Assembly (NCBI RefSeq): GCF_000403395.2 | Contig: NZ_KE159668.1 | Span: 124,001-188,000, forward strand | Reading direction: 5' to 3' | From: Anaerotruncus sp. G3(2012) | GTDB taxonomy: Bacteria > Bacillota > Clostridia > Oscillospirales > Ruminococcaceae | Length of the DNA: 64,000 bases | Shown here: piece after piece, positions 1 to 64,000 of the stretch | Layout of the letters: each line of letters opens with the position of its first letter | Numbering within the stretch: the first letter of the stretch is position 1 | Notes under the pieces: generated by a model | What the model saw: the letters and a program-made list of their open reading frames with translations, nothing else | Told to the model about the DNA's origin: nothing | Databases searched by the model: none | Translations under genes and position numbers: made by a program

Positions 1-1
1 T

Positions 2-922
2 TCGGTGCGGCAGGTCGCCTATGCGACCTTCTCGATCCTTAAGGTGCACGACGGCAACCAGATCGACCTGATCCAGTACGACAACCCGGACATTATCGTG
101 CTTCGCAACGGCAAAAACTATGAGTATGAGCGGGAAGAGCGGGTAATTTCGGGAAAGAAGATTCTGGAGTCCCATTTTGAGGTCCAGCTCGGGGACATCT
201 TCATCGCAATGAGCGACGGGGTGATCCATGCCGGGATCGGGCAGTCGCTCAATTTCGGATGGGAACGCCCGAATGTGATCGAATACGCCGAAACCCACTG
301 CAAAAAAGAGATGTCGGCAAAATCCATCGCGAGTATGCTCAGTGACGCCTGCCGGGAATTGTATATGGATAAGCCGGGTGACGATACCACGATCGCGGTG
401 CTGCGTATCCGGGAACGCCAGCTTGTCAACCTGATGATTGGCCCGCCGGTCAACAAGGAGGACGATGAGCGGGTCATGGAGGAGTTTTTCTCGCAGGGCG
501 GCAAACGGATCGTCTGCGGCGGCACCACCTCTTCGCTGGTCGCACGGTATCTCAATACAACGGTCGAAACCCGTCTGGACTATCTGGATGCAAACATCCC
601 GCCGATCGGGTTCATCAAAGGGGTGGATCTCTGCACCGAGGGGGTGCTGACGATGGGCAGGGTGGTCGAAATCGCCAAGCAGTACGCCTCGGCGTCAGAT
701 AAATACACCGAGTGGCTGGACAAAAAAGACGGTGCATCGCTGATTGCCCAGATGCTGTTCGAGGAGGCAACCGACGTCAACCTGTTTGTGGGCCGCGCGA
801 TGAACCCCGCGCATCAGAACCCGGAGATGTCGATTGATTTTTCGATCAAGCTGCGTTTGATTGAGGATCTCGCAAAATACCTTGAGATCATGGGCAAGCA
901 TGTCCACACCAATTATTATTGA
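2..922 (+). CDS. SpoIIE-type PP2C phosphatase (5' end cut off)
   Basis: The reading frame is open to the left edge, so the N-terminus is missing. The visible ~306 residues begin inside a PP2C/SpoIIE fold: GDIFIAMSDGV (about residues 62-72) and KPGDDTTIAVL (about 123-133) are the metal-binding aspartate motifs of serine/threonine phosphatases. A C-terminal extension of roughly 165 residues follows. From memory, this architecture belongs to phosphatases found beside [FeFe]-hydrogenase genes in Clostridia, but no hydrogenase lies in the window to confirm that. The predicted role is dephosphorylation of a protein partner in a signalling pathway. A strong terminator follows the stop codon. Confidence 0.8.
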   Translation, partial: SVRQVAYATFSILKVHDGNQIDLIQYDNPDIIVLRNGKNYEYEREERVISGKKILESHFEVQLGDIFIAMSDGVIHAGIGQSLNFGWERPNVIEYAETHCKKEMSAKSIASMLSDACRELYMDKPGDDTTIAVLRIRERQLVNLMIGPPVNKEDDERVMEEFFSQGGKRIVCGGTTSSLVARYLNTTVETRLDYLDANIPPIGFIKGVDLCTEGVLTMGRVVEIAKQYASASDKYTEWLDKKDGASLIAQMLFEEATDVNLFVGRAMNPAHQNPEMSIDFSIKLRLIEDLAKYLEIMGKHVHTNYY

Positions 923-931
923 CCTTCGCAC

Positions 932-970
932 AACAGCCCCCGCCTCTGCAAAGAGGCGGGGGCTGTTTTT
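932..970 (+). terminator. Intrinsic terminator after the phosphatase
   Basis: Perfect GC-rich hairpin, CAGCCCCCGCCTCT paired with AGAGGCGGGGGCTG around a GCAA loop, followed by a T run. It ends the phosphatase transcript. Confidence 0.93.
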
Positions 971-1089
971 CAAACATGCGGCAGGCTGCGGGGGCGCTGA
1001 TTCCCGGTCCCGCAGCGGATGCTTCAAAAGTACAGCTTGCAGGGCAGACTCCAAACCGGAGCGGAACAGAGCCACGCCTTTTCGTCAGT

Positions 1090-2445
1090 TTACGCAGGCA
1101 TCAGACCTATGACAAAGATGACCAGGATCAGGACCGGTGCAACAAATTTGATCATCAGAGTGAAGAACCCTCTGATCCGGAACTGCACCCCATTCTGTTC
1201 GATCTCCTGCGTCACCTTATCAATGCCCCAGACATGCCCGACAAAGACACAGGTGAACAGCGCGGCCAGCGGCATCAAAATTTTATCGGTCAGGAATCCG
1301 AGCGCATCGAACAGGTTCATGCCGGCGATGGTCAGGTTCGGCATAGGACCCATCGAAAGCAGTGCGAAGATACCGATAATCCCCATCAGGCTGCCCAGGA
1401 TGATGGCCGCATTCCGGCGCTTCCAGTGGAAATGGTCGATGAAATAGGCCACAACCACCTCAAACAGGGCGATTGCGGAGGTCGCCGCTGCAAAAAAGAC
1501 CAGTACAAAGAACAGCAATCCAAACAGCCGCCCCATGAACATCGAGTCAAATACCGCGGGTAGGGTTTCAAAGATGAGGCTGGGTCCGGCGGTCGGCTCA
1601 AAACCGAACGAGAACACCGCCGGCAGGATTGCAATACCTGCAAGTACAGCGATCAGGGTGTCCAGCCCTACGATCAGATAGGTATTTCTGGGCATATTCG
1701 ATTCCTTTTTCAAGTAGCTGCCGTAGGTGATCGTAATGCCAAGCCCCAGGCTCAGGCTGAAGAACACCTGCCCCATCGCAAGCACAATCACATTGCTCAG
1801 CTCGGAAAAGGAGCTGAAAATCTCGAAGCGGGGCACAAACAGGAACTTCAGCCCTTCCACCGCATTGGGCAGCAGTGCCGAACGCACAGCGACGATAATC
1901 AGCAGCGCGAACAGGCCAGGCATCATCCATTTGCTGACCCGCTCAATGCCGGCAGCGACCCCGCCGATGACTACCAGCCCGCAGAATGCCAGAAATACAA
2001 TATGCCAGACTGCCGATTCGAACCCTTGCCCTACAAAATTTCCAAAAAAAGTGGAGGTGCTTTCGCCAAAATCCCCGCCCAGCAGGTAGACGGAAATGTA
2101 TTTGAGCACCCAGCCACCCACTACACTGTAATAGGAAAGGATGGTGAACGCACAGAGCACGTCAATCGCGCCGACGAATGCCCATTTTGGGTTGAGCTTG
2201 TGGAACGCGCCGATCGCATTGAGCTGGGTGCTGCGCCCAATCCCCATCTCCGACAGGGTGATCGGGACACCAAGAATCAGGGCAAACAGGATGTAAAAGA
2301 CGATAAAGAAACCGCCGCCGCTGCTGCCTGCAATATAAGGGAATTTCCAGAGATTCCCCAGGCCGATTGCAGACCCGGCTGCCGCCATGATAAACCCAAT
2401 GGATGAGGTAAAATGCCCTCGCCCCTTCGCTGATTTTTTCGACAT
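1090..2445 (-). CDS. NSS-family Na+-dependent amino-acid transporter
   Basis: Sodium:neurotransmitter symporter (SNF/LeuT fold) of 451 residues with about 12 membrane segments. The first segment carries the family signature SAIGLGNLWKFPY, which forms the Na+ and substrate site. The ATG at 2445 is preferred: the ribosome site AAGGAG lies 8 nt upstream of it and almost abuts the in-frame ATG at 2451. The gene is preceded by a T-box leader, so it should be induced when one tRNA is uncharged. That points to uptake of the matching amino acid. A second NSS transporter at 53.8 kb has no such leader. Confidence 0.92.
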   Translation of the reverse strand: MSKKSAKGRGHFTSSIGFIMAAAGSAIGLGNLWKFPYIAGSSGGGFFIVFYILFALILGVPITLSEMGIGRSTQLNAIGAFHKLNPKWAFVGAIDVLCAFTILSYYSVVGGWVLKYISVYLLGGDFGESTSTFFGNFVGQGFESAVWHIVFLAFCGLVVIGGVAAGIERVSKWMMPGLFALLIIVAVRSALLPNAVEGLKFLFVPRFEIFSSFSELSNVIVLAMGQVFFSLSLGLGITITYGSYLKKESNMPRNTYLIVGLDTLIAVLAGIAILPAVFSFGFEPTAGPSLIFETLPAVFDSMFMGRLFGLLFFVLVFFAAATSAIALFEVVVAYFIDHFHWKRRNAAIILGSLMGIIGIFALLSMGPMPNLTIAGMNLFDALGFLTDKILMPLAALFTCVFVGHVWGIDKVTQEIEQNGVQFRIRGFFTLMIKFVAPVLILVIFVIGLMPA

Positions 2446-2501
2446 AACCATACTCCTTTTCCGTTTCACGCATAACCATAGTCCGATACATTGACACAAA
2501 C

Positions 2502-2791
2502 AAAAAATCCTGTCCTCTGTTTTCACAAAGGACAGGATTGTATCCTGCGGTACCACCTTACATTGACGCACACAGCACGTCCACTCTGCGGATGCAAACA
2601 CATCCCGGAGCTGTAACGCGCTCCCCGCGTCGTACACTACTGGGCAGAATGCTGCTGTTTGCATACGCTCTCAAGGGCTACTTTATCGGTTCCGCCTTCC
2701 GCCGGGCTTCCACCACCGCCGGCTCTCTGTGGGTGCGCAAACCGTTTTACTTCCCTGTCAACGATTTTGTGTGATGATTGTGTCTAAATTT
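2502..2791 (-). promoter_or_regulatory. T-box riboswitch leader
   Basis: On the minus strand the leader has a Stem I region with AGTA and an AGAGAGCCGG element, the near-consensus T-box AAGGTGGTACCGCA (2546-2559), and a terminator hairpin (2506-2539) ending in T6. Uncharged tRNA should stabilise the antiterminator and allow expression of the downstream transporter. The specifier loop has AACCG, then ATAAAGTAG, then CCCT on its 3' side. Several triplets in it could be the specifier, so the cognate amino acid is not assigned. Confidence 0.9.
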
Positions 2792-2820
2792 ATTAAAGCA
2801 TACTCCGCCGTATTTGTCAA
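2792..2820 (-). promoter_or_regulatory. Promoter of the T-box transcript
   Basis: TTGACA (2815-2820) and TTTAAT (2792-2797) on the minus strand, separated by 17 bp. It lies directly upstream of the T-box leader. Confidence 0.75.
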
Positions 2821-2986
2821 GAAAAATCCGGAAAATGAGAAAGAAGGGGCTTTTCAGGATTTTCTCGGACTGTCGGACGCTGCCTCCAGAGGCTTATTCG
2901 GGCGTATGTGCGGGCTTCCGGTCAGGATGCAGCAGTTCATGCCCCCCAATCAGGGGACGCCGAAGTGTCGCCCTTGTTTTTTCTTA
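2821..2986. other. Intergenic stretch, nothing assigned
   Basis: Together with the T-box leader this fills the gap between the transporter and the ImmA-like gene. I see no convincing ORF, RNA or repeat here. Confidence 0.5.
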
Positions 2987-3439
2987 TCAGACGGGTCCCC
3001 GCTCCCGCAGGCACTGTTCCACCACCCTTGGGGGCAGCGCAGTATACCGGCTGACCTGTTCCACCGTCCAGCCATTGGCACGGCAGTCGGCGAGGGTCTG
3101 CCTGTCGAGCAGGAGAAACCCTGCGAAGAGGTCCGCTTCCCGCTCGTAGCGGGCAGTGACAAAATCGGTGCTCTGTTTCAGGAAGAAAGAGTTGTATCCG
3201 GTGTGCAGCAGCGCGTGACCCAGTTCATGCGCGCAGACTGCTGCACGTTCCTTGGGGTCGGATAGTCCGCTGTTGAGATAGACGATCGGTACCCCAAGCG
3301 GACTGGCATAGAATCCGCGGATCCTCGCAGGAAGCGGCAGCTCAAGCAGTTCCACATCCAGAAAGCCGCAGAGGGCGAACGGGTCAGCGGTGTGGAACCG
3401 CTCGACCAACGCATCCGCAGCCGATTTGAACCGTTCCAT
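2987..3439 (-). CDS. ImmA/IrrE-type metallopeptidase
   Basis: A 150-residue protein with the zinc-peptidase motif HELGH (about residues 91-95) and a conserved downstream glutamate in EREADLFAGFLLL. In known ImmR/ImmA pairs, for example ICEBs1, the ImmA protease cuts the neighbouring XRE repressor and so derepresses the element. Here the gene lies 24 bp downstream of an XRE repressor on the same strand, the classical order. The ATG at 3439 has GGGAGG 5 nt upstream. No integrase, relaxase or phage structural gene is nearby, so it may be a domesticated switch. Confidence 0.88.
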   Translation of the reverse strand: MERFKSAADALVERFHTADPFALCGFLDVELLELPLPARIRGFYASPLGVPIVYLNSGLSDPKERAAVCAHELGHALLHTGYNSFFLKQSTDFVTARYEREADLFAGFLLLDRQTLADCRANGWTVEQVSRYTALPPRVVEQCLRERGPV

Positions 3440-3463
3440 GAAAACCTCCCTATGGTCTTGTTG

Positions 3464-3877
3464 TCAGGCTTCCCCGCCATTGTTTGTGCGGCGGCGCAGT
3501 TTCTCAACCGCTACCATCGTTCCCACTTCGATCGCATCTACCACCTGCGCGATGTCGCTTTCTGAAAGCGGCATCCCGTTAAACATCAGGCCCTGCTGGG
3601 AAAGCAGGTGGGCTCGGAAGTCCTCTATAACGTCATTCAGGTCAATATTGCTCTGTAAAGCGGCCTGCTGTTCACTGGGTACGGGGCTGTCCAGCAACAG
3701 CGAATCGCTGGAGACTTCAAACAGCTGACAGATCTTCAGCAGGGTGGCATGGTCCGGGCTTCGCCTGCCCTGTTCGTACATGCCGACTGTACTGGTGGAA
3801 ATTCCCAACGCTTTCCCCAGTTCCTGCTGCGTCATACAGCGAGATTTGCGCAGCATTTTCAATTTTTCTCCAAGCAT
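3464..3877 (-). CDS. XRE-family repressor (ImmR-like)
   Basis: A 137-residue DNA-binding protein. Residues about 5-58 form a Cro/C1-type helix-turn-helix (MTQQELGKALGISTSTVGMY). The C-terminal half is probably for dimerisation or protease recognition. A GAGGTGA ribosome site precedes the ATG at 3877. It is divergent from the coiled-coil/sigma-like operon. Its own promoter and the divergent promoter each carry a CAC-N5-GTG palindrome in the spacer, which makes it the likely binder and an autoregulator. Confidence 0.88.
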   Translation of the reverse strand: MLGEKLKMLRKSRCMTQQELGKALGISTSTVGMYEQGRRSPDHATLLKICQLFEVSSDSLLLDSPVPSEQQAALQSNIDLNDVIEDFRAHLLSQQGLMFNGMPLSESDIAQVVDAIEVGTMVAVEKLRRRTNNGGEA

Positions 3878-3898
3878 GTTGACTCACCTCACATCTTT

Positions 3899-3927
3899 AT
3901 ATTATCACATACTGTGTAATTTGTAAA
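3899..3927 (-). promoter_or_regulatory. Repressor promoter with operator 1
   Basis: Minus-strand TTTACA (3922-3927), 17-bp spacer, TAATAT (3899-3904). The spacer holds the palindrome CACATACTGTG (3906-3916, plus-strand reading). A bound repressor would block RNA polymerase. Confidence 0.65.
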
Positions 3928-3947
3928 TCTTTTTTTCTGAATTTCCC

Positions 3948-3976
3948 TTGACAAAACACGAATCGTGTGATAATCT
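3948..3976 (+). promoter_or_regulatory. Divergent promoter with operator 2
   Basis: TTGACA (3948-3953), 17-bp spacer, TAATCT (3971-3976). The spacer holds the perfect 13-bp palindrome ACACGAATCGTGT (3956-3968), which contains CAC-N5-GTG. It drives the coiled-coil and sigma-like genes. Confidence 0.72.
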
Positions 3977-3997
3977 AATAAAAAGAACATATGTTTA

Positions 3998-4008
3998 CAC
4001 AGTTTGTG
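3998..4008. promoter_or_regulatory. Third CAC-N5-GTG operator copy
   Basis: CACAGTTTGTG lies between the divergent promoter and the ribosome site of the coiled-coil gene. It has the same spacing as operators 1 and 2, so a second repressor dimer could bind in the transcribed region. Confidence 0.6.
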
Positions 4009-4029
4009 GAAAATGGAGGGGTCTAACCG

Positions 4030-4248
4030 ATGTATTTACACCAGCTCGCTTGTCAATATGAAGAAGCTGCCGGACGGATTCAAAAGCGGATCGCTGAACT
4101 AAAGAAGGCAGCAGAACAGGCATACGGCCAGGAGGCTGCTTCGCTCCAGAAACGGATCGAAACACTCTATACGGAACTGCATGACCTGCGGGTTGTTGCA
4201 AAACATCTGGACGGGTATTGCTCCGCCGATGCAAAAGAACCCGGCTGA
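4030..4248 (+). CDS. Small coiled-coil protein
   Basis: A 72-residue hypothetical protein, Glu/Lys/Ala/Gln-rich over residues 10-55 with a heptad-like pattern and no membrane segment or signal peptide. GGAGG lies about 10 nt upstream of the ATG. It is the first gene of the operon controlled by the XRE/ImmA switch and is followed by the sigma-region-4-like gene. I do not recognise the family. Its position suggests an accessory or adaptor protein, but no function is shown. Confidence 0.7.
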   Translation: MYLHQLACQYEEAAGRIQKRIAELKKAAEQAYGQEAASLQKRIETLYTELHDLRVVAKHLDGYCSADAKEPG

Positions 4249-4304
4249 TTTTTTCAGAACCACGGCTATCTCACCAGACTTTGATTTTCGAGGAGGAGTT
4301 TTGA

Positions 4305-4610
4305 TTGTTTGAACAACGGCGCACCGTCCAGCTGCGGCAGGACTTCTCACAGCTCAGCAGCCGGCCTATCTCTGCCAACGACAATTCCAGACAGCGGGAA
4401 AAGTACCGCAAATTCCTGTCAGCCGCAATCAAATCCCTCCCGCCGCGCCAGCGGGATTCGATCCGGCTTTACTATTTGGAAGGCAAAAAGCAGCAGGAAA
4501 TTGCCGAGCTGCTTGGGGTTGAGCGTTCGACTGTCAGCCGCAGACTGAAGGCTGCGCGGCAATCGCTCCAAAAACTCGCTGCGCTTTTTACGGATGCCGG
4601 AATCTTTTAA
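4305..4610 (+). CDS. Sigma-70 region-4-like HTH protein
   Basis: A 101-residue protein. Residues about 44-90 match a sigma-factor region 4 helix-turn-helix (SLPPRQRDSIRLYYLEGKKQ, then a recognition helix with ERSTVSRRL). The region-2 part of a full sigma factor is absent, so it resembles small phage or ICE activators of the ArpU/sigma-like type. The start is TTG at 4305, with AGGAGG 8 nt upstream. It is second in the operon facing the XRE/ImmA pair and may be an activator of another locus. Confidence 0.78.
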   Translation: MFEQRRTVQLRQDFSQLSSRPISANDNSRQREKYRKFLSAAIKSLPPRQRDSIRLYYLEGKKQQEIAELLGVERSTVSRRLKAARQSLQKLAALFTDAGIF

Positions 4611-4643
4611 TAGCTGCTTTGTACCGAACGAAAAACCATGTTG

Positions 4644-4672
4644 TTGACATTTAGCGCCCTGATGAGTATAAT
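4644..4672 (+). promoter_or_regulatory. Promoter of tRNA-Leu
   Basis: Consensus TTGACA (4644-4649) and TATAAT (4667-4672) with a 17-bp spacer, 13 bp upstream of the tRNA. Confidence 0.85.
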
Positions 4673-4685
4673 AAGGATTATACCA

Positions 4686-4770
4686 GCGGGCGTGGCGGAA
4701 TTGGCAGACGTGCTAGATTTAGGCTCTAGTGGTGTAAACCGTGCAAGTTCAAGTCTTGTCGCCCGCACCA
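4686..4770 (+). tRNA. tRNA-Leu (anticodon TAG)
   Basis: An 85-nt class II tRNA with a long variable arm. The acceptor arm is GCGGGCG paired with CGCCCGC, the anticodon loop TTTAGGC gives TAG, and CCA is encoded. tRNA-Leu genes are common integration targets. The ImmA/XRE cluster lies just upstream, but I see no duplicated tRNA 3' end marking an att site. Confidence 0.95.
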
Positions 4771-4777
4771 AAAAAGA

Positions 4778-4806
4778 GGCGGGCACCAAGGGTGCCTGCC
4801 TTTTTT
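4778..4806 (+). terminator. Terminator of tRNA-Leu
   Basis: GGCGGGCACC pairs with GGTGCCTGCC around AAG, followed by T6. Confidence 0.92.
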
Positions 4807-5206
4807 ATAAAATTTTTTCTTAAGCTGCGTGTCATGTGCAGTGAATATGCAACTTTTTCTGTCAAGGAGAACTTTATAGAGGATTTTATTCCTTATCTTT
4901 CGATTAGGAGGTCTTTCCATGACAGAGGAAAATGACAATGATCGGATCAGCCAAACCTTGCTGGTTCATGGCTGGCTATAACGAAATGCTGCTGCGGATC
5001 GAGCCTGAAAAAACCATCTGCTACAATGTCGCCCTTTCCGGAAATGCAGGGCGACATTGTATTCGTGGATTACGGCCGCAGTTCCTGGAGATACATGAGC
5101 TATGAGCGGCCCTATCAGGCAGAAGACTTGGATGCCTTCAAAATCGGCGGGCAACCGAAGGGCTTCTATAAGGAGGTCATTCACAGCAGTCACCTCGGCA
5201 AAACGT
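4807..5206 (+). other. Possible broken or very small gene region
   Basis: A good ribosome site (AGGAGG, 4906-4911) precedes an ATG at 4919, but that frame stops after 20 codons. A second frame is open from ATG 4932 to 5105. A third is open to 5208 and ends in a protein-like stretch (GDIVFVDYGRSSWRYMSYER). A perfect 13-bp inverted repeat (ACAATGTCGCCCT) at 5023-5035 and 5048-5060 lies where the frames would have to switch. This could be a frameshifted remnant or an RNA-level element. I cannot decide between them. Confidence 0.3.
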
Positions 5207-5236
5207 AAAAGCCCGCCGGTCGACCGGTGGGCTTTT
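5207..5236. terminator. Bidirectional terminator
   Basis: Near-perfect palindrome with arms AAAAGCCCGCCGGT and ACCGGTGGGCTTTT, giving T runs on both strands. It ends the minus-strand flavin reductase and any plus-strand transcript from 4.9 kb. Confidence 0.85.
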
Positions 5237-5259
5237 CTCCTGTCTCTGCCTGTCAGCAT

Positions 5260-5760
5260 TTATGCTTTTTCATATGCGCCTAGGATTTCAGCGACATACA
5301 GAAAATGATAGTCCTTCTCCGGATAGTTGACCTGGTCGATCGACTGGTCAATCAGGCTGTCCGGGGTAAGCCGCTGACAGTAGAGCTTCCGGCAGGTGAG
5401 CGCCAGATCAGACTGTTCAAGCACCGGCGCGCCGTCCAGCTCGGCAGCGGTAAACCCGCAGGCTGCCAGCTTATCCTCGTCCCGGCCGGAGTGTGACCCG
5501 CAGTATTGCAGCTGCTTGCGGTAGTCCTCTGGCAGGAAACAGACCGAAAACCGCTCGGACGCATCGACCAGCTCGCGGGTGTACCGCTGCGGGCGCAGGA
5601 AGATATAGACCACCGGCTTGTTCCAGAGGATGCCTACGCCGCCCCACGACGCAGTCATCGTGTTGGTTTTGTCACCGACACGGGTGGTCACCATCGCCCA
5701 TTTTTTCCCGATCAGGGAAAACGGGTTTTCGGTAATGTCATAGATAGAAAGCTGCTTCAT
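5260..5760 (-). CDS. Flavin reductase-like FMN-binding protein
   Basis: A 166-residue protein of the flavin reductase-like / FMN-binding split-barrel family. The N-terminal part (WAMVTTRVGDKTNTMTASWG) is the typical flavin-contact region, and the rest of the chain has the usual length. It probably reduces or binds flavin for an unknown partner. The ATG at 5760 is chosen because it starts the conserved domain and has GGGGAA upstream; the longer frame to 5943 has no support. It stands alone, divergent from argG. Confidence 0.85.
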   Translation of the reverse strand: MKQLSIYDITENPFSLIGKKWAMVTTRVGDKTNTMTASWGGVGILWNKPVVYIFLRPQRYTRELVDASERFSVCFLPEDYRKQLQYCGSHSGRDEDKLAACGFTAAELDGAPVLEQSDLALTCRKLYCQRLTPDSLIDQSIDQVNYPEKDYHFLYVAEILGAYEKA

Positions 5761-5863
5761 GATGCAATTCCCCTTTTCGATAGAATATCCCCGTACAGTA
5801 TACCACGTTTCCCGGAAAAAAGAACCCCTTTTGTGCAATGTTACCCAATAAAAAATCGAATAA

Positions 5864-5881
5864 GATGAATATTCATGCAAA
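5864..5881 (+). promoter_or_regulatory. ARG box (ArgR operator) upstream of argG
   Basis: The 18-bp site is GATGAATATTCATGCAAA. It matches the Gram-positive ArgR/AhrC pattern TNTGNATWWWWATNCANA except at the first base and one W position. It ends 8 bp before the -35 box of argG, so arginine-dependent repression of the whole cluster is likely. The ArgR gene itself is not in the window. Confidence 0.72.
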
Positions 5882-5889
5882 AATAAGGG

Positions 5890-5917
5890 TTGAAATTGTA
5901 TGAATATGATGTATAAT
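5890..5917 (+). promoter_or_regulatory. argG promoter
   Basis: TTGAAA (5890-5895), 16-bp spacer, TATAAT (5912-5917), directly downstream of the ARG box. Confidence 0.75.
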
Positions 5918-5959
5918 AGGTCATATCGTGAATGATTAACCATATGGAGGTTTATTGTA

Positions 5960-7180
5960 ATGGAAAAGAAGCAGTATAAAAAGGTTGTTCTCGCCTACTC
6001 GGGCGGTTTGGATACATCGGTTCTGATCCCCTGGCTGAAAGAAAATTACGGCTGTGAGGTTATCGCGGTGTCGGCCGATGTGGGACAGGGCAGTGAGCTG
6101 GATGGGCTTGAGGAAAAAGCGCTCAAAACAGGCGCATCCAAACTCTACATCGAGGACCTGACTGAGCCGTTTGTGGATGATTTCATCATCCCTTCGCTCA
6201 AGATGGGCGCAGTTTACGAGAACCGTTACCTGCTGGGGACCGCGTTTGCACGCCCGCTGATCGCCAAGCGGCTGGTCGAGATCGCCAAGAAAGAGGGCGC
6301 TGACGCGATTGTACACGGCTGCACCGGCAAGGGCAACGACCAGGTCCGGTTTGAACTGGCGATCAAGGCATTTGCCCCGACGATGGACATCATCGCCCCG
6401 TGGCGGTTCTGGGAGCTGAACAGCCGCGAAAAGGAGATCGCCTACGCGGAAGAACACAACATCCCGCTCAAGATCAACCGTGAGACCAACTACTCGAAGG
6501 ACAAAAACCTCTGGCATCTCTCCCACGAGGGCCTCGACCTTGAGGACCCCTCGAATGAGCCGGATTACGATAAGATCCTCGAAATGGGCGTTTCCCCTGA
6601 GAAAGCGCCTGACAAGCCGACCTACATCACCCTGCGGTTTGAGAAGGGCGTCCCGGTCGCGCTGGACGGTGTGGAGATGAAGCCGATCGACATCATCCGC
6701 AAGCTCAATGAGGTTGGCGGCGCGAACGGCATCGGGTTGATCGACATGGTAGAAAACCGGCTGGTTGGCATGAAGAGCCGCGGCGTATACGAGACTCCGG
6801 GCGGCACCATCCTCTATCACGCCCACAACAAGCTGGAGGAAATCTGCCTTGACAAGGAAACCCAGCACTACAAGATGCAGATGGCGATTAAATTCAGCGA
6901 GATCGTCTACAATGGCCAGTGGTTCACCCCGCTGCGCGAGGCGATGAGCGCGTTTGTGGACAGCACCCAGCAGAACGTGACCGGCGAGGTCAAGCTGAAG
7001 CTCTACAAAGGCAACATCATCGACGCGGGCATGACCTCTCCGCACTCGCTCTACTCGGAAGAGATGGCGACATTTGGTGAGGATGAAATCTACAATCAGG
7101 CGGATTCGGCAGGTTTCATCAATCTGTTCGGACTGCCGATCAAGGTCAAGGCGCTGCTCGACGAGCAGAAGATCAAGTGA
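5960..7180 (+). CDS. argG: Argininosuccinate synthase
   Basis: A 406-residue enzyme of normal length that joins citrulline and aspartate using ATP, the penultimate step of arginine synthesis. The N-terminal SGGLDTS (about residues 14-20) is the PP-loop ATP-binding motif. GGAGG lies 11 nt upstream of the ATG at 5960. It is the first gene of the arginine cluster, behind an ARG box and a consensus promoter, and is followed after 130 bp by argH. Confidence 0.97.
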
Positions 7181-7231
7181 GGGTTTGCAAAATCGAGTAA
7201 AACTTTGATGAAAAACGGTTAACGGGGCTGT

Positions 7232-7270
7232 GGCACAGGCGGCGGGTTCGCCCCTCTGCCCGGCCTTTTT
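7232..7270 (+). terminator. Possible weak terminator between argG and argH
   Basis: GGCACAGGCGGCG and CGCCCCTCTGCC form an imperfect hairpin with one mismatch, followed by CGGCC and T5. It could reduce read-through from argG, but it is weaker than other terminators here. Confidence 0.4.
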
Positions 7271-7310
7271 GGTTCCAACCCGTTCCGACAGTGAGAAAGG
7301 AATTTTACGA

Positions 7311-8705
7311 ATGAAAATGTGGGCAGGACGGTTTTCCAAAGAGGTGGACGACCGGGTAAACGACTTTAATTCCTCCATCCGGTTTGATGCGCGGATGTTT
7401 GAACAGGACATCGCCGGCTCGATGGCACATGCGCAGATGCTCGGCGCACAGGGGATCATCGAAAAGGTGGATGCAGACCGGATCTGTGACGGGTTGGCGG
7501 GCATCCTTGACGATCTGAAATCGGGTGCACTCCCGTTCGACCCGAACGCCGAGGACATCCATATGTTTGTGGAGCAGGTGCTGACCGAGCGGATCGGGGA
7601 TACCGGAAAACGGCTGCACACCGCGCGTTCCCGCAACGACCAGGTCGCGCTCGATATCCGGCTCTATCTGCGCGATGAGATGAAAACGGTCTCCTCCCTG
7701 CTGTTCGATCTGGTAGCCGAGCTGGCGGACAAAGCCGGGGAGCATCTGGAAACGGTCATGCCCGGATATACCCATCTCCAGCGCGCCCAGCCGGTGACGT
7801 TTGCGCACCATCTGATGGCCTATGCAAATATGTTTATGCGCGATCTCTCGCGCATCCAGGATGCCTGTGCCCGGATGGACTTTCTGCCGCTCGGCAGCGG
7901 CGCGCTGGCGGGGACCACCTACCCGATCGACCGGCAGCTGGCCGCCCGGAAGCTTGGTTTTTCCGGCGTAACCGCGAACTCGCTCGACGGGGTTTCCGAC
8001 CGGGATTTCTGCATTGAACTTTGCAGTGCGCTGTCAATGGTGATGATGCACCTTTCCCGGTTCTCGGAGGAGATCGTCGCGTGGTGCTCGTGGGAGTTCA
8101 AGTTTATCGAGCTGGATGACGCGTTTGCCACCGGTTCGAGCATCATGCCGCAGAAGAAGAATCCCGATGTTGCTGAACTGGTGCGCGGTAAGACCGGGCG
8201 TGTTTACGGTGACCTGATGGCGCTGCTCACCGTCATGAAGGGGCTGCCGCTTGCCTACAACAAGGATATGCAGGAGGATAAAGAGGCGGTTTTCGACGCG
8301 GTGGACACGGTCAAGCTCTGCCTTTCGACCTTTACACCGATGCTGCATACCATGACCGTCCTCAAGGAGAACATGCGCAATGCCGCGGCGCGCGGATTCA
8401 TCAACGCGACCGACTGCGCCGACTATCTGACCAAAAAAGGGGTGCCGTTCCGGGATGCCTATAAATGCACTGGAGGGCTGGTGGCCGAATGCATCTCCAA
8501 GGGGCTGACCCTCGAAACCCTCCCGCTCGCGTCCTACCAGAATGCAAACCCGATCTTCGATGAGGACATCTATCAGGCGATCAGTCTGGAGACCTGCGTC
8601 AACGGGCGTACGAGCGAAGGGGGCCCCTCTCCCAAGGCGGTACAGAAACAGATCGCACAGATCCGGGCGTTTCTTGACGGGGCGTCCGGGGAAAAACAGG
8701 GTTAG
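7311..8705 (+). CDS. argH: Argininosuccinate lyase
   Basis: A 464-residue enzyme of the fumarase/aspartase superfamily that splits argininosuccinate into arginine and fumarate. The superfamily signature GSSIMPQKKNPD is present in the middle third, with HTARSRNDQVA near residue 103. The ATG at 7311 (MKMWAGRF) is preferred: AGAAAGGAA precedes it and homologues begin there. The longer open frame from 7230 is non-conserved. argC follows after 12 bp. Confidence 0.97.
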   Translation: MKMWAGRFSKEVDDRVNDFNSSIRFDARMFEQDIAGSMAHAQMLGAQGIIEKVDADRICDGLAGILDDLKSGALPFDPNAEDIHMFVEQVLTERIGDTGKRLHTARSRNDQVALDIRLYLRDEMKTVSSLLFDLVAELADKAGEHLETVMPGYTHLQRAQPVTFAHHLMAYANMFMRDLSRIQDACARMDFLPLGSGALAGTTYPIDRQLAARKLGFSGVTANSLDGVSDRDFCIELCSALSMVMMHLSRFSEEIVAWCSWEFKFIELDDAFATGSSIMPQKKNPDVAELVRGKTGRVYGDLMALLTVMKGLPLAYNKDMQEDKEAVFDAVDTVKLCLSTFTPMLHTMTVLKENMRNAAARGFINATDCADYLTKKGVPFRDAYKCTGGLVAECISKGLTLETLPLASYQNANPIFDEDIYQAISLETCVNGRTSEGGPSPKAVQKQIAQIRAFLDGASGEKQG

Positions 8706-8717
8706 GAGGGACTGCGC

Positions 8718-9758
8718 ATGGGAAAGATTCAGGTTGGCGTGATCGGTGCGACCGGGTATGCCGGGCTTGAGCTGGTGCGGCTGCTGCTCGCGCATCCGGA
8801 TGTGGAGGTTGCGGCGGTATCGTCGGTCAGCTTCGAGGGACAGACGGTCAGCGAGGTTTACCCCCAGCTCACCGGGATTTTTGATCGGGTCCTGACCAAC
8901 GACCGCGCGGTTGTGGATGCCTGCGACGTGGTGTTTGGTTCGATGCCTGCGGGGCTTTCGGAGCCAATCGCGCGCGCAGCGTATGACAAGGGCGCCCTGT
9001 TTATCGACATGGGCGCGGATTTCCGGTTGAAAAACGAGGGGGACTACCGCCAGTGGTACGGCAAGGAATACACCGACAAAGCCCTGCATCAAGCGGCGGT
9101 CTACTCGATTCCCGAGCTGCATCGTGACCGTCTAAAAAATGCCCGGCTGATCGGCAATCCGGGCTGCTATGTCACCTCGGTCTGCCTCGGGCTTGCGCCG
9201 CTCTTCCGGGCGGGCGCGGTTGATCCGGACACACTGGTGATCGATTCCAAATCCGGTGCGACCGGTGCGGGCCGCGGGCTTGCCCTCAACACCCACTACA
9301 CCGAATGCAACGAGGCGTTCGCGCCCTACAAGGTTGCCTGTCACCGACATACCCCCGAAATCGAGCAGGTGCTCGGGGAGCTTGCGGGCAGGCCGGTGCA
9401 GGTCACCTTTGTGCCGCATCTGCTGGCGGTCAACCGGGGGATCGTCTCGACCATGTATATGAAGCTCACCGGTGGGTTCGGGGAGCCGGAGGTCCGCAAA
9501 CTGTTTGATGATTTCTACCGGTCGGAACCGTTTGTCAAGCTGCTCCCGCAGGGCGCGGTTGCCAACCTCAAAAATGTGAAATATTCCAACTACTGTCACA
9601 TTTCCCTGCACACTGACCCGCGCACCAACCGTCTGATCGTGGTTTCCACCCTTGACAATATGGTCAAGGGGGCGGCTGGCCAGGCGATCCAGAATATGAA
9701 TCTCGCGCTCGGGCTGGAGGAGGCCGCTGGCCTGCGGATGGTTCCGCCCGCGTTTTGA
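8718..9758 (+). CDS. argC: N-acetyl-gamma-glutamyl-phosphate reductase
   Basis: A 346-residue NADPH-dependent enzyme that reduces N-acetylglutamyl phosphate to the semialdehyde. The N-terminal VGVIGATGYAG is the dinucleotide-binding loop. GNPGCYVTS (about residues 147-155) contains the catalytic cysteine. GGAGGG precedes the ATG. It lies between argH and argJ in the same direction. Confidence 0.97.
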   Translation: MGKIQVGVIGATGYAGLELVRLLLAHPDVEVAAVSSVSFEGQTVSEVYPQLTGIFDRVLTNDRAVVDACDVVFGSMPAGLSEPIARAAYDKGALFIDMGADFRLKNEGDYRQWYGKEYTDKALHQAAVYSIPELHRDRLKNARLIGNPGCYVTSVCLGLAPLFRAGAVDPDTLVIDSKSGATGAGRGLALNTHYTECNEAFAPYKVACHRHTPEIEQVLGELAGRPVQVTFVPHLLAVNRGIVSTMYMKLTGGFGEPEVRKLFDDFYRSEPFVKLLPQGAVANLKNVKYSNYCHISLHTDPRTNRLIVVSTLDNMVKGAAGQAIQNMNLALGLEEAAGLRMVPPAF

Positions 9759-9815
9759 ATGGACTGCCAACCCACTAAAAAATAAGCGTTTCTATTATAA
9801 AGGAGTGAAACAGCG

Positions 9816-11036
9816 ATGTCATTTAAATTTGTCGATGGCGGTGTCTGCGCTGCCAAAGGGTTCAAGGCCAGCGGTATCTGGTGCGGCATCCGCGCCAACC
9901 GCACCAAGCGTGACCTTGCACTGATCGTCAGCGAAGCTCCCTGCGCTGCTGCCGCGATCTATACCCAAAACAAGGTCAAGGGTGCTCCGATCCTGGTCAC
10001 ACAGGAGCATCTGGAAAACGGGACTGCCCAGGCGGTTCTCTGCAACTCGGGCAATGCGAATACCTGCAACGCGGACGGCGAGTTTATCGCGCACGCGATG
10101 TGTGAAAGCGCGGCCAATGCTCTGAAACTCTCAGAGGACGATTTCATTATCGCATCGACTGGCGTGATCGGACGTCCGCTCCCGCTCGAACCGATCACCA
10201 AAGCAATGCCTTCGCTTGTTTCAGCGCTGCGTGCGGACGGCGGCACCGAAGCCGCCGAGGCGATTATGACCACCGACACCCTGCGCAAGGAGGTGGCGGT
10301 CAGCTTTGACCTTGAAGGTAGGGTCTGTACGGTCGGCGGGATCGCCAAGGGCAGCGGGATGATCCATCCCAACATGGCGACCATGCTCTGCTTTGTCACG
10401 AGCGACACCGCAATCAGCCCCGAGATGCTGCGCAAGGCATGCAAGGTGGTTGCAGATGAGACATTCAACATGATTTCGGTGGATGGCGACACCTCCACCA
10501 ACGATATGATGTCAGTCATGGCGAACGGCCTGGCGGGAAACGACCGGATCGAGAGCGAGAACGCCGGGTACTTCAAATTTGTGCAGGCGCTGACCATGGT
10601 CTGCCGCCAGCTTGCAAAACTGATTGCCGCGGATGGCGAAGGCGCAACCAAACTGCTCGAGTGCACAGTATTGGGCGCGCCCGACAAGGAGACCGCCAAA
10701 AAGGTCGCGAAATCGGTGGTCTGTTCCAACCTGCTGAAAGCGGCGATGTTTGGCGCGGACGCCAACTGGGGACGGGTGCTCTGCGCGATCGGCTATACCG
10801 ATGCGGATTTTGACATCAGCCGGATTGCGGTCGAGTTCTCCTCCAAGGCCGGGACAGTGCAGGTCTGCGAAGGGGGCGCGGGGGTCGCGTTCAGCGAGGA
10901 GACCGCCAAACAGGTGCTTTTGGAATCGGAAATCCATATCGAGATTGACATGGATCAGGGGGTCGGGCAGGCGACCGCATGGGGCTGCGACCTGACCTAT
11001 GATTATGTGAAAATCAACGGGGATTATCGGACTTAA
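9816..11036 (+). CDS. argJ: Bifunctional glutamate N-acetyltransferase ArgJ
   Basis: A 406-residue enzyme that transfers acetyl from N-acetylornithine to glutamate, recycling the acetyl group, and in bifunctional forms also makes N-acetylglutamate from acetyl-CoA. HPNMATMLCF (about residues 187-196) contains the Ala-Thr self-cleavage site that yields two chains with Thr as nucleophile. No argA or argE is present in the cluster, which fits the cyclic pathway. A GGAG ribosome site precedes the ATG. Confidence 0.96.
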   Translation: MSFKFVDGGVCAAKGFKASGIWCGIRANRTKRDLALIVSEAPCAAAAIYTQNKVKGAPILVTQEHLENGTAQAVLCNSGNANTCNADGEFIAHAMCESAANALKLSEDDFIIASTGVIGRPLPLEPITKAMPSLVSALRADGGTEAAEAIMTTDTLRKEVAVSFDLEGRVCTVGGIAKGSGMIHPNMATMLCFVTSDTAISPEMLRKACKVVADETFNMISVDGDTSTNDMMSVMANGLAGNDRIESENAGYFKFVQALTMVCRQLAKLIAADGEGATKLLECTVLGAPDKETAKKVAKSVVCSNLLKAAMFGADANWGRVLCAIGYTDADFDISRIAVEFSSKAGTVQVCEGGAGVAFSEETAKQVLLESEIHIEIDMDQGVGQATAWGCDLTYDYVKINGDYRT

Positions 11037-11059
11037 TCTGCACGTTTGGAGGATTGGAT

Positions 11060-11920
11060 ATGAACATCAGCAACACCGACAAGGCGGCAGTGCTTGCGGA
11101 AGCGCTGCCTTACCTGCAAAAATATTACAACAAGGTCGTTGTGGTCAAATACGGCGGGAATGCGATGGTCAACGACGCGCTCAAAGAGGCGGTGATGAGC
11201 GACATTGTGCTGCTCTCGCTCGTCGGGATCAGGATCGTGCTGGTACACGGGGGCGGCCCGGAGATTTCCGCTGCGCTCAAGGCGGCCGGCAAAGAGAGCC
11301 GGTTTGTCAACGGGCTGCGGTATACCGATCAGGAAACGCTCGACGTGGTGCAGATGGTCCTCTGCGGCAAGGTCAATAAGGAGCTGGTGCGCCTGCTCCA
11401 GCGCAAGGGCGGCCGGGCGGTCGGGCTTTGTGGGATCGACGGGCAGATGATCCACGCGGAGAAAGCGCAGTCGGGCGAGGATCTCGGCCTGGTCGGGGAG
11501 GTAGCGGGGGTGAATGCCGCTCCGATCCTCGATGTGCTTGAGGCGGGCTATATCCCGGTCATTGCGACGCTGGGCGTGGGAACCGACGGCACCGTCTACA
11601 ACATCAACGCCGACGCTGCTGCTGCCCGGATCGCCGCCGAACTGCACGCCGAAAACCTGATTTCGCTCACCGATATCCGCGGCCTGCTCCGGGATCGTGA
11701 CGACGACGCCACCCTGATTTCGGAAGTGCGGTGCAGCGAGCTGCCCGCGCTGGTCCGGCAGGGGATTGTCTCGGGCGGCATGATCCCCAAGGTCGAATGC
11801 TGTGTCGAGGCGGTGCGACGGGGGGTCAGCCGCGCGTTCATCATTGATGGAAGAATCCCCCATTCAATCCTGATCGAGATGATGACCAACGAGGGGATCG
11901 GTACCATGTTCCTCGGCTGA
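11060..11920 (+). CDS. argB: Acetylglutamate kinase
   Basis: A 286-residue amino-acid kinase that phosphorylates N-acetylglutamate. The N-terminal VVVKYGGNAM and HGGGPEI are the phosphate- and substrate-binding glycine loops. The ATG at 11060 is preferred over TTG 11054 because GGAGG (11048-11052) is correctly spaced only for the ATG. It is usually the arginine-feedback enzyme of the pathway. It follows argJ after 23 bp. Confidence 0.97.
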   Translation: MNISNTDKAAVLAEALPYLQKYYNKVVVVKYGGNAMVNDALKEAVMSDIVLLSLVGIRIVLVHGGGPEISAALKAAGKESRFVNGLRYTDQETLDVVQMVLCGKVNKELVRLLQRKGGRAVGLCGIDGQMIHAEKAQSGEDLGLVGEVAGVNAAPILDVLEAGYIPVIATLGVGTDGTVYNINADAAAARIAAELHAENLISLTDIRGLLRDRDDDATLISEVRCSELPALVRQGIVSGGMIPKVECCVEAVRRGVSRAFIIDGRIPHSILIEMMTNEGIGTMFLG

Positions 11921-11945
11921 GGATTCTGCTAAAGGAGGTCGGTTT

Positions 11946-12404
11946 TTGTTGGTTACACCGGATTCGATTCTTGCATACTGCATGGAACATCTGGAAGGGG
12001 TGGTCCTGCGGGAGAGCTGGGGGGAACGCGGGATCTACTACAACCCCGGTGAAACGCTGCCCCGTGGAGTGTATATCCTGACCATTAAGGAGAAGGACGG
12101 GGAGAATGACCGCGCATCTCAGCTTGACAGGGAGGGCGTTTACCGGGTCAATCTGGGGCTGCGCAAACCATCCTTCCGGGCGCTGTTTGGGGAACTGCCC
12201 AAACGCCCGCCGGCGGGCGGGGTGGTTGAAATGCCGTATGATTTCGCCGCGCTCGACCGCCTGATCCCGCATCCTGTCTATGCGTGGATGGGCTGGATTG
12301 CAGTGCTCAGTCCGGGCGAGCAGACCTTCCGGGAGCTGCTCCCATATATTGAAGAGGCATATGGTTTTGCAAAAGAGAAATACAACCGGCGCAAACGGAA
12401 ATAG
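11946..12404 (+). CDS. DUF6194-like protein in the arg operon
   Basis: A 152-residue soluble protein. The C-terminal DRLIPHPVYAWMGWIAVLSP and the DREGVYRVNLGL region resemble what I recall of the uncharacterised DUF6194 family. The start is TTG at 11946 or 11949, with AAAGGAGG upstream. It sits inside the arginine operon between argB and argD with normal short spacing, so it is co-transcribed. No function can be read from the sequence. Confidence 0.75.
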   Translation: MLVTPDSILAYCMEHLEGVVLRESWGERGIYYNPGETLPRGVYILTIKEKDGENDRASQLDREGVYRVNLGLRKPSFRALFGELPKRPPAGGVVEMPYDFAALDRLIPHPVYAWMGWIAVLSPGEQTFRELLPYIEEAYGFAKEKYNRRKRK

Positions 12405-12421
12405 AAAGCGGGGAAATCAGA

Positions 12422-13585
12422 ATGGGATTCAAGGAGCTGGACCAAAAGTATATTGCGCACAGCTACGCGCGGTTCGACCTGGAGGCGGTCAGCGGCAAGG
12501 GGGCCGTCTGCACCGGTGCGGACGGCAAAACCTACATCGACTTTTCGACCGGTATCGGCGTGGATTCGCTTGGGTTCTGCGATGATGGCTGGGTGAAAGC
12601 GGTCTGCACACAGGCCGGAAAATTGCAGCATATCTCCAATCTCTATTACTCCGAGCCGATGGTCCGGCTCGCTGAAACCCTCTGCACGCGCACCTTTGCG
12701 AAAAAGGTGTTTTTTGCAAACTCGGGCGCGGAGGCAAACGAGGGGATTCTAAAAGCCGCTCGTAAATACAGCCATGACAAATACGGTAAGGGGCGCCATA
12801 CCATCATCGCGCTGGAAAACGGGTTCCACGGGCGTACGGTGACCACCCTTTCCGCGACCGGACAGGACATTTTCCACCAGTATTACGATCCATTTACCGA
12901 AGGGTTCCGGTTCGTGCGGGCGGGTGATGTGGAAGCGCTCCGGGCCGCTGCGGATGGGACGGCCTGCGGCATCCTGCTCGAGCTGGTGCAGGGGGAAGGC
13001 GGCGTGGTGCCGCTTTCACAGGAGTTTGTCAGCGCGGCGGCGCAGCTCTGTGCCGAGCAGGACATCCTGCTGATGATCGACGAGGTACAGACCGGTGTTG
13101 GCCGCACCGGGAAGCTGCTCTGCTCCGAGCACTACGGGATTACCCCCGACCTGACCTCCCTTGCCAAAGGGCTGGGCGGCGGACTGCCGATCGGGGCGGT
13201 CCTGCTCGGGGAAAAGTGTGAATCGGTGTTCGGCTGCGGCGACCACGGGACCACCTTCGGCGGCAATCCGGTGGTCTGTGCGGGAGCAAATGAAGTGCTG
13301 CGCCGGCTCGACCAAACGCTGCTCGACGAGGTCTCTGAAAAGGGGGCATATCTCACCAGAAGGGTGCTTGAGATGCCGCATGTGGTGAGTGTCGAGGGCA
13401 AAGGGATGATGCTGGGGATCACGCTGGACGGTTTGGAAAGCAGGCCGACCGCGGCGGAATGCCTGCGGCATGGGTTGATTATCCTGACTGCCAAGGCCAA
13501 GCTGCGGATGCTCCCGCCGCTGACCATCTCGTATGCGGAGATCGACCGGGGACTGGAAATTTTGAATGAGGTGTTGGGACAATGA
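12422..13585 (+). CDS. argD: Acetylornithine aminotransferase
   Basis: A 387-residue class III PLP aminotransferase that converts N-acetylglutamate semialdehyde to N-acetylornithine with glutamate as donor. Visible motifs are FANSGAEANE (PLP phosphate region), LLMIDEVQTGVGRTGK, and SLAKGLGGGLPIGAVL, which contains the Schiff-base lysine. The stop overlaps the argF start by 4 nt, so the two are translationally coupled. Confidence 0.96.
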   Translation: MGFKELDQKYIAHSYARFDLEAVSGKGAVCTGADGKTYIDFSTGIGVDSLGFCDDGWVKAVCTQAGKLQHISNLYYSEPMVRLAETLCTRTFAKKVFFANSGAEANEGILKAARKYSHDKYGKGRHTIIALENGFHGRTVTTLSATGQDIFHQYYDPFTEGFRFVRAGDVEALRAAADGTACGILLELVQGEGGVVPLSQEFVSAAAQLCAEQDILLMIDEVQTGVGRTGKLLCSEHYGITPDLTSLAKGLGGGLPIGAVLLGEKCESVFGCGDHGTTFGGNPVVCAGANEVLRRLDQTLLDEVSEKGAYLTRRVLEMPHVVSVEGKGMMLGITLDGLESRPTAAECLRHGLIILTAKAKLRMLPPLTISYAEIDRGLEILNEVLGQ

Positions 13586-14514
13586 AACATCTGTTGAAAC
13601 TGTTGGACCTGAGCGGCCAGGAGATTATCGAGATTCTCAACCTTGCCGACCAGCTCAAATATGAACTGAAACATGGGATCAGCCATCCTTACCTGAAGGA
13701 TCAGACATTGGGCATGATCTTCCAGAAATCCTCCACCCGTACGCGCGTCTCGTTCCAGGTGGGGATGGGGCAGCTCGGCGGGTCTGCGCTGTTCCTCTCG
13801 TCGCGGGATTTGCAGATCGGGCGCGGGGAAGCGGTAGAGGATACTGCGCGGGTGCTCTCCCGTTACCTGGATGGTATCATGATCCGCACCTTTGCGCAGG
13901 AGGAGGTTGAGGACCTCGCCAAATACGGCAGTATCCCGATCATCAACGGGCTGACCGACTTCTGCCATCCCTGTCAGGTCCTTGCCGACCTGCTGACTGT
14001 GCGGGAATACAAAGGTTCCCTGGAAGGGCTGAACCTCTGCTATATCGGCGACGGGAACAACATGGCCAATTCGCTGATTGTCGGCGGGCTGAAAGTGGGG
14101 ATGAAGGTTTCGGTTGCGACCCCCGGGGATTACCAGCCGGATGCGCAGGTACTTGCGTTTGCGAAGGGCTATCCCGGGCAGTTCAAACTGGTGTCCAGCC
14201 CGAAGGAGGCCGCTGCGGGTGCGGATGTGGTATTTACCGACGTTTGGGCGTCGATGGGGCAGGAGGGCGAAGCCGAACTGCGCAAAAAGGCGTTCGAGGG
14301 CTATCAGATCAACGACGCACTGCTCCGGGAATGCGCGCCGGATGTGATGGTGCAGCACTGCCTGCCCGCGCACCGGGGAGAGGAGATCACCGCCGAGGTG
14401 TTCGAGGCGCACGCCAACGAGATTTTCGACGAGGCGGAAAACCGTCTGCACGCCCAGAAGGCAGTATTGGTCAAGACAATGGCAAAGGACTTCCAGAAGG
14501 AGCCTTCGGTATAA
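13582..14514 (+). CDS. argF: Ornithine carbamoyltransferase
   Basis: A 310-residue enzyme that makes citrulline from ornithine and carbamoyl phosphate. FQKSSTRTR (about residues 48-56) is the carbamoyl-phosphate site, and HCLPAHRGEE near the C-terminus carries the ornithine-binding HCLP motif. It is the last gene of the arginine cluster and its ATG overlaps argD. Carbamoyl-phosphate synthase genes are not in the window. Confidence 0.97.
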   Translation: MKHLLKLLDLSGQEIIEILNLADQLKYELKHGISHPYLKDQTLGMIFQKSSTRTRVSFQVGMGQLGGSALFLSSRDLQIGRGEAVEDTARVLSRYLDGIMIRTFAQEEVEDLAKYGSIPIINGLTDFCHPCQVLADLLTVREYKGSLEGLNLCYIGDGNNMANSLIVGGLKVGMKVSVATPGDYQPDAQVLAFAKGYPGQFKLVSSPKEAAAGADVVFTDVWASMGQEGEAELRKKAFEGYQINDALLRECAPDVMVQHCLPAHRGEEITAEVFEAHANEIFDEAENRLHAQKAVLVKTMAKDFQKEPSV

Positions 14515-14539
14515 ACTGTGCGGTTCTGCCGCCATGCAA

Positions 14540-14578
14540 AAGCGGTCCGGATACACAATATCCGGGCCGCTTGTTCTG
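14540..14578 (+). terminator. Terminator of the arginine operon
   Basis: AAGCGGTCCGGATA pairs with TATCCGGGCCGCTT around CACAA, with a weak T-rich tail. Confidence 0.8.
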
Positions 14579-14683
14579 TCCGCATTGGTCCAAAACGCAT
14601 ATTTTCAAGGGTATGCATTGAACCGGACAGGTGTTTATGATAAAATCAGAGCAAACCATCCAAACTTGAAAGGAGAAACAAGC

Positions 14684-14983
14684 ATGGCGAAAACAGCGTG
14701 GATCTTTTCCTACAAGCTCAGGAAAAATGTGACCAAGGAAGAATTCATCGAATGCACCCAAAAGCTGCATGACGAGGTCATATCCAAGGCAAAGGGGTTT
14801 CTCTCGTGGGAGCATTATCTACAGGATCAAACATGGACGGATTTTGTCCTTTGGGAGACAGAAGAGGACGCAAAGAATGCCACAACGGTAGGGCAGGGAA
14901 AGGAAGTCACCGAAAAATTCTATGCCTGCATCCAGATGCAGACCTGTAGAGCGCTTATTTCACAACTCGTGAAACAGTATTAG
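14684..14983 (+). CDS. Small ABM/dimeric barrel-like protein
   Basis: A 99-residue soluble protein. Its length, the FLSWEHYLQDQTWTDFVLWE segment and the alternating alpha/beta pattern resemble dimeric alpha-beta barrel (ABM-like) proteins. I cannot name a substrate. AAAGGAGAA precedes the ATG at 14684; the open frame further upstream crosses the arg terminator and is rejected. It follows the arg operon and precedes another small gene. Confidence 0.65.
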   Translation: MAKTAWIFSYKLRKNVTKEEFIECTQKLHDEVISKAKGFLSWEHYLQDQTWTDFVLWETEEDAKNATTVGQGKEVTEKFYACIQMQTCRALISQLVKQY

Positions 14984-15028
14984 GGTTTATCTGAAATTGC
15001 AAATCGGAATCTGAGGGGGACAAAAGCG

Positions 15029-15307
15029 ATGGAATACGCGGATTATGTGCGGCAGGGGCTGGAGGGAGAAGAACAGCTCAAACTGATCCTGTGCGGGAGC
15101 ATACAAGATATGGGATCGGGCAGAGCGGGCGTTGTGTCGGTGGTGTATGCCACTAAGAACAGGGATTTGGCAGAGCAGAAGATACGCACATTGGCGGCAG
15201 CAAACCCGGAGCATTATTACATGGTTTACAGCGTGCCGCTCGACACGGATTTAACCGAACTCCCGCATTATCCATCAATCGCAGTTACAGAGGACGATTT
15301 TCGGTAG
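15029..15307 (+). CDS. Hypothetical 92-residue protein
   Basis: Small soluble protein with no signal peptide or membrane segment. Composition is normal for this genome, and GAGGGGG lies upstream of the ATG at 15029. I do not recognise the family. It lies 45 bp after the ABM-like gene and 52 bp before the binding lipoprotein, all in one direction, and may be part of that transcript. Confidence 0.6.
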   Translation: MEYADYVRQGLEGEEQLKLILCGSIQDMGSGRAGVVSVVYATKNRDLAEQKIRTLAAANPEHYYMVYSVPLDTDLTELPHYPSIAVTEDDFR

Positions 15308-15359
15308 AAGCGTGAGACAGGGAGCGTGCTGCGAACAGGAAACCAAAGGGGGTGTATGG

Positions 15360-16295
15360 GTGAAGCATACGGGTTTATTGGCGCTGCTGCTGGCGGCAGC
15401 GATCGCTGTGACAGCGGCGGGATGCAAGGATAAGGGGGGAAAAGAGGAACCGCAGGGGACGGTTTCTTCCTCTGCGCCCGAGCCGGTCGACCGGAATTTC
15501 CCGGTTTCGATTGGGGAAATCCGTATCCCCGAACGGCCGGAACGGATCGTCTCACTCTCCCCCGCCTTGACCGAGGTGCTCTGTGAACTGGGGGCGGAGA
15601 GCCGTCTCGCGGGAGTCAGCGATTTCTGCGACTATCCGCAGTCGGTCGAAGGGCTGGACCGGTGTGGTTCCGCCTCGCTCCCCAACTTCGAGGCGATCGC
15701 CGCCCTTTCACCCGATGTTGTTTTCACCTCCGCACCGCTCGCACAGGCGGATGCGGTCCGGCTCCAACAGATGGGCGCAGAGGTGGTGGTGCTCGGCAGG
15801 GCGGACAGCCTTGAAGCGCTGTCGGAGGTTTACGAAACCGCGGCGACCATCCTTGACGGAATGGAGGATGGCGCGGAAAACGGCCAGACGGTGTTTGGCG
15901 GCCTGCGCGCGGGTTATGATGCGTTAAAAGCGCGCGCGGACAATCTTTCTGAGCCGCTGGGGGGAATCCTCCTGCGGGAACCGCCGCTCCTGATGGCGAC
16001 CGGCGATACCTTTGAAGGGGAACTGCTCGAATGGATCGGGGTTGAGAACGATGCGGCGGAATTTACCGGCTGGGTCTATCCGTCGGACAAGGCGGTAGAC
16101 CTCTATCCCGACCTGATCTTTTATGACCAGTCGATTGACCCTTCGTATTTTCAGTCTACGCCGGTATACAGCACCACCGGTGCATTTCAGAATGGACGGC
16201 TTTATCCGGTTGACATGACCGCATTTGAGCGGCAGAGCGGGCGGATGCTCGATGAGCTGACCCACATGTTTGAATCCGCATATCCGGAAGGTTAG
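15360..16295 (+). CDS. BtuF/FhuD-type substrate-binding lipoprotein
   Basis: A 311-residue periplasmic-binding-protein homologue of the helical-backbone type used for cobalamin, haem or siderophores. The GTG at 15360 starts a lipoprotein signal ending in TAAGC (lipobox). The mature part begins with PERIVSLSPALTEVLCELG, the family's N-terminal motif. AAGGGGG is 8 nt upstream. No permease or ATPase is adjacent. Instead ilvB follows after 11 bp, an unusual partner. The ligand is unknown. Confidence 0.85.
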   Translation: MKHTGLLALLLAAAIAVTAAGCKDKGGKEEPQGTVSSSAPEPVDRNFPVSIGEIRIPERPERIVSLSPALTEVLCELGAESRLAGVSDFCDYPQSVEGLDRCGSASLPNFEAIAALSPDVVFTSAPLAQADAVRLQQMGAEVVVLGRADSLEALSEVYETAATILDGMEDGAENGQTVFGGLRAGYDALKARADNLSEPLGGILLREPPLLMATGDTFEGELLEWIGVENDAAEFTGWVYPSDKAVDLYPDLIFYDQSIDPSYFQSTPVYSTTGAFQNGRLYPVDMTAFERQSGRMLDELTHMFESAYPEG

Positions 16296-16306
16296 GAGGA
16301 AGATGG

Positions 16307-17923
16307 ATGATCACAGGCGCACAGGCGATGGTGGAATCGCTCAAACAGGAGGGCGTTTCCACCGTATTCGGCTATCCTGGGGCAGCGATCTGCCCGTTTT
16401 ATGACGCCCTTCGCGGCTCTGGAATCCAGCATATCCTTGTGCGGTCGGAACAGAACGCCGGACATGCCGCATCCGGCTATGCGCGGATCACCGGCCGGCC
16501 GGCGGTCTGCATCGCGACTTCGGGTCCGGGCGCCACCAATCTGTTCACCGCGGTTGCGACCGCTTGCATGGATTCGATCCCGCTGGTCGTGATCACCGGG
16601 CAGGTCGAGACCCGTCTGCTCGGCCGGGACGTTTTTCAGGAGGTCGATACGACCGGTGCGGCGGAACCGTTCACCAAATACGGCTATCTGGTCAAGGAGG
16701 TGCGGGAGATTCCCCGCGTATTCAAGGAGGCGTTCCATATCGCCTCGACCGGGCGCAAAGGCCCGGTCCTGATCGACATGCCGGTCGATGTCCAGCAGCA
16801 GTCCCTCCCGTTCGCCTATCCCGCCTCGGTCGACATCCGCGGCTATAAGCCCCGGTTCAAGGGGCATCCGGTGCAGGTTAAACGGGTGGCACAGGCGATC
16901 TGCGCGGCGAAAAAACCGCTCCTCTGCGTGGGCGGCGGGGTACATGCGGCGGACGCGGCAGAACGGGTGTGCCGGTTCTGCGAGCAGTGCGGGATGCCTG
17001 CGGTATCGACCTTAATGGGGATCGGCGTTTTCCCGTCCGCGCACCCGCTCTATTTCGGGATGCTCGGACAGAGCGGTTTCCGCTCGGCCAACCGCGCGGT
17101 CGAGGAGAGCGACCTGCTGGTGATCATCGGTGCGCGGGTGGGCGACCGGGCGGTAAACTCCCCGTCTGCACTCGAACAGGCCACCGAAGTGGTGCATATC
17201 GACATTGACTCCGCCGAGATCGGCAAAAACCTCGGTGCAACCATCCCGCTGGTGGGGGATGCGGGTGCAGTCATCGAGCAGCTTTGTGAGCAGAAGCCTT
17301 CCGGGGTATGGGAGCAGTGGCTCTCCCATCTGCGGGAACTGCGGGAGCAGGAGCCGCGCCCGTACACTGAAAAACCGGGCGCGGCTGACCCGCGGCGTTT
17401 GGTAGAGGCCCTGTCGGAAAAGATGGAGCCGGATGCGGTCTATGTTGCGGATGTGGGGCAGAACCAACTTTGGTCTGCGCGGTATTATCGTGCGCGGGGC
17501 GGGCGTTTTTTGACCTCGGGCGGCATGGGGACGATGGGTTATGCGCTTCCGGCGGCGGTTGGGGCCAAGCTCGCAGCCCCAAACCGGCAGGTGGTCGCGG
17601 TCTGCGGGGATGGGTCGTTCCAGATGTCGATGATGGAGCTTGGCACTGCGGTGCAGCATGGTGTAGATGTCAAACTGGTGGTGGTCCGCAACAACCGCCT
17701 TGGTCTGGTGCGGGAAATTCAGCAAAATCGGTACGGCGGGCGGGAGATCGCAGTCGACCTTTCGGGCAGCCCGTCGGCCTGCGGGATTGCGGCGGCATAC
17801 GGCATCCCGGCATGGCAGGTGTCGGACAACGGCAGCCTGGGACAGGCGGTCGAGCGTCTGCTCCGGACAGATGGCCCCGCCCTGATCGAATGTTTGGTGG
17901 ACCCGAAGGAGGCGACCGAATGA
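16307..17923 (+). CDS. ilvB: Acetolactate synthase large subunit
   Basis: A 538-residue ThDP enzyme making acetolactate or acetohydroxybutyrate, the first common step of valine, leucine and isoleucine synthesis. The N-terminal FGYPGAAICPFYDAL and the catalytic Glu in RSEQNAGHAASGYAR are visible. GDGSFQM followed by RNN is the ThDP/Mg motif. It is slightly shorter than the usual ~560 residues. GGAGG precedes the ATG, and its stop overlaps ilvN by 4 nt. Confidence 0.94.
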   Translation: MITGAQAMVESLKQEGVSTVFGYPGAAICPFYDALRGSGIQHILVRSEQNAGHAASGYARITGRPAVCIATSGPGATNLFTAVATACMDSIPLVVITGQVETRLLGRDVFQEVDTTGAAEPFTKYGYLVKEVREIPRVFKEAFHIASTGRKGPVLIDMPVDVQQQSLPFAYPASVDIRGYKPRFKGHPVQVKRVAQAICAAKKPLLCVGGGVHAADAAERVCRFCEQCGMPAVSTLMGIGVFPSAHPLYFGMLGQSGFRSANRAVEESDLLVIIGARVGDRAVNSPSALEQATEVVHIDIDSAEIGKNLGATIPLVGDAGAVIEQLCEQKPSGVWEQWLSHLRELREQEPRPYTEKPGAADPRRLVEALSEKMEPDAVYVADVGQNQLWSARYYRARGGRFLTSGGMGTMGYALPAAVGAKLAAPNRQVVAVCGDGSFQMSMMELGTAVQHGVDVKLVVVRNNRLGLVREIQQNRYGGREIAVDLSGSPSACGIAAAYGIPAWQVSDNGSLGQAVERLLRTDGPALIECLVDPKEATE

Positions 17924-18414
17924 AACGGATTATCTCGGTACTGGTGGAAAATAAGGCGGGCGTGCTCTCCCGGACAGCGGGACTGTTTGCGCGCCGGGGG
18001 TTTAATATCGAGAGCCTCGCGGTTGGTGAAACCGAGGACCGGAGCGTCTCTCGTATGACGATTGTGGCCAGGGGGGACGAACGCACCCTCGAGCAGGTGG
18101 AAAAGCAGCTCAATAAACAGATCGACGTCATCAAGGTGCGGATGCTCCCGGCGGAGACTGCGACCCGTCGGGAACTGGTCCTTGTCAAGGTGAATGCCGA
18201 CCAGCAGAACCGCGGCGGGATCATCGATATCGCTTCGATCCTGAACGCGAAGATTGTCGACCTTTCGCACACCACGCTGACCGTCGAGCTTTGCGACCGC
18301 CCGGAGAAGGTCGACCTGCTCCTCGAGATGCTGACCCCTTACGGAATCGCCGAGGTCGCCCGGACAGGGATGGTCGCGCTGCAAAAGGGTTCGGAAGCCA
18401 TCCGCATGATTTAA
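17920..18414 (+). CDS. ilvN: Acetolactate synthase small subunit
   Basis: A 164-residue regulatory subunit. The N-terminal ACT domain (ISVLVENKAGVLSRTAGLFA) binds valine for feedback control, and a C-terminal ACT-like half follows. Its length matches the usual IlvN/IlvH. The ATG overlaps the ilvB stop, so the subunits should be made in a coupled way. No terminator is evident before the AT-rich promoter at 18.45 kb. Confidence 0.95.
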   Translation: MKRIISVLVENKAGVLSRTAGLFARRGFNIESLAVGETEDRSVSRMTIVARGDERTLEQVEKQLNKQIDVIKVRMLPAETATRRELVLVKVNADQQNRGGIIDIASILNAKIVDLSHTTLTVELCDRPEKVDLLLEMLTPYGIAEVARTGMVALQKGSEAIRMI

Positions 18415-18447
18415 ATGTTATTTTCAAAATAAAGAATTTTTTTCATA

Positions 18448-18476
18448 TTGACATTTTATTATAAATATTGTAAAAT
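18448..18476 (+). promoter_or_regulatory. Promoter of the AT-rich secreted-protein locus
   Basis: TTGACA (18448-18453), 17-bp spacer, TAAAAT (18471-18476) in a very AT-rich stretch. Confidence 0.8.
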
Positions 18477-18507
18477 TAAATAAAATTAAAAAAGGAGGAT
18501 GGTTCCT

Positions 18508-18528
18508 ATGGGCTACTGTTCTATTTAG
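18508..18528 (+). CDS. Mini-ORF MGYCSI (leader peptide candidate)
   Basis: A six-codon ORF (M-G-Y-C-S-I-stop) with a strong AAAGGAGGATGG ribosome site, placed about 25 nt after the expected transcription start and 78 nt before the secreted-protein gene. It could be a regulatory leader or a chance pairing of a ribosome site with an ATG. Confidence 0.35.
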   Translation: MGYCSI

Positions 18529-18606
18529 CGCTCAATATGGAAGGCTAATTTGCGGCAAATGTTTGGATTGCTCTCAGCGATACGACAAAAAACAGGAGGT
18601 TTTTCA

Positions 18607-19230
18607 ATGAAAAAGAAGCTTATCAGTTTGATGATGATCACTCTTATCAGTTATCTTTGTGCAGTTCCTGCTTTTGCAAGTACATATTATACACAGGCAG
18701 ATGTGGATAGAGAAGTTAATACGATCAATCAGCAATACCAAACGGAATTTGAGGTAACGATTACAGGAACTGTCAATGAATCTGAGTACCTCGAGATTAT
18801 CAAGAATGTGGAGACAATGGCAAAAGAGCAGGCGGAGATTGAACGCATTATAGATTCTTTGGAGTTTTATTCGGTTGGTACGATTTTGCCAACATCCGCA
18901 TCCCGCGCGAATCCTGAGCTGAACACGATATTTAAAGATTCTCAGACTATTTCACAGAAAGTTGAGAGCGGAGGAAAAACAGGAACAGCATATTTCAAAC
19001 AATCTGTGTATGCGATTCGAGATGAAGATAAAAAATTTATTCAGGTAAAAGATATTTCCACATCTGGTTCGGGCAACTACACTTCCTTTATTCCTTCTGG
19101 AAGTGGTAAATACGCCCAGTTGGACGGAGGGCTTACTCTAATGACCTATCAGGTGGGGAGAATGGATTTTCGGAACGGAGACATGATATACGGAGACAAT
19201 AGCTACAAAGTTGTAGGTTATTGGCCGTAA
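18607..19230 (+). CDS. Secreted protein of unknown function
   Basis: A 207-residue protein with a clear signal peptide: KKK, a hydrophobic core, then VPAFAS with likely cleavage after AFA near residue 22. The mature part is polar and Ser/Thr/Gly-rich toward the C-terminus, with no second membrane segment or sorting signal. AGGAGG precedes the ATG at 18607. Codons are AT-rich compared with the ilv and arg genes, which suggests acquisition. It is co-oriented with the next small membrane-anchored gene. No family recognised. Confidence 0.75.
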   Translation: MKKKLISLMMITLISYLCAVPAFASTYYTQADVDREVNTINQQYQTEFEVTITGTVNESEYLEIIKNVETMAKEQAEIERIIDSLEFYSVGTILPTSASRANPELNTIFKDSQTISQKVESGGKTGTAYFKQSVYAIRDEDKKFIQVKDISTSGSGNYTSFIPSGSGKYAQLDGGLTLMTYQVGRMDFRNGDMIYGDNSYKVVGYWP

Positions 19231-19245
19231 TAAAAAAGCAAAAAG

Positions 19246-19542
19246 ATGATGAAAACAAAAAGATTTCTAAAAGTTCTGCTTGCCTGTCTCATGGCAGCGC
19301 TTCTTGCTTATTCCGGTGCCCTTCTGCTTGCGCTCCGCAATAAAAGAGAGTGTGACAAGATCCTCCAATACTACAACGAACGGTATGATCAGGAGCTTTA
19401 CATAAAAGTGAATGAGGGACATTTTCTCCAATGGCTTTCTCTCCCGCCCGAAGCGGTGCATGATTTTGCTCAAACCATGTTGAGAAACCAAGATACGAGA
19501 TTTCCGAATTATACGTTGCGGGAGGAAGATCTGCGAGACTGA
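19246..19542 (+). CDS. Small membrane-anchored hypothetical protein
   Basis: A 98-residue protein with one N-terminal hydrophobic segment (about residues 8-30) that is either an uncleaved anchor or a signal peptide, then a polar, charged tail. It starts 15 nt after the secreted-protein gene, so the two are probably one operon. The ribosome site is weak (AAAAAG). No family recognised. A strong terminator follows. Confidence 0.6.
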   Translation: MMKTKRFLKVLLACLMAALLAYSGALLLALRNKRECDKILQYYNERYDQELYIKVNEGHFLQWLSLPPEAVHDFAQTMLRNQDTRFPNYTLREEDLRD

Positions 19543-19578
19543 ACTCCAGGCAGACGCAGCAAGCACAATAAAAACAGA

Positions 19579-19620
19579 GTGAAACCCACAGGCAGCCAAA
19601 TGTCTGTGGGTTTCACTTTA
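19579..19620 (+). terminator. Terminator of the secreted-protein operon
   Basis: GTGAAACCCACAG pairs perfectly with CTGTGGGTTTCAC, followed by a short T-rich tail. Confidence 0.85.
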
Positions 19621-19649
19621 TCTCGAAAAAGTATTGAGCAGGTCACAGC

Positions 19650-19677
19650 AAAAAAATGCCGCCCCGGCTGGGGCGGC
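19650..19677 (-). terminator. Terminator of the Ser/Asp-rich surface protein
   Basis: On the minus strand GCCGCCCC and GGGGCGGC pair around a 4-nt loop, followed by T7. Confidence 0.9.
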
Positions 19678-19700
19678 AGAAGGGTTACCACAAATGGTAC

Positions 19701-20987
19701 TTATTTGGATTTTTTGTTTGCTGCGATCGCGCCGGCAGCCGCGAGGGAAGCGATCCCTGCCATAACAGCCGCGTTGATCATGTCGCCAGCACCGGTGCCC
19801 GGGTTGTTCTTGTCGGTGTTGACACTGTTGCCATCGGATACGATGTTCTCGTCGATCACAGTGCCATCCTTGATCGCCTTGTCGGTGACAAAGAAGGTAT
19901 CGAGCTTGTTGGTGCGGAACTCCAGGGTCTCATCCGCCGCATTGTAGGACGCGTTCAGCTTGTAGACGCGGCCGTTCGCATAGCGGTAGAGGTTCAGGTT
20001 CTCGTAGTCGTCCACGATGTCCGAGACATCCAGCGCGACCTTACCGGTCGAGTTGAAGGACGGTTTGCCGCCGAACCGGAAGAACTTGAAGTCCTGATCC
20101 GGATATTTTGCCATGATCTCTTTGACGCCAGCGTTGGTGAAGACCATGTTCTTGGTGGTCTCGTCGGTCACATTGACAGTGAACTGCCAGCCAGCGCCCG
20201 CCAGGGTGACGTTCTTATAGTCGTTGAGTTTTGCAATTTTGTTGAACTGCTCTTTGGTGATGACCGGGCGGTTGTTGTCGATCTCGACGATGTCGCCCTT
20301 GTCCAGATCATTGATGTAATCGTCGTTGCTCTCGTCATAGCCGTAGGAGAATTTGACCTCCTGGGTGAATACCGAGATGTTGTTGGATTTGCGGACCAGC
20401 TTGACGTTGTATTTTACGTCGATCGGCTTGGTCGGGGTGGTGTCCTTGGTCTCGACGATCAGGTAGTAAACCCCTTTGATCTCCTCGATCTTGAAGGTCT
20501 TGACGCCCGAAGCAGTCACACGGGTGTAGTTAAACTTGAAGTCCTTGAGCAGGTCGTCATTGACCACAACTTTTTTGCCGCCGATCTCGACATAGGCCGG
20601 GAAACGGTACTCCTTGCCAGGCTCGAGAAGGTCTTCGCCAAGAACAGTGCCATCCTCAGCCGAATGCAGGATCAGGGCAGAGGGGTCGCCCACCGGGGTC
20701 TCGTCCTCAGAGCTGGAAGAATCGTCCGAAGAGGTATCCGAAGAGCTGTTGTCGGAAGAGGTGTCCTCCGAAGAGACGTCCGAAGAGCTGTTATCGGAAG
20801 AGGTATCCTCCGAAGAAACATCCGAAGAGCTGTTGTCGGAAGAAGTATCCGAGGAAACGTCCGAAGAAGAAACATCCGAAGAGCTGGAGTTGTCAACGTC
20901 CTGGGGGTTTACATCCTCCGCAAGGGCGGTCACGCCGAGAGACATAGTCGCAGAAACTGCAAGCAGCATAGCAATCGCTTTTTTCAT
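19701..20987 (-). CDS. Ser/Asp-rich surface protein with sorting-like C-terminus
   Basis: A 428-residue secreted protein. Residues 1-23 are a signal peptide ending ALA. Residues about 34-96 are a Ser/Asp/Glu stalk built from a ~14-residue unit, T-S-S-D-N-S-S-S-D-V-S-S-E-D. Two or more globular segments follow, including Tyr-rich stretches. The C-terminus has NPGTG, a hydrophobic run, then NKKSK, which resembles a sortase substrate with a non-canonical motif. A cell-surface role is likely, but the ligand is unknown. The promoter contains an inverted repeat (21044-21080). Confidence 0.82.
   Translation of the reverse strand: MKKAIAMLLAVSATMSLGVTALAEDVNPQDVDNSSSSDVSSSDVSSDTSSDNSSSDVSSEDTSSDNSSSDVSSEDTSSDNSSSDTSSDDSSSSEDETPVGDPSALILHSAEDGTVLGEDLLEPGKEYRFPAYVEIGGKKVVVNDDLLKDFKFNYTRVTASGVKTFKIEEIKGVYYLIVETKDTTPTKPIDVKYNVKLVRKSNNISVFTQEVKFSYGYDESNDDYINDLDKGDIVEIDNNRPVITKEQFNKIAKLNDYKNVTLAGAGWQFTVNVTDETTKNMVFTNAGVKEIMAKYPDQDFKFFRFGGKPSFNSTGKVALDVSDIVDDYENLNLYRYANGRVYKLNASYNAADETLEFRTNKLDTFFVTDKAIKDGTVIDENIVSDGNSVNTDKNNPGTGAGDMINAAVMAGIASLAAAGAIAANKKSK
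20700..20888 (-). repeat. Ser/Asp-coding tandem repeat
   Basis: Imperfect tandem repeat, period about 42 bp, coding the Ser/Asp stalk. Such tracts often vary in copy number between strains by slippage or recombination. Confidence 0.75.
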
Positions 20988-21043
20988 GGTTTAAGGTCCT
21001 CCTGAAAGAAAAAGTTTCGATCCGCAGCGCCCGTCGTCCGGGC

Positions 21044-21089
21044 CGCTTGGAACGTGTCTTAGTATACTAGAGCTCCAAGCGTTTTTCAA
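21044..21089 (-). promoter_or_regulatory. Surface-protein promoter with inverted repeat
   Basis: Minus-strand TTGAAA (21084-21089), 17-bp spacer, TATACT (21061-21066). The arms CGCTTGGA (21044-21051) and TCCAAGCG (21074-21081) flank the -10 box, one in the spacer and one in the early transcript. A third copy, CGCTTGGAAC, lies at 21211-21220. This fits a repressor site. Confidence 0.6.
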
Positions 21090-21322
21090 GAGGTTTTTGT
21101 TACCAGATTGTCATTTTTATTGTGCATATTATATAATTTAATTTATGATACGAAATCGAAAAATAGAAATAATAGATCATTTCTAAACATATACAGTGTT
21201 GTCTCCTAAACGCTTGGAACTGTGCTTCCAGAGGATAGCAAAAGGACGGGGATTTCCCCTGTTTTCTGGATGCCGGCCTGTTTTTTCCCAATTCAGATAC
21301 CCCTAACCCCTCCCCGAGATAC
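21090..21322. other. Intergenic stretch without a gene
   Basis: AT-rich in its first half. It contains the third CGCTTGGAAC copy (21211-21220) but no ORF with a ribosome site. Confidence 0.5.
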
Positions 21323-21357
21323 AAAAGGCTGCCGGACGATCTGTCCGGCAGCCTTTT
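21323..21357. terminator. Terminator after the TIM-like gene
   Basis: AAAAGGCTGCCGGAC pairs perfectly with GTCCGGCAGCCTTTT. It has T runs on both strands and serves the minus-strand gene at 21380. Confidence 0.9.
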
Positions 21358-21379
21358 CGGATACCTATATAAAAAACCG

Positions 21380-22216
21380 TTAAAAACCGAGATAGGTTTT
21401 GATGATTTCCAGATATTCGTCGGGATAAAAGCCAATTTCTCCCGTAAACCGGGTCAGTGCGATCAGTCCACCGTCCACTTCGGGGATTGAAGCGAGCATT
21501 TCTGCATTGTCCACCTTCAGCCCCCCGCCATAAACAACATCCATCCCGCCGGACACCTCTTTAATGTACTGTGCAATCATCTGGATGTAGGCGCGGTCGG
21601 GCGGCGTCTTGCCCGGCCCAATCGCCCAGACCGGCTCGTACGCGATCACAGCACCATTCCGGTCTGCCCCGTCCAGCCCGATCTCAATCTGGCTGCGGAG
21701 TACCTCCTGCCAGTTTGGCTGCTCCTCGCTGGTTTCCCCGATGCAGTAGAGGACCTGCAATCCGCGCGCCGCAGCCGCTTTGATTTCCCGATTGAGCAGG
21801 CGGTTGACCGCCGCCGGGTCGGTGACCCCGGCTTCCGCCAGTACCCCCGCTTTGTCGCGCCGCTCCTCGCAGTGGCCGATAATTGTGCTTTCACAGCCGA
21901 GCGCCTTCACGATCCCTGCCGGGCGGTTGCTGGTAAACGCGCCGAAGTTGCCGCCCACAGCGGCATCCTCGCGGTAAACGCTCTGGCTCCCCAGCTTGAC
22001 CGCGCTGCCCTCGCACCGCGCCGCAGCCGCATTGAGCAGGTGCGCTTCCGGCAGATACATCACAAATTCAACCTGCTTGGGGTCATACTTCTGAAGCTGC
22101 GCCTGTGTTTCCCGGACGATCTGTCCGCCCCATTCCTGCAAAGGTGCAAGGCTGTTAACCCCGCCGTATACTTTCGGCAGGTCAAACCGCTTCAAATTTA
22201 GAAAGATGTGTTTCAT
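21380..22216 (-). CDS. tpiA: Divergent triose-phosphate isomerase
   Basis: A 278-residue TIM-barrel isomerase homologue, longer than the usual ~250. Catalytic elements are preserved in altered form: the Asn/Lys pair in LNLKRFD, the His in IIGHCEERR (usual HSERR), and the Glu in AYEPVWAIGPGK, with YGGGL for phosphate. The changes suggest a paralogue acting on a related sugar phosphate rather than the glycolytic enzyme, but glycolytic function is not excluded. It is monocistronic and not beside gap or pgk. Confidence 0.8.
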   Translation of the reverse strand: MKHIFLNLKRFDLPKVYGGVNSLAPLQEWGGQIVRETQAQLQKYDPKQVEFVMYLPEAHLLNAAAARCEGSAVKLGSQSVYREDAAVGGNFGAFTSNRPAGIVKALGCESTIIGHCEERRDKAGVLAEAGVTDPAAVNRLLNREIKAAAARGLQVLYCIGETSEEQPNWQEVLRSQIEIGLDGADRNGAVIAYEPVWAIGPGKTPPDRAYIQMIAQYIKEVSGGMDVVYGGGLKVDNAEMLASIPEVDGGLIALTRFTGEIGFYPDEYLEIIKTYLGF

Positions 22217-22414
22217 TTGACATTCCCCCTTTTTCTGTTTTTTTCATTATACTCCGAAAGCGGTTGAAAAGTCCAGAAAATCTTGGAAATCCAAAGGATG
22301 GACACAGGGATCAGCCCTGCATTTCAGGGGGCCCCATGCTGGTAAAGGGTTACAAATGTGGTTTCAGGTTCCCTGAGAAGGGCGTGTGGACCGGCAAAAG
22401 CCGGAGAATCCCCC

Positions 22415-22443
22415 TTGCGAACCGTATATGAACGTGCTAAAAT
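22415..22443 (+). promoter_or_regulatory. ilvE promoter
   Basis: TTGCGA (22415-22420), 17-bp spacer, TAAAAT (22438-22443). The rest of the 22217-22501 gap shows no gene. Confidence 0.65.
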
Positions 22444-22501
22444 ATAAAAAGTATCGCTGTATGATTACGCAGGAAAACTTTTGAGACAGGATGTGTTGTA
22501 T

Positions 22502-23566
22502 ATGATGGATATTCAAGTGACCCTGACCACCACGCCCAAACAAAAGCCCGCACAGGACAAGCTCAAGTTCGGGCATAACTTTACCGACCACATGTTCCTG
22601 ATGAACTACGAGGCGGGAAAAGGCTGGCACAACCCGCGGATTGTCCCCTATGGCCCGATCCCGATGGACCCGTCCAGCTCCTGCTTCCACTACGCGCAGG
22701 AGATCTTCGAAGGAATGAAGGCATACCGCACTGCGGACGGGAAGATCCAGTTTTTCCGCCCGGAGGAAAACTTCAAACGCCTGAACAGCTCGTGTGAGCG
22801 CCTGGTGATCCCCAAGCTTGATGAAGCGCTGCTGCTGGAAGGGCTGAAAAAGCTGGTGGAGATCGACAAGGACTGGGTGCCCGATGCCCCTGCTTCTCTC
22901 TATATCCGTCCGTTTGTCATTGCGAATCAGGAGGTTCTCGGCGTACATCCGTCGGTGAACTATCTCTATTGCGTCATCCTGTCCCCCTCGGGCGCATACT
23001 ATGCGAGCGGCCTTGCCCCGGTCAAAATCTACGTCGAGACCCGGTATGTGCGCGCCTCGAAGGGTGGCATGGGCGCCTGCAAAACCGGTGGGAACTATGC
23101 GGCTTCGCTGATCGCACAGGAGGAGGCAGAGCGTCAGGGCTATTCGCAGGTCCTCTGGCTTGACGGTGTGGAGCGCAAGTACGTGGAAGAGGTCGGCGCA
23201 ATGAACGTCTTTTTCAAGATCGGTGATGAGATCGTCACCCCTGAACTGGACGGCTCGATTCTGCCCGGGATCACCCGCAAATCGGTGATCCAGCTGCTGA
23301 AGTCCTGGAACATGAACGTGACTGAACGTAAGCTGTCGGTCGAGGAGCTGGAAACCGCCGCGAAAAATGGTACGCTGAAAGAAGCATTCGGCACCGGTAC
23401 GGCCGCGGTCATCAGCCCGATCGGAGAATTGAAGGTTGGGGATACCGTCACAGTCATCAACAACAACGAAATTGGAGAATTGAGCCAGAAGCTCTATAAT
23501 ACCCTTACCGACATCCAGTGGAGCCGGATCCCGGACCCGTTCGGATGGATCACCCCCTGCTGCTGA
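22502..23566 (+). CDS. ilvE: Branched-chain amino-acid aminotransferase
   Basis: A 354-residue class IV PLP aminotransferase for the last step of valine, leucine and isoleucine synthesis or the first step of their breakdown. HYAQEIFEGMKAYR near residue 67 is the family's N-terminal motif. KTGGNYAASL holds the PLP-lysine region, and GTGTAAVISPIG is the C-terminal phosphate-binding loop. The ATG at 22502 is used; ATG 22505 is equally possible. It is monocistronic, with its own promoter and a strong hairpin after it, and separate from ilvBN. Confidence 0.94.
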   Translation: MMDIQVTLTTTPKQKPAQDKLKFGHNFTDHMFLMNYEAGKGWHNPRIVPYGPIPMDPSSSCFHYAQEIFEGMKAYRTADGKIQFFRPEENFKRLNSSCERLVIPKLDEALLLEGLKKLVEIDKDWVPDAPASLYIRPFVIANQEVLGVHPSVNYLYCVILSPSGAYYASGLAPVKIYVETRYVRASKGGMGACKTGGNYAASLIAQEEAERQGYSQVLWLDGVERKYVEEVGAMNVFFKIGDEIVTPELDGSILPGITRKSVIQLLKSWNMNVTERKLSVEELETAAKNGTLKEAFGTGTAAVISPIGELKVGDTVTVINNNEIGELSQKLYNTLTDIQWSRIPDPFGWITPCC

Positions 23567-23593
23567 TCCTGGAATTGAATAAAAGAGATAGGC

Positions 23594-23635
23594 CATCGCC
23601 CTGCCGGTATGATAACCGGCAGGGCGATGTTATTT
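23594..23635. terminator. Bidirectional hairpin after ilvE
   Basis: CATCGCCCTGCCGGT pairs with ACCGGCAGGGCGATG, followed by TTATTT. It lies between the convergent ilvE and metallophosphoesterase genes. Confidence 0.85.
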
Positions 23636-23663
23636 GGAACCACATCTCGCCGCAGCGGATGGT

Positions 23664-24254
23664 TCAATATTCAAATCGGTACCGCTCAAACGCATTGATG
23701 ATCTGGGTATCCCGGTAGGAGGAGCGCCGCTGGTAGCTGCGCCCATAGGTCATGTGGGTGTGGCCATGCACAAAATAGCGGGGGTTGTACCGCTCGAGCA
23801 GGGCGTTGAATGCCCGGAAGCCGGTGTGCGGCAGGTCTTGTCCATCCCCGAGTTGGTAGGCAGGGGAATGGGTCAGCAGGATGTCGAATCCGCCGTACCG
23901 CTGAAGCTGAAACCACAGCTTGCGCACCCGCCAGTCCATCTGGCGCTGGGTGTACTGGTTGGTCCCCGGCTTATACCGCATCGAACCGCCCAGCCCAAGG
24001 ATGCGCACCCCCTTATGGACATAGAGCCGGTCCTCGACACAGATACAGTTGACCGGCGGTTCGGCAGCATAGCAATCGTCATGGTTGCCGTGGACATAGA
24101 GGATCGGCGCGGGAGAGAACGTCCCGAGGAAAAGCAGGTATTTGGGGCTAAGATCCCCACAGGAGAGGATCAGGTCTACCCCTTCGAGTTTGCTCGGCTC
24201 ATAATAATCCCAGAGCGACCGGCTTTCCTGATCGGCAATTGCGAGAATATTCAT
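23664..24254 (-). CDS. Metallophosphoesterase
   Basis: A 196-residue calcineurin-like phosphoesterase. Motifs in order are ADQES (metal site 1, with Glu where DxH usually has His), CGDLSP, HGNHDD, LLTHSP and HGHTH. The dimetal centre is otherwise complete. The substrate is unknown. Its ATG overlaps the stop of the upstream BMP-domain gene by 4 nt, so both are translated from one message and probably act together. Confidence 0.88.
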   Translation of the reverse strand: MNILAIADQESRSLWDYYEPSKLEGVDLILSCGDLSPKYLLFLGTFSPAPILYVHGNHDDCYAAEPPVNCICVEDRLYVHKGVRILGLGGSMRYKPGTNQYTQRQMDWRVRKLWFQLQRYGGFDILLTHSPAYQLGDGQDLPHTGFRAFNALLERYNPRYFVHGHTHMTYGRSYQRRSSYRDTQIINAFERYRFEY

Positions 24255-26209
24255 CGCTGCCCTCCCAATTCCTTTCCGTTTTTCTGGCTGGACGGGAGGT
24301 TCTTCCCGATCACGCCCTGAATCTGGACAAGATCGCGGGCCGACTGGGTGAGCGATGCAAGATCAGGGAACGAGCCAACCACATTGTCTGCCAGCCAGTC
24401 GATCCGGATGATTTCGTCCGGGGCCAGGCAGTTGTTGGGGTCTTTTTGTATCATGCCCGACTGCGAATAGAGTATCCCAGCAAACGGGTTGAAATCGCTG
24501 GTGGTGATCGTCCGGCGGAGCAGTTCGATCAGCCGCAGCGTGCCGATCGGGAGGGTGCGCGAGTAGAATACGTCGATCACCCCGGCGGACATCCCCCACC
24601 AATAGTTGATCGCGCGGGTGGAATTGGGGGATGCTTCCGATTTCCACGATCCATCCAGGATACTGCGGACAATCCGCTCATAAAAGATTCCCCACTGCCA
24701 GACTGGGAGCGCGAGACTGGTCAATTTATCGCCATCCACATGGCACAGTCCAAACTGCCGGGAAGGGTTCGGGGAACGGACCATATCCTGGTTGGAGATA
24801 ATGCTGATCCCCTTTTCCTGGAATGCCCGCTGGACGTCCCGCCCCTCGACGGTTGACCACTCCAGATAGACCTTTGCGCGCGGATTGACCATCTTTGCGC
24901 CGAGCGCGAAAGCGTTGATGTTCGCCCCCATCCCGTAGATGGGATAGTCGGCGATATAACCGATCTTCCCGTTTTCGGTGAGTGCGCCTGCGATCGCCCC
25001 GGTGAGGAATTTCGCCTCGTACATCCTTCCGTAGTAGGTGCGGATCGACGGATGGGCGAAGGTGAGCGAGCAGTTGAGGAACCGGATTTCCGGATGTTCG
25101 ACAGCCGCTTTCAGGGTTGCACCGATCAGGCGCGGCGTGGTGGTAAAGATTACCTGGCTTCCCGCGTCGATCGCCTCTGCGATCCGCTCGTCTGCGCCAA
25201 GGTCATTGGCGCGGTCAAAACAGCAGGTCTCCACCTGGCCGGGGAAGGCGTGTTCCAGATGAAGCCGCCCCATCTCATGGTTGTAGGTCCAGCCCGAATC
25301 ATCGGTGCTCTTGGCGTGGACGAATGAAATTTTGAGATGGGATTGTCCGGCCGACAGGAACAGCTTGTGCAGCAGGTTTTTCTGCGGCGTTTCAGCGGGC
25401 TGCATGGAGAGGTCGACAGGCTTCTGGTTTTCCAGCACGAGGAATTCATCCCAGACCTTTGCAATATTTGCTTTCAGCTCGTTCGGTGTGCTTTGCAGCA
25501 GGGCGGGATACCCGTAGATATCCAGATAGGTGAGCAGCGCGTCGCCGGTCGTGATTGGCAGCAGGTTGCCGTTTCGTGCCTCGTATGCCTTGGAAAAACT
25601 GATGTAGGCCGAACGGAACTGCCGTTTTTCGGTTTCGTCCCAGACATGCGATGCATCCAGTTCCAGTGCGGCAAGCAGGCTCTGGAAACATCCTTCCCGG
25701 CTGAACCAGAGATAATTGATGCCGGTATAGTGGTAAAACTCCAGAAATTCGTAGTAGATTTTGCTTTCGACTGAATCATTGGGTGTGGGCAGGATACGGG
25801 TCACGACTGCGGGGATCGACACCGCGTCAAAATATTTCAGTACGCTCACCCGTTTATGTCCCTCAAGCACATAGAACCGGTTCATGAACTCGTACGCCTT
25901 GATTGGATCGCGGATGCCCTCTTCCAGATGGGCGTCACAGAGGGCGCTCCATTTGGAGGCAAACTCGGAGTCCTCCTCGAGCAGGGGCATGAAATTGCGT
26001 GCGAAAGCGGTTTTCCGTCCGGCGGTCTTGGTGCCGAAAATCCGCTCGGTAGGCAGGTCCACCAGCCCCAGGCTGACCTCCCCGCGGGTTTGCGCGTTGA
26101 CAAGGATGTCGTCCAATACCTGCGGATAGGGGTAGACACCGCGCGAAACACAGCTGCGGTACTCTTTTTGTCCCAGACGCAGGGCTTTTTTATAATCTTC
26201 CAATGCCAT
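24251..26209 (-). CDS. ParB-like/BMP-domain fusion protein (soluble)
   Basis: A 652-residue protein with no signal peptide or lipobox. The N-terminal third contains FYVLEGHKRVSVLKYF (about residues 112-127), like the GHxR motif of ParB-type domains. From about residue 291 (HLKISFVHAKSTDDSGWTYN) to ~560 it matches the BMP/PnrA binding-protein fold, normally an exported nucleoside-binding lipoprotein. A cytoplasmic location suggests ligand sensing rather than import. GAGGAGGG precedes the ATG at 26209. It is coupled to the metallophosphoesterase. Confidence 0.8.
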   Translation of the reverse strand: MALEDYKKALRLGQKEYRSCVSRGVYPYPQVLDDILVNAQTRGEVSLGLVDLPTERIFGTKTAGRKTAFARNFMPLLEEDSEFASKWSALCDAHLEEGIRDPIKAYEFMNRFYVLEGHKRVSVLKYFDAVSIPAVVTRILPTPNDSVESKIYYEFLEFYHYTGINYLWFSREGCFQSLLAALELDASHVWDETEKRQFRSAYISFSKAYEARNGNLLPITTGDALLTYLDIYGYPALLQSTPNELKANIAKVWDEFLVLENQKPVDLSMQPAETPQKNLLHKLFLSAGQSHLKISFVHAKSTDDSGWTYNHEMGRLHLEHAFPGQVETCCFDRANDLGADERIAEAIDAGSQVIFTTTPRLIGATLKAAVEHPEIRFLNCSLTFAHPSIRTYYGRMYEAKFLTGAIAGALTENGKIGYIADYPIYGMGANINAFALGAKMVNPRAKVYLEWSTVEGRDVQRAFQEKGISIISNQDMVRSPNPSRQFGLCHVDGDKLTSLALPVWQWGIFYERIVRSILDGSWKSEASPNSTRAINYWWGMSAGVIDVFYSRTLPIGTLRLIELLRRTITTSDFNPFAGILYSQSGMIQKDPNNCLAPDEIIRIDWLADNVVGSFPDLASLTQSARDLVQIQGVIGKNLPSSQKNGKELGGQR

Positions 26210-26224
26210 AAGTGTTCCCTCCTC

Positions 26225-26285
26225 AATCATTCGAGGGCTCCGCCCCTCGACCCCGCCACCTTTGAAAAGGTGGACGAAACTTTTA
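26225..26285. repeat. Dispersed repeat, copy A
   Basis: GAGGGCTCCGCCCCTCGACCC, a short hairpin CCACCTTTGAAAAGGTGG, then GAAACTTTT. It matches the 3' part of the copy at 56.5 kb. Confidence 0.6.
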
Positions 26286-26448
26286 GAACCTGTATTCATC
26301 ATCAGGGGATGCCAGATAAACAAGGGATTTTGCTGCCCTGCAAGGAGAAAAAACGCAGACAATACCTTTGTGTATTGCAAGGTTTTTAACGCAGCAAGCC
26401 GGCAAAAGGCCCGATCAGACGGCATCGAATGGTGATGAATAAGAGTCC
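26286..26448. mobile_element. MITE-like element, copy 1
   Basis: A 163-bp non-coding element similar along its full length to 43249-43411. The left end GAACCTGTATTCATCA and right end TGATGAATAAGAGTCC are imperfect inverted repeats. TTA flanks the left end; the right flank has decayed. It lies upstream of the BMP-domain gene. Confidence 0.75.
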
Positions 26449-26514
26449 TTCATTCAGAAAAAGAAAGTTTTTTTGGATTTTTTTACTGCTGCCGCACTGT
26501 GAGCCGCTTAGAAT

Positions 26515-26940
26515 CTAACGATTTGCTTGAAAGTCCAAATACTCTTGTGCGCTTTCTTTGATGCCTTTATCTACATCTGCCCTTCCGGTGATTTCTTTCA
26601 AAATATCCATAAATTCCTCTGTACGGGCCCCGGCATTGATGCACCTGTTCAGCATCCAAACGGTTGTACTCGTTGGGGTTCTTTTTACGGATGCGGCAAG
26701 GGCGTTTTCGTATTCCCCATCGAATTGTTCGATAAAATGCACAATTGCACCAGGATCGCCAAAATAGGCTACAGGATGTCGTTCGAACAGCTGTAATAAT
26801 GGCTCAACTGCTTCCGATTGATAGCCCGCATTCGTAATAGCGTCTATACTGTCATACATTATAAGTGTATCGGCCTCATCATATTCGTCAATAGATGCCT
26901 CAATCTTTGCAATCTCCTGCTCTAAAATTTCCATATCCAT
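26515..26940 (-). CDS. Small acidic protein, possibly immunity-like
   Basis: A 141-residue acidic soluble protein that looks mostly alpha-helical (IVHFIEQFDGEYENALAAS, TTVWMLNRCINA). The pattern reminds me of small immunity-type or HEAT-like proteins next to polymorphic toxins, but no toxin is nearby and I cannot name a family. Codons are AT-rich compared with neighbours, which suggests transfer. GAAGGATGA precedes the ATG at 26940. Confidence 0.6.
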   Translation of the reverse strand: MDMEILEQEIAKIEASIDEYDEADTLIMYDSIDAITNAGYQSEAVEPLLQLFERHPVAYFGDPGAIVHFIEQFDGEYENALAASVKRTPTSTTVWMLNRCINAGARTEEFMDILKEITGRADVDKGIKESAQEYLDFQANR

Positions 26941-27129
26941 TCATCCTTCGTAAATCCCGATTTGTCGAATTGGTATGAGCAAAGTATATCACTATCAAAA
27001 ATCATCCGTCAGCTATTGCAAGATAGAGGTTTGTTAAAACGACCTTTCTACATTACAGTTCAGTATAACCAGTATAATATAAGAGCGGCATGAGAGCAAG
27101 GCAAAAACAAAAAAAGGATGGGTAAAAAA
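26941..27129. other. AT-rich intergenic stretch
   Basis: No ORF, RNA or repeat seen. It probably contains the promoter of the small acidic protein. Confidence 0.5.
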
Positions 27130-27170
27130 AGAAAAAGGACCGGCTGACACAAAGGAACAGCCGATCCGGA
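27130..27170 (-). terminator. Terminator of gltS
   Basis: On the minus strand GGATCGGCTG and CAGCCGGTCC pair, followed by a T-rich run. Confidence 0.8.
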
Positions 27171-27183
27171 AGGGGGGACAAGG

Positions 27184-28386
27184 TTAGTGCAGGACGTTGA
27201 TAAAGATGGTCAGGATGCCGGAGTTGAAGAAGTCGATAAACAGGCTTCCGACCAGTGGGACGATAAAGAACGCTTTGGGTGCAGGGCCAAACTTCGAGGA
27301 GACCGACTGCATATTTGCCATTGCGTTGGGGGTTGCGCCCATACCGAATCCGCAGTTTGCGGCAGCGAGGACAGCAGCCTCATAATCGCGCCCCATCACG
27401 TTAAAGGTGACAAAGGTTGCATAAACAGCCATGAGGAGTGTCTGTGCGAGCAGCATTACGACGAGCGGAAGTGCCAGCGCCGCCAGCTCCCAGAGCCGCA
27501 GGGACATCAACGCCATTGCGAGGAATACCGACAGGCCAACCGAGCCGCAAACCTCGATTTCACGTTCGGGGAGGCTCATTTTTTTCAGGTCGCAGACATT
27601 GCGGATCAGCGCACCGATCAGCATTGCACCGATATAGGTCGGGAAGGTGAGATTGATGCTTTTAAAGAAGTTATAGACGATCGAACCGATGCCCATCGCG
27701 ATAAAGAGGATCGCGATTGCATTCATAAACCGGTCGGTATCTACCTCATGGACTTCCGGAAGAACCTCTTCCAGAACGGTTTCCTCCTGCTCGGAATACT
27801 GGTTGCAAACCGGTTTCAGGCCGCGCTTGACGATCAGTCGGTTGGCGATCGGGCCGCCGATCAGGCTGCCACCGATCAGCCCAAAGGTGGCGGAAGCGAT
27901 TGCGACAGTGTTTGCGCCCAGCACACCCAGATCGTTTTCAAACAGCGGTCCAAACGAACCGGCAGTGCCGTGTCCGCCGACCATCGGGATCGAGCCGGTG
28001 CAGAGGCCAAGCAGTGGATCAAGATTGAACACACCTGCCAGCAGGACAGCCAGCACATTCTGGAGCACAACCAGCACGATGGCAACCGCCAGGAAGATGA
28101 ACACCTGGACACCGCCTTTTTTCAGCAGGCGGAAGCTCGCGGTGAAACCGATGCTGCAGAAGAATACGGTCATAAAGACACTCTGCAGGGTGTCGGTCAG
28201 GTTGAGGACGAGCACACCGCTCGTCCTCAGCCCGAGGTTGATCAGAGCGAAGATCAGCCCGCCGATGACCGGAGCGGGGATACAGAACTTGCTGAAAAAA
28301 GATACATTTTTCCTTATGTAGCATCCCAGGAAATAAAAGATAACGGCCAGTGCTACGGTTTGATACATGTCAAGCGATAATTCCAT
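27184..28386 (-). CDS. gltS: Na+/glutamate symporter
   Basis: A 400-residue ESS-family glutamate:Na+ symporter with about 10 or more membrane segments. The glycine-rich GSIPMVGGHGTAGSFGP and ANCGFGMGATPNAMANM are the paired re-entrant-loop motifs of the family. GGAGGAGA precedes the ATG at 28386; the longer frame to 28404 lacks a better site. It imports glutamate using sodium. It is monocistronic with an AT-rich upstream region. Confidence 0.92.
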   Translation of the reverse strand: MELSLDMYQTVALAVIFYFLGCYIRKNVSFFSKFCIPAPVIGGLIFALINLGLRTSGVLVLNLTDTLQSVFMTVFFCSIGFTASFRLLKKGGVQVFIFLAVAIVLVVLQNVLAVLLAGVFNLDPLLGLCTGSIPMVGGHGTAGSFGPLFENDLGVLGANTVAIASATFGLIGGSLIGGPIANRLIVKRGLKPVCNQYSEQEETVLEEVLPEVHEVDTDRFMNAIAILFIAMGIGSIVYNFFKSINLTFPTYIGAMLIGALIRNVCDLKKMSLPEREIEVCGSVGLSVFLAMALMSLRLWELAALALPLVVMLLAQTLLMAVYATFVTFNVMGRDYEAAVLAAANCGFGMGATPNAMANMQSVSSKFGPAPKAFFIVPLVGSLFIDFFNSGILTIFINVLH

Positions 28387-28584
28387 ACATTCTCCTCCAC
28401 ACATCTTAGATTTTGGATTTGTTTCTATTTTATGAATAAGTTACATAGAATCTCAAAAAAAATCAAAAATTTTGTGGAAAAAGAAAGGGTTTGTAACAAT
28501 CGACAAATTTCGATTTTTTAAATTGTTAAAAACGTATCATAGTTTTTGTATAATTATAATAAAAAATTGCAAAATGTAAAAAAC
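28387..28584. other. AT-rich promoter region of gltS
   Basis: Very AT-rich, with several promoter-like hexamers on the minus strand that I could not rank. No ORF or RNA structure seen. Confidence 0.4.
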
Positions 28585-28632
28585 ATACGCCGGGCTGGAT
28601 AGGAAATACATCAGCCCGGCGTATACTTTTCA
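28585..28632 (-). terminator. Terminator of the PBP gene
   Basis: ATACGCCGGGCTG pairs with CAGCCCGGCGTAT; the minus strand continues into T6. Confidence 0.88.
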
Positions 28633-28633
28633 T

Positions 28634-30904
28634 TTAGTCATCGTTGTCAATAATGTTGAGTCCGCTCCGGGTTTTGCGTCGATTGGGGCGCTTGACAGTG
28701 GAGCGGTCTTCGTCATCCAGATTGATCGAGCTGCTCCCATGCATCGCATTGCAGGGGCCGCCGTCATAGGACTTTTTGTACCAGCCGGTCGCCACGGTCG
28801 TGCATTCGCCTCCCGCGATACCGCCGCTCTCGACACAATAGGTTTTTTCCTCAACCAGGTCGGAAATCGGGAAATCTTTTGGTTCGAGGTTCTGATGGAG
28901 CGGCTCCATCAGCTGGCGGTAGATAATCGGCGGCGGGTAACTGTAGTAGGTGATCCGCTCGGGAGTATCGAAGCCGAGCCAGACCGCAGTAACATAATAA
29001 GGGGTAACGCCCATGAACCACTGGTCGCGGTCATCGTCGGTGGTACCGGTCTTGCCTGCAACCGGGATGCCCTGCACCTGCTGGAAGCGGGCGGTCGTAC
29101 CGGTTCCGTACGGGCCTCCGGTGACCCGCTGCATCAGCTTGTTAATGATGGTCGAAGTTTCCTCCGAGATCACCCGGCGCGGGGTGGTGTCCTTCTCAAG
29201 GATCAGGTCACCGGTCGCATCGAGCACCTGCGTATAGGAATATGGCTTGGTGAAATAGCCGCCGTTGGCGAAAATCTGGTAAGCGCCCGCCATTTCCAGT
29301 GGAGAAACGCCGTTGGTCAGGCCGCCGAGCGCCATCGGGAAGAGATCCACGTCCGAAAAGACCACGCCATTCGAGACATACCGGTCCACGAGAGAGTCCA
29401 TTCCGAGCTTGTCGTGCAGGAAATCGAACACCTTGCGCGGGGTGACCAGCTCAACCAGTTTGACCGGGATGGTGTTGGTAGAACGCTGGATCGCCTCATC
29501 AATCGTGATCGGGCCGAGATAGGTGCGGTAGTGGTTGACCGGCCAGCCCACCAGATTTTTCAGGCTTTCCTCGTCATTTTCCTCCTCGCCGCCCGCGGCC
29601 TTGGCACTGGATTTCACCGGGGTATCGTCCAGCTTGGTCGACCAGGTGACAATGTCGTTTTCAATCGCCTGCAGATAGGCGGCAATCGGCTTGATCGACG
29701 AACCGCACTGGCGGGTCATTCCGGTTGCGCGGTTAAATTCGCGCATACCCTTCTTTTCGCCGATGCCGCCCGCCATGGCAAGCACCTTGCCGTTCGGGTC
29801 AGTGATGACGCAGGCAGACTGCGGATAGGTCGCATTGCCCACTGCGGGGAAGTTGGCGGCATCGCTGTAATACTGGGTGACCCAGTCCTGCATCTGGGTG
29901 TCGATGGTGGTATAGATGCGCAGGCCGCCGCCATTGACCATCTGCTGGGCGGTTTCATAGGTGTAGCCATACTCGTTCATCAGGTCGTCGATGACCTCTT
30001 CGATCACATGGTCCACAAAATAGCTGTAGACCGGCGAAACCTGCGCCTGTGCGACCTCGGTATGGAACACCAGTTCTTCGTTGATTGCGTCTTCATACTC
30101 CTTCTGGGTGATCCGCCCCTGGTCGAGCATCTCCCAGAGGATGTCCTCCTGACGATCCTTGTTGTGCTCCGGATAGAGCAGAGGATTATAATAGGTAGGG
30201 TAGTTGGTAATCGCGATGATCGACGCACACTCAGCGAGCGAAAGGTCCGAAAGGTCCTTGGCGAAATAGGTGTTTGCCGCCGCTTTGGCGCCGTAGGCGT
30301 GATTGGAGAAAAACACCACATTGAGATAGGCGGTGACAATCTGCTCCTTGGAATAGTGCTGCTCGAGCTTGAGGGCGCGGAAAATCTCCTGCACCTTGCG
30401 CTCGATGCGGTAGTCATCATCGCCGGTGATATTTTTAATCAGCTGCTGGGTGATAGTCGAGCCACCGAACGAGGCGCGTGAGGGAAGGAACAGGTTGACG
30501 GTCGCGCCAATCGTACGTTTCCAGTCAACGCCGTGATGTTCCCAGAACCGTTTGTCCTCGATCGCAACCAGCGCGTCCACCATATGTTTTGGGATCTCTG
30601 AGTAATCTTTGATCGGGATGCGGTTTTCTGCGGTTTGGAGCTGCTGTAGTTCCTTGGGCAAACCGGTTTCAGGGTCGATCTCGTCTCCCGCATAGATAAT
30701 AGAGGTGTATTTCATCGTCACATCATCCAGCGTGATCTGCTCATCCGCGTTGATATAGCGCAGGATGTAGACGGTCAGCACCGATGCAACAATACAGCCA
30801 GTAATAATCATGACCATAATCAACGCAGCGATAAACCGGAAAAAGTTCCCGAACGCTGCGGCAACGATACTGCCGGCCGAACGTCGTTTTTTGTGAGCAC
30901 TCAT
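28634..30904 (-). CDS. Class A penicillin-binding protein 1A
   Basis: A 756-residue bifunctional peptidoglycan synthase. A short cytoplasmic tail and one membrane anchor (about residues 22-48) precede the GT51 glycosyltransferase with EDKRFWEHHGVDW, GGSTITQQLIKN and a KLEQHYSKEQIVTAYLN region. The transpeptidase domain shows SSIK (SxxK), STN and KTGTT. Penicillin sensitivity would be expected. It ends with a charged, Arg-rich tail. GGAGGAGA precedes the ATG. It is monocistronic with its own terminator. Confidence 0.95.
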   Translation of the reverse strand: MSAHKKRRSAGSIVAAAFGNFFRFIAALIMVMIITGCIVASVLTVYILRYINADEQITLDDVTMKYTSIIYAGDEIDPETGLPKELQQLQTAENRIPIKDYSEIPKHMVDALVAIEDKRFWEHHGVDWKRTIGATVNLFLPSRASFGGSTITQQLIKNITGDDDYRIERKVQEIFRALKLEQHYSKEQIVTAYLNVVFFSNHAYGAKAAANTYFAKDLSDLSLAECASIIAITNYPTYYNPLLYPEHNKDRQEDILWEMLDQGRITQKEYEDAINEELVFHTEVAQAQVSPVYSYFVDHVIEEVIDDLMNEYGYTYETAQQMVNGGGLRIYTTIDTQMQDWVTQYYSDAANFPAVGNATYPQSACVITDPNGKVLAMAGGIGEKKGMREFNRATGMTRQCGSSIKPIAAYLQAIENDIVTWSTKLDDTPVKSSAKAAGGEEENDEESLKNLVGWPVNHYRTYLGPITIDEAIQRSTNTIPVKLVELVTPRKVFDFLHDKLGMDSLVDRYVSNGVVFSDVDLFPMALGGLTNGVSPLEMAGAYQIFANGGYFTKPYSYTQVLDATGDLILEKDTTPRRVISEETSTIINKLMQRVTGGPYGTGTTARFQQVQGIPVAGKTGTTDDDRDQWFMGVTPYYVTAVWLGFDTPERITYYSYPPPIIYRQLMEPLHQNLEPKDFPISDLVEEKTYCVESGGIAGGECTTVATGWYKKSYDGGPCNAMHGSSSINLDDEDRSTVKRPNRRKTRSGLNIIDNDD

Positions 30905-31262
30905 CGGTAAGGAATCTCCTCCTGTCCAAAAGGCTGGGGTCTTTAATAACCATTATAGTATAACATACTTCCATGATAAAGTGTTACCATTTTTTAAACG
31001 AAATTTCGGGGAAATGCCCATATTATAATGGAAAAGTTGCCCGGTTGTATATTTCATCCAAACCTCGTCAAAAATAGGTTCAGCCGCTGTATCGTGAAAG
31101 CGGTTAGGCGGCTTCTGCCAGTTTCAAAGAGGAGCAGGTTGTTTTCCAGCAACAAGTGTTTCCCCGCATGTTATAGGATGCCTATGGGATATGTAATGCG
31201 GGACAGCGCTGCCACAGGCTTCCAAAGAGTGTTCGGATTCTATGATAGATGAGGTGTTCCCC
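30905..31262. other. Intergenic stretch between PBP and BofC-like gene
   Basis: AT-rich near the PBP start. An open frame at 31028-31252 has no ribosome site and unusual composition, so I do not call it. A promoter for the BofC-like gene is expected but not clear; sporulation sigma factors may be involved. Confidence 0.4.
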
Positions 31263-31601
31263 ATGAGAAATGCAATATTACTTACCCTGATCGGCGTGGT
31301 GCTGGTCTCGATCATCACGATTGCGGCGGCGCATGCATCCCCGGTGGAAGCCCCGCCCGAGCTGGCCGCCTCCAGCGAACCACGGCCTCCTGCCCATAGG
31401 GATACCTCCGGTTACCCATATCTGCTGCGCACCTATGATGGAAAACTCGCAGTCTTTACGGATGATCTGGTCGAGCCGGACCTTGTGTTTGATGTTTATG
31501 TGCAGTCGCTCCCTGAATATGATCGGAAAGAACTGGAGCGGGGGGTCCGGGTGGAGAATTACCAGAAGCTTACCGCCTTAATTGAGGACTATATCAGCTG
31601 A
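31263..31601 (+). CDS. BofC-like C-terminal domain protein
   Basis: A 112-residue protein with an N-terminal signal or anchor (about residues 3-25, ending AHA). The C-terminal region YLLRTYDGKLAVF, VYVQSLPEYDR and KLTALIEDYIS resembles the BofC C-terminal domain, which in Bacillus takes part in forespore-to-mother-cell signalling. It is shorter than BofC because the N-terminal domain is missing. The ATG at 31263 is preferred, with GAGGTG 8 nt upstream. No operon partner. Confidence 0.75.
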   Translation: MRNAILLTLIGVVLVSIITIAAAHASPVEAPPELAASSEPRPPAHRDTSGYPYLLRTYDGKLAVFTDDLVEPDLVFDVYVQSLPEYDRKELERGVRVENYQKLTALIEDYIS

Positions 31602-31632
31602 AAAGGCGGGAATGCTCCTACGCGGATAGCTT

Positions 31633-31692
31633 GTTACCGGTTTGTTATTTTTGGCTCGCAACTGTTACCGTTTTGTAACCACTTTGTAACCG
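31633..31692. repeat. TTACCG/TTTGTAACCG short repeats
   Basis: GTTACCGGTTTGTTA, then GTTACCGTTTTGTAACC, then ACTTTGTAACCG within 60 bp, in direct and inverted arrangement. It may be a regulatory array for the following short transcript. Confidence 0.45.
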
Positions 31693-31713
31693 AAAAAGGA
31701 GGATTTCAGAGGC

Positions 31714-31803
31714 GTGACAGGATATAATGTAATCAAGGTTAAGGGCTACGGTAAACGGCCCGAAACCCTCCTGAAAAATCAGTTTCAAAATCGTAGGGTC
31801 TGA
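31714..31803 (+). CDS. Possible 29-residue small protein
   Basis: A GTG-started ORF, basic (VTGYNVIKVKGYGKRPE at its start), with AAAGGAGG about 13 nt upstream, slightly long spacing. It is followed by a strong terminator, so a short transcript exists or a small RNA is encoded. The coding call is tentative. Confidence 0.35.
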   Translation: MTGYNVIKVKGYGKRPETLLKNQFQNRRV

Positions 31804-31828
31804 TCAGCCTTGCAACACTCAACACAAT

Positions 31829-31859
31829 AAAAAGCGGTTGTGCCAGCAACCGCTTTTTT
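31829..31859 (+). terminator. Terminator of the short transcript
   Basis: AAAGCGGTTG and CAACCGCTTT pair around TGCCAG, followed by T6. Confidence 0.88.
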
Positions 31860-31886
31860 GCTGCCCAAATTCCCAAAAAGAGTTGT

Positions 31887-31927
31887 AAAACGCCCGCAGG
31901 ATGGATGAAATCAGCGGGCGTTTTGTT
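31887..31927. terminator. Second terminator, downstream of coaX
   Basis: AAAACGCCCGC and GCGGGCGTTTT pair and work on both strands. It probably ends the minus-strand coaX transcript. Confidence 0.8.
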
Positions 31928-32037
31928 GTTTTTGGCTGAATTTATACAAACAGGAATATTTGTTAAACAAATAAAGCGCCTTCGGAAGGCTAGGGCCATA
32001 GCTCCCACAATGGTATCCATTTGCGTTAAAACAGTTG

Positions 32038-32829
32038 TTAGGGGGCCATCCGCCCCTGTTTTTTCTGGTAGGATTCATAGAGGAGATAAAGCCCGTCGAG
32101 CATGAGCGACCGGTCGATCGCGAGGAAGATGTCGGTTTCGTCCCCGACCAGTTTGGCAAGCCCGCCGGTGGCGACGACCCGCACGTCACCGCCCATCTCA
32201 CGTTTCATCAGGCTGACAATGTTGCGGACCGCCCCGACATATCCGTTGACCGCCCCGGACTGGAGGCTGGTGACGGTATTGCGCCCGATCACCGACGCGG
32301 GGCGCACCAGTTCGACCCGCGGGAGCTTGGCCGCTTTGGTGAAGAGCGCGTCCATCGAGATTTTGATGCCCGGATAGATGGCGCCGCCGAGGTACTCCCC
32401 CGCAGGACCGATTGCATCAAAGGTGGTAGCGGTGCCGAAATCGACCACGATCAACGGTCCGCCATACTTTTTATATGCAGCGATCGCAGCGACCAGACGG
32501 TCGGCGCCCACATCCCGCGGATTGTCGTAGCAGTTCACAATGTCAAAGGGGAGGTTGTCCCCCACGATCAGCGGTACCTTATTATAAAAGTATTTTTTGA
32601 CTGCGTTGGTGATCGAGTACATCACCTGGGGCACGACCGAAGCGATCACAATGTCGCTGATGTCCCGGCGGTCGAGGCTGTTCTCCTGAAAGAACTGGCT
32701 GGTAAACAGCCCAATCTCATCCGAAGTGATGTCGCGGTTGGTGACCAGGCGGAACGAAGCAATGATCTCATTCCCACTGAAGACCCCAAATTCCATATTG
32801 GTGTTGCCGATGTCGATTGCGAGCAGCAT
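32038..32829 (-). CDS. coaX: Type III pantothenate kinase
   Basis: A 263-residue ASKHA-fold kinase for the first step of coenzyme A synthesis. DIGNTN at the N-terminus is the phosphate loop, DVGADRLV carries the catalytic aspartate region, and DFGTATTFD is the second phosphate motif. Length and motif order are typical. It stands alone on the minus strand between two terminators and tRNA-Thr. Confidence 0.95.
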   Translation of the reverse strand: MLLAIDIGNTNMEFGVFSGNEIIASFRLVTNRDITSDEIGLFTSQFFQENSLDRRDISDIVIASVVPQVMYSITNAVKKYFYNKVPLIVGDNLPFDIVNCYDNPRDVGADRLVAAIAAYKKYGGPLIVVDFGTATTFDAIGPAGEYLGGAIYPGIKISMDALFTKAAKLPRVELVRPASVIGRNTVTSLQSGAVNGYVGAVRNIVSLMKREMGGDVRVVATGGLAKLVGDETDIFLAIDRSLMLDGLYLLYESYQKKQGRMAP

Positions 32830-33044
32830 AGCGCTACCTCCATAAGGATTTGATAGGATAGAAGTGGCTCCAAAACCGCATAGGAATTTGAAACCGTTTG
32901 GTCATAAGGCTTATTTTATAGCGTATCCCCCTGCCCGTCAATAGGAATCGGTATAATTTTTGTGAAATTTTGGAGGGAGGCAAAAAGAGAGATGCTGTGA
33001 AGAGACGGTTTTTTTGGATCCGGGAGAATTTTGCCGAAAAGATA

Positions 33045-33073
33045 TTGACGTCCGGCAGCGAAACTGCTATACT
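33045..33073 (+). promoter_or_regulatory. Promoter of tRNA-Thr
   Basis: TTGACG (33045-33050), 17-bp spacer, TATACT (33068-33073). Confidence 0.8.
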
Positions 33074-33088
33074 AAATAGGCGTTCTTT

Positions 33089-33164
33089 GCTAGTGTAGCA
33101 CAGTCGGTAGTGCAGCGCATTCGTAATGCGCAGGTCGCCTGTTCGAGCCAGGTCACTAGCTCCA
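33089..33164 (+). tRNA. tRNA-Thr (anticodon CGT)
   Basis: A 76-nt cloverleaf. The acceptor GCTAGTG pairs with CACTAGC, the anticodon stem GCGCA/TGCGC holds loop TTCGTAA, the T arm contains TTCGAGC, and CCA is encoded. Anticodon CGT reads ACG. Confidence 0.95.
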
Positions 33165-33165
33165 A

Positions 33166-33199
33166 ACCCCTCGAAACCTCGGGTTTCGAGGGGTTTTTT
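33166..33199 (+). terminator. Terminator of tRNA-Thr
   Basis: ACCCCTCGAAACC and GGTTTCGAGGGGT pair around TCG, followed by T6. Confidence 0.93.
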
Positions 33200-33438
33200 G
33201 CGTTCTGAAAACACCAGTTTTTTGGAAATTATGAAAAGGGATGGGCGTGGAAAACCGCATCTGGCCTTGCAGCAGGATATCTGGATAAAAAAGGTCTCAA
33301 TATTTTCGTTATTTAATGCGAAAAAACAGTATTTTTATTCTGATTCGTTCCATGCTACAATGAAAATAACAAAAGCAGAGGGGGATACAACAGAATCTGC
33401 ACACTTTGCAGTAGAAACCGGCAATGGAGGGAAAGAAA

Positions 33439-34194
33439 ATGGCAATTTCGTATGTGAAAAAGGATGCGATCCGGCTGGAGATGAAACAAGGGTTCGGACA
33501 GGCCGAGCTTCTGGCGGGCAGTTATCAAGGCGGGGTGCGCGCCTACCGGTGCAGGCTAGACGCAGGATGCCAGGTCAGCCCGGAGATGGTTGAAAACACC
33601 TTGCAGGTGTTCTGCCTGACAGATGGCAAAGGCGCGATTATCACCCCGGAGCGGGCGTACTGCATTGATGAGGTCTCGTTTTATGTCGCTGACCCGGACT
33701 CCCATTTTACCTTTCACGCGGCAACCGATATGACGTACACGATGTTTGTTGTGGAGCAGAAGCCTGCGGACCTCGAACGGTTCCATGCGTTCCATATGAA
33801 GCTGCCGTTCTTCAAGGGACTGTCCCAGTGCACCGAATACTGCCAGGACTGCAAATCCGCAAGTTCCCGGAGCTTTTCAGTCATTCCAACCAAGCGGCTC
33901 TGCCGGGTCCTGATGGGGGTTGGCGAGGCGTCTGCGGAGAACAGTACCCAGCCCGAAGGGTGCTTCGAAAAGGGCCATCCGGCGGTTGCCCAGTGGAATG
34001 TCCCGTTCGGGGACACCGAGATGCTCCTGACGGTGGACGGGGAAACAGTGGAACAGGAAAGCGGCGATTTCAGCTATGTACCGGCGGGCCTGGACCACTC
34101 GCTCCAGTGCAAACCGGGCAGGAATATTCACTATATCTGGTTCGAACACTATGTGCAGGAGAGGGATTATCTGGTCAGCTATCCCCGGAGCTGA
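33439..34194 (+). CDS. Bicupin 1
   Basis: A 251-residue two-cupin protein. The C-terminal cupin (about residues 165-245) has FEKGHPAVAQW, where a metal-binding set would be Glu, His and Gln, then SYVPAGLDHS (P-x4-H type second motif). The layout resembles (S)-ureidoglycine aminohydrolase-like bicupins. GGAGGG sits 9 nt before the ATG at 33439, which is preferred to ATG 33424. First gene of the TRAP/Hyu island; paralogous to the genes at 43484 and 44238. Confidence 0.75.
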   Translation: MAISYVKKDAIRLEMKQGFGQAELLAGSYQGGVRAYRCRLDAGCQVSPEMVENTLQVFCLTDGKGAIITPERAYCIDEVSFYVADPDSHFTFHAATDMTYTMFVVEQKPADLERFHAFHMKLPFFKGLSQCTEYCQDCKSASSRSFSVIPTKRLCRVLMGVGEASAENSTQPEGCFEKGHPAVAQWNVPFGDTEMLLTVDGETVEQESGDFSYVPAGLDHSLQCKPGRNIHYIWFEHYVQERDYLVSYPRS

Positions 34195-34217
34195 CCGCAG
34201 GCAGGAGGAGGTTACAC

Positions 34218-35075
34218 ATGAACGGACAAGCGCGGTATATCCCGGTGGAATCCCCGTTCCGTTTGGCGGTGATGAACTGCCACTACATCAAATTCCCGCT
34301 GACCTGTTTTCTGGATGCGGCAAAGCGGTTTGGATTCCGGGAAATTGAGCTGTTTGGTGCGATGCCCCATTTCTTTCTGGACGATGTGGACGGCCTGCTG
34401 GTTGAGCAGGTGATCTGCGAATGCCAGAAACGCGGCCTGAAGCTGTCCAGTTTCTGTCCGGCACAGGGCGCCTACCCGATGAATATTGCGATCGATGAGG
34501 AGCCAATCCGCCGACGCACCGTCCGAATGCTGAAAAAGGCGCTGCGGATCGCCGGGAAGATGGGCTGCGAGACCATGCTGGTTTCCCCCGGATTCGGGTA
34601 CCATAACCAGAGCAGGGAAATCTCATGGGCGCACAGCCGCAGATCCCTTGAGGAGCTGGCGGATACCGCGCAGGAGAACAACGTCGTCATCACCATCGAA
34701 CCGCTGACCCCGACCACAGCCAATCTGGTGAATACCAGCCGGGAGGCAGCGCAGATGATCCGGGAGGTCAACTCCCCGTTCCTGAAAAGCATGATGGACA
34801 TCGGCGTGATGAACTATATGGACGAGTCGGTTGACGAGTATTTTCAAAATCTGGGCAGCGACCTGCGCCACATCCATTTCACCGACGGGCCGGGCGCGCA
34901 TGTTGCCCTGGGGGACGGCAGCTTCCCGATGGCACGCTATCTGGAGGAGATCCGACGAAATGGATATACCGGTATCCTGTCGTTCGAGATCAATGACAAG
35001 CGTTACCTGCTCAACCCTGATGAGGCGCTGCGCAAGAATGTCGCGTGGCTGAAAGACAACGGCCTGAGCGGCTAG
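34218..35075 (+). CDS. Sugar isomerase/epimerase-like TIM barrel
   Basis: A 285-residue AP endonuclease-2-like TIM barrel (xylose isomerase-like superfamily). MLVSPGFGYHNQ, VVITIEPLTPTTANLVNT (metal-binding Glu), SMMDIGVMN and HIHFTDGPG mark successive metal and substrate strands. The substrate is unknown. AGGAGGAGG precedes the ATG, 23 bp after the bicupin, so the two are cotranscribed. Likely to isomerise or epimerise a product or substrate of the Hyu pathway. Confidence 0.85.
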   Translation: MNGQARYIPVESPFRLAVMNCHYIKFPLTCFLDAAKRFGFREIELFGAMPHFFLDDVDGLLVEQVICECQKRGLKLSSFCPAQGAYPMNIAIDEEPIRRRTVRMLKKALRIAGKMGCETMLVSPGFGYHNQSREISWAHSRRSLEELADTAQENNVVITIEPLTPTTANLVNTSREAAQMIREVNSPFLKSMMDIGVMNYMDESVDEYFQNLGSDLRHIHFTDGPGAHVALGDGSFPMARYLEEIRRNGYTGILSFEINDKRYLLNPDEALRKNVAWLKDNGLSG

Positions 35076-35102
35076 GGGACGCTTCACATCCGCAGGAAGT
35101 TT

Positions 35103-35160
35103 TTTCTCTTGTAATTTGGAAACCGCAGCCTTTGAAAAAGGCTGGTGAAACTGTTCGCCG
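35103..35160. repeat. Dispersed repeat, copy E
   Basis: TTTGGAAACCGCAGCCTTTG and AAAGGCTGGTGAAACTGTT. It is the inverted counterpart of the module at 38290-38325, and lies between the isomerase and dctQ. Confidence 0.6.
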
Positions 35161-35188
35161 CGATAAAAACGAAAGGGAGATGATACGA

Positions 35189-35716
35189 GTGAACACCAAA
35201 AAGCTGTTGCTGCGCTACTGCGACCTGATTGATCTGGTGGTGGAATTTGCGTGGCGGATTGCAGCGGCATTGTTGGGGCTGCTGATGTCTGCGCTGGCGG
35301 TCCAGATCTTCCGCCGCACCCTTTTCAAGGCGCCGATCTTCGGCATTGAGGAGGGCGTCACAGCCGCTATGGTCTGGTTTGCGGCGCTCGGTGCGGTGGT
35401 GGTGACCCGTCAGAACGGCCACGCACAGGTGGAATTTTTCCTGCGCTTCCTGCCGGGACAGGTGAAAAAGGCGGTTAATGCGCTGGCCTATCTGTTGGGC
35501 GGGATGGTCAGCGTGCTGATGGTAGAAGGCGGGCTTCGGCTCTACCGGGTACAGGCTAAGGCGGTGCCGCAGGGCGGGCTCCCGTTCGGACGTGTCTACT
35601 ACTATGCGCTGCCGATGATCGTGATGGGGATTCTGCTCGTGCTGGTCTGCCTGAGCCAGATCCTCCGCATCTATGTGCAGGATGAAAAGGCCAGAGAAGG
35701 AGGGGATATGATATGA
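35189..35716 (+). CDS. TRAP transporter small permease DctQ
   Basis: A 175-residue DctQ-type protein with four membrane segments (about 25-47, 62-80, 100-118, 138-160). The GTG at 35189 is chosen because GGGAG is correctly spaced for it, whereas the in-frame ATG 35180 sits on top of the ribosome site. It overlaps dctM by 4 nt. Part of a Na+-coupled tripartite importer, usually for organic acids. Confidence 0.9.
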   Translation: MNTKKLLLRYCDLIDLVVEFAWRIAAALLGLLMSALAVQIFRRTLFKAPIFGIEEGVTAAMVWFAALGAVVVTRQNGHAQVEFFLRFLPGQVKKAVNALAYLLGGMVSVLMVEGGLRLYRVQAKAVPQGGLPFGRVYYYALPMIVMGILLVLVCLSQILRIYVQDEKAREGGDMI

Positions 35717-36993
35717 GCATCTGGGTCTATCTGATTCTGTTTCTGGTGCTGATGCTGCTGGACGTGCCGATCTCGTTCTCGATGATGACCACCACCGCAC
35801 TCTACTGCTTTGAGACAGCGACCAATTTCAGCCTGTTTGCGAATACCATGTCCAACGCGATGGCTGGTTTTACCATGCTGGCAATCCCCACCTTTATCTT
35901 TGTCGGCTCCTATATGAACCTGCTCGGATTCTCGGACGACATCTTTGACTTTGCGAAAGCGCTCGTGGGGCACCGGACCGGCGGCCTGGCACACGCCAAT
36001 GTGCTGGCGTCGATGATCTTCGCGGGCATGAGCGGCAGCGCAATCGCGGATGCGGGCGGGCTTGGCGCGATCGAGGTCAAAGCGATGACCGACGCAGGCT
36101 ATGACGACGGCTTTTCCGCCGCGGTCACCGCAACCAGCGCCGGCATTGGGCCGATTATCCCGCCGAGCATCAGCTTCGTCATCTATGGGTCGATGACCTC
36201 GATCTCGATCCTCACCCTGTTTATGGCGGGTTTCCTCCCGGGCGTCCTGATGGGGGCCAGCCTGATGGTTATGTGCTATATCATGGCCAAGCGGAACCCC
36301 GAAATCGCACCGACCACCCCGAAACAGCCGCTGATGGCCGCGCTGAAAAGCGGTGTGAAGGCGCTGCCGGCGCTGGGTGCACCGGCGCTGCTGCTGGGCG
36401 GCATGAGCGGCGGCATGTTCACCGCTACCGAAGGCGGCGTGATGGCATCGGTCTATGTGGTCGTGCTTTCGCTCATCTACCGCCGGTTCTCGTTTAAAAA
36501 CCTCTGGGAGACCCTGCGCTCCTCAGTGACCACCACCACGATGGTCCTGTTCATGATGGGCGCCGGGCAGATTTTCAACAATATGATTACCACCTGTGGC
36601 CTGATGGGCAAACTGCTGGACGGTATGATGAGCCTGAGCAACCCGTTCCTGGTGCTGCTCGCACTGGATGCGATCCTGTTGTTCGAGGGCTGCTTCATGG
36701 GCGGCAGCTCGATCCTGATCCTGATGACCCCGTTCATCATGAGCCTTTCACTTGAGATGGGATTCGATCTGGTGCATCTGGGCGTCGTGCTGGTGCTCAC
36801 CACCATGATCGGAGGCACCACCCCGCCGATGGCCCCGGCGCTGTTCACCACCTGCAAATGCTGCAACGTCAGCTTTGAGAAGGCGCTGCGGCCTGCACTC
36901 TGGCTGCTGATCCCGCTTGCGGTCCTGCTGCTGATGCTCACCTATATCCCCGCGCTTTCCACCGCAGTCCCGTCCCTGTTGGGATTGATGTAA
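35713..36993 (+). CDS. TRAP transporter large permease DctM
   Basis: A 426-residue DctM protein of about 12 membrane segments, the channel-forming subunit. AGMSGSAIADAGGLG and ATSAGIGPIIPPSI are typical DctM motifs, and MIGGTTPPMAPALF lies near the end. Overlaps dctQ and precedes dctP by 49 bp, giving the order Q-M-P. Substrate specificity is set by DctP. Confidence 0.95.
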   Translation: MSIWVYLILFLVLMLLDVPISFSMMTTTALYCFETATNFSLFANTMSNAMAGFTMLAIPTFIFVGSYMNLLGFSDDIFDFAKALVGHRTGGLAHANVLASMIFAGMSGSAIADAGGLGAIEVKAMTDAGYDDGFSAAVTATSAGIGPIIPPSISFVIYGSMTSISILTLFMAGFLPGVLMGASLMVMCYIMAKRNPEIAPTTPKQPLMAALKSGVKALPALGAPALLLGGMSGGMFTATEGGVMASVYVVVLSLIYRRFSFKNLWETLRSSVTTTTMVLFMMGAGQIFNNMITTCGLMGKLLDGMMSLSNPFLVLLALDAILLFEGCFMGGSSILILMTPFIMSLSLEMGFDLVHLGVVLVLTTMIGGTTPPMAPALFTTCKCCNVSFEKALRPALWLLIPLAVLLLMLTYIPALSTAVPSLLGLM

Positions 36994-37042
36994 AACACAA
37001 AGCACCCATTTTCAAGACCCAATCATAAAGGAGGATATTCTT

Positions 37043-38143
37043 ATGAAAAAGGCACTATCCCTGTTGTTGGCACTTTGCTTAACAGGCGCCGCCCTCAGCG
37101 GCTGCGGCGGTTCCTCGAGCGCGAGCAGCGCACCGGCTTCCAGCCAGCCCGCCAGCTCGGCGGCTGCGCCCAGTGAGTCGGCTCCGGCCAGCCAGCCTGA
37201 GGCAGCAGGCCCCACACCGGAAAAACCGATTACGCTGAAATTCGGCAACTCGAGCGCGCCGGACAAGCTCGGCAGCGTTGTGATGGAAACGTTCTGCGCC
37301 AATGTCACCGAGCGCACCAACGGCGCGGTAGTCTGCGAATGGTATCCGGCCAGCCAGCTCGGCAACGGCACCGCACAGATCGAAGCGACGATGGCAAACA
37401 ACCAGGGCGGCGTTGCCACCGCGCTCGACTCCTATTCCACCTGGTGCAACGACCTCGGCATCCTGTCGGTCCCGTTCCTGTTCGAGGATGCGGACTCGGT
37501 ACTTGAATTCATGGCGTCTGAAAAGGGACAGGGGATGCTGGATTCACTCGCAAACGACGCGAACCTCAAGGTCCTGAACTATGAGTTTGTCCGTCTGCCC
37601 CGCGTGCTGATCTCCACCGAGGACATCACCCATCCGGAAAACCTCAAGGGCAAAAAATTCCGGGTCGCAAACATCCCGCTCCAGGCGAAGATGTTCCAGT
37701 ATTGGGGCGGCACCGTCAACCAGATCGGCTTTAACGAGTATCCCGAAGCGCTGATGCAGGGGGTTGTCAATGCGGGCGAGACGAGCAGCGAGTCGTTCTC
37801 GACCTCCAAGTTCCACCTCTACGCGCCCTATATCGCGGAAGTCAACTTCCAGTACCCGCTCGACTGCATCGTCATGTCAAACGAGGCGTTTCTCTCGCTC
37901 AGCCCCGAGCAGCAGCAGATCATGCTTGACTGCGCGCAGGAGGCTGCGGACGAGTACAACGAAAAATGCTATGCGGAGTTCGAAGCATACCGCCCCACGA
38001 TGATCGAAGAAGGCGCAGTCTTCCTCGACATTGACCGCAACGAGTGGATCGAAAACATGCAGGGATTCTATACCCAGCTTGAGGAGGAATCCTTCTTCAA
38101 CGATCCGGAGCTGATCGCCTATGCGACAGCAATGAAACCCTGA
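37043..38143 (+). CDS. TRAP substrate-binding lipoprotein DctP
   Basis: A 366-residue binding lipoprotein. The signal peptide ends at lipobox LSGC near residue 22, and a Ser/Ala/Pro-rich linker extends to ~60. GKKFRVANIPLQAKMFQYWG contains the arginine that holds the ligand carboxylate in DctP proteins. The ligand is therefore probably a carboxylic acid. AAAGGAGG precedes the ATG. It completes the TRAP system of the island. Confidence 0.94.
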   Translation: MKKALSLLLALCLTGAALSGCGGSSSASSAPASSQPASSAAAPSESAPASQPEAAGPTPEKPITLKFGNSSAPDKLGSVVMETFCANVTERTNGAVVCEWYPASQLGNGTAQIEATMANNQGGVATALDSYSTWCNDLGILSVPFLFEDADSVLEFMASEKGQGMLDSLANDANLKVLNYEFVRLPRVLISTEDITHPENLKGKKFRVANIPLQAKMFQYWGGTVNQIGFNEYPEALMQGVVNAGETSSESFSTSKFHLYAPYIAEVNFQYPLDCIVMSNEAFLSLSPEQQQIMLDCAQEAADEYNEKCYAEFEAYRPTMIEEGAVFLDIDRNEWIENMQGFYTQLEEESFFNDPELIAYATAMKP

Positions 38144-38198
38144 CTGGATAACCAGACAATGGGACAAAAACTCTGTTGAAAGATCGAGTTTTGCACCG

Positions 38199-38235
38199 GC
38201 GGAGGTCGGCTGCTGCGTCGGCCTCCGCTTTTTGC
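38199..38235 (+). terminator. Terminator after dctP
   Basis: GCGGAGG and CCTCCGC pair around an internal imperfect stem, followed by T5. It suggests the hyuAB pair has partial read-through or its own promoter. Confidence 0.75.
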
Positions 38236-38279
38236 GCCCAAAATCAGGAAGAACCCCCTCTGTTTCATATCCATTACAA

Positions 38280-38395
38280 CGTTTCGCCAGCCTGTTCAAA
38301 GGCTGCGGTTTCCAAAGGCAGAGCCTTTGAGCGCACCCCACAGGGTACGCAACGCGTTCTCCTGTGAAGCGCATGTTGCAAGTAAAAAAGCTCCC
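38280..38395. repeat. Dispersed repeat, copy D
   Basis: GTTTCGCCAGCC, AAAGGCTGCGGTTTCCAAAG, GGCAGAGCCTTTGAGCGC, then CTCCTGTGAAGCGC. The module order matches the copy at 52.1-52.3 kb. With the terminator it fills the 312-bp gap before hyuA. Confidence 0.65.
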
Positions 38396-38455
38396 CGAAC
38401 GGAGGGCGGCAGATATGAAACAGGATTTCAAGATGGAAAGAAAGGTGATACAGCC

Positions 38456-40525
38456 ATGAGTTACATGATAGGCGTGGATGTTGGCGGTACCTTTACCGAC
38501 CTGTCCGTGTTCAACACCCAAACCGAGCAGATTTTCAACTACAAGCTCAGTTCCACCCCACAGGACCCGTCCCAGGCGATCGTAACCGGCATCGAGACGC
38601 TGCTTGGACTGCTCGGAATGCAGGCGGAGCAGATTTCCTACCTGGCGCATGGTACCACAGTGGCAACCAATGCTCTGATCGAAAAGAAGGGCGCGCGCAT
38701 CGGGATCATCACCACCGAGGGCCTCAAGGACCTGATGGAGATCGGCTGGCAGAAGCGTCCCAATCTTTACGACCTGCTCCGCCCCAAGGCACAGAGCATC
38801 GTCCCCGCAGGTTTGAAATGCGAGGTACCCGAGCGCATCCTCTGCGACGGCTCGGTCAAAACCCCGCTCGACGAGCGGGCTGCCATCCGGGTGATCCGCT
38901 ATCTGAAAAAACAAAAGGTACAGGCAATCGCGGTCTGCACCCTGTTCAGCTACCTCAACCCGGTCCATGAAAACCGCCTCAAGGAGCTGATCCGGGAGCA
39001 TTTTCCGGAGGCTTACGTTTCGGTTTCCCACGAGCTGGTCCACGAGTTCCGGGAGTATTCCCGCATGAGCACCACCGCCCTGAACGCCTACCTGGGACCG
39101 GTCATGAAGGAGTATGTCCGTCACTTCGAGGAATCGGTCAAAAAGGTCGGGGTCAAGGTCAGCCCGTATGTCACCCAGTCGAACGGCTCGATCATCTCGA
39201 TCAGCGAAACGATCGACTGTCCGATCAAGACCGCGGTTTCCGGCCCGTCGGCAGGCGTGATCGGCGCGGCCTATCTGGGCGGGCTGTGCGGCCTGCCGAA
39301 CATCATCACCTTCGACATGGGCGGCACCAGCATCGACGTCAGCCTGATTGAGGACGGAAAGCCCCAACTGAGCAACGAACGGCTGGTCGAAGGCTATCCG
39401 GCCCGTATCCCGATGATCGACATCATCACGCTGGGCGCGGGCGGCGGCTCGATCGCCAGAATCGACGAGGGCGGCGCCCTCAAGGTGGGGCCGCAGAGCG
39501 CGGGCGCGACCCCGGGCCCGGCCTGCTATATGCGCGGGGGCGTCAACCCGTGTGTCACCGACGCCAACATCCTGCTCGGCAAGCTCAACCAGAAGAAGAT
39601 TCTGGGCGGGCGGATGGAGGTCGATCTGGAGCTTGCGAAACAGGCGATCCAGACCTGCATCTGTGACCGTTCCTCCCTGAGCCTTCCGGAAGCCGCTGCC
39701 GGGATCATCAGCGTCGTGAACTCAAACATGATGCGCGCCATCCGGATCGTCAGCGTGGAGCGCGGCTACGACGCGCGTGACTTCGCACTCATGGCATTTG
39801 GCGGCGCGGGTCCGCTCCATGCTTGCGAGGTCGCGGAGGAACTGGGCATCCGGAAGGTCCTGATTCCGCCCAACCCCGGCACCCTTTGCAGCCTCGGGCT
39901 TCTGATGGCCGACACCCGGTTCGACCTCTCACGTTCCCGCATCATGCTCGCCCAACCCGAAAACATCCCCGCGATCAACACGGTTTTACAGGAGATGATC
40001 GAAGAGGGCAGCGATCTGCTCGACCGGGAAAAAATCCCCGCCGCACAGCGCAGCTTCTCCGCCTCGGTGGACGCGCGGTATGAGCGGCAGAACTACGAAA
40101 TCAACATCCCGCTGCGGGAGCCTGCGGTCACTGAGGAGATTCTCGGGGAGGCAATCCAGCAGTTCCATGCGGCGCACGAGAAAAATTTTGGGTACAGCAA
40201 CGAGGCATTCCATGTGCAGCTGGTCAACTTCCGGCTGTCTGCGGTCGGAGAAGTCGAAAAACCCGCTCTGGTCTGTAAGCCGCTCGAGCCGGATGCGGCT
40301 CTGCCTGCGCCGCAGGAGATCCGGCAGGTACTGTTTGTCGGGGAGAAGGATTACATCTCCACGCCGGTCTATCACCGCGACGGGTTTGTCCCCGGCCTGC
40401 AGGCGGAAGGCCCGATGATCATTGAGCAGATGGACTGCACAACCGTCATCCCGCCCCACTGGAGCATCTTCACCGACGGGTACCTCAATCTGCATGTCAA
40501 TTACAAGGGAGGCGAGGAACAGTGA
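38456..40525 (+). CDS. Hydantoinase/oxoprolinase subunit A
   Basis: A 689-residue HyuA-type protein, the ATP-binding half of ATP-dependent hydantoinase, oxoprolinase or acetone carboxylase-like enzymes. IGVDVGGTFTD (about residues 5-15) and FDMGGTSIDVSL (about 285-296) are ASKHA phosphate motifs, and GGAGPLHA marks the C-terminal part. AAGAAAGGTG precedes the ATG at 38456. It overlaps hyuB by 4 nt. Substrate unknown, probably a cyclic amide or ureide. Confidence 0.92.
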   Translation: MSYMIGVDVGGTFTDLSVFNTQTEQIFNYKLSSTPQDPSQAIVTGIETLLGLLGMQAEQISYLAHGTTVATNALIEKKGARIGIITTEGLKDLMEIGWQKRPNLYDLLRPKAQSIVPAGLKCEVPERILCDGSVKTPLDERAAIRVIRYLKKQKVQAIAVCTLFSYLNPVHENRLKELIREHFPEAYVSVSHELVHEFREYSRMSTTALNAYLGPVMKEYVRHFEESVKKVGVKVSPYVTQSNGSIISISETIDCPIKTAVSGPSAGVIGAAYLGGLCGLPNIITFDMGGTSIDVSLIEDGKPQLSNERLVEGYPARIPMIDIITLGAGGGSIARIDEGGALKVGPQSAGATPGPACYMRGGVNPCVTDANILLGKLNQKKILGGRMEVDLELAKQAIQTCICDRSSLSLPEAAAGIISVVNSNMMRAIRIVSVERGYDARDFALMAFGGAGPLHACEVAEELGIRKVLIPPNPGTLCSLGLLMADTRFDLSRSRIMLAQPENIPAINTVLQEMIEEGSDLLDREKIPAAQRSFSASVDARYERQNYEINIPLREPAVTEEILGEAIQQFHAAHEKNFGYSNEAFHVQLVNFRLSAVGEVEKPALVCKPLEPDAALPAPQEIRQVLFVGEKDYISTPVYHRDGFVPGLQAEGPMIIEQMDCTTVIPPHWSIFTDGYLNLHVNYKGGEEQ

Positions 40526-42279
40526 GCACAAAGCGGAATCCGGTCGATCCGGTTACAGTCGAAATCGTGGGGAACCTGATGCTCTCGATCGCGGAGGAAA
40601 CCTGCCTTTCGATCATCAAGAGCGCCTATTCCACCAACATCAAGGAGCGGCGGGACGTTTCTGCCGCGGTGGTAGGCCCGGAGGGGGATCTCGTGGCGCA
40701 GGCGGACTATCTGCCGATCCATCTGAACGCCTTCCTCACCTTTATCCCCTATATCTACCAGCATTTCGACCGGGCCAAAATCCGTCCGGGCGATATGTTC
40801 ATCGGCAATGACCCCTATCACGGCGGCGGCAACCATCTGCCCGACATCGTGGTGGCAATGCCGGTCTTTGGGGACGGCGCAATCATCGGATGGGTGGTCA
40901 ACATGGCCCATCATTCGGACATCGGCGGCATGGTTCCCGGCTCGACCTCCAGCTACGCTGACAGCATCTTTCAGGAGGGCATCCGGATCCCGGTGATCCG
41001 CATCTGCAACGAAGGGAAGCTCAACGAGGATGTGTTCCAGCTGCTGCTGGGCAACACCCGCGTCCGGGAGGAGCGGGAGGGCGACCTGACCGCCCAGATT
41101 TCCTCCAACCGGGTGGGCGCGCGCCGGATGGAGGAGGCGTTCGCCAAATACGGCGACCGCCTGACCGCCTGCATGGAGGAGCTGCAAAACTACTCGGAGC
41201 GGCGGCTGCGGGCAGCGATTGCCAGCGTGGCGGACGGGGTCTACTCGTACACCGACTATCTGGACGACGGCGGCGACAACAGCCCAGACCCGCAGACCAT
41301 CTCGGTGGATATCCGCATCTCGGGCGACAGCATCGTCTTTGATTTCAGCAAAACCTGCAAACAGCTCAAGGCGCCGCTGAACATCTCGTACAACACCCTG
41401 CTCGCCTCCTGCTTCTATTCGCTCAAGGCGCTGTTCGGCGCGGATATCCCCGCCACCAGCGGCATCTTCCGGGTATTCGAGGTGGTCGCGCCAAAAGGTT
41501 CGCTGGTCAACCCGATCGACCCGGCCCCGCTGGGGCTCACGATCAATGCGGCCCAGCGGCTGCCCGATGTCATCTTCGGCGCGCTGGCCGAGGTCGCCAG
41601 CGAACGGGTGCTCGCAGGCTGCAACAGCACCTGCCAGACCACTGTATTCACCCGGGAGGACCCGCGCCATCCGGGCAACACCTTGATCTGTCACGAGGCG
41701 ATTGCAGGCGGTTCGGGCGCGAGCAGGCACGCCGACGGTCTGAGCGCGGTGCAGGTCCACATGACCAATACCTCCAACATGCCGATTGAGGCGATGGAGA
41801 CCGAATTCCCGATCCTCATGATTAAAAAATACAGCCTGCGCACCGACAGCGGCGGGGCAGGCGAATTCCGCGGGGGGCTTGGGATCGACCGCGAATTTGA
41901 GATGCTGCTCGACGGCATCCAGTGCAAGGCAACCGGCGACCGGCAGAAGTTCGCCCCCTATGGCCTGGAGGGCGGCAGGGATGGCGCAACCGGCGCGTTC
42001 TTCCGGGAGATGGATGGGGCGCGCACCCGGCTTCCAGGCAAGAGCACCGGCAACCGGATGGAAAAGGGGGAAATCCTTGTCGCGCTGACGCCCGGCTCGG
42101 GCGGCTATGGGGACCCGCTCCGCCGCCCGCCCGAAAAGGTGCTCGACGATGTAGCGGATGGGTATGTCTCGGTCGAAGCGGCCCGCGACCAGTATAAAGT
42201 GGCCGTCAACCGGGACAGCGATGGCATCTGCACCCTCGACGTGGAGGCCACCCGCGCGCTGCGCGCCGCGGTCAGGTGA
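40522..42279 (+). CDS. Hydantoinase/oxoprolinase subunit B
   Basis: A 585-residue HyuB-type partner of HyuA. NDPYHGGGNHLPDIVVAMPV (about residues 95-114) is the metal- and substrate-binding signature of the family. The start is GTG inside the end of hyuA. Its last 8 nt overlap the end of the convergent lysR gene, so the two transcripts run into each other. Forms a heteromeric amidohydrolase with HyuA. Confidence 0.92.
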   Translation: MSTKRNPVDPVTVEIVGNLMLSIAEETCLSIIKSAYSTNIKERRDVSAAVVGPEGDLVAQADYLPIHLNAFLTFIPYIYQHFDRAKIRPGDMFIGNDPYHGGGNHLPDIVVAMPVFGDGAIIGWVVNMAHHSDIGGMVPGSTSSYADSIFQEGIRIPVIRICNEGKLNEDVFQLLLGNTRVREEREGDLTAQISSNRVGARRMEEAFAKYGDRLTACMEELQNYSERRLRAAIASVADGVYSYTDYLDDGGDNSPDPQTISVDIRISGDSIVFDFSKTCKQLKAPLNISYNTLLASCFYSLKALFGADIPATSGIFRVFEVVAPKGSLVNPIDPAPLGLTINAAQRLPDVIFGALAEVASERVLAGCNSTCQTTVFTREDPRHPGNTLICHEAIAGGSGASRHADGLSAVQVHMTNTSNMPIEAMETEFPILMIKKYSLRTDSGGAGEFRGGLGIDREFEMLLDGIQCKATGDRQKFAPYGLEGGRDGATGAFFREMDGARTRLPGKSTGNRMEKGEILVALTPGSGGYGDPLRRPPEKVLDDVADGYVSVEAARDQYKVAVNRDSDGICTLDVEATRALRAAVR

Positions 42280-43207
42280 GCATCTGAAGGTGCCCCGCTG
42301 CCGCTTCGTTCCGGAGAAACCGGTCCAGGTAATCCATGAACAGCTCCATGCTTGCTTCATAACCAGTGCGCGGAATCCGGTGGGTCAGCAGGTAGCAGGT
42401 GCGGGGCGGCGGTGGGTTGGTAAGCCGGTGGATGGAAACCTTGCATGAACGCTGGATTTCCAGCGCCATTGAGACCGGTGCAACACACCAGCAGTCGGTG
42501 GGGGTTGAGAAGAAGTCCTTGACCAGCAGCGCATCCCCCAGCCCGATCGCCGGGTCGGCATAGTACCCGAACCAGTAGTTGCGCCAGTGCCGGTAGTCCT
42601 GATGGTACTGGAACAGGATTTCCTTAGTGGGGTCCAGCTCGCTGGGATGGACATCCGGCCCATATTCCCCCGGCGGCAGCGGGGAACCGCTCTGCACCAT
42701 CAGCACGTTTTCTTCGCTGAGCAGCGGCTGGTTGATGACATTGCTGTAAAACGACGGCAGCACCGAAAATCCGAGGTCGATCTCCCGGTTTTCCAGCGCG
42801 GGGTAGAGCGCGGCCGACTGCATCGACTTGACCATCAGGCGGATCTGGCGCTGTTCCTTCCGGAAGATTTCCTGCAGGAGATAGGGGAACAGGTACTGGA
42901 TCAGGCTGGCCACCGCCCCAATATAGAAGGTGTGGCTCCCATGCATCGTGTGCAGGTCCTGCGCTTCCGCCCAAAGCGCCATCCAGCGCTCGGCAATCCG
43001 CACGAAGTCCCGTCCATAGGGGGTCAGCTCAAGGGTGCGGTGCCCCTTGTGGCGGATGAACAGGGTTGCATTCAGCTCCTTTTCCAGCATCCCCAGCCGA
43101 TGGCTAAGGGTGGACTGCGACATATAGAGGGCGCTGGCCGCTTTGGAAAGGTTGCGCTTCTCCACCACCGCGAAAAAAATTTCGATGTCCTGCTGGGTCA
43201 TCCGCAC
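42272..43207 (-). CDS. LysR-family transcriptional regulator
   Basis: A 311-residue LTTR. The N-terminal winged HTH (about residues 1-62, with LSKAASALYMSQSTLSHRL) is followed by an effector-binding domain. It is convergent with hyuB and divergent from bicupin 2, so it is the natural candidate for control of the island in response to its substrate. A MITE-like element lies in the divergent promoter region and may have moved its operator. Confidence 0.92.
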   Translation of the reverse strand: MRMTQQDIEIFFAVVEKRNLSKAASALYMSQSTLSHRLGMLEKELNATLFIRHKGHRTLELTPYGRDFVRIAERWMALWAEAQDLHTMHGSHTFYIGAVASLIQYLFPYLLQEIFRKEQRQIRLMVKSMQSAALYPALENREIDLGFSVLPSFYSNVINQPLLSEENVLMVQSGSPLPPGEYGPDVHPSELDPTKEILFQYHQDYRHWRNYWFGYYADPAIGLGDALLVKDFFSTPTDCWCVAPVSMALEIQRSCKVSIHRLTNPPPPRTCYLLTHRIPRTGYEASMELFMDYLDRFLRNEAAAGHLQMLT

Positions 43208-43248
43208 TCCGCTCCTTTATATGGATTCCATATCATTTTATTGTCTTA

Positions 43249-43411
43249 GAACCTGTATTCATAATCAGAGGATGCCGGATGGGCGAGGGATTTTGCTGCC
43301 CTGCAAGGCGAAAAAATGCAGACAATCCTTTGTGTATTGCAAGATTTTTCAACGCGGCAGGCCAGCCAAAGACCCGCTCAGGCGGTGTCGAATGGTTGTG
43401 AATACGGGTTC
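43249..43411. mobile_element. MITE-like element, copy 2
   Basis: A 163-bp element. The ends GAACCTGTATTCA and TGAATACGGGTTC are inverted repeats with one mismatch, and it is flanked by TTA (43246-43248 and 43412-43414), as expected for a 3-bp target duplication. No ORF of useful size. It was probably moved by a transposase located elsewhere. Confidence 0.82.
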
Positions 43412-43483
43412 TTAACAGTATACCACGTCCGGGCACCAAAAACAAACGGTTGGCGTCCGGCTGAGAAAGTGAGGTTTTCGCTT

Positions 43484-44212
43484 ATGATTCAGGTCAGCAA
43501 AAAATCCGCCGGGAACCAGCAGGGGCCGGTCGAAGAGGTCCCGGTCCTCGCTGGGGCCTGTGATCGTGCAGAACTCTTCCGCTGCACCATACAGGCCGGA
43601 TACGCCTGGAAGCCGCCCCTGTTCCCGCGTCCGGCAGTGACGCAGATGTTCCTTTTCCTCGGAGCGGGCGGGTATGTGGCCACCCCAACACAGGCGTTCA
43701 GCATCACCGAGCCGTCTTTATTCGTCCCGGATTTTGACAGGGAGGAGGTCGCCATTCAGGCGGGAAGCCAGCCTCTCGAATGTATCCGGATTGTCAGCCG
43801 GATGAACGAGGAGGACTGTAACCAGATCGGCAAGAGCCACATGGTTTTTCCGCGCTTCCGGCCGTTCTCACAGGCATGGGAACACACGATGCGCACCATC
43901 GACGCGGAAGGCGCCAATACCCGGGCGTTCGTGCTGATCGAGAACCGGAAGCTGGGCGCGAACAACATGGGACTGTTCCGGTCGGCCCAGCCCGGCGCTT
44001 CGAAGGTCGCGGAGGATATGCTCCCCACCTATGACCAGTTTATCCTCTGCCTGGAACAGGCCGGCTGTACCCTGTGGGTCGATGAGGAGGAGGCCGCGCT
44101 CAGAGAAGGGGACATTGCATACATCCCGCATGGGAGCCGGTTCCGTTTCGAATGCGGGCCGGATGGGCGCATCCATCATGTTTGGTACACGCTCAACCGG
44201 GCCTATGACTGA
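43484..44212 (+). CDS. Bicupin 2 (metal ligands eroded)
   Basis: A 242-residue paralogue of the proteins at 33439 and 44238. The C-terminal cupin has AEDMLPTYDQFILCL where bicupin 3 has HVHKHLVQWYY: the two histidines are gone and only Glu and Gln remain. AYIPHGSRF keeps the second motif. It may be non-catalytic, structural or ligand-sensing. GTGAGGT precedes the ATG at 43484. Bicupin 3 follows after 25 bp in the same transcript. Confidence 0.72.
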   Translation: MIQVSKKSAGNQQGPVEEVPVLAGACDRAELFRCTIQAGYAWKPPLFPRPAVTQMFLFLGAGGYVATPTQAFSITEPSLFVPDFDREEVAIQAGSQPLECIRIVSRMNEEDCNQIGKSHMVFPRFRPFSQAWEHTMRTIDAEGANTRAFVLIENRKLGANNMGLFRSAQPGASKVAEDMLPTYDQFILCLEQAGCTLWVDEEEAALREGDIAYIPHGSRFRFECGPDGRIHHVWYTLNRAYD

Positions 44213-44237
44213 GAGATTCGGGAAAGGAGAGGATCAT

Positions 44238-45002
44238 ATGAGTAAAATCCGTCTGTTGCAAGGGGGCTCGGTCCAGCACCGGTTCGATGGAAATGGTCTG
44301 TCCCGTCAGCCGCTGATGCCGGAAGCCAACGAGGAAGCCAAACTGTTTGAATGCACCCTGAAGGCGGGCTGTGTCTGGGAGCCGCCGCTCTTCCCCTTCC
44401 GCGAGAAAATCCAGATGTTTTTCTTCACCAACCAGACCGGTTTTGTCCGCACCGAAACCCAGAGCTGGAATATCGAGCAGGGGGTCTTCGTCCCTGACTA
44501 CGACCGGGAAAGGGTCGCGCTCCATGCGGGTGCGCAGGACCTGCATTTCCTGCACATCGTAGGCGGCCTGAACGACTACGACCGGGAAACGATGGCCAAC
44601 TGGTGCATCAAGCTGCCGCGGTTCCGCAATTTTGACCAGTGCGTCCAGTATACCGAGGGGTTCACCGGGGATGCTGGCTCGAATGTGACATCCCGTCTGC
44701 TTATCGAAGGCAGGGCCTGCGGCCGCTGGAGCATGGGCTGGAATGAGGGGATGGGTCCCACCTTCATCGGGGAACATGTCCATAAACATCTGGTGCAGTG
44801 GTACTACGTCCTGCCGGATGGCTCGTTCACCTACATTGCGGGCGGGGATGAGCAGGATCTGGGGCCGGGTTCGCTCTCATATACCGAAGCAAACACCCCA
44901 CACGGCTCCCGGTCGGCGGAAGGAAAGCGGATCAATTACATCTGGCTCGAACTGGCCACCAATGGGTATCCGGTGGGACCGGACGGGTTCCCAGGGCTTT
45001 GA
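44238..45002 (+). CDS. Bicupin 3 (metal ligands intact)
   Basis: A 254-residue paralogue. The C-terminal cupin has GEHVHKHLVQWYYVL (His-x-His and Gln in metal-ligand positions) and EANTPHGSR (second motif histidine). It is therefore the best candidate for the catalytic member of the three. AAAGGAGAGG precedes the ATG at 44238. It lies directly after bicupin 2 and before a strong terminator. The function may resemble ureidoglycine aminohydrolase, by fold only. Confidence 0.75.
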   Translation: MSKIRLLQGGSVQHRFDGNGLSRQPLMPEANEEAKLFECTLKAGCVWEPPLFPFREKIQMFFFTNQTGFVRTETQSWNIEQGVFVPDYDRERVALHAGAQDLHFLHIVGGLNDYDRETMANWCIKLPRFRNFDQCVQYTEGFTGDAGSNVTSRLLIEGRACGRWSMGWNEGMGPTFIGEHVHKHLVQWYYVLPDGSFTYIAGGDEQDLGPGSLSYTEANTPHGSRSAEGKRINYIWLELATNGYPVGPDGFPGL

Positions 45003-45074
45003 GAGCGGTTCTGCATCTTTTGGGAGAATTAGACAACGGTTTTTTCCAAAATTTCCGCCCAGAAAGGGCAAGGA

Positions 45075-45117
45075 AGCGGCAGCGATTCCCACTTGGGGCG
45101 CTGCCGCTGTTTTTTTC
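45075..45117 (+). terminator. Terminator of the cupin operon
   Basis: AGCGGCAGCG and CGCTGCCGCT pair, followed by T7. Confidence 0.9.
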
Positions 45118-45225
45118 TGGGAGCCTATCTGGGCTGGAAAGCGTTAAATCATATATAATTTTGTAACTTTCTACTGTTTTTTTATCTTATATGATCGTTT
45201 TGATTGACAAATTATGCAATCGCTA
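45118..45225. other. AT-rich stretch before the chemoreceptor promoter
   Basis: Contains the 8-bp inverted repeat ATCATATA/TATATGAT (near 45149 and 45189) and a lone TTGACA. No gene. Confidence 0.4.
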
Positions 45226-45255
45226 TTGCTATTTTGCCCATCTATGTGCTATAAT
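45226..45255 (+). promoter_or_regulatory. Chemoreceptor 1 promoter
   Basis: TTGCTA (45226-45231), 18-bp spacer, TATAAT (45250-45255). It leaves a 5' leader of about 180 nt. Confidence 0.6.
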
Positions 45256-45261
45256 CCCAAG

Positions 45262-45441
45262 AGAACAGATTGTTTGCCTGTGCGGGTGCTGAAAATGGAA
45301 AGCTTGCGGCTGGAAGACAAAACCATTTTAAGAGCACGCCGCCTGTCGGCGCTGGCAGGCTGGGAGTTGTTTGCGGAAAGAGCGGTGTTCCGATTGTCGC
45401 AAAGATCCCCGAGGCAGGACATCGCGGGGGAGGAATTTACA
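45262..45441 (+). promoter_or_regulatory. Structured 5' leader of chemoreceptor 1
   Basis: The leader contains paired elements: GTGCT with AGCAC enclosing AAAATGG with CCATTTT, then TTGCGGAA with TTCCG and CGCAA. It is long for an MCP leader and suggests an RNA switch. I could not align it to the c-di-GMP I or II consensus, so it stays unassigned. Confidence 0.35.
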
Positions 45442-47448
45442 ATGAAAAGCATACGGGGAAAGATACTCTTTTATATGCTGATGACGGTACTGGTTCTTTT
45501 GTCCATATTGGGCCTGACAAGCGTCAGCCTCACCTATATCAGCAGCAGGACGCTGTTGGAACAGACGATGGGTGAAACCGCACAGATCGCTGCGGTGCGG
45601 GTGGAGCAGGAGCTGATCTCCTACGCGAATGTTGCAACAGATGCAGGCGCGGTTGCAAGGCTGGCGGATTTTTCCCAGGGTGCGCAAGCCAAACAGGAGA
45701 TCATCAACCAGTGGTGTGAAGCGCATGGATTTATAAGAGGCAATATCATCGGTACAGATGGAAAAAGCATTTTTGACGGTACAGACTATTCCGACCGCGA
45801 TTACTTTAACAAGTCGATGCAGGGCAATACCTGTATTTCTGACCCGCTCCTGAGCAGGACCACCGGAAAGATTTCGATTATTGTGTCTGCGCCGCTCTGG
45901 GAAGGCGGCGTCCCGGGCAGCAAAGTGGTAGGGGTGGTCTATTTTGTGCCGCCGGAAACTTTTTTGAATGATATCGTATCCAAAGTAAATATCAGCGAGC
46001 ACAGTGCCGCCTATGCGATCAATGCGGATGGAATGACCATCGCTGACAACACAATAGAGACGATCATGGTGCAGAACATTGAGAAGGAGGCGCAAAGCGA
46101 CGCCTCCCTCAAATCGCTTGCACAGATTCATACCAAAATGCGGCAGGGGGAAAGCGGATTTGACTCGTATGTAATCAACGGGGTCCGAAAATTTTCCGCC
46201 TATGCTCCTATCCCGGGAACAGCGGGAACCAACGGCTGGAGCATCGGCCTCACTGCGCCGCAGGCGGATTTTCTGGGTTCCACCAATCTCGCGATCATCT
46301 GCACCGGTCTTTTGCTGCTGGTTTCGGTGGTTGTGGCGTCGGTTATTGCATACAGGCTGGCCAACGGGATCGGGGTGCCGATTAAACAGTGTGCGGACCG
46401 CCTGCGGGCACTGGCAGAAGGGGATATGCATTCCCCTATTCCCCAGATCAAAAAGAAGGACGAAACAGGCATCCTCGCGGAGGCAACCGAAAAGATTGTT
46501 TCCACCACGCGCGATATCATCACGGACATGGGCTGGGGACTCAGTGAGATGGCCGATGGAAACTTTGAGATTGAGAGCAATTCTCAACATTTATACATTG
46601 GAGATTTCCAGCCCCTTGCGGCTTCGATGTACAAGATTATGGAGCAGCTCACGGCTACACTGCTGCGGATCGACGGGAGTGCCGAGCAGGTTGCTTCCGG
46701 TTCGGAGCAGGTTTCGGTAGGCGCACAGGCGCTCTCACAGGGGACGACCGAACAGGCTTCTTCCACAGAGGAGCTGGCCGCAACCATTGCCGACATCCTG
46801 CGCCAGGTGCGGGAAACCGCCCAGAACGCGGAAGAGGCCCACGTCCGTTCGATCGATTCGGGCAAGGAAACCGAGGTCTGCAACCGGCAGATGCAGGAGA
46901 TGATCTCGGCGATGAACGAGATCGAACACAAATCGACCGAGATTGGGAACATCATCAAAACGATCGAGGATATCGCGTTCCAGACCAACATTCTGGCGCT
47001 GAACGCTGCGGTAGAGGCTGCCCGCGCGGGGGTGGCAGGAAAAGGCTTCGCGGTTGTTGCGGATGAGGTGCGCAACCTGGCGAGCAAATCGGCAGAGGCC
47101 TCCAAGAGCACTTCGGCGCTGATCGAAGGCTCGGTCAAAGCGGTACATAAGGGGACACAGATTGCGAACGATACAGCAGAGTCGCTTTCCAAAGTAGTGG
47201 AAAGCGCACAGACAGTTTCCCATCTCGTAGATCAGATCGCAGCTGCGGCTGCGGAGCAGTCTAATGCGATCGAGCAGGTTACAGTCGGGGTGGATCAGAT
47301 TTCCAGCGTTGTGCAGACAAACTCTGCTACAGCAGAGCAAAGTGCGGCAGCAAGTGAAGAACTCTCCCAGCAGGCGCAGATGCTCAAGAATCTCGTGGCC
47401 AAGTTCAAACTTCGTCGCTCGCAGAGAGAGGGCAGCATGATTTCGTAA
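45442..47448 (+). CDS. Methyl-accepting chemotaxis protein 1
   Basis: A 668-residue chemoreceptor. TM1 (about 10-30), an extracellular dCache-like sensor (about 35-285), TM2 (about 290-312), HAMP, then a cytoplasmic signalling domain with the conserved tip [27 protein letters not shown] precedes the ATG at 45442; the longer upstream frame is the leader. The ligand is unknown. A second receptor with a very similar signalling domain follows after 40 bp, which suggests duplication. Confidence 0.95.
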
Positions 47449-47488
47449 GCGGTGTTTTTTGCAGATATATTTTAGAGGAGGCTTAACG

Positions 47489-49702
47489 ATGTTAAAAAAA
47501 CTGAAGCTGGCGCCAAAGCTCGCCCTGACAATCGGCAGCGTTCTAACGGTGATTCTGGTCATTCTGATTGCAATCACGATTTCTCTGTCCAAAGCGGCGA
47601 TTTCGACTGCGACCTATGGGGAACTGATGGCGATTTCCAAGTACAATTCCATGCAGATACAATCCATTCTGGATGAGGCGGAAACGGTTGTGGCAGATAT
47701 GCAGAGCTATCTGCAGCGGGCGTACGATTCCGCAAAAACCGCGGATAAGGCACAGGTCACAGTCCCAACTGACCCTGCGGCGATTGCGCTCTGCCAGAGC
47801 CAGATTTACAACGCAGTACTCAATCCTATCACTTATGACATCGAGCTTTATCTGCGTGAAACCGCTCGTACAGGCGCAATATCCAGCCAGGATATAGTCG
47901 GCATAGGTGTTATGTTCGAGCCATATAAATTCCAGAGCAATATACGCGATTACAGCTTTTATGCATCTGAAACGATTGGGGATGGAAAAATCCCTTCCCT
48001 GGGTACCTACCAGAGCTATTCAGCGCTGGATGACTATCAGCTTGCGATGACCTCCAAAATCCCGTCTGTGACTAGTCCATATGAATATAATGGGGATCAG
48101 ATCGTTTCTTATGCAAGCCCGATTGTTTATAACAATGAGATATGGGGTGTTATCTCGGCTGACATCCGGATCAGGAATTTTGACCGGATTGATACCACCA
48201 GTGAGACCTATCCCAGCATGTATGCTACCATTTTCGACAGCTCAGGGCTGGTTATCTACGACAGCGACCCTACTGCGGGAAGCGGCCAGACGCTCGCGGA
48301 CTTTACCCCGGACACCGAGGAACTCTCTGCCATGCTGAGCATGATGAAACAGAGCGAGGCTTTCCAGATCGAGACGACCCGTGAGGACGGTCGGAAGGTT
48401 ACCCGGTTTTTCACCCCGCTTAAAGCTGCGGACAAAACATGGTGGTCGCTGACAGCGGTAGAGACAGAAGATATTAACGAATCTATCGTCGTCACAACTT
48501 TCTGGATGGTAGCGCTTGCAGCGCTTGCACTCGTTTTGATTATTTTCACCATCATTCTTCTGCTCAGGAGAGTGCTTGGGCCGGTAGATGGCATCGTGTC
48601 AGCTGCAAGGGATATTGCAGCCGGCAAGCTGAACGTTCAGCTTCAGGTTTCATCCGAGGATGAAATTGGCGTCCTTTCCAGGACATTTATGGAGATGACC
48701 CAGACCCTCAACCGGATTGTTACCGATATGAAATACATCCTGGAAGAGATGGCAAGCGGAAATTTCGCGATCAAAACCAGAGCGGAAGAGAGCTACGTTG
48801 GAGAGTTCGAAGGCGTTCTGCTGTCAATCCGCAAGATGAACCGCAGATTGAGCAGTGCACTCAGCCAGATCAATGCTTCTGCCGATCAGGTGACAGCAGG
48901 AAGCGAGCAGATGTCCTCCGGCGCGCAGGCGCTGTCGCAGGGTGCTACCGAGCAGGCTGCTTCGGTTGAAGAGCTGGCGGCAACGGTTGCAGCAATTCTG
49001 GATCAGGTGCAGCAGACCGCACAGAATGCGGCGGAAGCGCGTGACAAATCCAATGAGGCCGGTGAGGAAACCCAGGTTTGCAACGAGCAGATGAAGTCGA
49101 TGATTTCAGCGATGGATGAGATCGGCAAGAAATCGTCGGAGATCGGCAAGATTATCAAGACGATCGAGGACATTGCGTTCCAGACCAATATTCTGGCGCT
49201 GAATGCTGCGGTAGAAGCCGCTCGTGCAGGCGCGGCGGGCAAGGGTTTTGCGGTTGTTGCAGATGAGGTCCGCAACCTCGCGAGCAAGTCGGCAGAGGCT
49301 TCCAAGAACACTTCCACGCTGATTCAGGGCGCGGTAACCGCGGTGGAAAAGGGAACCCAGATCGCCAACGATACAGCGGAATCGCTGGTCAAGGTGGTGG
49401 AAAGCACTCAGACCGTTTCCGGGATTGTCGATCGCATTGCAGAGGCGGCTGCGGAGCAGTCCGCTTCGATCGGGCAGGTGAACCTCGGAATGGAGCAGAT
49501 TTCCAGCGTTGTGCAGACCAACTCCGCTACGGCGGAGGAAAGCGCAGCATCCAGCGAGGAACTCTCCAGCCAGGCCCAGATCCTCAAAGGTCTGGTCGGG
49601 CAGTTCAAACTCCGGGAGACCAATGGCGTGCAGGACAGCTATGCTCCAAGGGCGCAGGAGGTCAGAATGGACCCGGTGATGATGGCCGACGACAAATATT
49701 AA
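47489..49702 (+). CDS. Methyl-accepting chemotaxis protein 2
   Basis: A 737-residue chemoreceptor. TM1 (about 12-32), a larger extracellular dCache-like domain to ~340 ([24 protein letters not shown]), TM2 (about 345-368), HAMP, then a signalling domain whose tip is identical to receptor 1. The C-terminal tail carries no obvious CheR-tethering pentapeptide. GAGGAGG precedes the ATG at 47489. Probably cotranscribed with receptor 1; the sensor domains differ strongly, so the ligands should differ. Confidence 0.95.
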
Positions 49703-49718
49703 AAGACTATAAGCACAG

Positions 49719-49749
49719 AAACCGGATAGTGTTTGCTATCCGGTTTCTC
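49719..49749 (+). terminator. Terminator of the chemoreceptor pair
   Basis: AAACCGGATAG and CTATCCGGTTT pair around TGTTTG, followed by a weak T tail. Confidence 0.82.
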
Positions 49750-49812
49750 AATGCCTGTGAAGATTTGCCCGATTGTTTCAGAAACTCTTTGAAAAAATAT
49801 GTGGTAACATTC

Positions 49813-49846
49813 AAAAGCCGCCCGGACGAATCCGAGCGGCTTTTCT
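49813..49846 (-). terminator. Terminator of typA
   Basis: AAAAGCCGC and GCGGCTTTT form the outer stem, with T runs on both strands. It serves the minus-strand typA gene. Confidence 0.8.
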
Positions 49847-49861
49847 GTGTGAGATGCTGTT

Positions 49862-51688
49862 TTATTTGGATTTCATCTGTTCGCGCATACGCTGGGCGTG
49901 GTCGAGGATGCGTTTCCGGATGCGGATGCTCTTAGGTGTGACCTCCAGAAGCTCGTCGTCCCCAAGGAACTCAAGCGATTCCTCAAGCGAGAACCGACGG
50001 GGCGGGATCAGGCGCAGGGCATCATCCGAACCGGAGGCGCGGGTATTGGTGAGCTGTTTGCGTTTGCAGACATTGACGGCAATATCCTCGTTCTTGGGCG
50101 ACATGCCGACCACCTGTCCGGCGTAGACCGGCTCACCCGCCCCGAGGAACAGGGTACCGCGTTCCTGAGCGTTATAAAGGCCATAGGTGATCGTCTCGCC
50201 GGTCTCAAACGCGATCAGCGATCCGTTGTTCCGGCGGGGAATCTCCCCTTTGTAGGGTGCATAGCCGTGGAAGAGGGTGTTCATAATCCCTTCCCCCTTG
50301 GTATCGGTAAGAAATTCGCTTTTGTAACCGAACAGCCCCCGCTCCGGAATGATAAAAACCATCTTCATCCGGCTGCCGACCGGCTCCATCGACTGAAGCT
50401 CGCCTTTTCGGACCCCCATCTTCTCCATGACCGCACCCGACGATTCAGCAGGCACGTCGATCGTCAGTTCATCGAACGGCTCGCACTGTTCGCCGTCGAT
50501 CTCCCGCATCAGCACCTTGGGGGTGCTCACCTGGAACTCGTATCCCTCACGGCGCATGTTCTCGATCAGGATCGAAAGGTGCATCTCGCCGCGCCCGCAG
50601 ACGATAAACGAATCCGCAGTATCCCCGTCCGAAACCCGGAGCGAGACGTCGCGGAGCAGTTCCCGGTTAAGCCGGTCGCGGATCTGGCGGGTGGTGACAA
50701 ATTTTCCTTCCCGTCCGGCAAACGGGCTGGTGTTGACCGAGAAGGTCATTTCCACCGTTGGCTCAGAGATTTTGACAAAGGGGATCGGCTGATGGGTGCC
50801 CGGGGCACAAACAGTGTTGCCGATATTGATGTCTTCGATGCCCGAGAACATCACAATGTCGCCGACTGTGGCGGACTCGACCTGTGTACGTCCAACACCG
50901 GTGAACTGATAAATTGCAGTGATCTTTCCCGGACGGTTTAACTCCTTGTCGTGGTAGTCGCAGACGGTCACCTGCTGGTTGACCTTCATGGTGCCGCGCT
51001 CGATCCGTCCGACCGCGATCCGCCCTACATAGTCGTTGTAGTCGATCGACGAAACCAGTACCCCAGTCGGCTCGTCCGGGTCCCCTTCGGGCGGCTGGAT
51101 GTAGTCCACGATCGTATCCATCAACGGCTGGAGGTCTACCCCCTGGGTTTCGGGGGAGTAACTTGCAGTACCATCCCGCCCGGAGCAGAATACCATCGGG
51201 CTATCGAGCTGGGCGTCGGTTGCGCCGAGATCCATCAGCAGCTCGAGCGCCTCGTCAACCACCTCATAGACCCGCGCATCCGGTCGGTCGATCTTGTTGA
51301 TGACGATGATAACCGCAAGGTCAAGCTCGAGCGCCTTGCTCAGTACAAACCGGGTCTGGGGCATCGGGCCTTCGGCCGCATCGACCAGCAGCAACACCCC
51401 GTTGACCATCTTGAGCACCCGCTCGACCTCTCCGCCGAAGTCGGCGTGTCCGGGGGTGTCAACAATGTTGATCTTTACGCCTTTGTACTCGGCGGAGGCA
51501 TTTTTCGCAAGAATGGTGATCCCGCGTTCCCGCTCGATGTCGTTTGAGTCCATCACCCGCTCCTGCACCGCCTGGTTTTCCCGGAAGGTGCCGCTCTGTT
51601 TGAGCATCCCGTCGACCAGCGTGGTCTTGCCGTGGTCAACGTGGGCGATAATCGCAATATTTCTCAGGTCTTCACGTTTGATATTCAT
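49862..51688 (-). CDS. typA: Translational GTPase TypA/BipA
   Basis: A 608-residue ribosome-binding GTPase. G1 [10 protein letters not shown] (about residues 15-24), G3 DTPGHADF and G4 NKID are present, followed by EF-G-like domains and the BipA C-terminal domain. It is involved in ribosome assembly and stress adaptation. The ATG at 51688 ([10 protein letters not shown]) is preferred; the 24 extra codons upstream come from an AT-rich promoter region. It is monocistronic. Confidence 0.96.
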
Positions 51689-51809
51689 AATACCGTTCTT
51701 CCTATCCGCCGCAGGTTGCGGCACAAAATACAACTTTAATCTGTTATAATATACCGTCAATCGGTGGCTCTGTCAATAAAAAAACGGTATTTTCGTCCGG
51801 AAACCTGTT

Positions 51810-52103
51810 TTGTATCTGTGCGAATCGTTTTTTACGGAGGCTTTTTGGCATAACGCAAATAAACCAGCCGCCCAGCAGGGCGGCGGCAGTCAAAAAATTG
51901 CGGGGTCGGGGGGCAGTGAGACAACGTCAGTTTGGTTCCGGACCAAACTGACAGGCGCAAGGCGCCTTCCTCGGGGCTTCTCGGGCTTTCGGCCCGAAGC
52001 GCGCAAAGCGCGACGCCCCTGCGGGCTGTCTTGCGGGAGAGGGGTCGGCGACCCCTCTCCGCAGGCCCCACCCCGGCAGGCTGGGCGAGTTCTTCTGTTC
52101 CAT
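51810..52103. repeat. Mosaic repeat-derived intergenic region (copy G)
   Basis: Contains CAAAAAATTGCGGGGTCGGG (the complement of the 56.5-kb module) and CAGGCGCAAGGCGCCTTCCT, shared in direct orientation with 56.19 kb. Many GC-rich hairpins. The open frames here are by-products of the repeat, not genes. Confidence 0.6.
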
Positions 52104-52290
52104 AATTTAAAGTTTTACTCAATTTTTTTCAAAAAATTGCGGTTTCCAAAGGCAGAGCCTTTGGTCGCTCATCGCAATGAGCGAAATATTTTATCCTGTG
52201 AAGCGCGTTTTTCGGGTGAATTGCCGCGTAGCGGCAAGAGGGGGCTTTTTGCAAGTGAAAAAGCCCCCTTGCATAAATAAATACGAAACA
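52104..52290. repeat. Dispersed repeat, copy C
   Basis: About 185 bp. Inverted relative to 56.31-56.56 kb. The shared core includes CTTGCCGCTACGCGGCAATT, CGCTTCACAGGATAAA and the hairpin GGGGGCTTTTT...AAAAAGCCCCC. The end AACAGGTTCT resembles the MITE terminus GAACCTGT. Confidence 0.75.
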
Positions 52291-52295
52291 GGTTC

Positions 52296-52865
52296 TCAGA
52301 CCGGAATTCCCAGCTCGTCGATCTTCTCCCGCAGTTTGAGAAAATCTTCGAGCGAATCCGGCTTGTTGACCGGGTTGCGCAGCAGCGCCGCCGGATGGAA
52401 GGTCCCCATCATCAAAATCCCGTTGCGCTCGAAAAAGGTGCCATGCTGCCGGGTGACTTTAAATTTGGGGTCGATCAGGGAGCATGCGGAAACCCGTCCA
52501 AGGCAGACGATAATCTTCGGGCGGAGCAGGTAAACCTGATTGCGCAGATACCCCATGCAGGCCTCCATCTCGTCCCGCTCGGGGTCACGGTTTTTGGGCG
52601 GACGGCATTTGACCATGTTTGCGATATAGACATTGGTTTCGCGTGAAAGATCTATGTGCGCCAGCAGCTTGTCGAGAAGCTGCCCGCCCCGCCCGACAAA
52701 CGGAATCCCCTGTAAGTCCTCGTTTTCGCCCGGGCCTTCTCCAATAAACATCACCTTGGCGTGTGGGTTTCCCACCCCAAAGACCACATTGGTCCGGGTT
52801 TCGTGCAGCTTACAGTTTTTGCAGGAGAGCACCGTCTCGCGGAGCTGGTCAAAATTTTCGATCAT
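52296..52865 (-). CDS. Type-4 (Fe-S) uracil-DNA glycosylase
   Basis: A 189-residue DNA repair enzyme that removes uracil. CKNCKLHETR (about residues 15-24) and the later CRPPKNRDP and EACMGYL supply four cysteines for a [4Fe-4S] cluster. GEGPGENEDLQG is motif 1, followed by PFVGRGG. GTFHPAALL holds the second catalytic motif. The ATG at 52865, with GGGGG upstream, begins the conserved domain. Divergent from the PduL-type gene. Confidence 0.93.
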   Translation of the reverse strand: MIENFDQLRETVLSCKNCKLHETRTNVVFGVGNPHAKVMFIGEGPGENEDLQGIPFVGRGGQLLDKLLAHIDLSRETNVYIANMVKCRPPKNRDPERDEMEACMGYLRNQVYLLRPKIIVCLGRVSACSLIDPKFKVTRQHGTFFERNGILMMGTFHPAALLRNPVNKPDSLEDFLKLREKIDELGIPV

Positions 52866-52964
52866 GTTGGTTACCCCCTTGGCGGTTGCGTTCTGGTTGG
52901 ATTGTTTTTTCAAGTATAGCACAAGCGGGCCGGAAAGGGAAGATTGTTAATTGTATGACAATAC

Positions 52965-52993
52965 TTGCAAAATGTGTCCACAAAAGGTAGAAT
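52965..52993 (+). promoter_or_regulatory. Promoter of the PduL-type gene
   Basis: TTGCAA (52965-52970), 17-bp spacer, TAGAAT (52988-52993). Confidence 0.7.
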
Positions 52994-53041
52994 AAAAGGA
53001 GGAAATCCCCAATTTTTAAACTACAGGAGGATGAAATCAGT

Positions 53042-53617
53042 ATGGCTGAAAAATTCATTGTTGAAACTTCCGCGCGCCATGTTCATGTTACCCAAGAGCA
53101 TCTGGAGATTCTGTTTGGGAAGGGCGCTGAACTGCACTATAAAAAGGAACTTTCCCAGCCGGGACAGTATGCCTGCGAGGAGCGGGTGGACGTTGTAGGC
53201 GCAAAAAAGACCCAGAAAAACGTCTCGATCCTCGGCCCCTGCCGTTCGGCAACCCAGGTTGAGCTTTCCCTGACCGACGCGCGCGCGATCGGCGTTGATG
53301 CGCCGATCCGGGAATCGGGCGATGTCAAAGGTTCCGGCTCCTGCAAACTGGTCGGTCCCTGCGGCGAGGTCGAGCTGACCGAAGGGGTCATCGCTGCGAA
53401 ACGCCACATCCATTTTGACCCGCAGTCCGCAGAGAGCTGGGGCGTCAAGGATAAAGAGACCGTTTCGGTCAAGATTGACACCAACGGCCGTTCGCTGGTC
53501 TTTGGCGACGTTGTCTGCCGCGTCCATCCTGATTTCCGTCCGGCCATGCATATCGACACCGATGAGTCCAATGCCGCTGCCTGTGCGGGCGAGGTCATGG
53601 GTGAGATCGTAAAGTAA
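53042..53617 (+). CDS. PduL-type phosphate acyltransferase
   Basis: A 191-residue PTAC/PduL-family protein that interconverts acyl-CoA and acyl phosphate. ARHVHVTQEHLEILFG at the N-terminus and AAKRHIHFDP in the second half carry the zinc-binding histidines. No microcompartment genes are adjacent and no encapsulation peptide is obvious, so it is likely a cytosolic phosphotransacetylase for acetate or propionate metabolism. AGGAGG precedes the ATG. Confidence 0.92.
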   Translation: MAEKFIVETSARHVHVTQEHLEILFGKGAELHYKKELSQPGQYACEERVDVVGAKKTQKNVSILGPCRSATQVELSLTDARAIGVDAPIRESGDVKGSGSCKLVGPCGEVELTEGVIAAKRHIHFDPQSAESWGVKDKETVSVKIDTNGRSLVFGDVVCRVHPDFRPAMHIDTDESNAAACAGEVMGEIVK

Positions 53618-53652
53618 AGAATCCGGAATATTTCGTCTGGCAAAACCGGAAA

Positions 53653-53683
53653 AACACCGCGGCAGGGTGCTGCGGTGTTTTTG
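53653..53683 (+). terminator. Terminator of the PduL-type gene
   Basis: AACACCGC and GCGGTGTT pair, followed by T5. Confidence 0.88.
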
Positions 53684-53780
53684 CCTTATCATATCGGATT
53701 TCTTTGGCCCTCTGACTGGATTTTTCCAGACAGATGCGTTATAATGAAAAACACACTTTAAATGGTCAAAGAGGTGCAAT

Positions 53781-55121
53781 ATGTCAAACCAACAGATAAA
53801 GGGTGGCCACGAGCCGCAGAATGGGCAGTTCCGAAGCAGGATCGGGTTTATTATGGCGTCGGTAGGCTCCGCGGTCGGGATGGGGAATATCTGGATGTTC
53901 CCTTACCGGCTTGGGCAGTACGGCGGCGCCGCATTCCTGATCCCGTATTTTTTGTTCGTCGCACTTTTTGGTGCGGTGGGGCTTTCCGGTGAGTTTGCCT
54001 TCGGGCGGCTGACCGGTACAGGCCCGATTGGCTCCTATGACTACGCGATGGAATCCCGCGGCAGGAAGGGTGGAAAAGTTCTGGGCGCAATCCCGCTGTT
54101 CGGGTCGCTCGGCATCGCGATTGGTTATGCGGTAATCGTCGGCTGGGTGCTGCGCTCGCTCTCCGGGGCAGTCACCGGCGGCCTTTTCGCGCAGGATGCA
54201 GAACATTTTTTTGCTGGTATGACCGGGCCTTTTGGCAATATCCCCTGGCATGTCGCGGTCATCCTTCTGGCGGTGGTGATCCTCGCCAGCGGGGTTATCA
54301 AGGGGATCGAGAAAGTCAACAAGATTATGATGCCATCGTTTTTTCTCCTGTTTCTGGTCATTGCGGTGCGGGTGGCTTTCCTGCCCGGTGCAATGGAGGG
54401 CTATGCCTATCTGCTGATTCCCAAGTGGAGCGCCCTGCTTGACCCCTACACCTGGGTTATGGCGATGGGGCAAGCATTCTTTTCCCTCTCGATCACCGGG
54501 TCCGGCATGATTATCTACGGCAGCTATCTTTCCAAAAAGGAGGACATCCCACATGCCTCCGCGCTGACCGCTGTTCTGGATACGCTGGCAGCGCTGGTAT
54601 CAGGGTTTGCGGTGATCCCGGCTGTATTCGCGTTCGGGCTTGACCCGCAGGCCGGTCCGCCGCTGATCTTTATCACTCTGCCGAAGGTGTTTGCGCGGAT
54701 GCCTGCCGGGCAGCTCTTTGCGGTGCTCTTTTTCCTGTCGATCCTCTTTGCCGGTACCACTTCTCTGGTCAATATGTTCGAGGTTGTCTGCGAAGCGGCC
54801 CAGCGCCATCTGCGCCTGCATCGGCTCCCTGCGCTTGCGCTGGTGGGCGGGACCGCATTTGCAGCTGGGGTGTTCATTGAGTATGAACCTTACCTCGGAA
54901 GATGGATGGATGCAATTACCATCTGGGTGGTCCCGATCGGTGCGGTGATCGGTGCAGCCATGATCTATTGGGTGCTGGGGCTGCCGGCGATCAAAAAGGA
55001 GCTGATGACCGGGCGGGACAAGCCGCTCTTCCCCGGGTTCGATTTTCTCGCCAAGTATCTCTATGTCCTGCTTGCCGCAGTGGTTGTGGTACTCGGCGTG
55101 GTGTTCGGCGGAATCGGCTAA
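53781..55121 (+). CDS. NSS-family Na+-dependent transporter 2
   Basis: A 446-residue LeuT-fold symporter. SAVGMGNIWMFPYRLGQYGG in the first segment is the Na+/substrate signature; about 12 membrane segments follow, with FSLSITGSGMIIYGSY in the middle. Different from the T-box-controlled transporter at 1.1 kb by the MFPYR variant. GAGGTG precedes the ATG. The substrate is probably an amino acid. Monocistronic, with a long GC-rich hairpin after it. Confidence 0.93.
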   Translation: MSNQQIKGGHEPQNGQFRSRIGFIMASVGSAVGMGNIWMFPYRLGQYGGAAFLIPYFLFVALFGAVGLSGEFAFGRLTGTGPIGSYDYAMESRGRKGGKVLGAIPLFGSLGIAIGYAVIVGWVLRSLSGAVTGGLFAQDAEHFFAGMTGPFGNIPWHVAVILLAVVILASGVIKGIEKVNKIMMPSFFLLFLVIAVRVAFLPGAMEGYAYLLIPKWSALLDPYTWVMAMGQAFFSLSITGSGMIIYGSYLSKKEDIPHASALTAVLDTLAALVSGFAVIPAVFAFGLDPQAGPPLIFITLPKVFARMPAGQLFAVLFFLSILFAGTTSLVNMFEVVCEAAQRHLRLHRLPALALVGGTAFAAGVFIEYEPYLGRWMDAITIWVVPIGAVIGAAMIYWVLGLPAIKKELMTGRDKPLFPGFDFLAKYLYVLLAAVVVVLGVVFGGIG

Positions 55122-55160
55122 CCGGCTCCTGCCCAGGAGCCATAAGAGGAAGCCTTTCCC

Positions 55161-55190
55161 GCCTGCGCCGGTCTTTAGACCGGCGCAGGC
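55161..55190 (+). terminator. Hairpin after NSS transporter 2
   Basis: GCCTGCGCCGGTCT and AGACCGGCGCAGGC pair perfectly. There is no T run, so termination may be inefficient or factor-assisted. Confidence 0.6.
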
Positions 55191-55401
55191 GGCAGGAGCA
55201 GAGATAGTGGGCGCCCCGCGCGGTAAACCCGGGACATAGCCAATCCCCTTGGGGGCCTTTTCGAGAATCTGAGAAGCGATGAACGGTGTTGGGGTTCCAT
55301 CCCGGGACAACAGATGGCCATAAACGCTTTCTCCACTGGGGATGTGAAGTATCTAAACATAAACTTTAAAATATATGCATCCCCTTTTTGCGATTTTTTT
55401 C
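55191..55401. other. Unassigned intergenic stretch
   Basis: GC-rich to 55340, then AT-rich. A minus-strand frame starting near 55310 (SQILEKAPKGIGYVPG) looks protein-like for about 35 codons but has no ribosome site or supported end. It could be a gene fragment. Nothing else recognised. Confidence 0.3.
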
Positions 55402-55430
55402 TTTACAAATCTGTCGAAATCCTGTATAAT
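55402..55430 (+). promoter_or_regulatory. Promoter of the TPP riboswitch transcript
   Basis: TTTACA (55402-55407), 17-bp spacer, TATAAT (55425-55430). Confidence 0.82.
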
Positions 55431-55452
55431 ACAGAAAACAAAAAAGGCCACA

Positions 55453-55550
55453 TGCAGGGGTGCTGGAGGAATCCGGCTGTGATTGATCGTAGTCCCGATC
55501 AGATCCCTTAGAACCTGATCTGGGTAATGCCAGCGTAGGAAGCAGTTGCG
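55453..55550 (+). promoter_or_regulatory. TPP riboswitch (THI element)
   Basis: Conserved blocks in order are GGGGTGCTGGAGG, CCGGCTGTGA (usual CTGAGA), ATCCCTTAGAACCTGATCTG and GGTAATGCCAGCGTAGGAA. It should bind thiamine pyrophosphate and favour the terminator that follows. Confidence 0.95.
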
Positions 55551-55562
55551 AAACTTCGTTTA

Positions 55563-55591
55563 CGCCGCAGGGATTGCCTGTGGCGTTTTTT
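55563..55591 (+). terminator. Expression-platform terminator
   Basis: CGCCGCAGG and CCTGTGGCG pair around GATTG, followed by T6. It lies between the TPP aptamer and thiT, so transcription stops when TPP is plentiful. Confidence 0.9.
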
Positions 55592-55619
55592 GTTGCATCA
55601 ACAAAAAGGAGTGGTTTTT

Positions 55620-56180
55620 GTGACTGTCAAAACCCGAAAGCTCACCCATTGCGCGCTGATGATCGCGCTCGCCCTGGTACTCTCGATGATAAAGCTGTTC
55701 CATCTTCCAAATGGAGGATCGGTCACCCCGGCAAGTATGGCGCCGATCATCCTGATTTCCCTGATGTATGAACCAAAATGGGCGTTTTTCACCTCGTTTG
55801 CATATTCCCTGGTACAGATGGTGGAGGGATTCTACCCGCCGCCGGTGCAGACGTTCGGAAACTTTGTGCTTGTAATCCTGCTCGATTATGTGCTTGCCTT
55901 CGGGGCGCTCGGGGTCGCTGGGACAGTAGCCCGCCGGTTTGGGGAAAAGAAGGTTCTGGGCGCATCGGTTGGCACGATCACTGCGATCTTTGTACGGCTG
56001 TTTTGCAGTTTCCTTTCGGGCGTCGTCATTTGGGGCGTCTATGCACCGGAGGGGACGCCGGTCTGGCTCTATTCGTTAAGTGTCAACGGAACAGTTATGG
56101 TTGGTGAGATGATTACCACTACCGTCGCTATCGCGATCCTGGTCAAGCTGCTGCCGCTTGACAGGTTCAAGGCGCAGTAA
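55620..56180 (+). CDS. thiT: Thiamine ECF transporter S component
   Basis: A 186-residue ThiT/YuaJ-family membrane protein with about six segments. LPNGGSVTPASMAPIILISL near the N-terminus is the typical thiamine-site region. It captures thiamine and works with a shared ECF energizing module not in the window. The GTG at 55620 has AAAGGAG 8 nt upstream. Direct control by the TPP riboswitch supports the call. Confidence 0.94.
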   Translation: MTVKTRKLTHCALMIALALVLSMIKLFHLPNGGSVTPASMAPIILISLMYEPKWAFFTSFAYSLVQMVEGFYPPPVQTFGNFVLVILLDYVLAFGALGVAGTVARRFGEKKVLGASVGTITAIFVRLFCSFLSGVVIWGVYAPEGTPVWLYSLSVNGTVMVGEMITTTVAIAILVKLLPLDRFKAQ

Positions 56181-56184
56181 GACA

Positions 56185-56309
56185 GGGGCAGGCGCAAGGG
56201 GCCTTCCTTGGGGCTATGAGGTGGGGGAACCCTGACCCAAACCGCACCTATCGCTTCCCGGGCTTCGGCGTGATGCGCAGGAAAAGATGCCAAACAGATT
56301 CTAAGAGAC
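56185..56309. repeat. Repeat-related region, copy B upstream part
   Basis: CAGGCGCAAGGGGCCTTCCT matches 51.95 kb in direct orientation. AACAGATTCTAAG (56289-56301) resembles a MITE-type end. Confidence 0.5.
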
Positions 56310-56566
56310 GGTTCCGTATCTTTGGAAGGGGGCTTTTTCACTTGCAAAAAGCCCCCTCTTGCCGCTACGCGGCAATTCACCCGAAAAAAGCGCTTCACAG
56401 GATAAAGCGTTCCGCGCTCATCTCGCGCCAAGAGCCCGCCTTCGGCGGGTTGCGCTCGAAACGCTTCGCTGCGGCTCGCAGTGCGGAGCGCGTCGGGGGC
56501 TCTGCCCCTCGACCCCGCAATTTTTTGAAAAAAATTGAGTAAAACTTTAGGTGCTGAACAGATTCT
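56310..56566. repeat. Dispersed repeat, copy B
   Basis: The most complete copy. AGGGGGCTTTTT hairpin, CTTGCCGCTACGCGGCAATT, CGCTTCACAGGATAAA, a GC-rich middle, GGGGGCTCTGCCCCTCGACC, AATTTTTTGAAAAAAATT hairpin, then AACAGATTCTAAG. Inverted relative to copy C. Confidence 0.75.
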
Positions 56567-56569
56567 AAG

Positions 56570-56607
56570 ACAGACAGTCCACCCGGATTTCCGGATGGAC
56601 TGTCTGT
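56570..56607 (-). terminator. Hairpin after the YgiQ-type gene
   Basis: ACAGACAGTCCA and TGGACTGTCTGT pair. The T tail is weak on the minus strand. Confidence 0.65.
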
Positions 56608-56614
56608 TTGGCAT

Positions 56615-58510
56615 TTACCGGCCCCTGCCGCGCCGCCCGCGCGGTGGGGACTGGTTCTTTTTGATCTTTTTTCCGTTCCGTTGTCTTCGATCAGCTTCGG
56701 CCGCTGGCGTGGCAGGACGGGCGGTGTGGTTCCGATCGGGAGGAATCAAGCAGTTTGGTCCGTTGCCAATTAGATCCTCCCGTCCGGCTTTTTTCAGTGC
56801 AGCCAGCACCGCCCTTCGATTTTCCGGTTTGAAATATTGCAAGAGGGAACGCTGGAGCCATTTGTCCTCCTGGGAGGTCGGGACATAAACCGGCTTGAGG
56901 GTGTACGGGTCCAAACCGGTATGGAACATGCAGGTCGAGATCGTGCCGGGAGTGGGATAAAAGTCCTGCACCTGTTCAGGCCGCATCCGATGCTTTTTCA
57001 GAAAGAGCGCCAGATTGATCGCGTCTTTCAGGGTGGAACCGGGATGGGAAGAGATCATATAGGGTACGAGGTACTGTTCCTTGCCGACCTCCTTGGTAAT
57101 CCGGTAGAAACGCTCGGCAAACTTTTCGTAAACGCCGATATGGGGCTTTCCCATGCAGTCGAGCACGTTGGGGCTGCAATGCTCCGGTGCGACCTTGAGC
57201 TGCCCGCTGACGTGATAGGCGAGCAGTTCGCGCATAAACCGGTCATCCTTTTCAAGCATCATGTAGTCGTACCGCAGGCCCGACCGCACAAATACCCGCC
57301 GTACCCCTTTGATCTGACGCAGGCGGCGGAGCAGATCGAGGTATTCGCTGTGATCGACCTGCAAGGCTGGACACGGGGTCGGGGCAAGGCATTTCCGGTC
57401 GGGGCAGGACCCTTTGGAGAGCTGTTTTTTGCAGGATGGGTGCCGGAAGTTTGCGGACGGACCGCCCACATCACTGATGATCCCCTTGAAGCGGGGATTC
57501 TGCACAAAACTTTCCGCCTCGCGAAGGATGGATTCAGGGCTTCGGCAGGTGACAGTGCTGCCCTGATGGAATGCGATCGAACAGAAATTGCAGCTTCCAA
57601 AGCAGCCGCGGTTATGCATGATCGAAAATTCTACCTCCTGAATCGCGGCGACACCGCCCTGTGCTTCATAGCTGGGGTGGTACATCCGCTCGAACGGCAG
57701 CGCAAACACCGCGTCCAGTTCCTCGGTGGTGAGCGGGAGCGCCGGTTCGGTCTGGACGAGATAGAGGTCGTCCCCATGTTTCTGGATGATCTTGCGGCCG
57801 CGCACCGCATCCTGTTCGGTGATCTCGGTATAAGCTGCTTTGGCGTAGGAGAGCTTGTTCTCCCGAACCTTTGCGTAGGAGGCGACGGAAACCGCGTCGG
57901 TTGGGAGCCCCAGCTGGTTGGCCAGGTAGCAGACCCCCCTGCATCGGATACTGCCTGCCGGCACGCCCTGTGCCAGTTCGCGCGCGATATGTGCAGTCTG
58001 ATGCTCCCCCATCCCAAAGATGAGCAGGTCAGCGTTGCTGTCCAGCAGGATCGACGGCAGGACGGTATCTGACCAATAGTCGTAGTGCGCAAAACGGCGC
58101 ATCGAGGCTTCAAGCCCACCAATTACGATCTGCGCATCCGGGAACAGGGTGCGGATGCGGTTGCAGTAAACGATAGTAGCGCGGTCGGGACGTCTGCCCG
58201 CCTTGCCGCCGGGGGTATAGGCGTCATCACTGCGTCTGCGTTTGGCGGCGGTGTAGTGAGCGACCATCGAGTCGATGTTTCCCCCGGTCACCCACCAGCC
58301 GTATCGGGGCGCGCCAAACCGCAGAAAATCCGCGTCTTTGACCGGCTGGGCAATCATCGCAACTTTAAAGCCGAGCGACTCCAACAGGCGGGAGACGATC
58401 GCAATACCAAAGCTCGGATGGTCAACATATGCGTCGCCAGTGACACAGATAAAATCGGCCTGCTCCCAGCCGCGTGTACGGAAATCCGCATCTGTCAGGG
58501 GTAGAAACAT
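56615..58510 (-). CDS. YgiQ-family radical SAM protein
   Basis: A 631-residue UPF0313/YgiQ protein. The N-terminal part (GWEQADFICVTGDAYVDHPS) is the YgiQ N-domain. RGCFGSCNFCSIAFHQG in the middle supplies the CxxxCxxC cluster for SAM radical chemistry. The C-terminus ends in an Arg/Lys-rich tail. Biochemical function of the family is not established. The ATG at 58510 is preferred because GAGGT is well spaced; M at 58522 is possible. Confidence 0.92.
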   Translation of the reverse strand: MFLPLTDADFRTRGWEQADFICVTGDAYVDHPSFGIAIVSRLLESLGFKVAMIAQPVKDADFLRFGAPRYGWWVTGGNIDSMVAHYTAAKRRRSDDAYTPGGKAGRRPDRATIVYCNRIRTLFPDAQIVIGGLEASMRRFAHYDYWSDTVLPSILLDSNADLLIFGMGEHQTAHIARELAQGVPAGSIRCRGVCYLANQLGLPTDAVSVASYAKVRENKLSYAKAAYTEITEQDAVRGRKIIQKHGDDLYLVQTEPALPLTTEELDAVFALPFERMYHPSYEAQGGVAAIQEVEFSIMHNRGCFGSCNFCSIAFHQGSTVTCRSPESILREAESFVQNPRFKGIISDVGGPSANFRHPSCKKQLSKGSCPDRKCLAPTPCPALQVDHSEYLDLLRRLRQIKGVRRVFVRSGLRYDYMMLEKDDRFMRELLAYHVSGQLKVAPEHCSPNVLDCMGKPHIGVYEKFAERFYRITKEVGKEQYLVPYMISSHPGSTLKDAINLALFLKKHRMRPEQVQDFYPTPGTISTCMFHTGLDPYTLKPVYVPTSQEDKWLQRSLLQYFKPENRRAVLAALKKAGREDLIGNGPNCLIPPDRNHTARPATPAAEADRRQRNGKKIKKNQSPPRGRRGRGR

Positions 58511-58687
58511 GATAAACCTCATTCCTGTTTTTAGAACATCCTCCCGCTTTTGACTGGGAGCTGCCATTCAAAATCTTTCCATCGAAAAAGCCCATTTTTA
58601 GCCGCCGGGCATCAACACCGCCCAAACCCGTGTCTCTCGGGCGGTCGCCCCGGACAGAGTCCCGCAGATTGAACCACAAAATCAGCT
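58511..58687. other. Gap between ftsK and the YgiQ-type gene
   Basis: Contains a CCGCCC...GGGCGG hairpin (about 58609-58635) that may terminate ftsK, and no gene. Confidence 0.45.
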
Positions 58688-61507
58688 TTAATTGTCCTGT
58701 GAGAGCTTCATCTCGGCCCAGCGTTCGGGGGTAATCAGCACCTGGCGCGGCTTGCTCCCCTCGAACGGCCCGACGATTCCGCGGGTCTCCATCTCATCAA
58801 CGATCCGCGCGGCGCGCGCATAACCCAGCTTGAGCCGCCGCTGGAGCAGAGAAGTGGAGGCCATACCCGCCTCGACCACACATTCGATCGCGGGCATCAG
58901 CATCTCGTCCTCCTCGCCTTCCTCCGGTCCTCCGGCATCCGAAGAGGCATTACTGCCGCCCTTTCCGCCTTTGCCCGCAACCACATGGCTGTCGATCTGG
59001 TGGACAATTTCGTCGTCGTACAGCGCACACGCGTCGCTCTTGATAAATCCGATGACCGCTTCGATCTCCTCGTCGGTGACGAAGCATCCCTGGACGCGCA
59101 GCGGCTTGGAGGAACCGACCGGGTTAAACAGCATATCTCCACGTCCGAGCAGCTTTTCTGCGCCGCCCATGTCGAGGATGGTGCGGGAGTCGATCTGCGA
59201 GGAAACCGCAAACGCGATTCGGGAGGGGATATTCGCTTTGATGACACCGGTGATGACATCGACCGAGGGCCGCTGGGTTGCAATGACCAGATGCATCCCG
59301 GCCGCGCGCGCCATCTGCGCCAGGCGGCAGATGCTGTCCTCGATCTCGTTCGGTGCAGCCATCATCAGGTCAGCCAGCTCGTCAATGATAATCACGATCT
59401 GCGGCAGCGTTTCCATGCCCTCGGTCCTGGCCGCCAGATTGTTGAACGATTTGAGGTCGCGCACCGAGTTGTCCGCGAACAGCTTGTACCGCTTGAGCAT
59501 CTCGCTGACCGCCCAGGAAAGCGCTCCAGCGGCCTTTTTGGGATCGGTGACAACCGGGACGAGCAGCTGGGGGATGCCGTTATAGATGCCCAGCTCGACC
59601 ACCTTGGGGTCGATCATCAGGAACCGCACCTCTTCGGGGGTGGACTTAAAGAGCAGGGAGATGATGATGGAGTTGATGCAGACCGATTTTCCGGAACCGG
59701 TCGAACCGGCAATCAGCAGATGGGGCATCTTTCCAATGTCGGCAATCGCGATGTTTCCGGCGATGTCCCGCCCCAGTGCGGCGGACAAATGGCTCTCCGA
59801 ATCGCGGAACACATCCGAATCTATGATCTCCCGGATGGTGACCGCCGAGATCACCTTGTTAGGGACCTCAATGCCCACCGCCGCCTTGTTGGGGATTGGG
59901 GCTTCAATGCGCACCCCTGCGGCTGCGAGGTTGAGCGCGATGTCGTCGGCCAGGCCGGTGATCTTGCTGATCTTGACCCCGGCAGACGGCTGGAGCTCAT
60001 ACCGGGTGACCGCCGGCCCGCGTGAGATATCTACAATACGGGTCTGCACCCCGAAGCTGGCGAGGGTATCCACCAGCCGCTGGGCGTTGGCCTTCATCTC
60101 GTCGGTGATATCGTTGTCCGACTGCTGGCGCGGTGCGCGCAGCAGGTGCAGCGGCGGAATCCGGTAGACCGGCGGGTCAGGCATCTCTTCGGGCTCGGGC
60201 GGGATCGGTTCTTCCTCTATTTCTAGGTCGTGCGGGTCCTCCCGCACCGGCGGCGTACCGCCAGCCTGGTTGACCGTATAGTCCGGTTCCAGCTCGTCCT
60301 CGCCCGAAGCAGGGCTATCCGGCAGCGGAGCCGGGGTGTCGGACAGTAGATCAGGGTCATCGGGCAGGATCAGTCCGTCGTAGGGGGAGGGCTCTCGTTC
60401 CGGAACCGGAGGCAGCTCCTCTTCCACAGGATCGAATGGTGAACGGATTGCGGGGGCATGTCCCATCGAGAGGGCGGGCCCATCCGGGTCGTCCGACAGG
60501 ATCGGGATTCCCTCAAAATCCGCCTTGAAGGTGAAGCGGCCGGAATCGGTTGTCGCCTTGCTGACCAGCTCATCAAGGGTCGGCTCCGGCGGCGGGACAA
60601 ACTGCATTGGCTCGTCCGAGACGCTGGACGAAAAACGGTCATTCCCCTCCGGGACAAAATCCCCGTCGATCGGGATATCAATTTCGAACCGGGGCTTCTG
60701 CGGCTGCGGCTGATCCGCCGGAATCCCCGGCTGTGATGCAGCTGCCTGTGCCGGGGCGTTTTCCTCCGGTTTTTGTTCGGGCTGGCGGGACTCCCACTCC
60801 AGCGGGATGTCAATCCGTTTGCGGGCAGGCTGGGCCTGCGGGGGCGGAGCATTTGCCGCGCGTTTGGCCCGGCGCTGTTCCTGAAGCTCCATCTGGCTGG
60901 CATAGGTTTCCTCAATCTTGCGGACCGGCTTGGATGCACTGTGTGCCAGTCCGACCAGTGTGCCGCCGGTGACCAGCATCAAAAAGACAAAGATCAGCAG
61001 GACGATCGAGATTCCTGCGCCAACCTTACCAAAACAGAGCAGCAGCGGCAGACCGATGATTGCGCCGACCAGCCCCCCGGACTTGACCGCGATCCCCTGA
61101 ATGATGCATTCCACCAGCATTTCCAGCAGGTTGTCCTCGATAGATTCGGGCACGCCCATCTGGAAAATCTGAAGTGCACCACAGAAAAAAGCGACCAGAA
61201 GGGCGCAAAAGACCGCCTGCATCTGGAACGGCTTGTCCGTGGTGAGCAGGATCGCTATGTAGATCAGCGCGGCAGAGACACAGATCGCACCTGCGCCAAA
61301 CAGGCCGAACAGGGCATTGTGGAGCCAGTTCCAGGCGCTCGCACCTTTAATCAGGGTGAGCGCAGCAAGGAAGATGCCGGATGCAAAGAGGATGACCGCC
61401 TGCATCTGATGCTGTGCGCGCTGCTGTGCGGAAGAACGTCTGCGGGAAGAAGGTTTCCTGCCGCGTGAGCCGGAAGAACGTGCCGAAGATTTGCGATTGG
61501 TTGCCAT
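58688..61507 (-). CDS. ftsK: FtsK/SpoIIIE DNA translocase
   Basis: A 939-residue septal DNA pump. A basic N-terminus and four membrane segments (about 30-175) precede a long acidic/proline-rich linker to ~430. The motor domain has Walker [13 protein letters not shown] and Walker [13 protein letters not shown]. The winged-helix gamma domain, which reads KOPS/SRS-type sequences, lies at the end ([20 protein letters not shown]). It moves chromosomes at division or into the forespore. The ATG at 61507 has GGAGGG upstream. Confidence 0.95.
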
Positions 61508-61599
61508 AGTGACCCTCCTACAAAAGGATTTAGGACCGGTTCTGTATCCAGAGGTTATCTGAAAAATGAGAATAGGCCATATTGAAAAGGCTTGTCCGC

Positions 61600-61680
61600 T
61601 GCCGGGGTAAAGAACTGCCTCAAAGGCGTCAAGAGGGGCTTTCTGCAAGAGAAAAAGCCCCTGAAACGGTCTGTCAGCCC
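61600..61680. repeat. Dispersed repeat, copy F
   Basis: GAGGGGCTTTCTGCAAGAGA and AAAAGCCCCT hairpin. It matches the hairpin module at 52.25 and 56.33 kb. Confidence 0.55.
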
Positions 61681-61688
61681 TGCCGGGT

Positions 61689-62564
61689 TTATCCGCCGGA
61701 CAGCAGGCCCTGGATCGCGTGCCCGGAGAAATTGTCGATTGTGCCGGCAACCAGCACAACAATGCCAAGCACAAGCGTATAATACCCAAAATATTTCCAT
61801 TTACTGTCCCGGACGATCCACTGGACCAGCCTGATTGAGAGGATGCCGAATGCGGCCGAACTGATCAGGCCGGTCAGCAGGATCGGCAGCGGGAGGGTCA
61901 GCCCCTCCTGAACGGCATCTCCCACCTCGAGGACGATCGCACCGAGCACTGCCGGGATTCCCAGGATAAACGAATAGGTGACCGCGAAGCTGCGTTCCAG
62001 CCCCCAGATCATCCCAACTGAGATGGTGGAGCCGGACCGGGAGATGCCTGGCATGGTGGCGGCGACCTGCACCAGCCCGACCGCGAGTGCATCTTTGGCA
62101 TTCATGTTTCTGCCGTTTTTGCGCCCGCGGCAGTGTCTGGACGAGAGCAACAGCAGGCAGCCGGTGACCAGGAAGCAGAATCCTTCCACCGTGATGTCGT
62201 TATCGGTGGAAAACCCGGCGATCCGGTCCTTGAGCAGCACCATCCCGAAAAGCGGGAGCAGCGAGAGCAAGAGAAACAGAAGCATCCTGCGGGAAGGGGA
62301 CATCCTGCGGGCATCAAAACGCAGGGTGACAAGGTCCACCAGAAGGGAAAGCCCTTCACAAAACAGTTCCCAGATCGTTCGCCAGAAGACGATGCAGACC
62401 GCGATCAGTGTGCCTGCGTGCAGGACGATCGAGAACAGGAATCCGGTTTCACTGCTGTTTCCAGTAAAATACTGGAAAATCGAAAGATGTCCAGAGCTGG
62501 AAACCGGCAGGAATTCAGTGAACCCCTGGATCAGCCCCTGCAGGAATGCTTCAAAGATGGTCAT
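61689..62564 (-). CDS. uppP: Undecaprenyl-diphosphatase
   Basis: A 291-residue BacA/UppP membrane enzyme with about eight segments that recycles undecaprenyl diphosphate for cell-wall synthesis. The motifs [15 protein letters not shown] (about residues 13-27) and [14 protein letters not shown] in the second half form the active site. It lies between ylzJ and ftsK on the same strand, with an 11-bp gap from ylzJ. Confidence 0.96.
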
Positions 62565-62575
62565 GAAAAAGCTCC

Positions 62576-62788
62576 TTACTGTCGGTTCTCCGGCGGCATC
62601 TGTGCCCCCGGCGTATAGTGCGGGTCCAGATAGAGCCGCGGGTCGGTTGAAATCAGCCGGGAAACTGTGAATCTTCCAGCAGATTTTACTCCCTGTATAT
62701 AACTGTTATGCGCTTTCCGGTAGCTGTATTCCAGTCCGCCGTCGCTCGGGAAGATCTGCTCAAGCGGAACAATCGAATGGAGAATCAT
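62576..62788 (-). CDS. ylzJ: YlzJ-like small protein
   Basis: A 70-residue protein resembling YlzJ, a small uncharacterised Firmicutes protein usually encoded between tepA and spo[20 protein letters not shown] at the start is the conserved part. It overlaps tepA by 4 nt. Function is unknown; the conserved neighbourhood supports the identity. Confidence 0.8.
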
Positions 62789-63525
62789 TCTGCCCCCTCC
62801 TCGATCATCCCATAAAGGGCGGCAATCACGTCCGACACGCCGCCAAGCGCATCAATCAGGCCCTCATCCACTGCGGCCTGTCCATCGAGTACGGTGCCGA
62901 CGTCCATCACCAGCTCATCCTTGTTCATCATAAGCTGACGGAACCGCTCGGGCGTAATATTCGAGTTGTCGGTGACAAACTTGACGATCCGCTCCTGCAT
63001 CCGGTCAAAATACGAGAGGGTTTGCGGCACACCAAGTACCAGGCCGTTCATCCGCACCGGGTGGACGGTCATGGTCGCTGAGGGCACAATAAAACTTTTG
63101 CGGGCGCTCACCGCGAGCGGCACACCGATCGAATGTCCTCCGCCCAGCACGAGTGAGACGGTCGGTTTGCGCATCCCGGAGAGCAGCTCCGCGATCGCAA
63201 GCCCGGCTTCCACATCGCCGCCCACCGTATTCAGGATGATCACCAGCCCCTCGATTTCGGGATCCTGCTCGACCGCGAGCAGCTGCGGAATCACATGTTC
63301 ATATTTGGTGGTTTTGTTCTGGGCAGGGAGGATATAATGCCCCTCGATCTGCCCGATGATCGTCAGGCAGTGGATGGTATGCTTGCCCTTTTTGGCGGTG
63401 ACTCCTCCGATCTGGAGAATCTGGTCCGCCTGCTCGGAAAGCTCCTCTTCCTCGCCCTGTTCCTGTGGGGTTCCAGGTACCGGCTGTTCGTCCGGATGGG
63501 GGTTGTTTTGTTCAAATGAATTCAA
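62785..63525 (-). CDS. tepA: ClpP-like protease TepA
   Basis: A 246-residue ClpP/crotonase-fold protease of the TepA/YmfB type. [28 protein letters not shown] (nucleophile Ser) and [10 protein letters not shown] (catalytic His) are visible. In Bacillus TepA is linked to secretion and degradation of spore proteins. The start is TTG at 63525, chosen because AAAGGAGG is 8 nt upstream; the frame continues to 63597 without a ribosome site. The promoter at 63606-63633 agrees. Confidence 0.9.
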
Positions 63526-63605
63526 AATCGTTGCCTCCTTTAAGGAAAATAACGATTTTAGCATCTCCAAAACTCCACCTGCCATACGGCAGAACATACA
63601 ATCTC

Positions 63606-63633
63606 ATTATAACATTGCCGTACAAAATGTCAA
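63606..63633 (-). promoter_or_regulatory. tepA operon promoter
   Basis: Minus-strand TTGACA (63628-63633), 16-bp spacer, TATAAT (63606-63611). Confidence 0.85.
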
Positions 63634-63675
63634 ATAAAGATGTGTAAAAAAGCAGGAATGAAAAGTGTAAAATTA

Positions 63676-63726
63676 ATTGCGAAAGAGACTTTTAGCGAAA
63701 AGTCCCTCTTTCGCAATCTTTTTTTA
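63676..63726 (+). terminator. Terminator/attenuator before the right-edge gene
   Basis: ATTGCGAAAGAG...AAAAGTCCCTCTTTCGCAAT: a long hairpin (18-20 bp) followed by T8. No plus-strand gene precedes it, so it may act as an attenuator in the leader of the next gene. Confidence 0.75.
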
Positions 63727-63759
63727 TCCACCGTCAATAGAAAAGGAGTTGTAAAAGAA

Positions 63760-64000
63760 ATGGTAAAACGAACCCTGAACTTTACGGAATCGGTCGCGTT
63801 TGAGTTGGACAATCTCGCGACTGAAAAAAACTGTGATTTGGAAACCCTGATTTTAACCAACCTATCTAAAGCATATAACCGCTTCGGCTTTGCACGTAAG
63901 GACTGTATTCGCCGCAAAGAATGTGCGCCTTGCTTCCGGCGTCGCTGTAATTGTCCCGAGTACAGGCACGATCCTGCTGTTGATATGGATGGCATCCCCT
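63760..64000 (+). CDS. Cys-rich protein (3' end cut off)
   Basis: The frame is open from ATG 63760 to the right edge (80 codons visible). AAAAGGAG lies about 9 nt upstream. The N-terminal part (MVKRTLNFTESVAFELDNLA) resembles an amphipathic or ribbon-helix-helix-like start. It is followed by CIRRKECAPCFRRRCNCPEY, with five cysteines in 17 residues, suggesting metal binding. I do not recognise the family. Codons are more AT-rich than neighbours. Preceded by an attenuator-like hairpin. Confidence 0.65.
   Translation, partial: MVKRTLNFTESVAFELDNLATEKNCDLETLILTNLSKAYNRFGFARKDCIRRKECAPCFRRRCNCPEYRHDPAVDMDGIP

Follow-up and report, generated by a model that had tools for sequence, protein, structure and literature searches.

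Why would a bacterial chromosome carry a repressor seemingly of the protease-released kind in front of an operon that encodes neither integrase nor conjugation functions? The question is raised by a locus in a 64-kb stretch of DNA from Anaerotruncus sp. G3(2012), the whole of which is referred to here as the window. An earlier note on this DNA, which covered positions 3464-4610, had proposed an orphan ImmR/ImmA-like switch that controls a coiled-coil protein and a sigma-like protein and that may have been domesticated as a damage- or signal-triggered device turning on genes elsewhere.

The cassette and its control region

The cassette consists of two divergent operons, XRE and M78 leftward and cc and sig rightward, separated by a gap at 3878-4029 (Table 1); the M78 gene lies just beyond the range covered by the earlier note. 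The likeness of the XRE and HELGH protease pair to protease-released repressors is borne out by the HTH_3 and PF06114 matches, and HEL[GA]H and E-A-[DEN] are present in all 14 proteins of an M78 alignment that included the one from the window. An XRE gene adjoining an M78 gene with HEXXH is the gene pair of the ImmR/ImmA type. The rightward operon likewise encodes a 72-residue coiled coil and a sigma-region-4-like protein where the note had placed them, the latter with a PF08281 match. Downstream of sig, at 4686, there is a tRNA-Leu gene with its own consensus promoter; the neighbours recognised by eye in the window are arginine genes, a transporter and this tRNA-Leu gene. Elsewhere in the window, a T-box leader was seen at 2525-2770 (minus strand), upstream of an NSS-type-transporter-like gene (from 1090), and a TPP riboswitch at 55446-55558 (plus strand).

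Table 1. Features of the cassette, in window coordinates.
Feature	Position	Strand	Remarks
M78 (ImmA/IrrE-like) metalloprotease gene	2987..3439	-	150 aa, HELGH; PF06114 E 6.4e-16
XRE repressor gene	3464..3877	-	137 aa; HTH_3 E 1.6e-13
XRE promoter TTTACA-17-TAATAT	3899..3927	-	TTTACA 3927-3922, TAATAT 3904-3899; found by promoter scan
Predicted operator O1 CACATACTGTG	3906..3916		within XRE promoter spacer
cc-sig promoter TTGACA-17-TAATCT	3948..3976	+	TTGACA 3948-3953, TAATCT 3971-3976; by sequence
Predicted operator O2 CACGAATCGTG	3957..3967		within cc-sig promoter spacer
LexA-type (SOS) box GAACATATGTTT	3985..3996		same 12 bases upstream of recA in this genome
Predicted operator O3 CACAGTTTGTG	3998..4008		in leader, one base past LexA-type box
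Coiled-coil gene (cc)	4030..4248	+	72 aa
Sigma-region-4-only gene (sig)	4305..4610	+	101 aa, TTG start; PF08281 E 3.3e-15

Both promoters of the window have a 17-bp spacer filled by a CAC-N5-GTG palindrome, and a third copy is present in the leader, all at the positions first described. The cc-sig promoter is missing from the promoter-scan list because its second hexamer, with 3 of 6 matches, falls below the rule of the scan. The palindrome is not rare by itself (10 occurrences in the window, 12.5 expected), so that its weight comes from clustering, position and conservation. These were assessed in relatives of the XRE gene. A pattern scan of 84,980 species genomes found 302 of them, of which the best 80 were retained; together with 20 loci from the family and the window they make up 101 loci, a selection that favours close relatives, and 92 non-redundant loci were left for the operator and motif counts once 9 duplicates had been dropped. 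Within 320 bases upstream of XRE, CAC-N5-GTG is found in 84 of the 92 loci, where 3.1 would be expected from single-base shuffles, with 148 sites in total, a few of them overlapping; the control, other 320-bp windows from the same loci, gave 88 of 2147. Conservation in sequence thus rules out chance as the source of the clustering of these predicted operators. A site lies inside the XRE promoter spacer in 69 of the 92 loci (8.0 when all but the sites is shuffled) and inside the cc-sig promoter spacer in 18 (6.6 in the same kind of shuffle). The pattern of an operator in both promoters therefore extends to the relatives with regard to the XRE promoter, whereas its cc-sig half belongs to part of the family. 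Several predicted operators over divergent promoters, as expected of an ImmR/ImmA-type system, are present by sequence and conservation.

The exact promoter-embedded operator occurs as one copy each in 8 of 22 genomes, every time at the cassette, and the repressor regulon for this reason looks mostly local. Two sites were inspected among the looser matches with one or two mismatches. The own genome has a one-mismatch, promoter-like site with CAC-N5-GTG intact (L234:1579-1603, that is G000:C19:270078-270102), flanked by genes that by eye are ddl-like and NYN-domain-like; it could be a second repressor target, or due to chance. In the other, a one-mismatch match in genome G145, the CAC is not intact.

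A further element of the control region, overlooked in the earlier note, is a LexA-type box, which lies at about the expected cc-sig transcription start and ends one base before O3. A search of the 3.6-Mb own genome for GAACATATGTTC, allowing at most one mismatch, found four places: ahead of recA, with all 12 bases identical, ahead of uvrB, in a variant form, at the cassette, and inside a pyruvate phosphate dikinase gene. The backward pattern gave 4 strand matches in this genome against 8 for the real one, and the argument for the box accordingly concerns where the sites lie and not their number. A weaker form, AAACGTATGTTC, is found about 165 bases upstream of lexA. Upstream of XRE, 23 of the 92 cassettes have a box; elsewhere in these loci, 36 of 2147 windows contain one. 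It is present in 9 of 14 LexA-bearing genomes and in none of 7 LexA-less ones (Fisher p 0.007), where LexA presence means a PF01726 match over the cut-off, G115, with a match below it, is counted as LexA-less, G045 is left out, and G042 and G102, with no sig beside XRE, are kept in. In the order as a whole, 30 cc loci, of which 3 have no sig hit, were examined for a box no more than 260 bases upstream of cc, and 10 of them have one, against 0.54 expected; the 12 loci of family f14 have none at that place. Judged by sequence and position, the cassette thus carries a predicted operator that matches the organism's own box, as a member of a LexA (SOS) regulon would, which supports the damage link suggested for the switch. 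In genome G119, lexA itself was seen about 2 kb from the XRE gene (contig C36; L043, L060).

The repressor linker and the protease

In the structural model of the XRE protein (mean pLDDT 85.7), the residues L97-M98-F99 lie in the turn between the C-terminal helices 80-93 and 106-136. Across the 92 loci, L-M-F is present in 76 of the 80 with M78 (the exceptions being LML twice, LLF and LCF) and in none of the 12 without it, where the position reads LIF, LML, LTL, LLV, LMM, LQF twice, IGV, LYY, LKN or ISF, or is gapped (L050, which was omitted from the tree). The M and the F are the repressor columns most tied to M78 presence (p 5.8e-10 and 2.2e-7, respectively). In four of the 12 loci without M78, sig is missing too, and these may represent other XRE genes; with such loci excluded, the counts are 73 of 75 and 0 of 8. 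On the best tree, M78 presence changes 9 times and LMF 12 times, but the tree is poor in supported branches, which leave just two independent M78/LMF pairs, and the p-values therefore overstate independence.

The cleanest case for a joint loss of M78 and change of motif is the clade of L116 and L145, where M78 is missing, the gene that usually follows it adjoins XRE, and LML and LMM, respectively, stand in place of LMF. This fifth gene comes after M78 in 40 loci of the clade, which is mostly from the rumen, judged by record title; with L116 and L145 it is present at L087:5039-5551 and in 41 other loci, among them L094, L101 and L144. For one member a weak relation to LURP-one was seen, under the Pfam cut-off, and two other members had no match. 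With regard to M78 genes elsewhere, none was found anywhere in the genomes of G068, G102 and G125, the single one of G087 is that of the cassette, and the M78-less cassette genomes G119, G042, G059 and G145 have M78 genes at other places.

By the account in PMC8960796, the cut in ImmR of ICEBs1 falls at F95-M96, within the linker that joins its two predicted C-terminal helices, and LMF is predicted to occupy such a linker here. That the motif is altered in locus after locus where the protease is missing, which the earlier note had not described, points to these three residues as the likely site at which the protease recognises or cleaves the repressor.

Distribution and chromosomal setting

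XRE relatives at E 1e-14 or better are present in 21 of 148 genomes of the family, the own genome included. The search for the cassette in related genomes, suggested as a check of the original proposal, found M78 and sig beside XRE in 80 of the 101 loci, sig only in 10, M78 only in 7 and neither in 4. The loci with M78 only are L088, L103, L135, L140 and L142, with the repeats L035 and L041; in the first four of these, the contig ends less than 900 bases from XRE on the sig side. The flanks fetched for 20 regions, several of them shortened by contig ends, contain by eye housekeeping-looking genes that differ from genome to genome, and G068 and G087 have the order truB-ribF-trkA-UDG-sig-cc-XRE in common (names by eye). 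A patatin-like gene, also named by eye, was observed next to or near the locus in G114, G042 and G145 (L037, L044, L050).

When 22 genomes were searched for tyrosine integrases, serine recombinases and relaxases, no match lay within about 10 kb of the cassette, contig ends permitting, except in G068, where a XerC/XerD-like gene scoring below both cut-offs is the sole integrase match of the genome. A serine recombinase lies about 12 kb away in two M78-less loci, those of G042 (no sig beside XRE) and G145. Apart from the gene in G068, integrase, recombinase and relaxase matches are thus absent over this distance as far as the contigs reach. The earlier note had named a constant place inside a complete prophage or ICE as evidence against its proposal; this is not what is seen, since relatives of the cassette lie among genes that by eye look like housekeeping genes. 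The flanks and the recombinase and relaxase searches support an orphan ImmR/ImmA-like switch outside a mobile element; control of such an element, as in ImmR/ImmA systems, was not found. In the own genome, the first 4 kb of contigs C1, C5, C19 and C23 each contain one and the same set of three integrase matches, equal in score, which suggests a repeated element that broke the assembly.

Comparison with the nearest relative, Anaerotruncus sp. S30_Bin7 (L072), gave dN/dS values of 0.05 for M78, 0.11 for XRE, 0.15 for cc and 0.16 for sig, indicating purifying selection on the four genes. A chromosomal cassette with low dN/dS values adds to what the earlier note had described. The cassette XRE gene is kept in small genomes of about 0.7 (G068), 0.9 (G087), 1.0 (G102) and 1.1 Mb (G125); cc and sig are kept in G068, G087 and G125 and were not found beside XRE in G102.

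Among 48 viral contigs encoding XRE relatives, no sig hit was found anywhere in the locus, and an M78 hit was found in 4. The XRE protein matched 21 phage records; in 4 of these the match covers 80% or more of the protein, at less than 60% identity. A tblastn search with sig of 50,697 phage records gave no match. Homologues of cc are present in three viral contigs, in which sig was not recognised by eye; in two rumen phage contigs (L231:4001-4240 and L232:685-924), the homologue was seen among structural genes, upstream of a prohead-protease-like gene (by eye).

The cc-sig pair extends beyond the switch. A cc-like ORF stands ahead of sig in 77 of 83 sig-bearing loci, and a cc profile has matches in 74 of 394 genomes of the order. 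Out of 29 further cc loci, 26 have sig beside cc, just 2 a cassette-type XRE and 1 an M78 gene. On these counts cc-sig is more widespread than the repressor-protease pair, which the earlier note had not described, and it is perhaps older than its XRE-M78 switch. In family f14, a tRNA-Thr gene is beside cc in all 12 fetched loci, with tRNA-Tyr too in 11; L213, among these loci, gave no hit for sig. A plasmid search with the sig of G115 gave two weak matches, one of which, a Vescimonas replicon, carries cc-sig and no cassette-type XRE, under the record names 'hypothetical protein' and 'sigma-70 family RNA polymerase sigma factor'. The position of cc beside tRNA-Thr(TGT), nearly always with tRNA-Tyr(GTA), was observed in the 12 f14 loci and in Vescimonas (L200, L209, L210, L213, L216, L219-L221, L224, L226, L228-L230). 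The term domesticated therefore suits the chromosomal setting of the cassette, but the spread of cc-sig without repressor and protease means that the switch may be a later addition to an older host operon and not the leftover of an element.

The output of the switch and its possible role

A Pfam search with cc gave zero families above the cut-off; prefoldin and phage Gam were considered and rejected, every score being under it. For sig, among the 25 of 50 families listed, those above the cut-off are two region-4 families, ECF (matched at 132-181 of 185) and a generic HTH, and the 25 include no region-2 model. A protein of 101 aa in which no region 2 was seen should not act alone as an ordinary sigma factor. 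In its structural model, sig is a sigma region 4 preceded by a helix, with low confidence at the start, and the nearest folds are region-4 structures such as 2h27 (sigma-E on -35 DNA; Foldseek E 1.7e-3), with nothing passing E 0.001. A split-sigma idea, with cc as region 2, was dropped as the hallmark was not seen in cc. The fold of sig and the presence of no other gene in the operon suggest that sig may act in trans, which is the weakest step of the explanation; what the switch seems to activate is a small protein with the potential to direct RNA polymerase.

Comparable arrangements are found in mobile elements. The defective prophage PBSX, which has late genes, carries a repressor (Xre), an M78-like protein (XkdA) and a sigma-like late activator (Xpf), and Orf7 of Tn916 is sigma-like. 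According to PMC7288454, orf7 of Tn916 up-regulates xis and int and is itself believed to be kept down by the repressor Orf9. By description, the cassette is similar in having a predicted repressor over the gene of a sigma-like protein and differs in that Tn916 is conjugative. ICEBs1 of Bacillus subtilis, as presented in PMC8960796, also has an XRE repressor, an M78 protease and several operators over two promoters. Unlike ICEBs1, the cassette is chromosomal, has no mobility genes, carries a LexA-type box and has cc-sig as its output; the switch would work like ImmR/ImmA and not be part of a mobile element. With regard to damage, PMC10904395 describes how, in Deinococcus, the M78 protease PprI (IrrE) cuts the XRE repressor DdrO in a C-terminal loop after damage, and how single-stranded DNA activates both PprI, for the cleavage of DdrO, and CapP, for that of CapH. 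DdrO was also among the fold matches. The natural reading is therefore a protease that senses damage and cuts the XRE repressor of the cassette, and the LexA box independently points to a damage link. DdrO restrains several damage-response genes, whereas the exact promoter-embedded operator is here confined to the cassette. Activation through RecA is not general among ImmA-type proteases: in pneumococcal ImmAR prophages, RecA can repress excision (PMC12637031).

We consider it probable that the locus is an inherited chromosomal ImmR/ImmA-type switch, double-locked by LexA, that drives a region-4-only sigma-like factor in trans. This explanation builds, by sequence and comparison, on the gene set, the operators, the SOS box, the co-variation of LMF and protease, the chromosomal setting and purifying selection, and from these we infer repressor binding, a cleavage site, a damage trigger and an output in trans. 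In quiet cells, the XRE protein would sit on CAC-N5-GTG in both promoters and hold down its own operon and cc-sig, with LexA at its box as a second lock on cc-sig. Upon DNA damage, LexA would be cleaved. The M78 protease, for which single-stranded DNA may be a stimulus as it is for PprI and CapP, would cut the repressor at the L97-M98-F99 linker. The cut repressor would leave the DNA, allowing cc and sig to be produced, and sig would bind RNA polymerase in the manner of a region-4 domain and redirect it, probably together with cc, to promoters elsewhere.

The locus could alternatively be the remnant of a prophage or ICE, of which just the control region is left and the genes are drifting. ImmR-ImmA pairs commonly control mobile elements, by the account in PMC10233336, and a remnant would also suit the believed restraint of orf7 by Orf9 in Tn916 (PMC7288454), the tRNA-Leu gene downstream, the XRE matches in phage records and the cc homologue among the structural genes of two rumen phage contigs. 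The low dN/dS of all four genes is at odds with drift, however, and the recombinase and relaxase searches with their one exception in G068, the neighbours common to G068 and G087, and the lack of a sig hit in the viral XRE loci speak against an element, so that this already disfavoured reading is quite improbable. A role in defence in the manner of CapH-CapP, with cc-sig shutting down or reprogramming RNA polymerase in a phage-infected cell, is unlikely as well. CapH and CapP of CBASS are likewise a transcription factor and a protease, with cleavage stimulated by single-stranded DNA in the description given by PMC10904395, and a region-4-only protein could conceivably displace the housekeeping sigma factor. 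PADLOC, run on the four cassette proteins, weakly matched M78 to capP (E 4.1e-9) and XRE to capH (E 5.7e-7), the better models for XRE being HTH_VI (6.2e-14) and RmrA (7.4e-12); cc, however, had no match and sig weak ones only. Furthermore, no CBASS or other defence genes were recognised by eye among the neighbours and window ORFs, and syntenic inheritance, as with tRNA-Thr beside cc in f14, and the retention of the cassette XRE in genomes of 0.7-1.1 Mb argue against such a role.

A local autoregulatory loop, in which sig would act on its own or neighbouring promoters with no wider regulon, has in its favour the confinement of the exact operator to the cassette in 8 of 22 genomes. This confinement concerns the repressor and not sig, though, the neighbours differ among genomes, and the own genome has one near-match operator elsewhere, which makes the loop improbable. 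Beyond the preferred reading of a double-locked chromosomal switch, we tentatively raise a broader one, for which our confidence is clearly lower: cc-sig may be the core of an undescribed SOS-linked transcription programme of these Clostridia, in which two proteins make up a region-4-only sigma-like factor that even strongly reduced genomes have retained. Some lineages would have fitted it with a further damage lock that depends on a protease, and the natural cases in which the protease is absent and L-M-F changed would mark where it cuts the repressor.

ImmR/ImmA switches are known mainly from mobile elements, and here one appears to be inherited with the chromosome in many bacteria that, by record title, come from the gut or rumen. 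The cassette combines an ImmR/ImmA-type switch with a LexA-type box and a sigma-like target protein. If sig does have targets in trans, it would represent an unrecognised second tier of the damage response in these bacteria.
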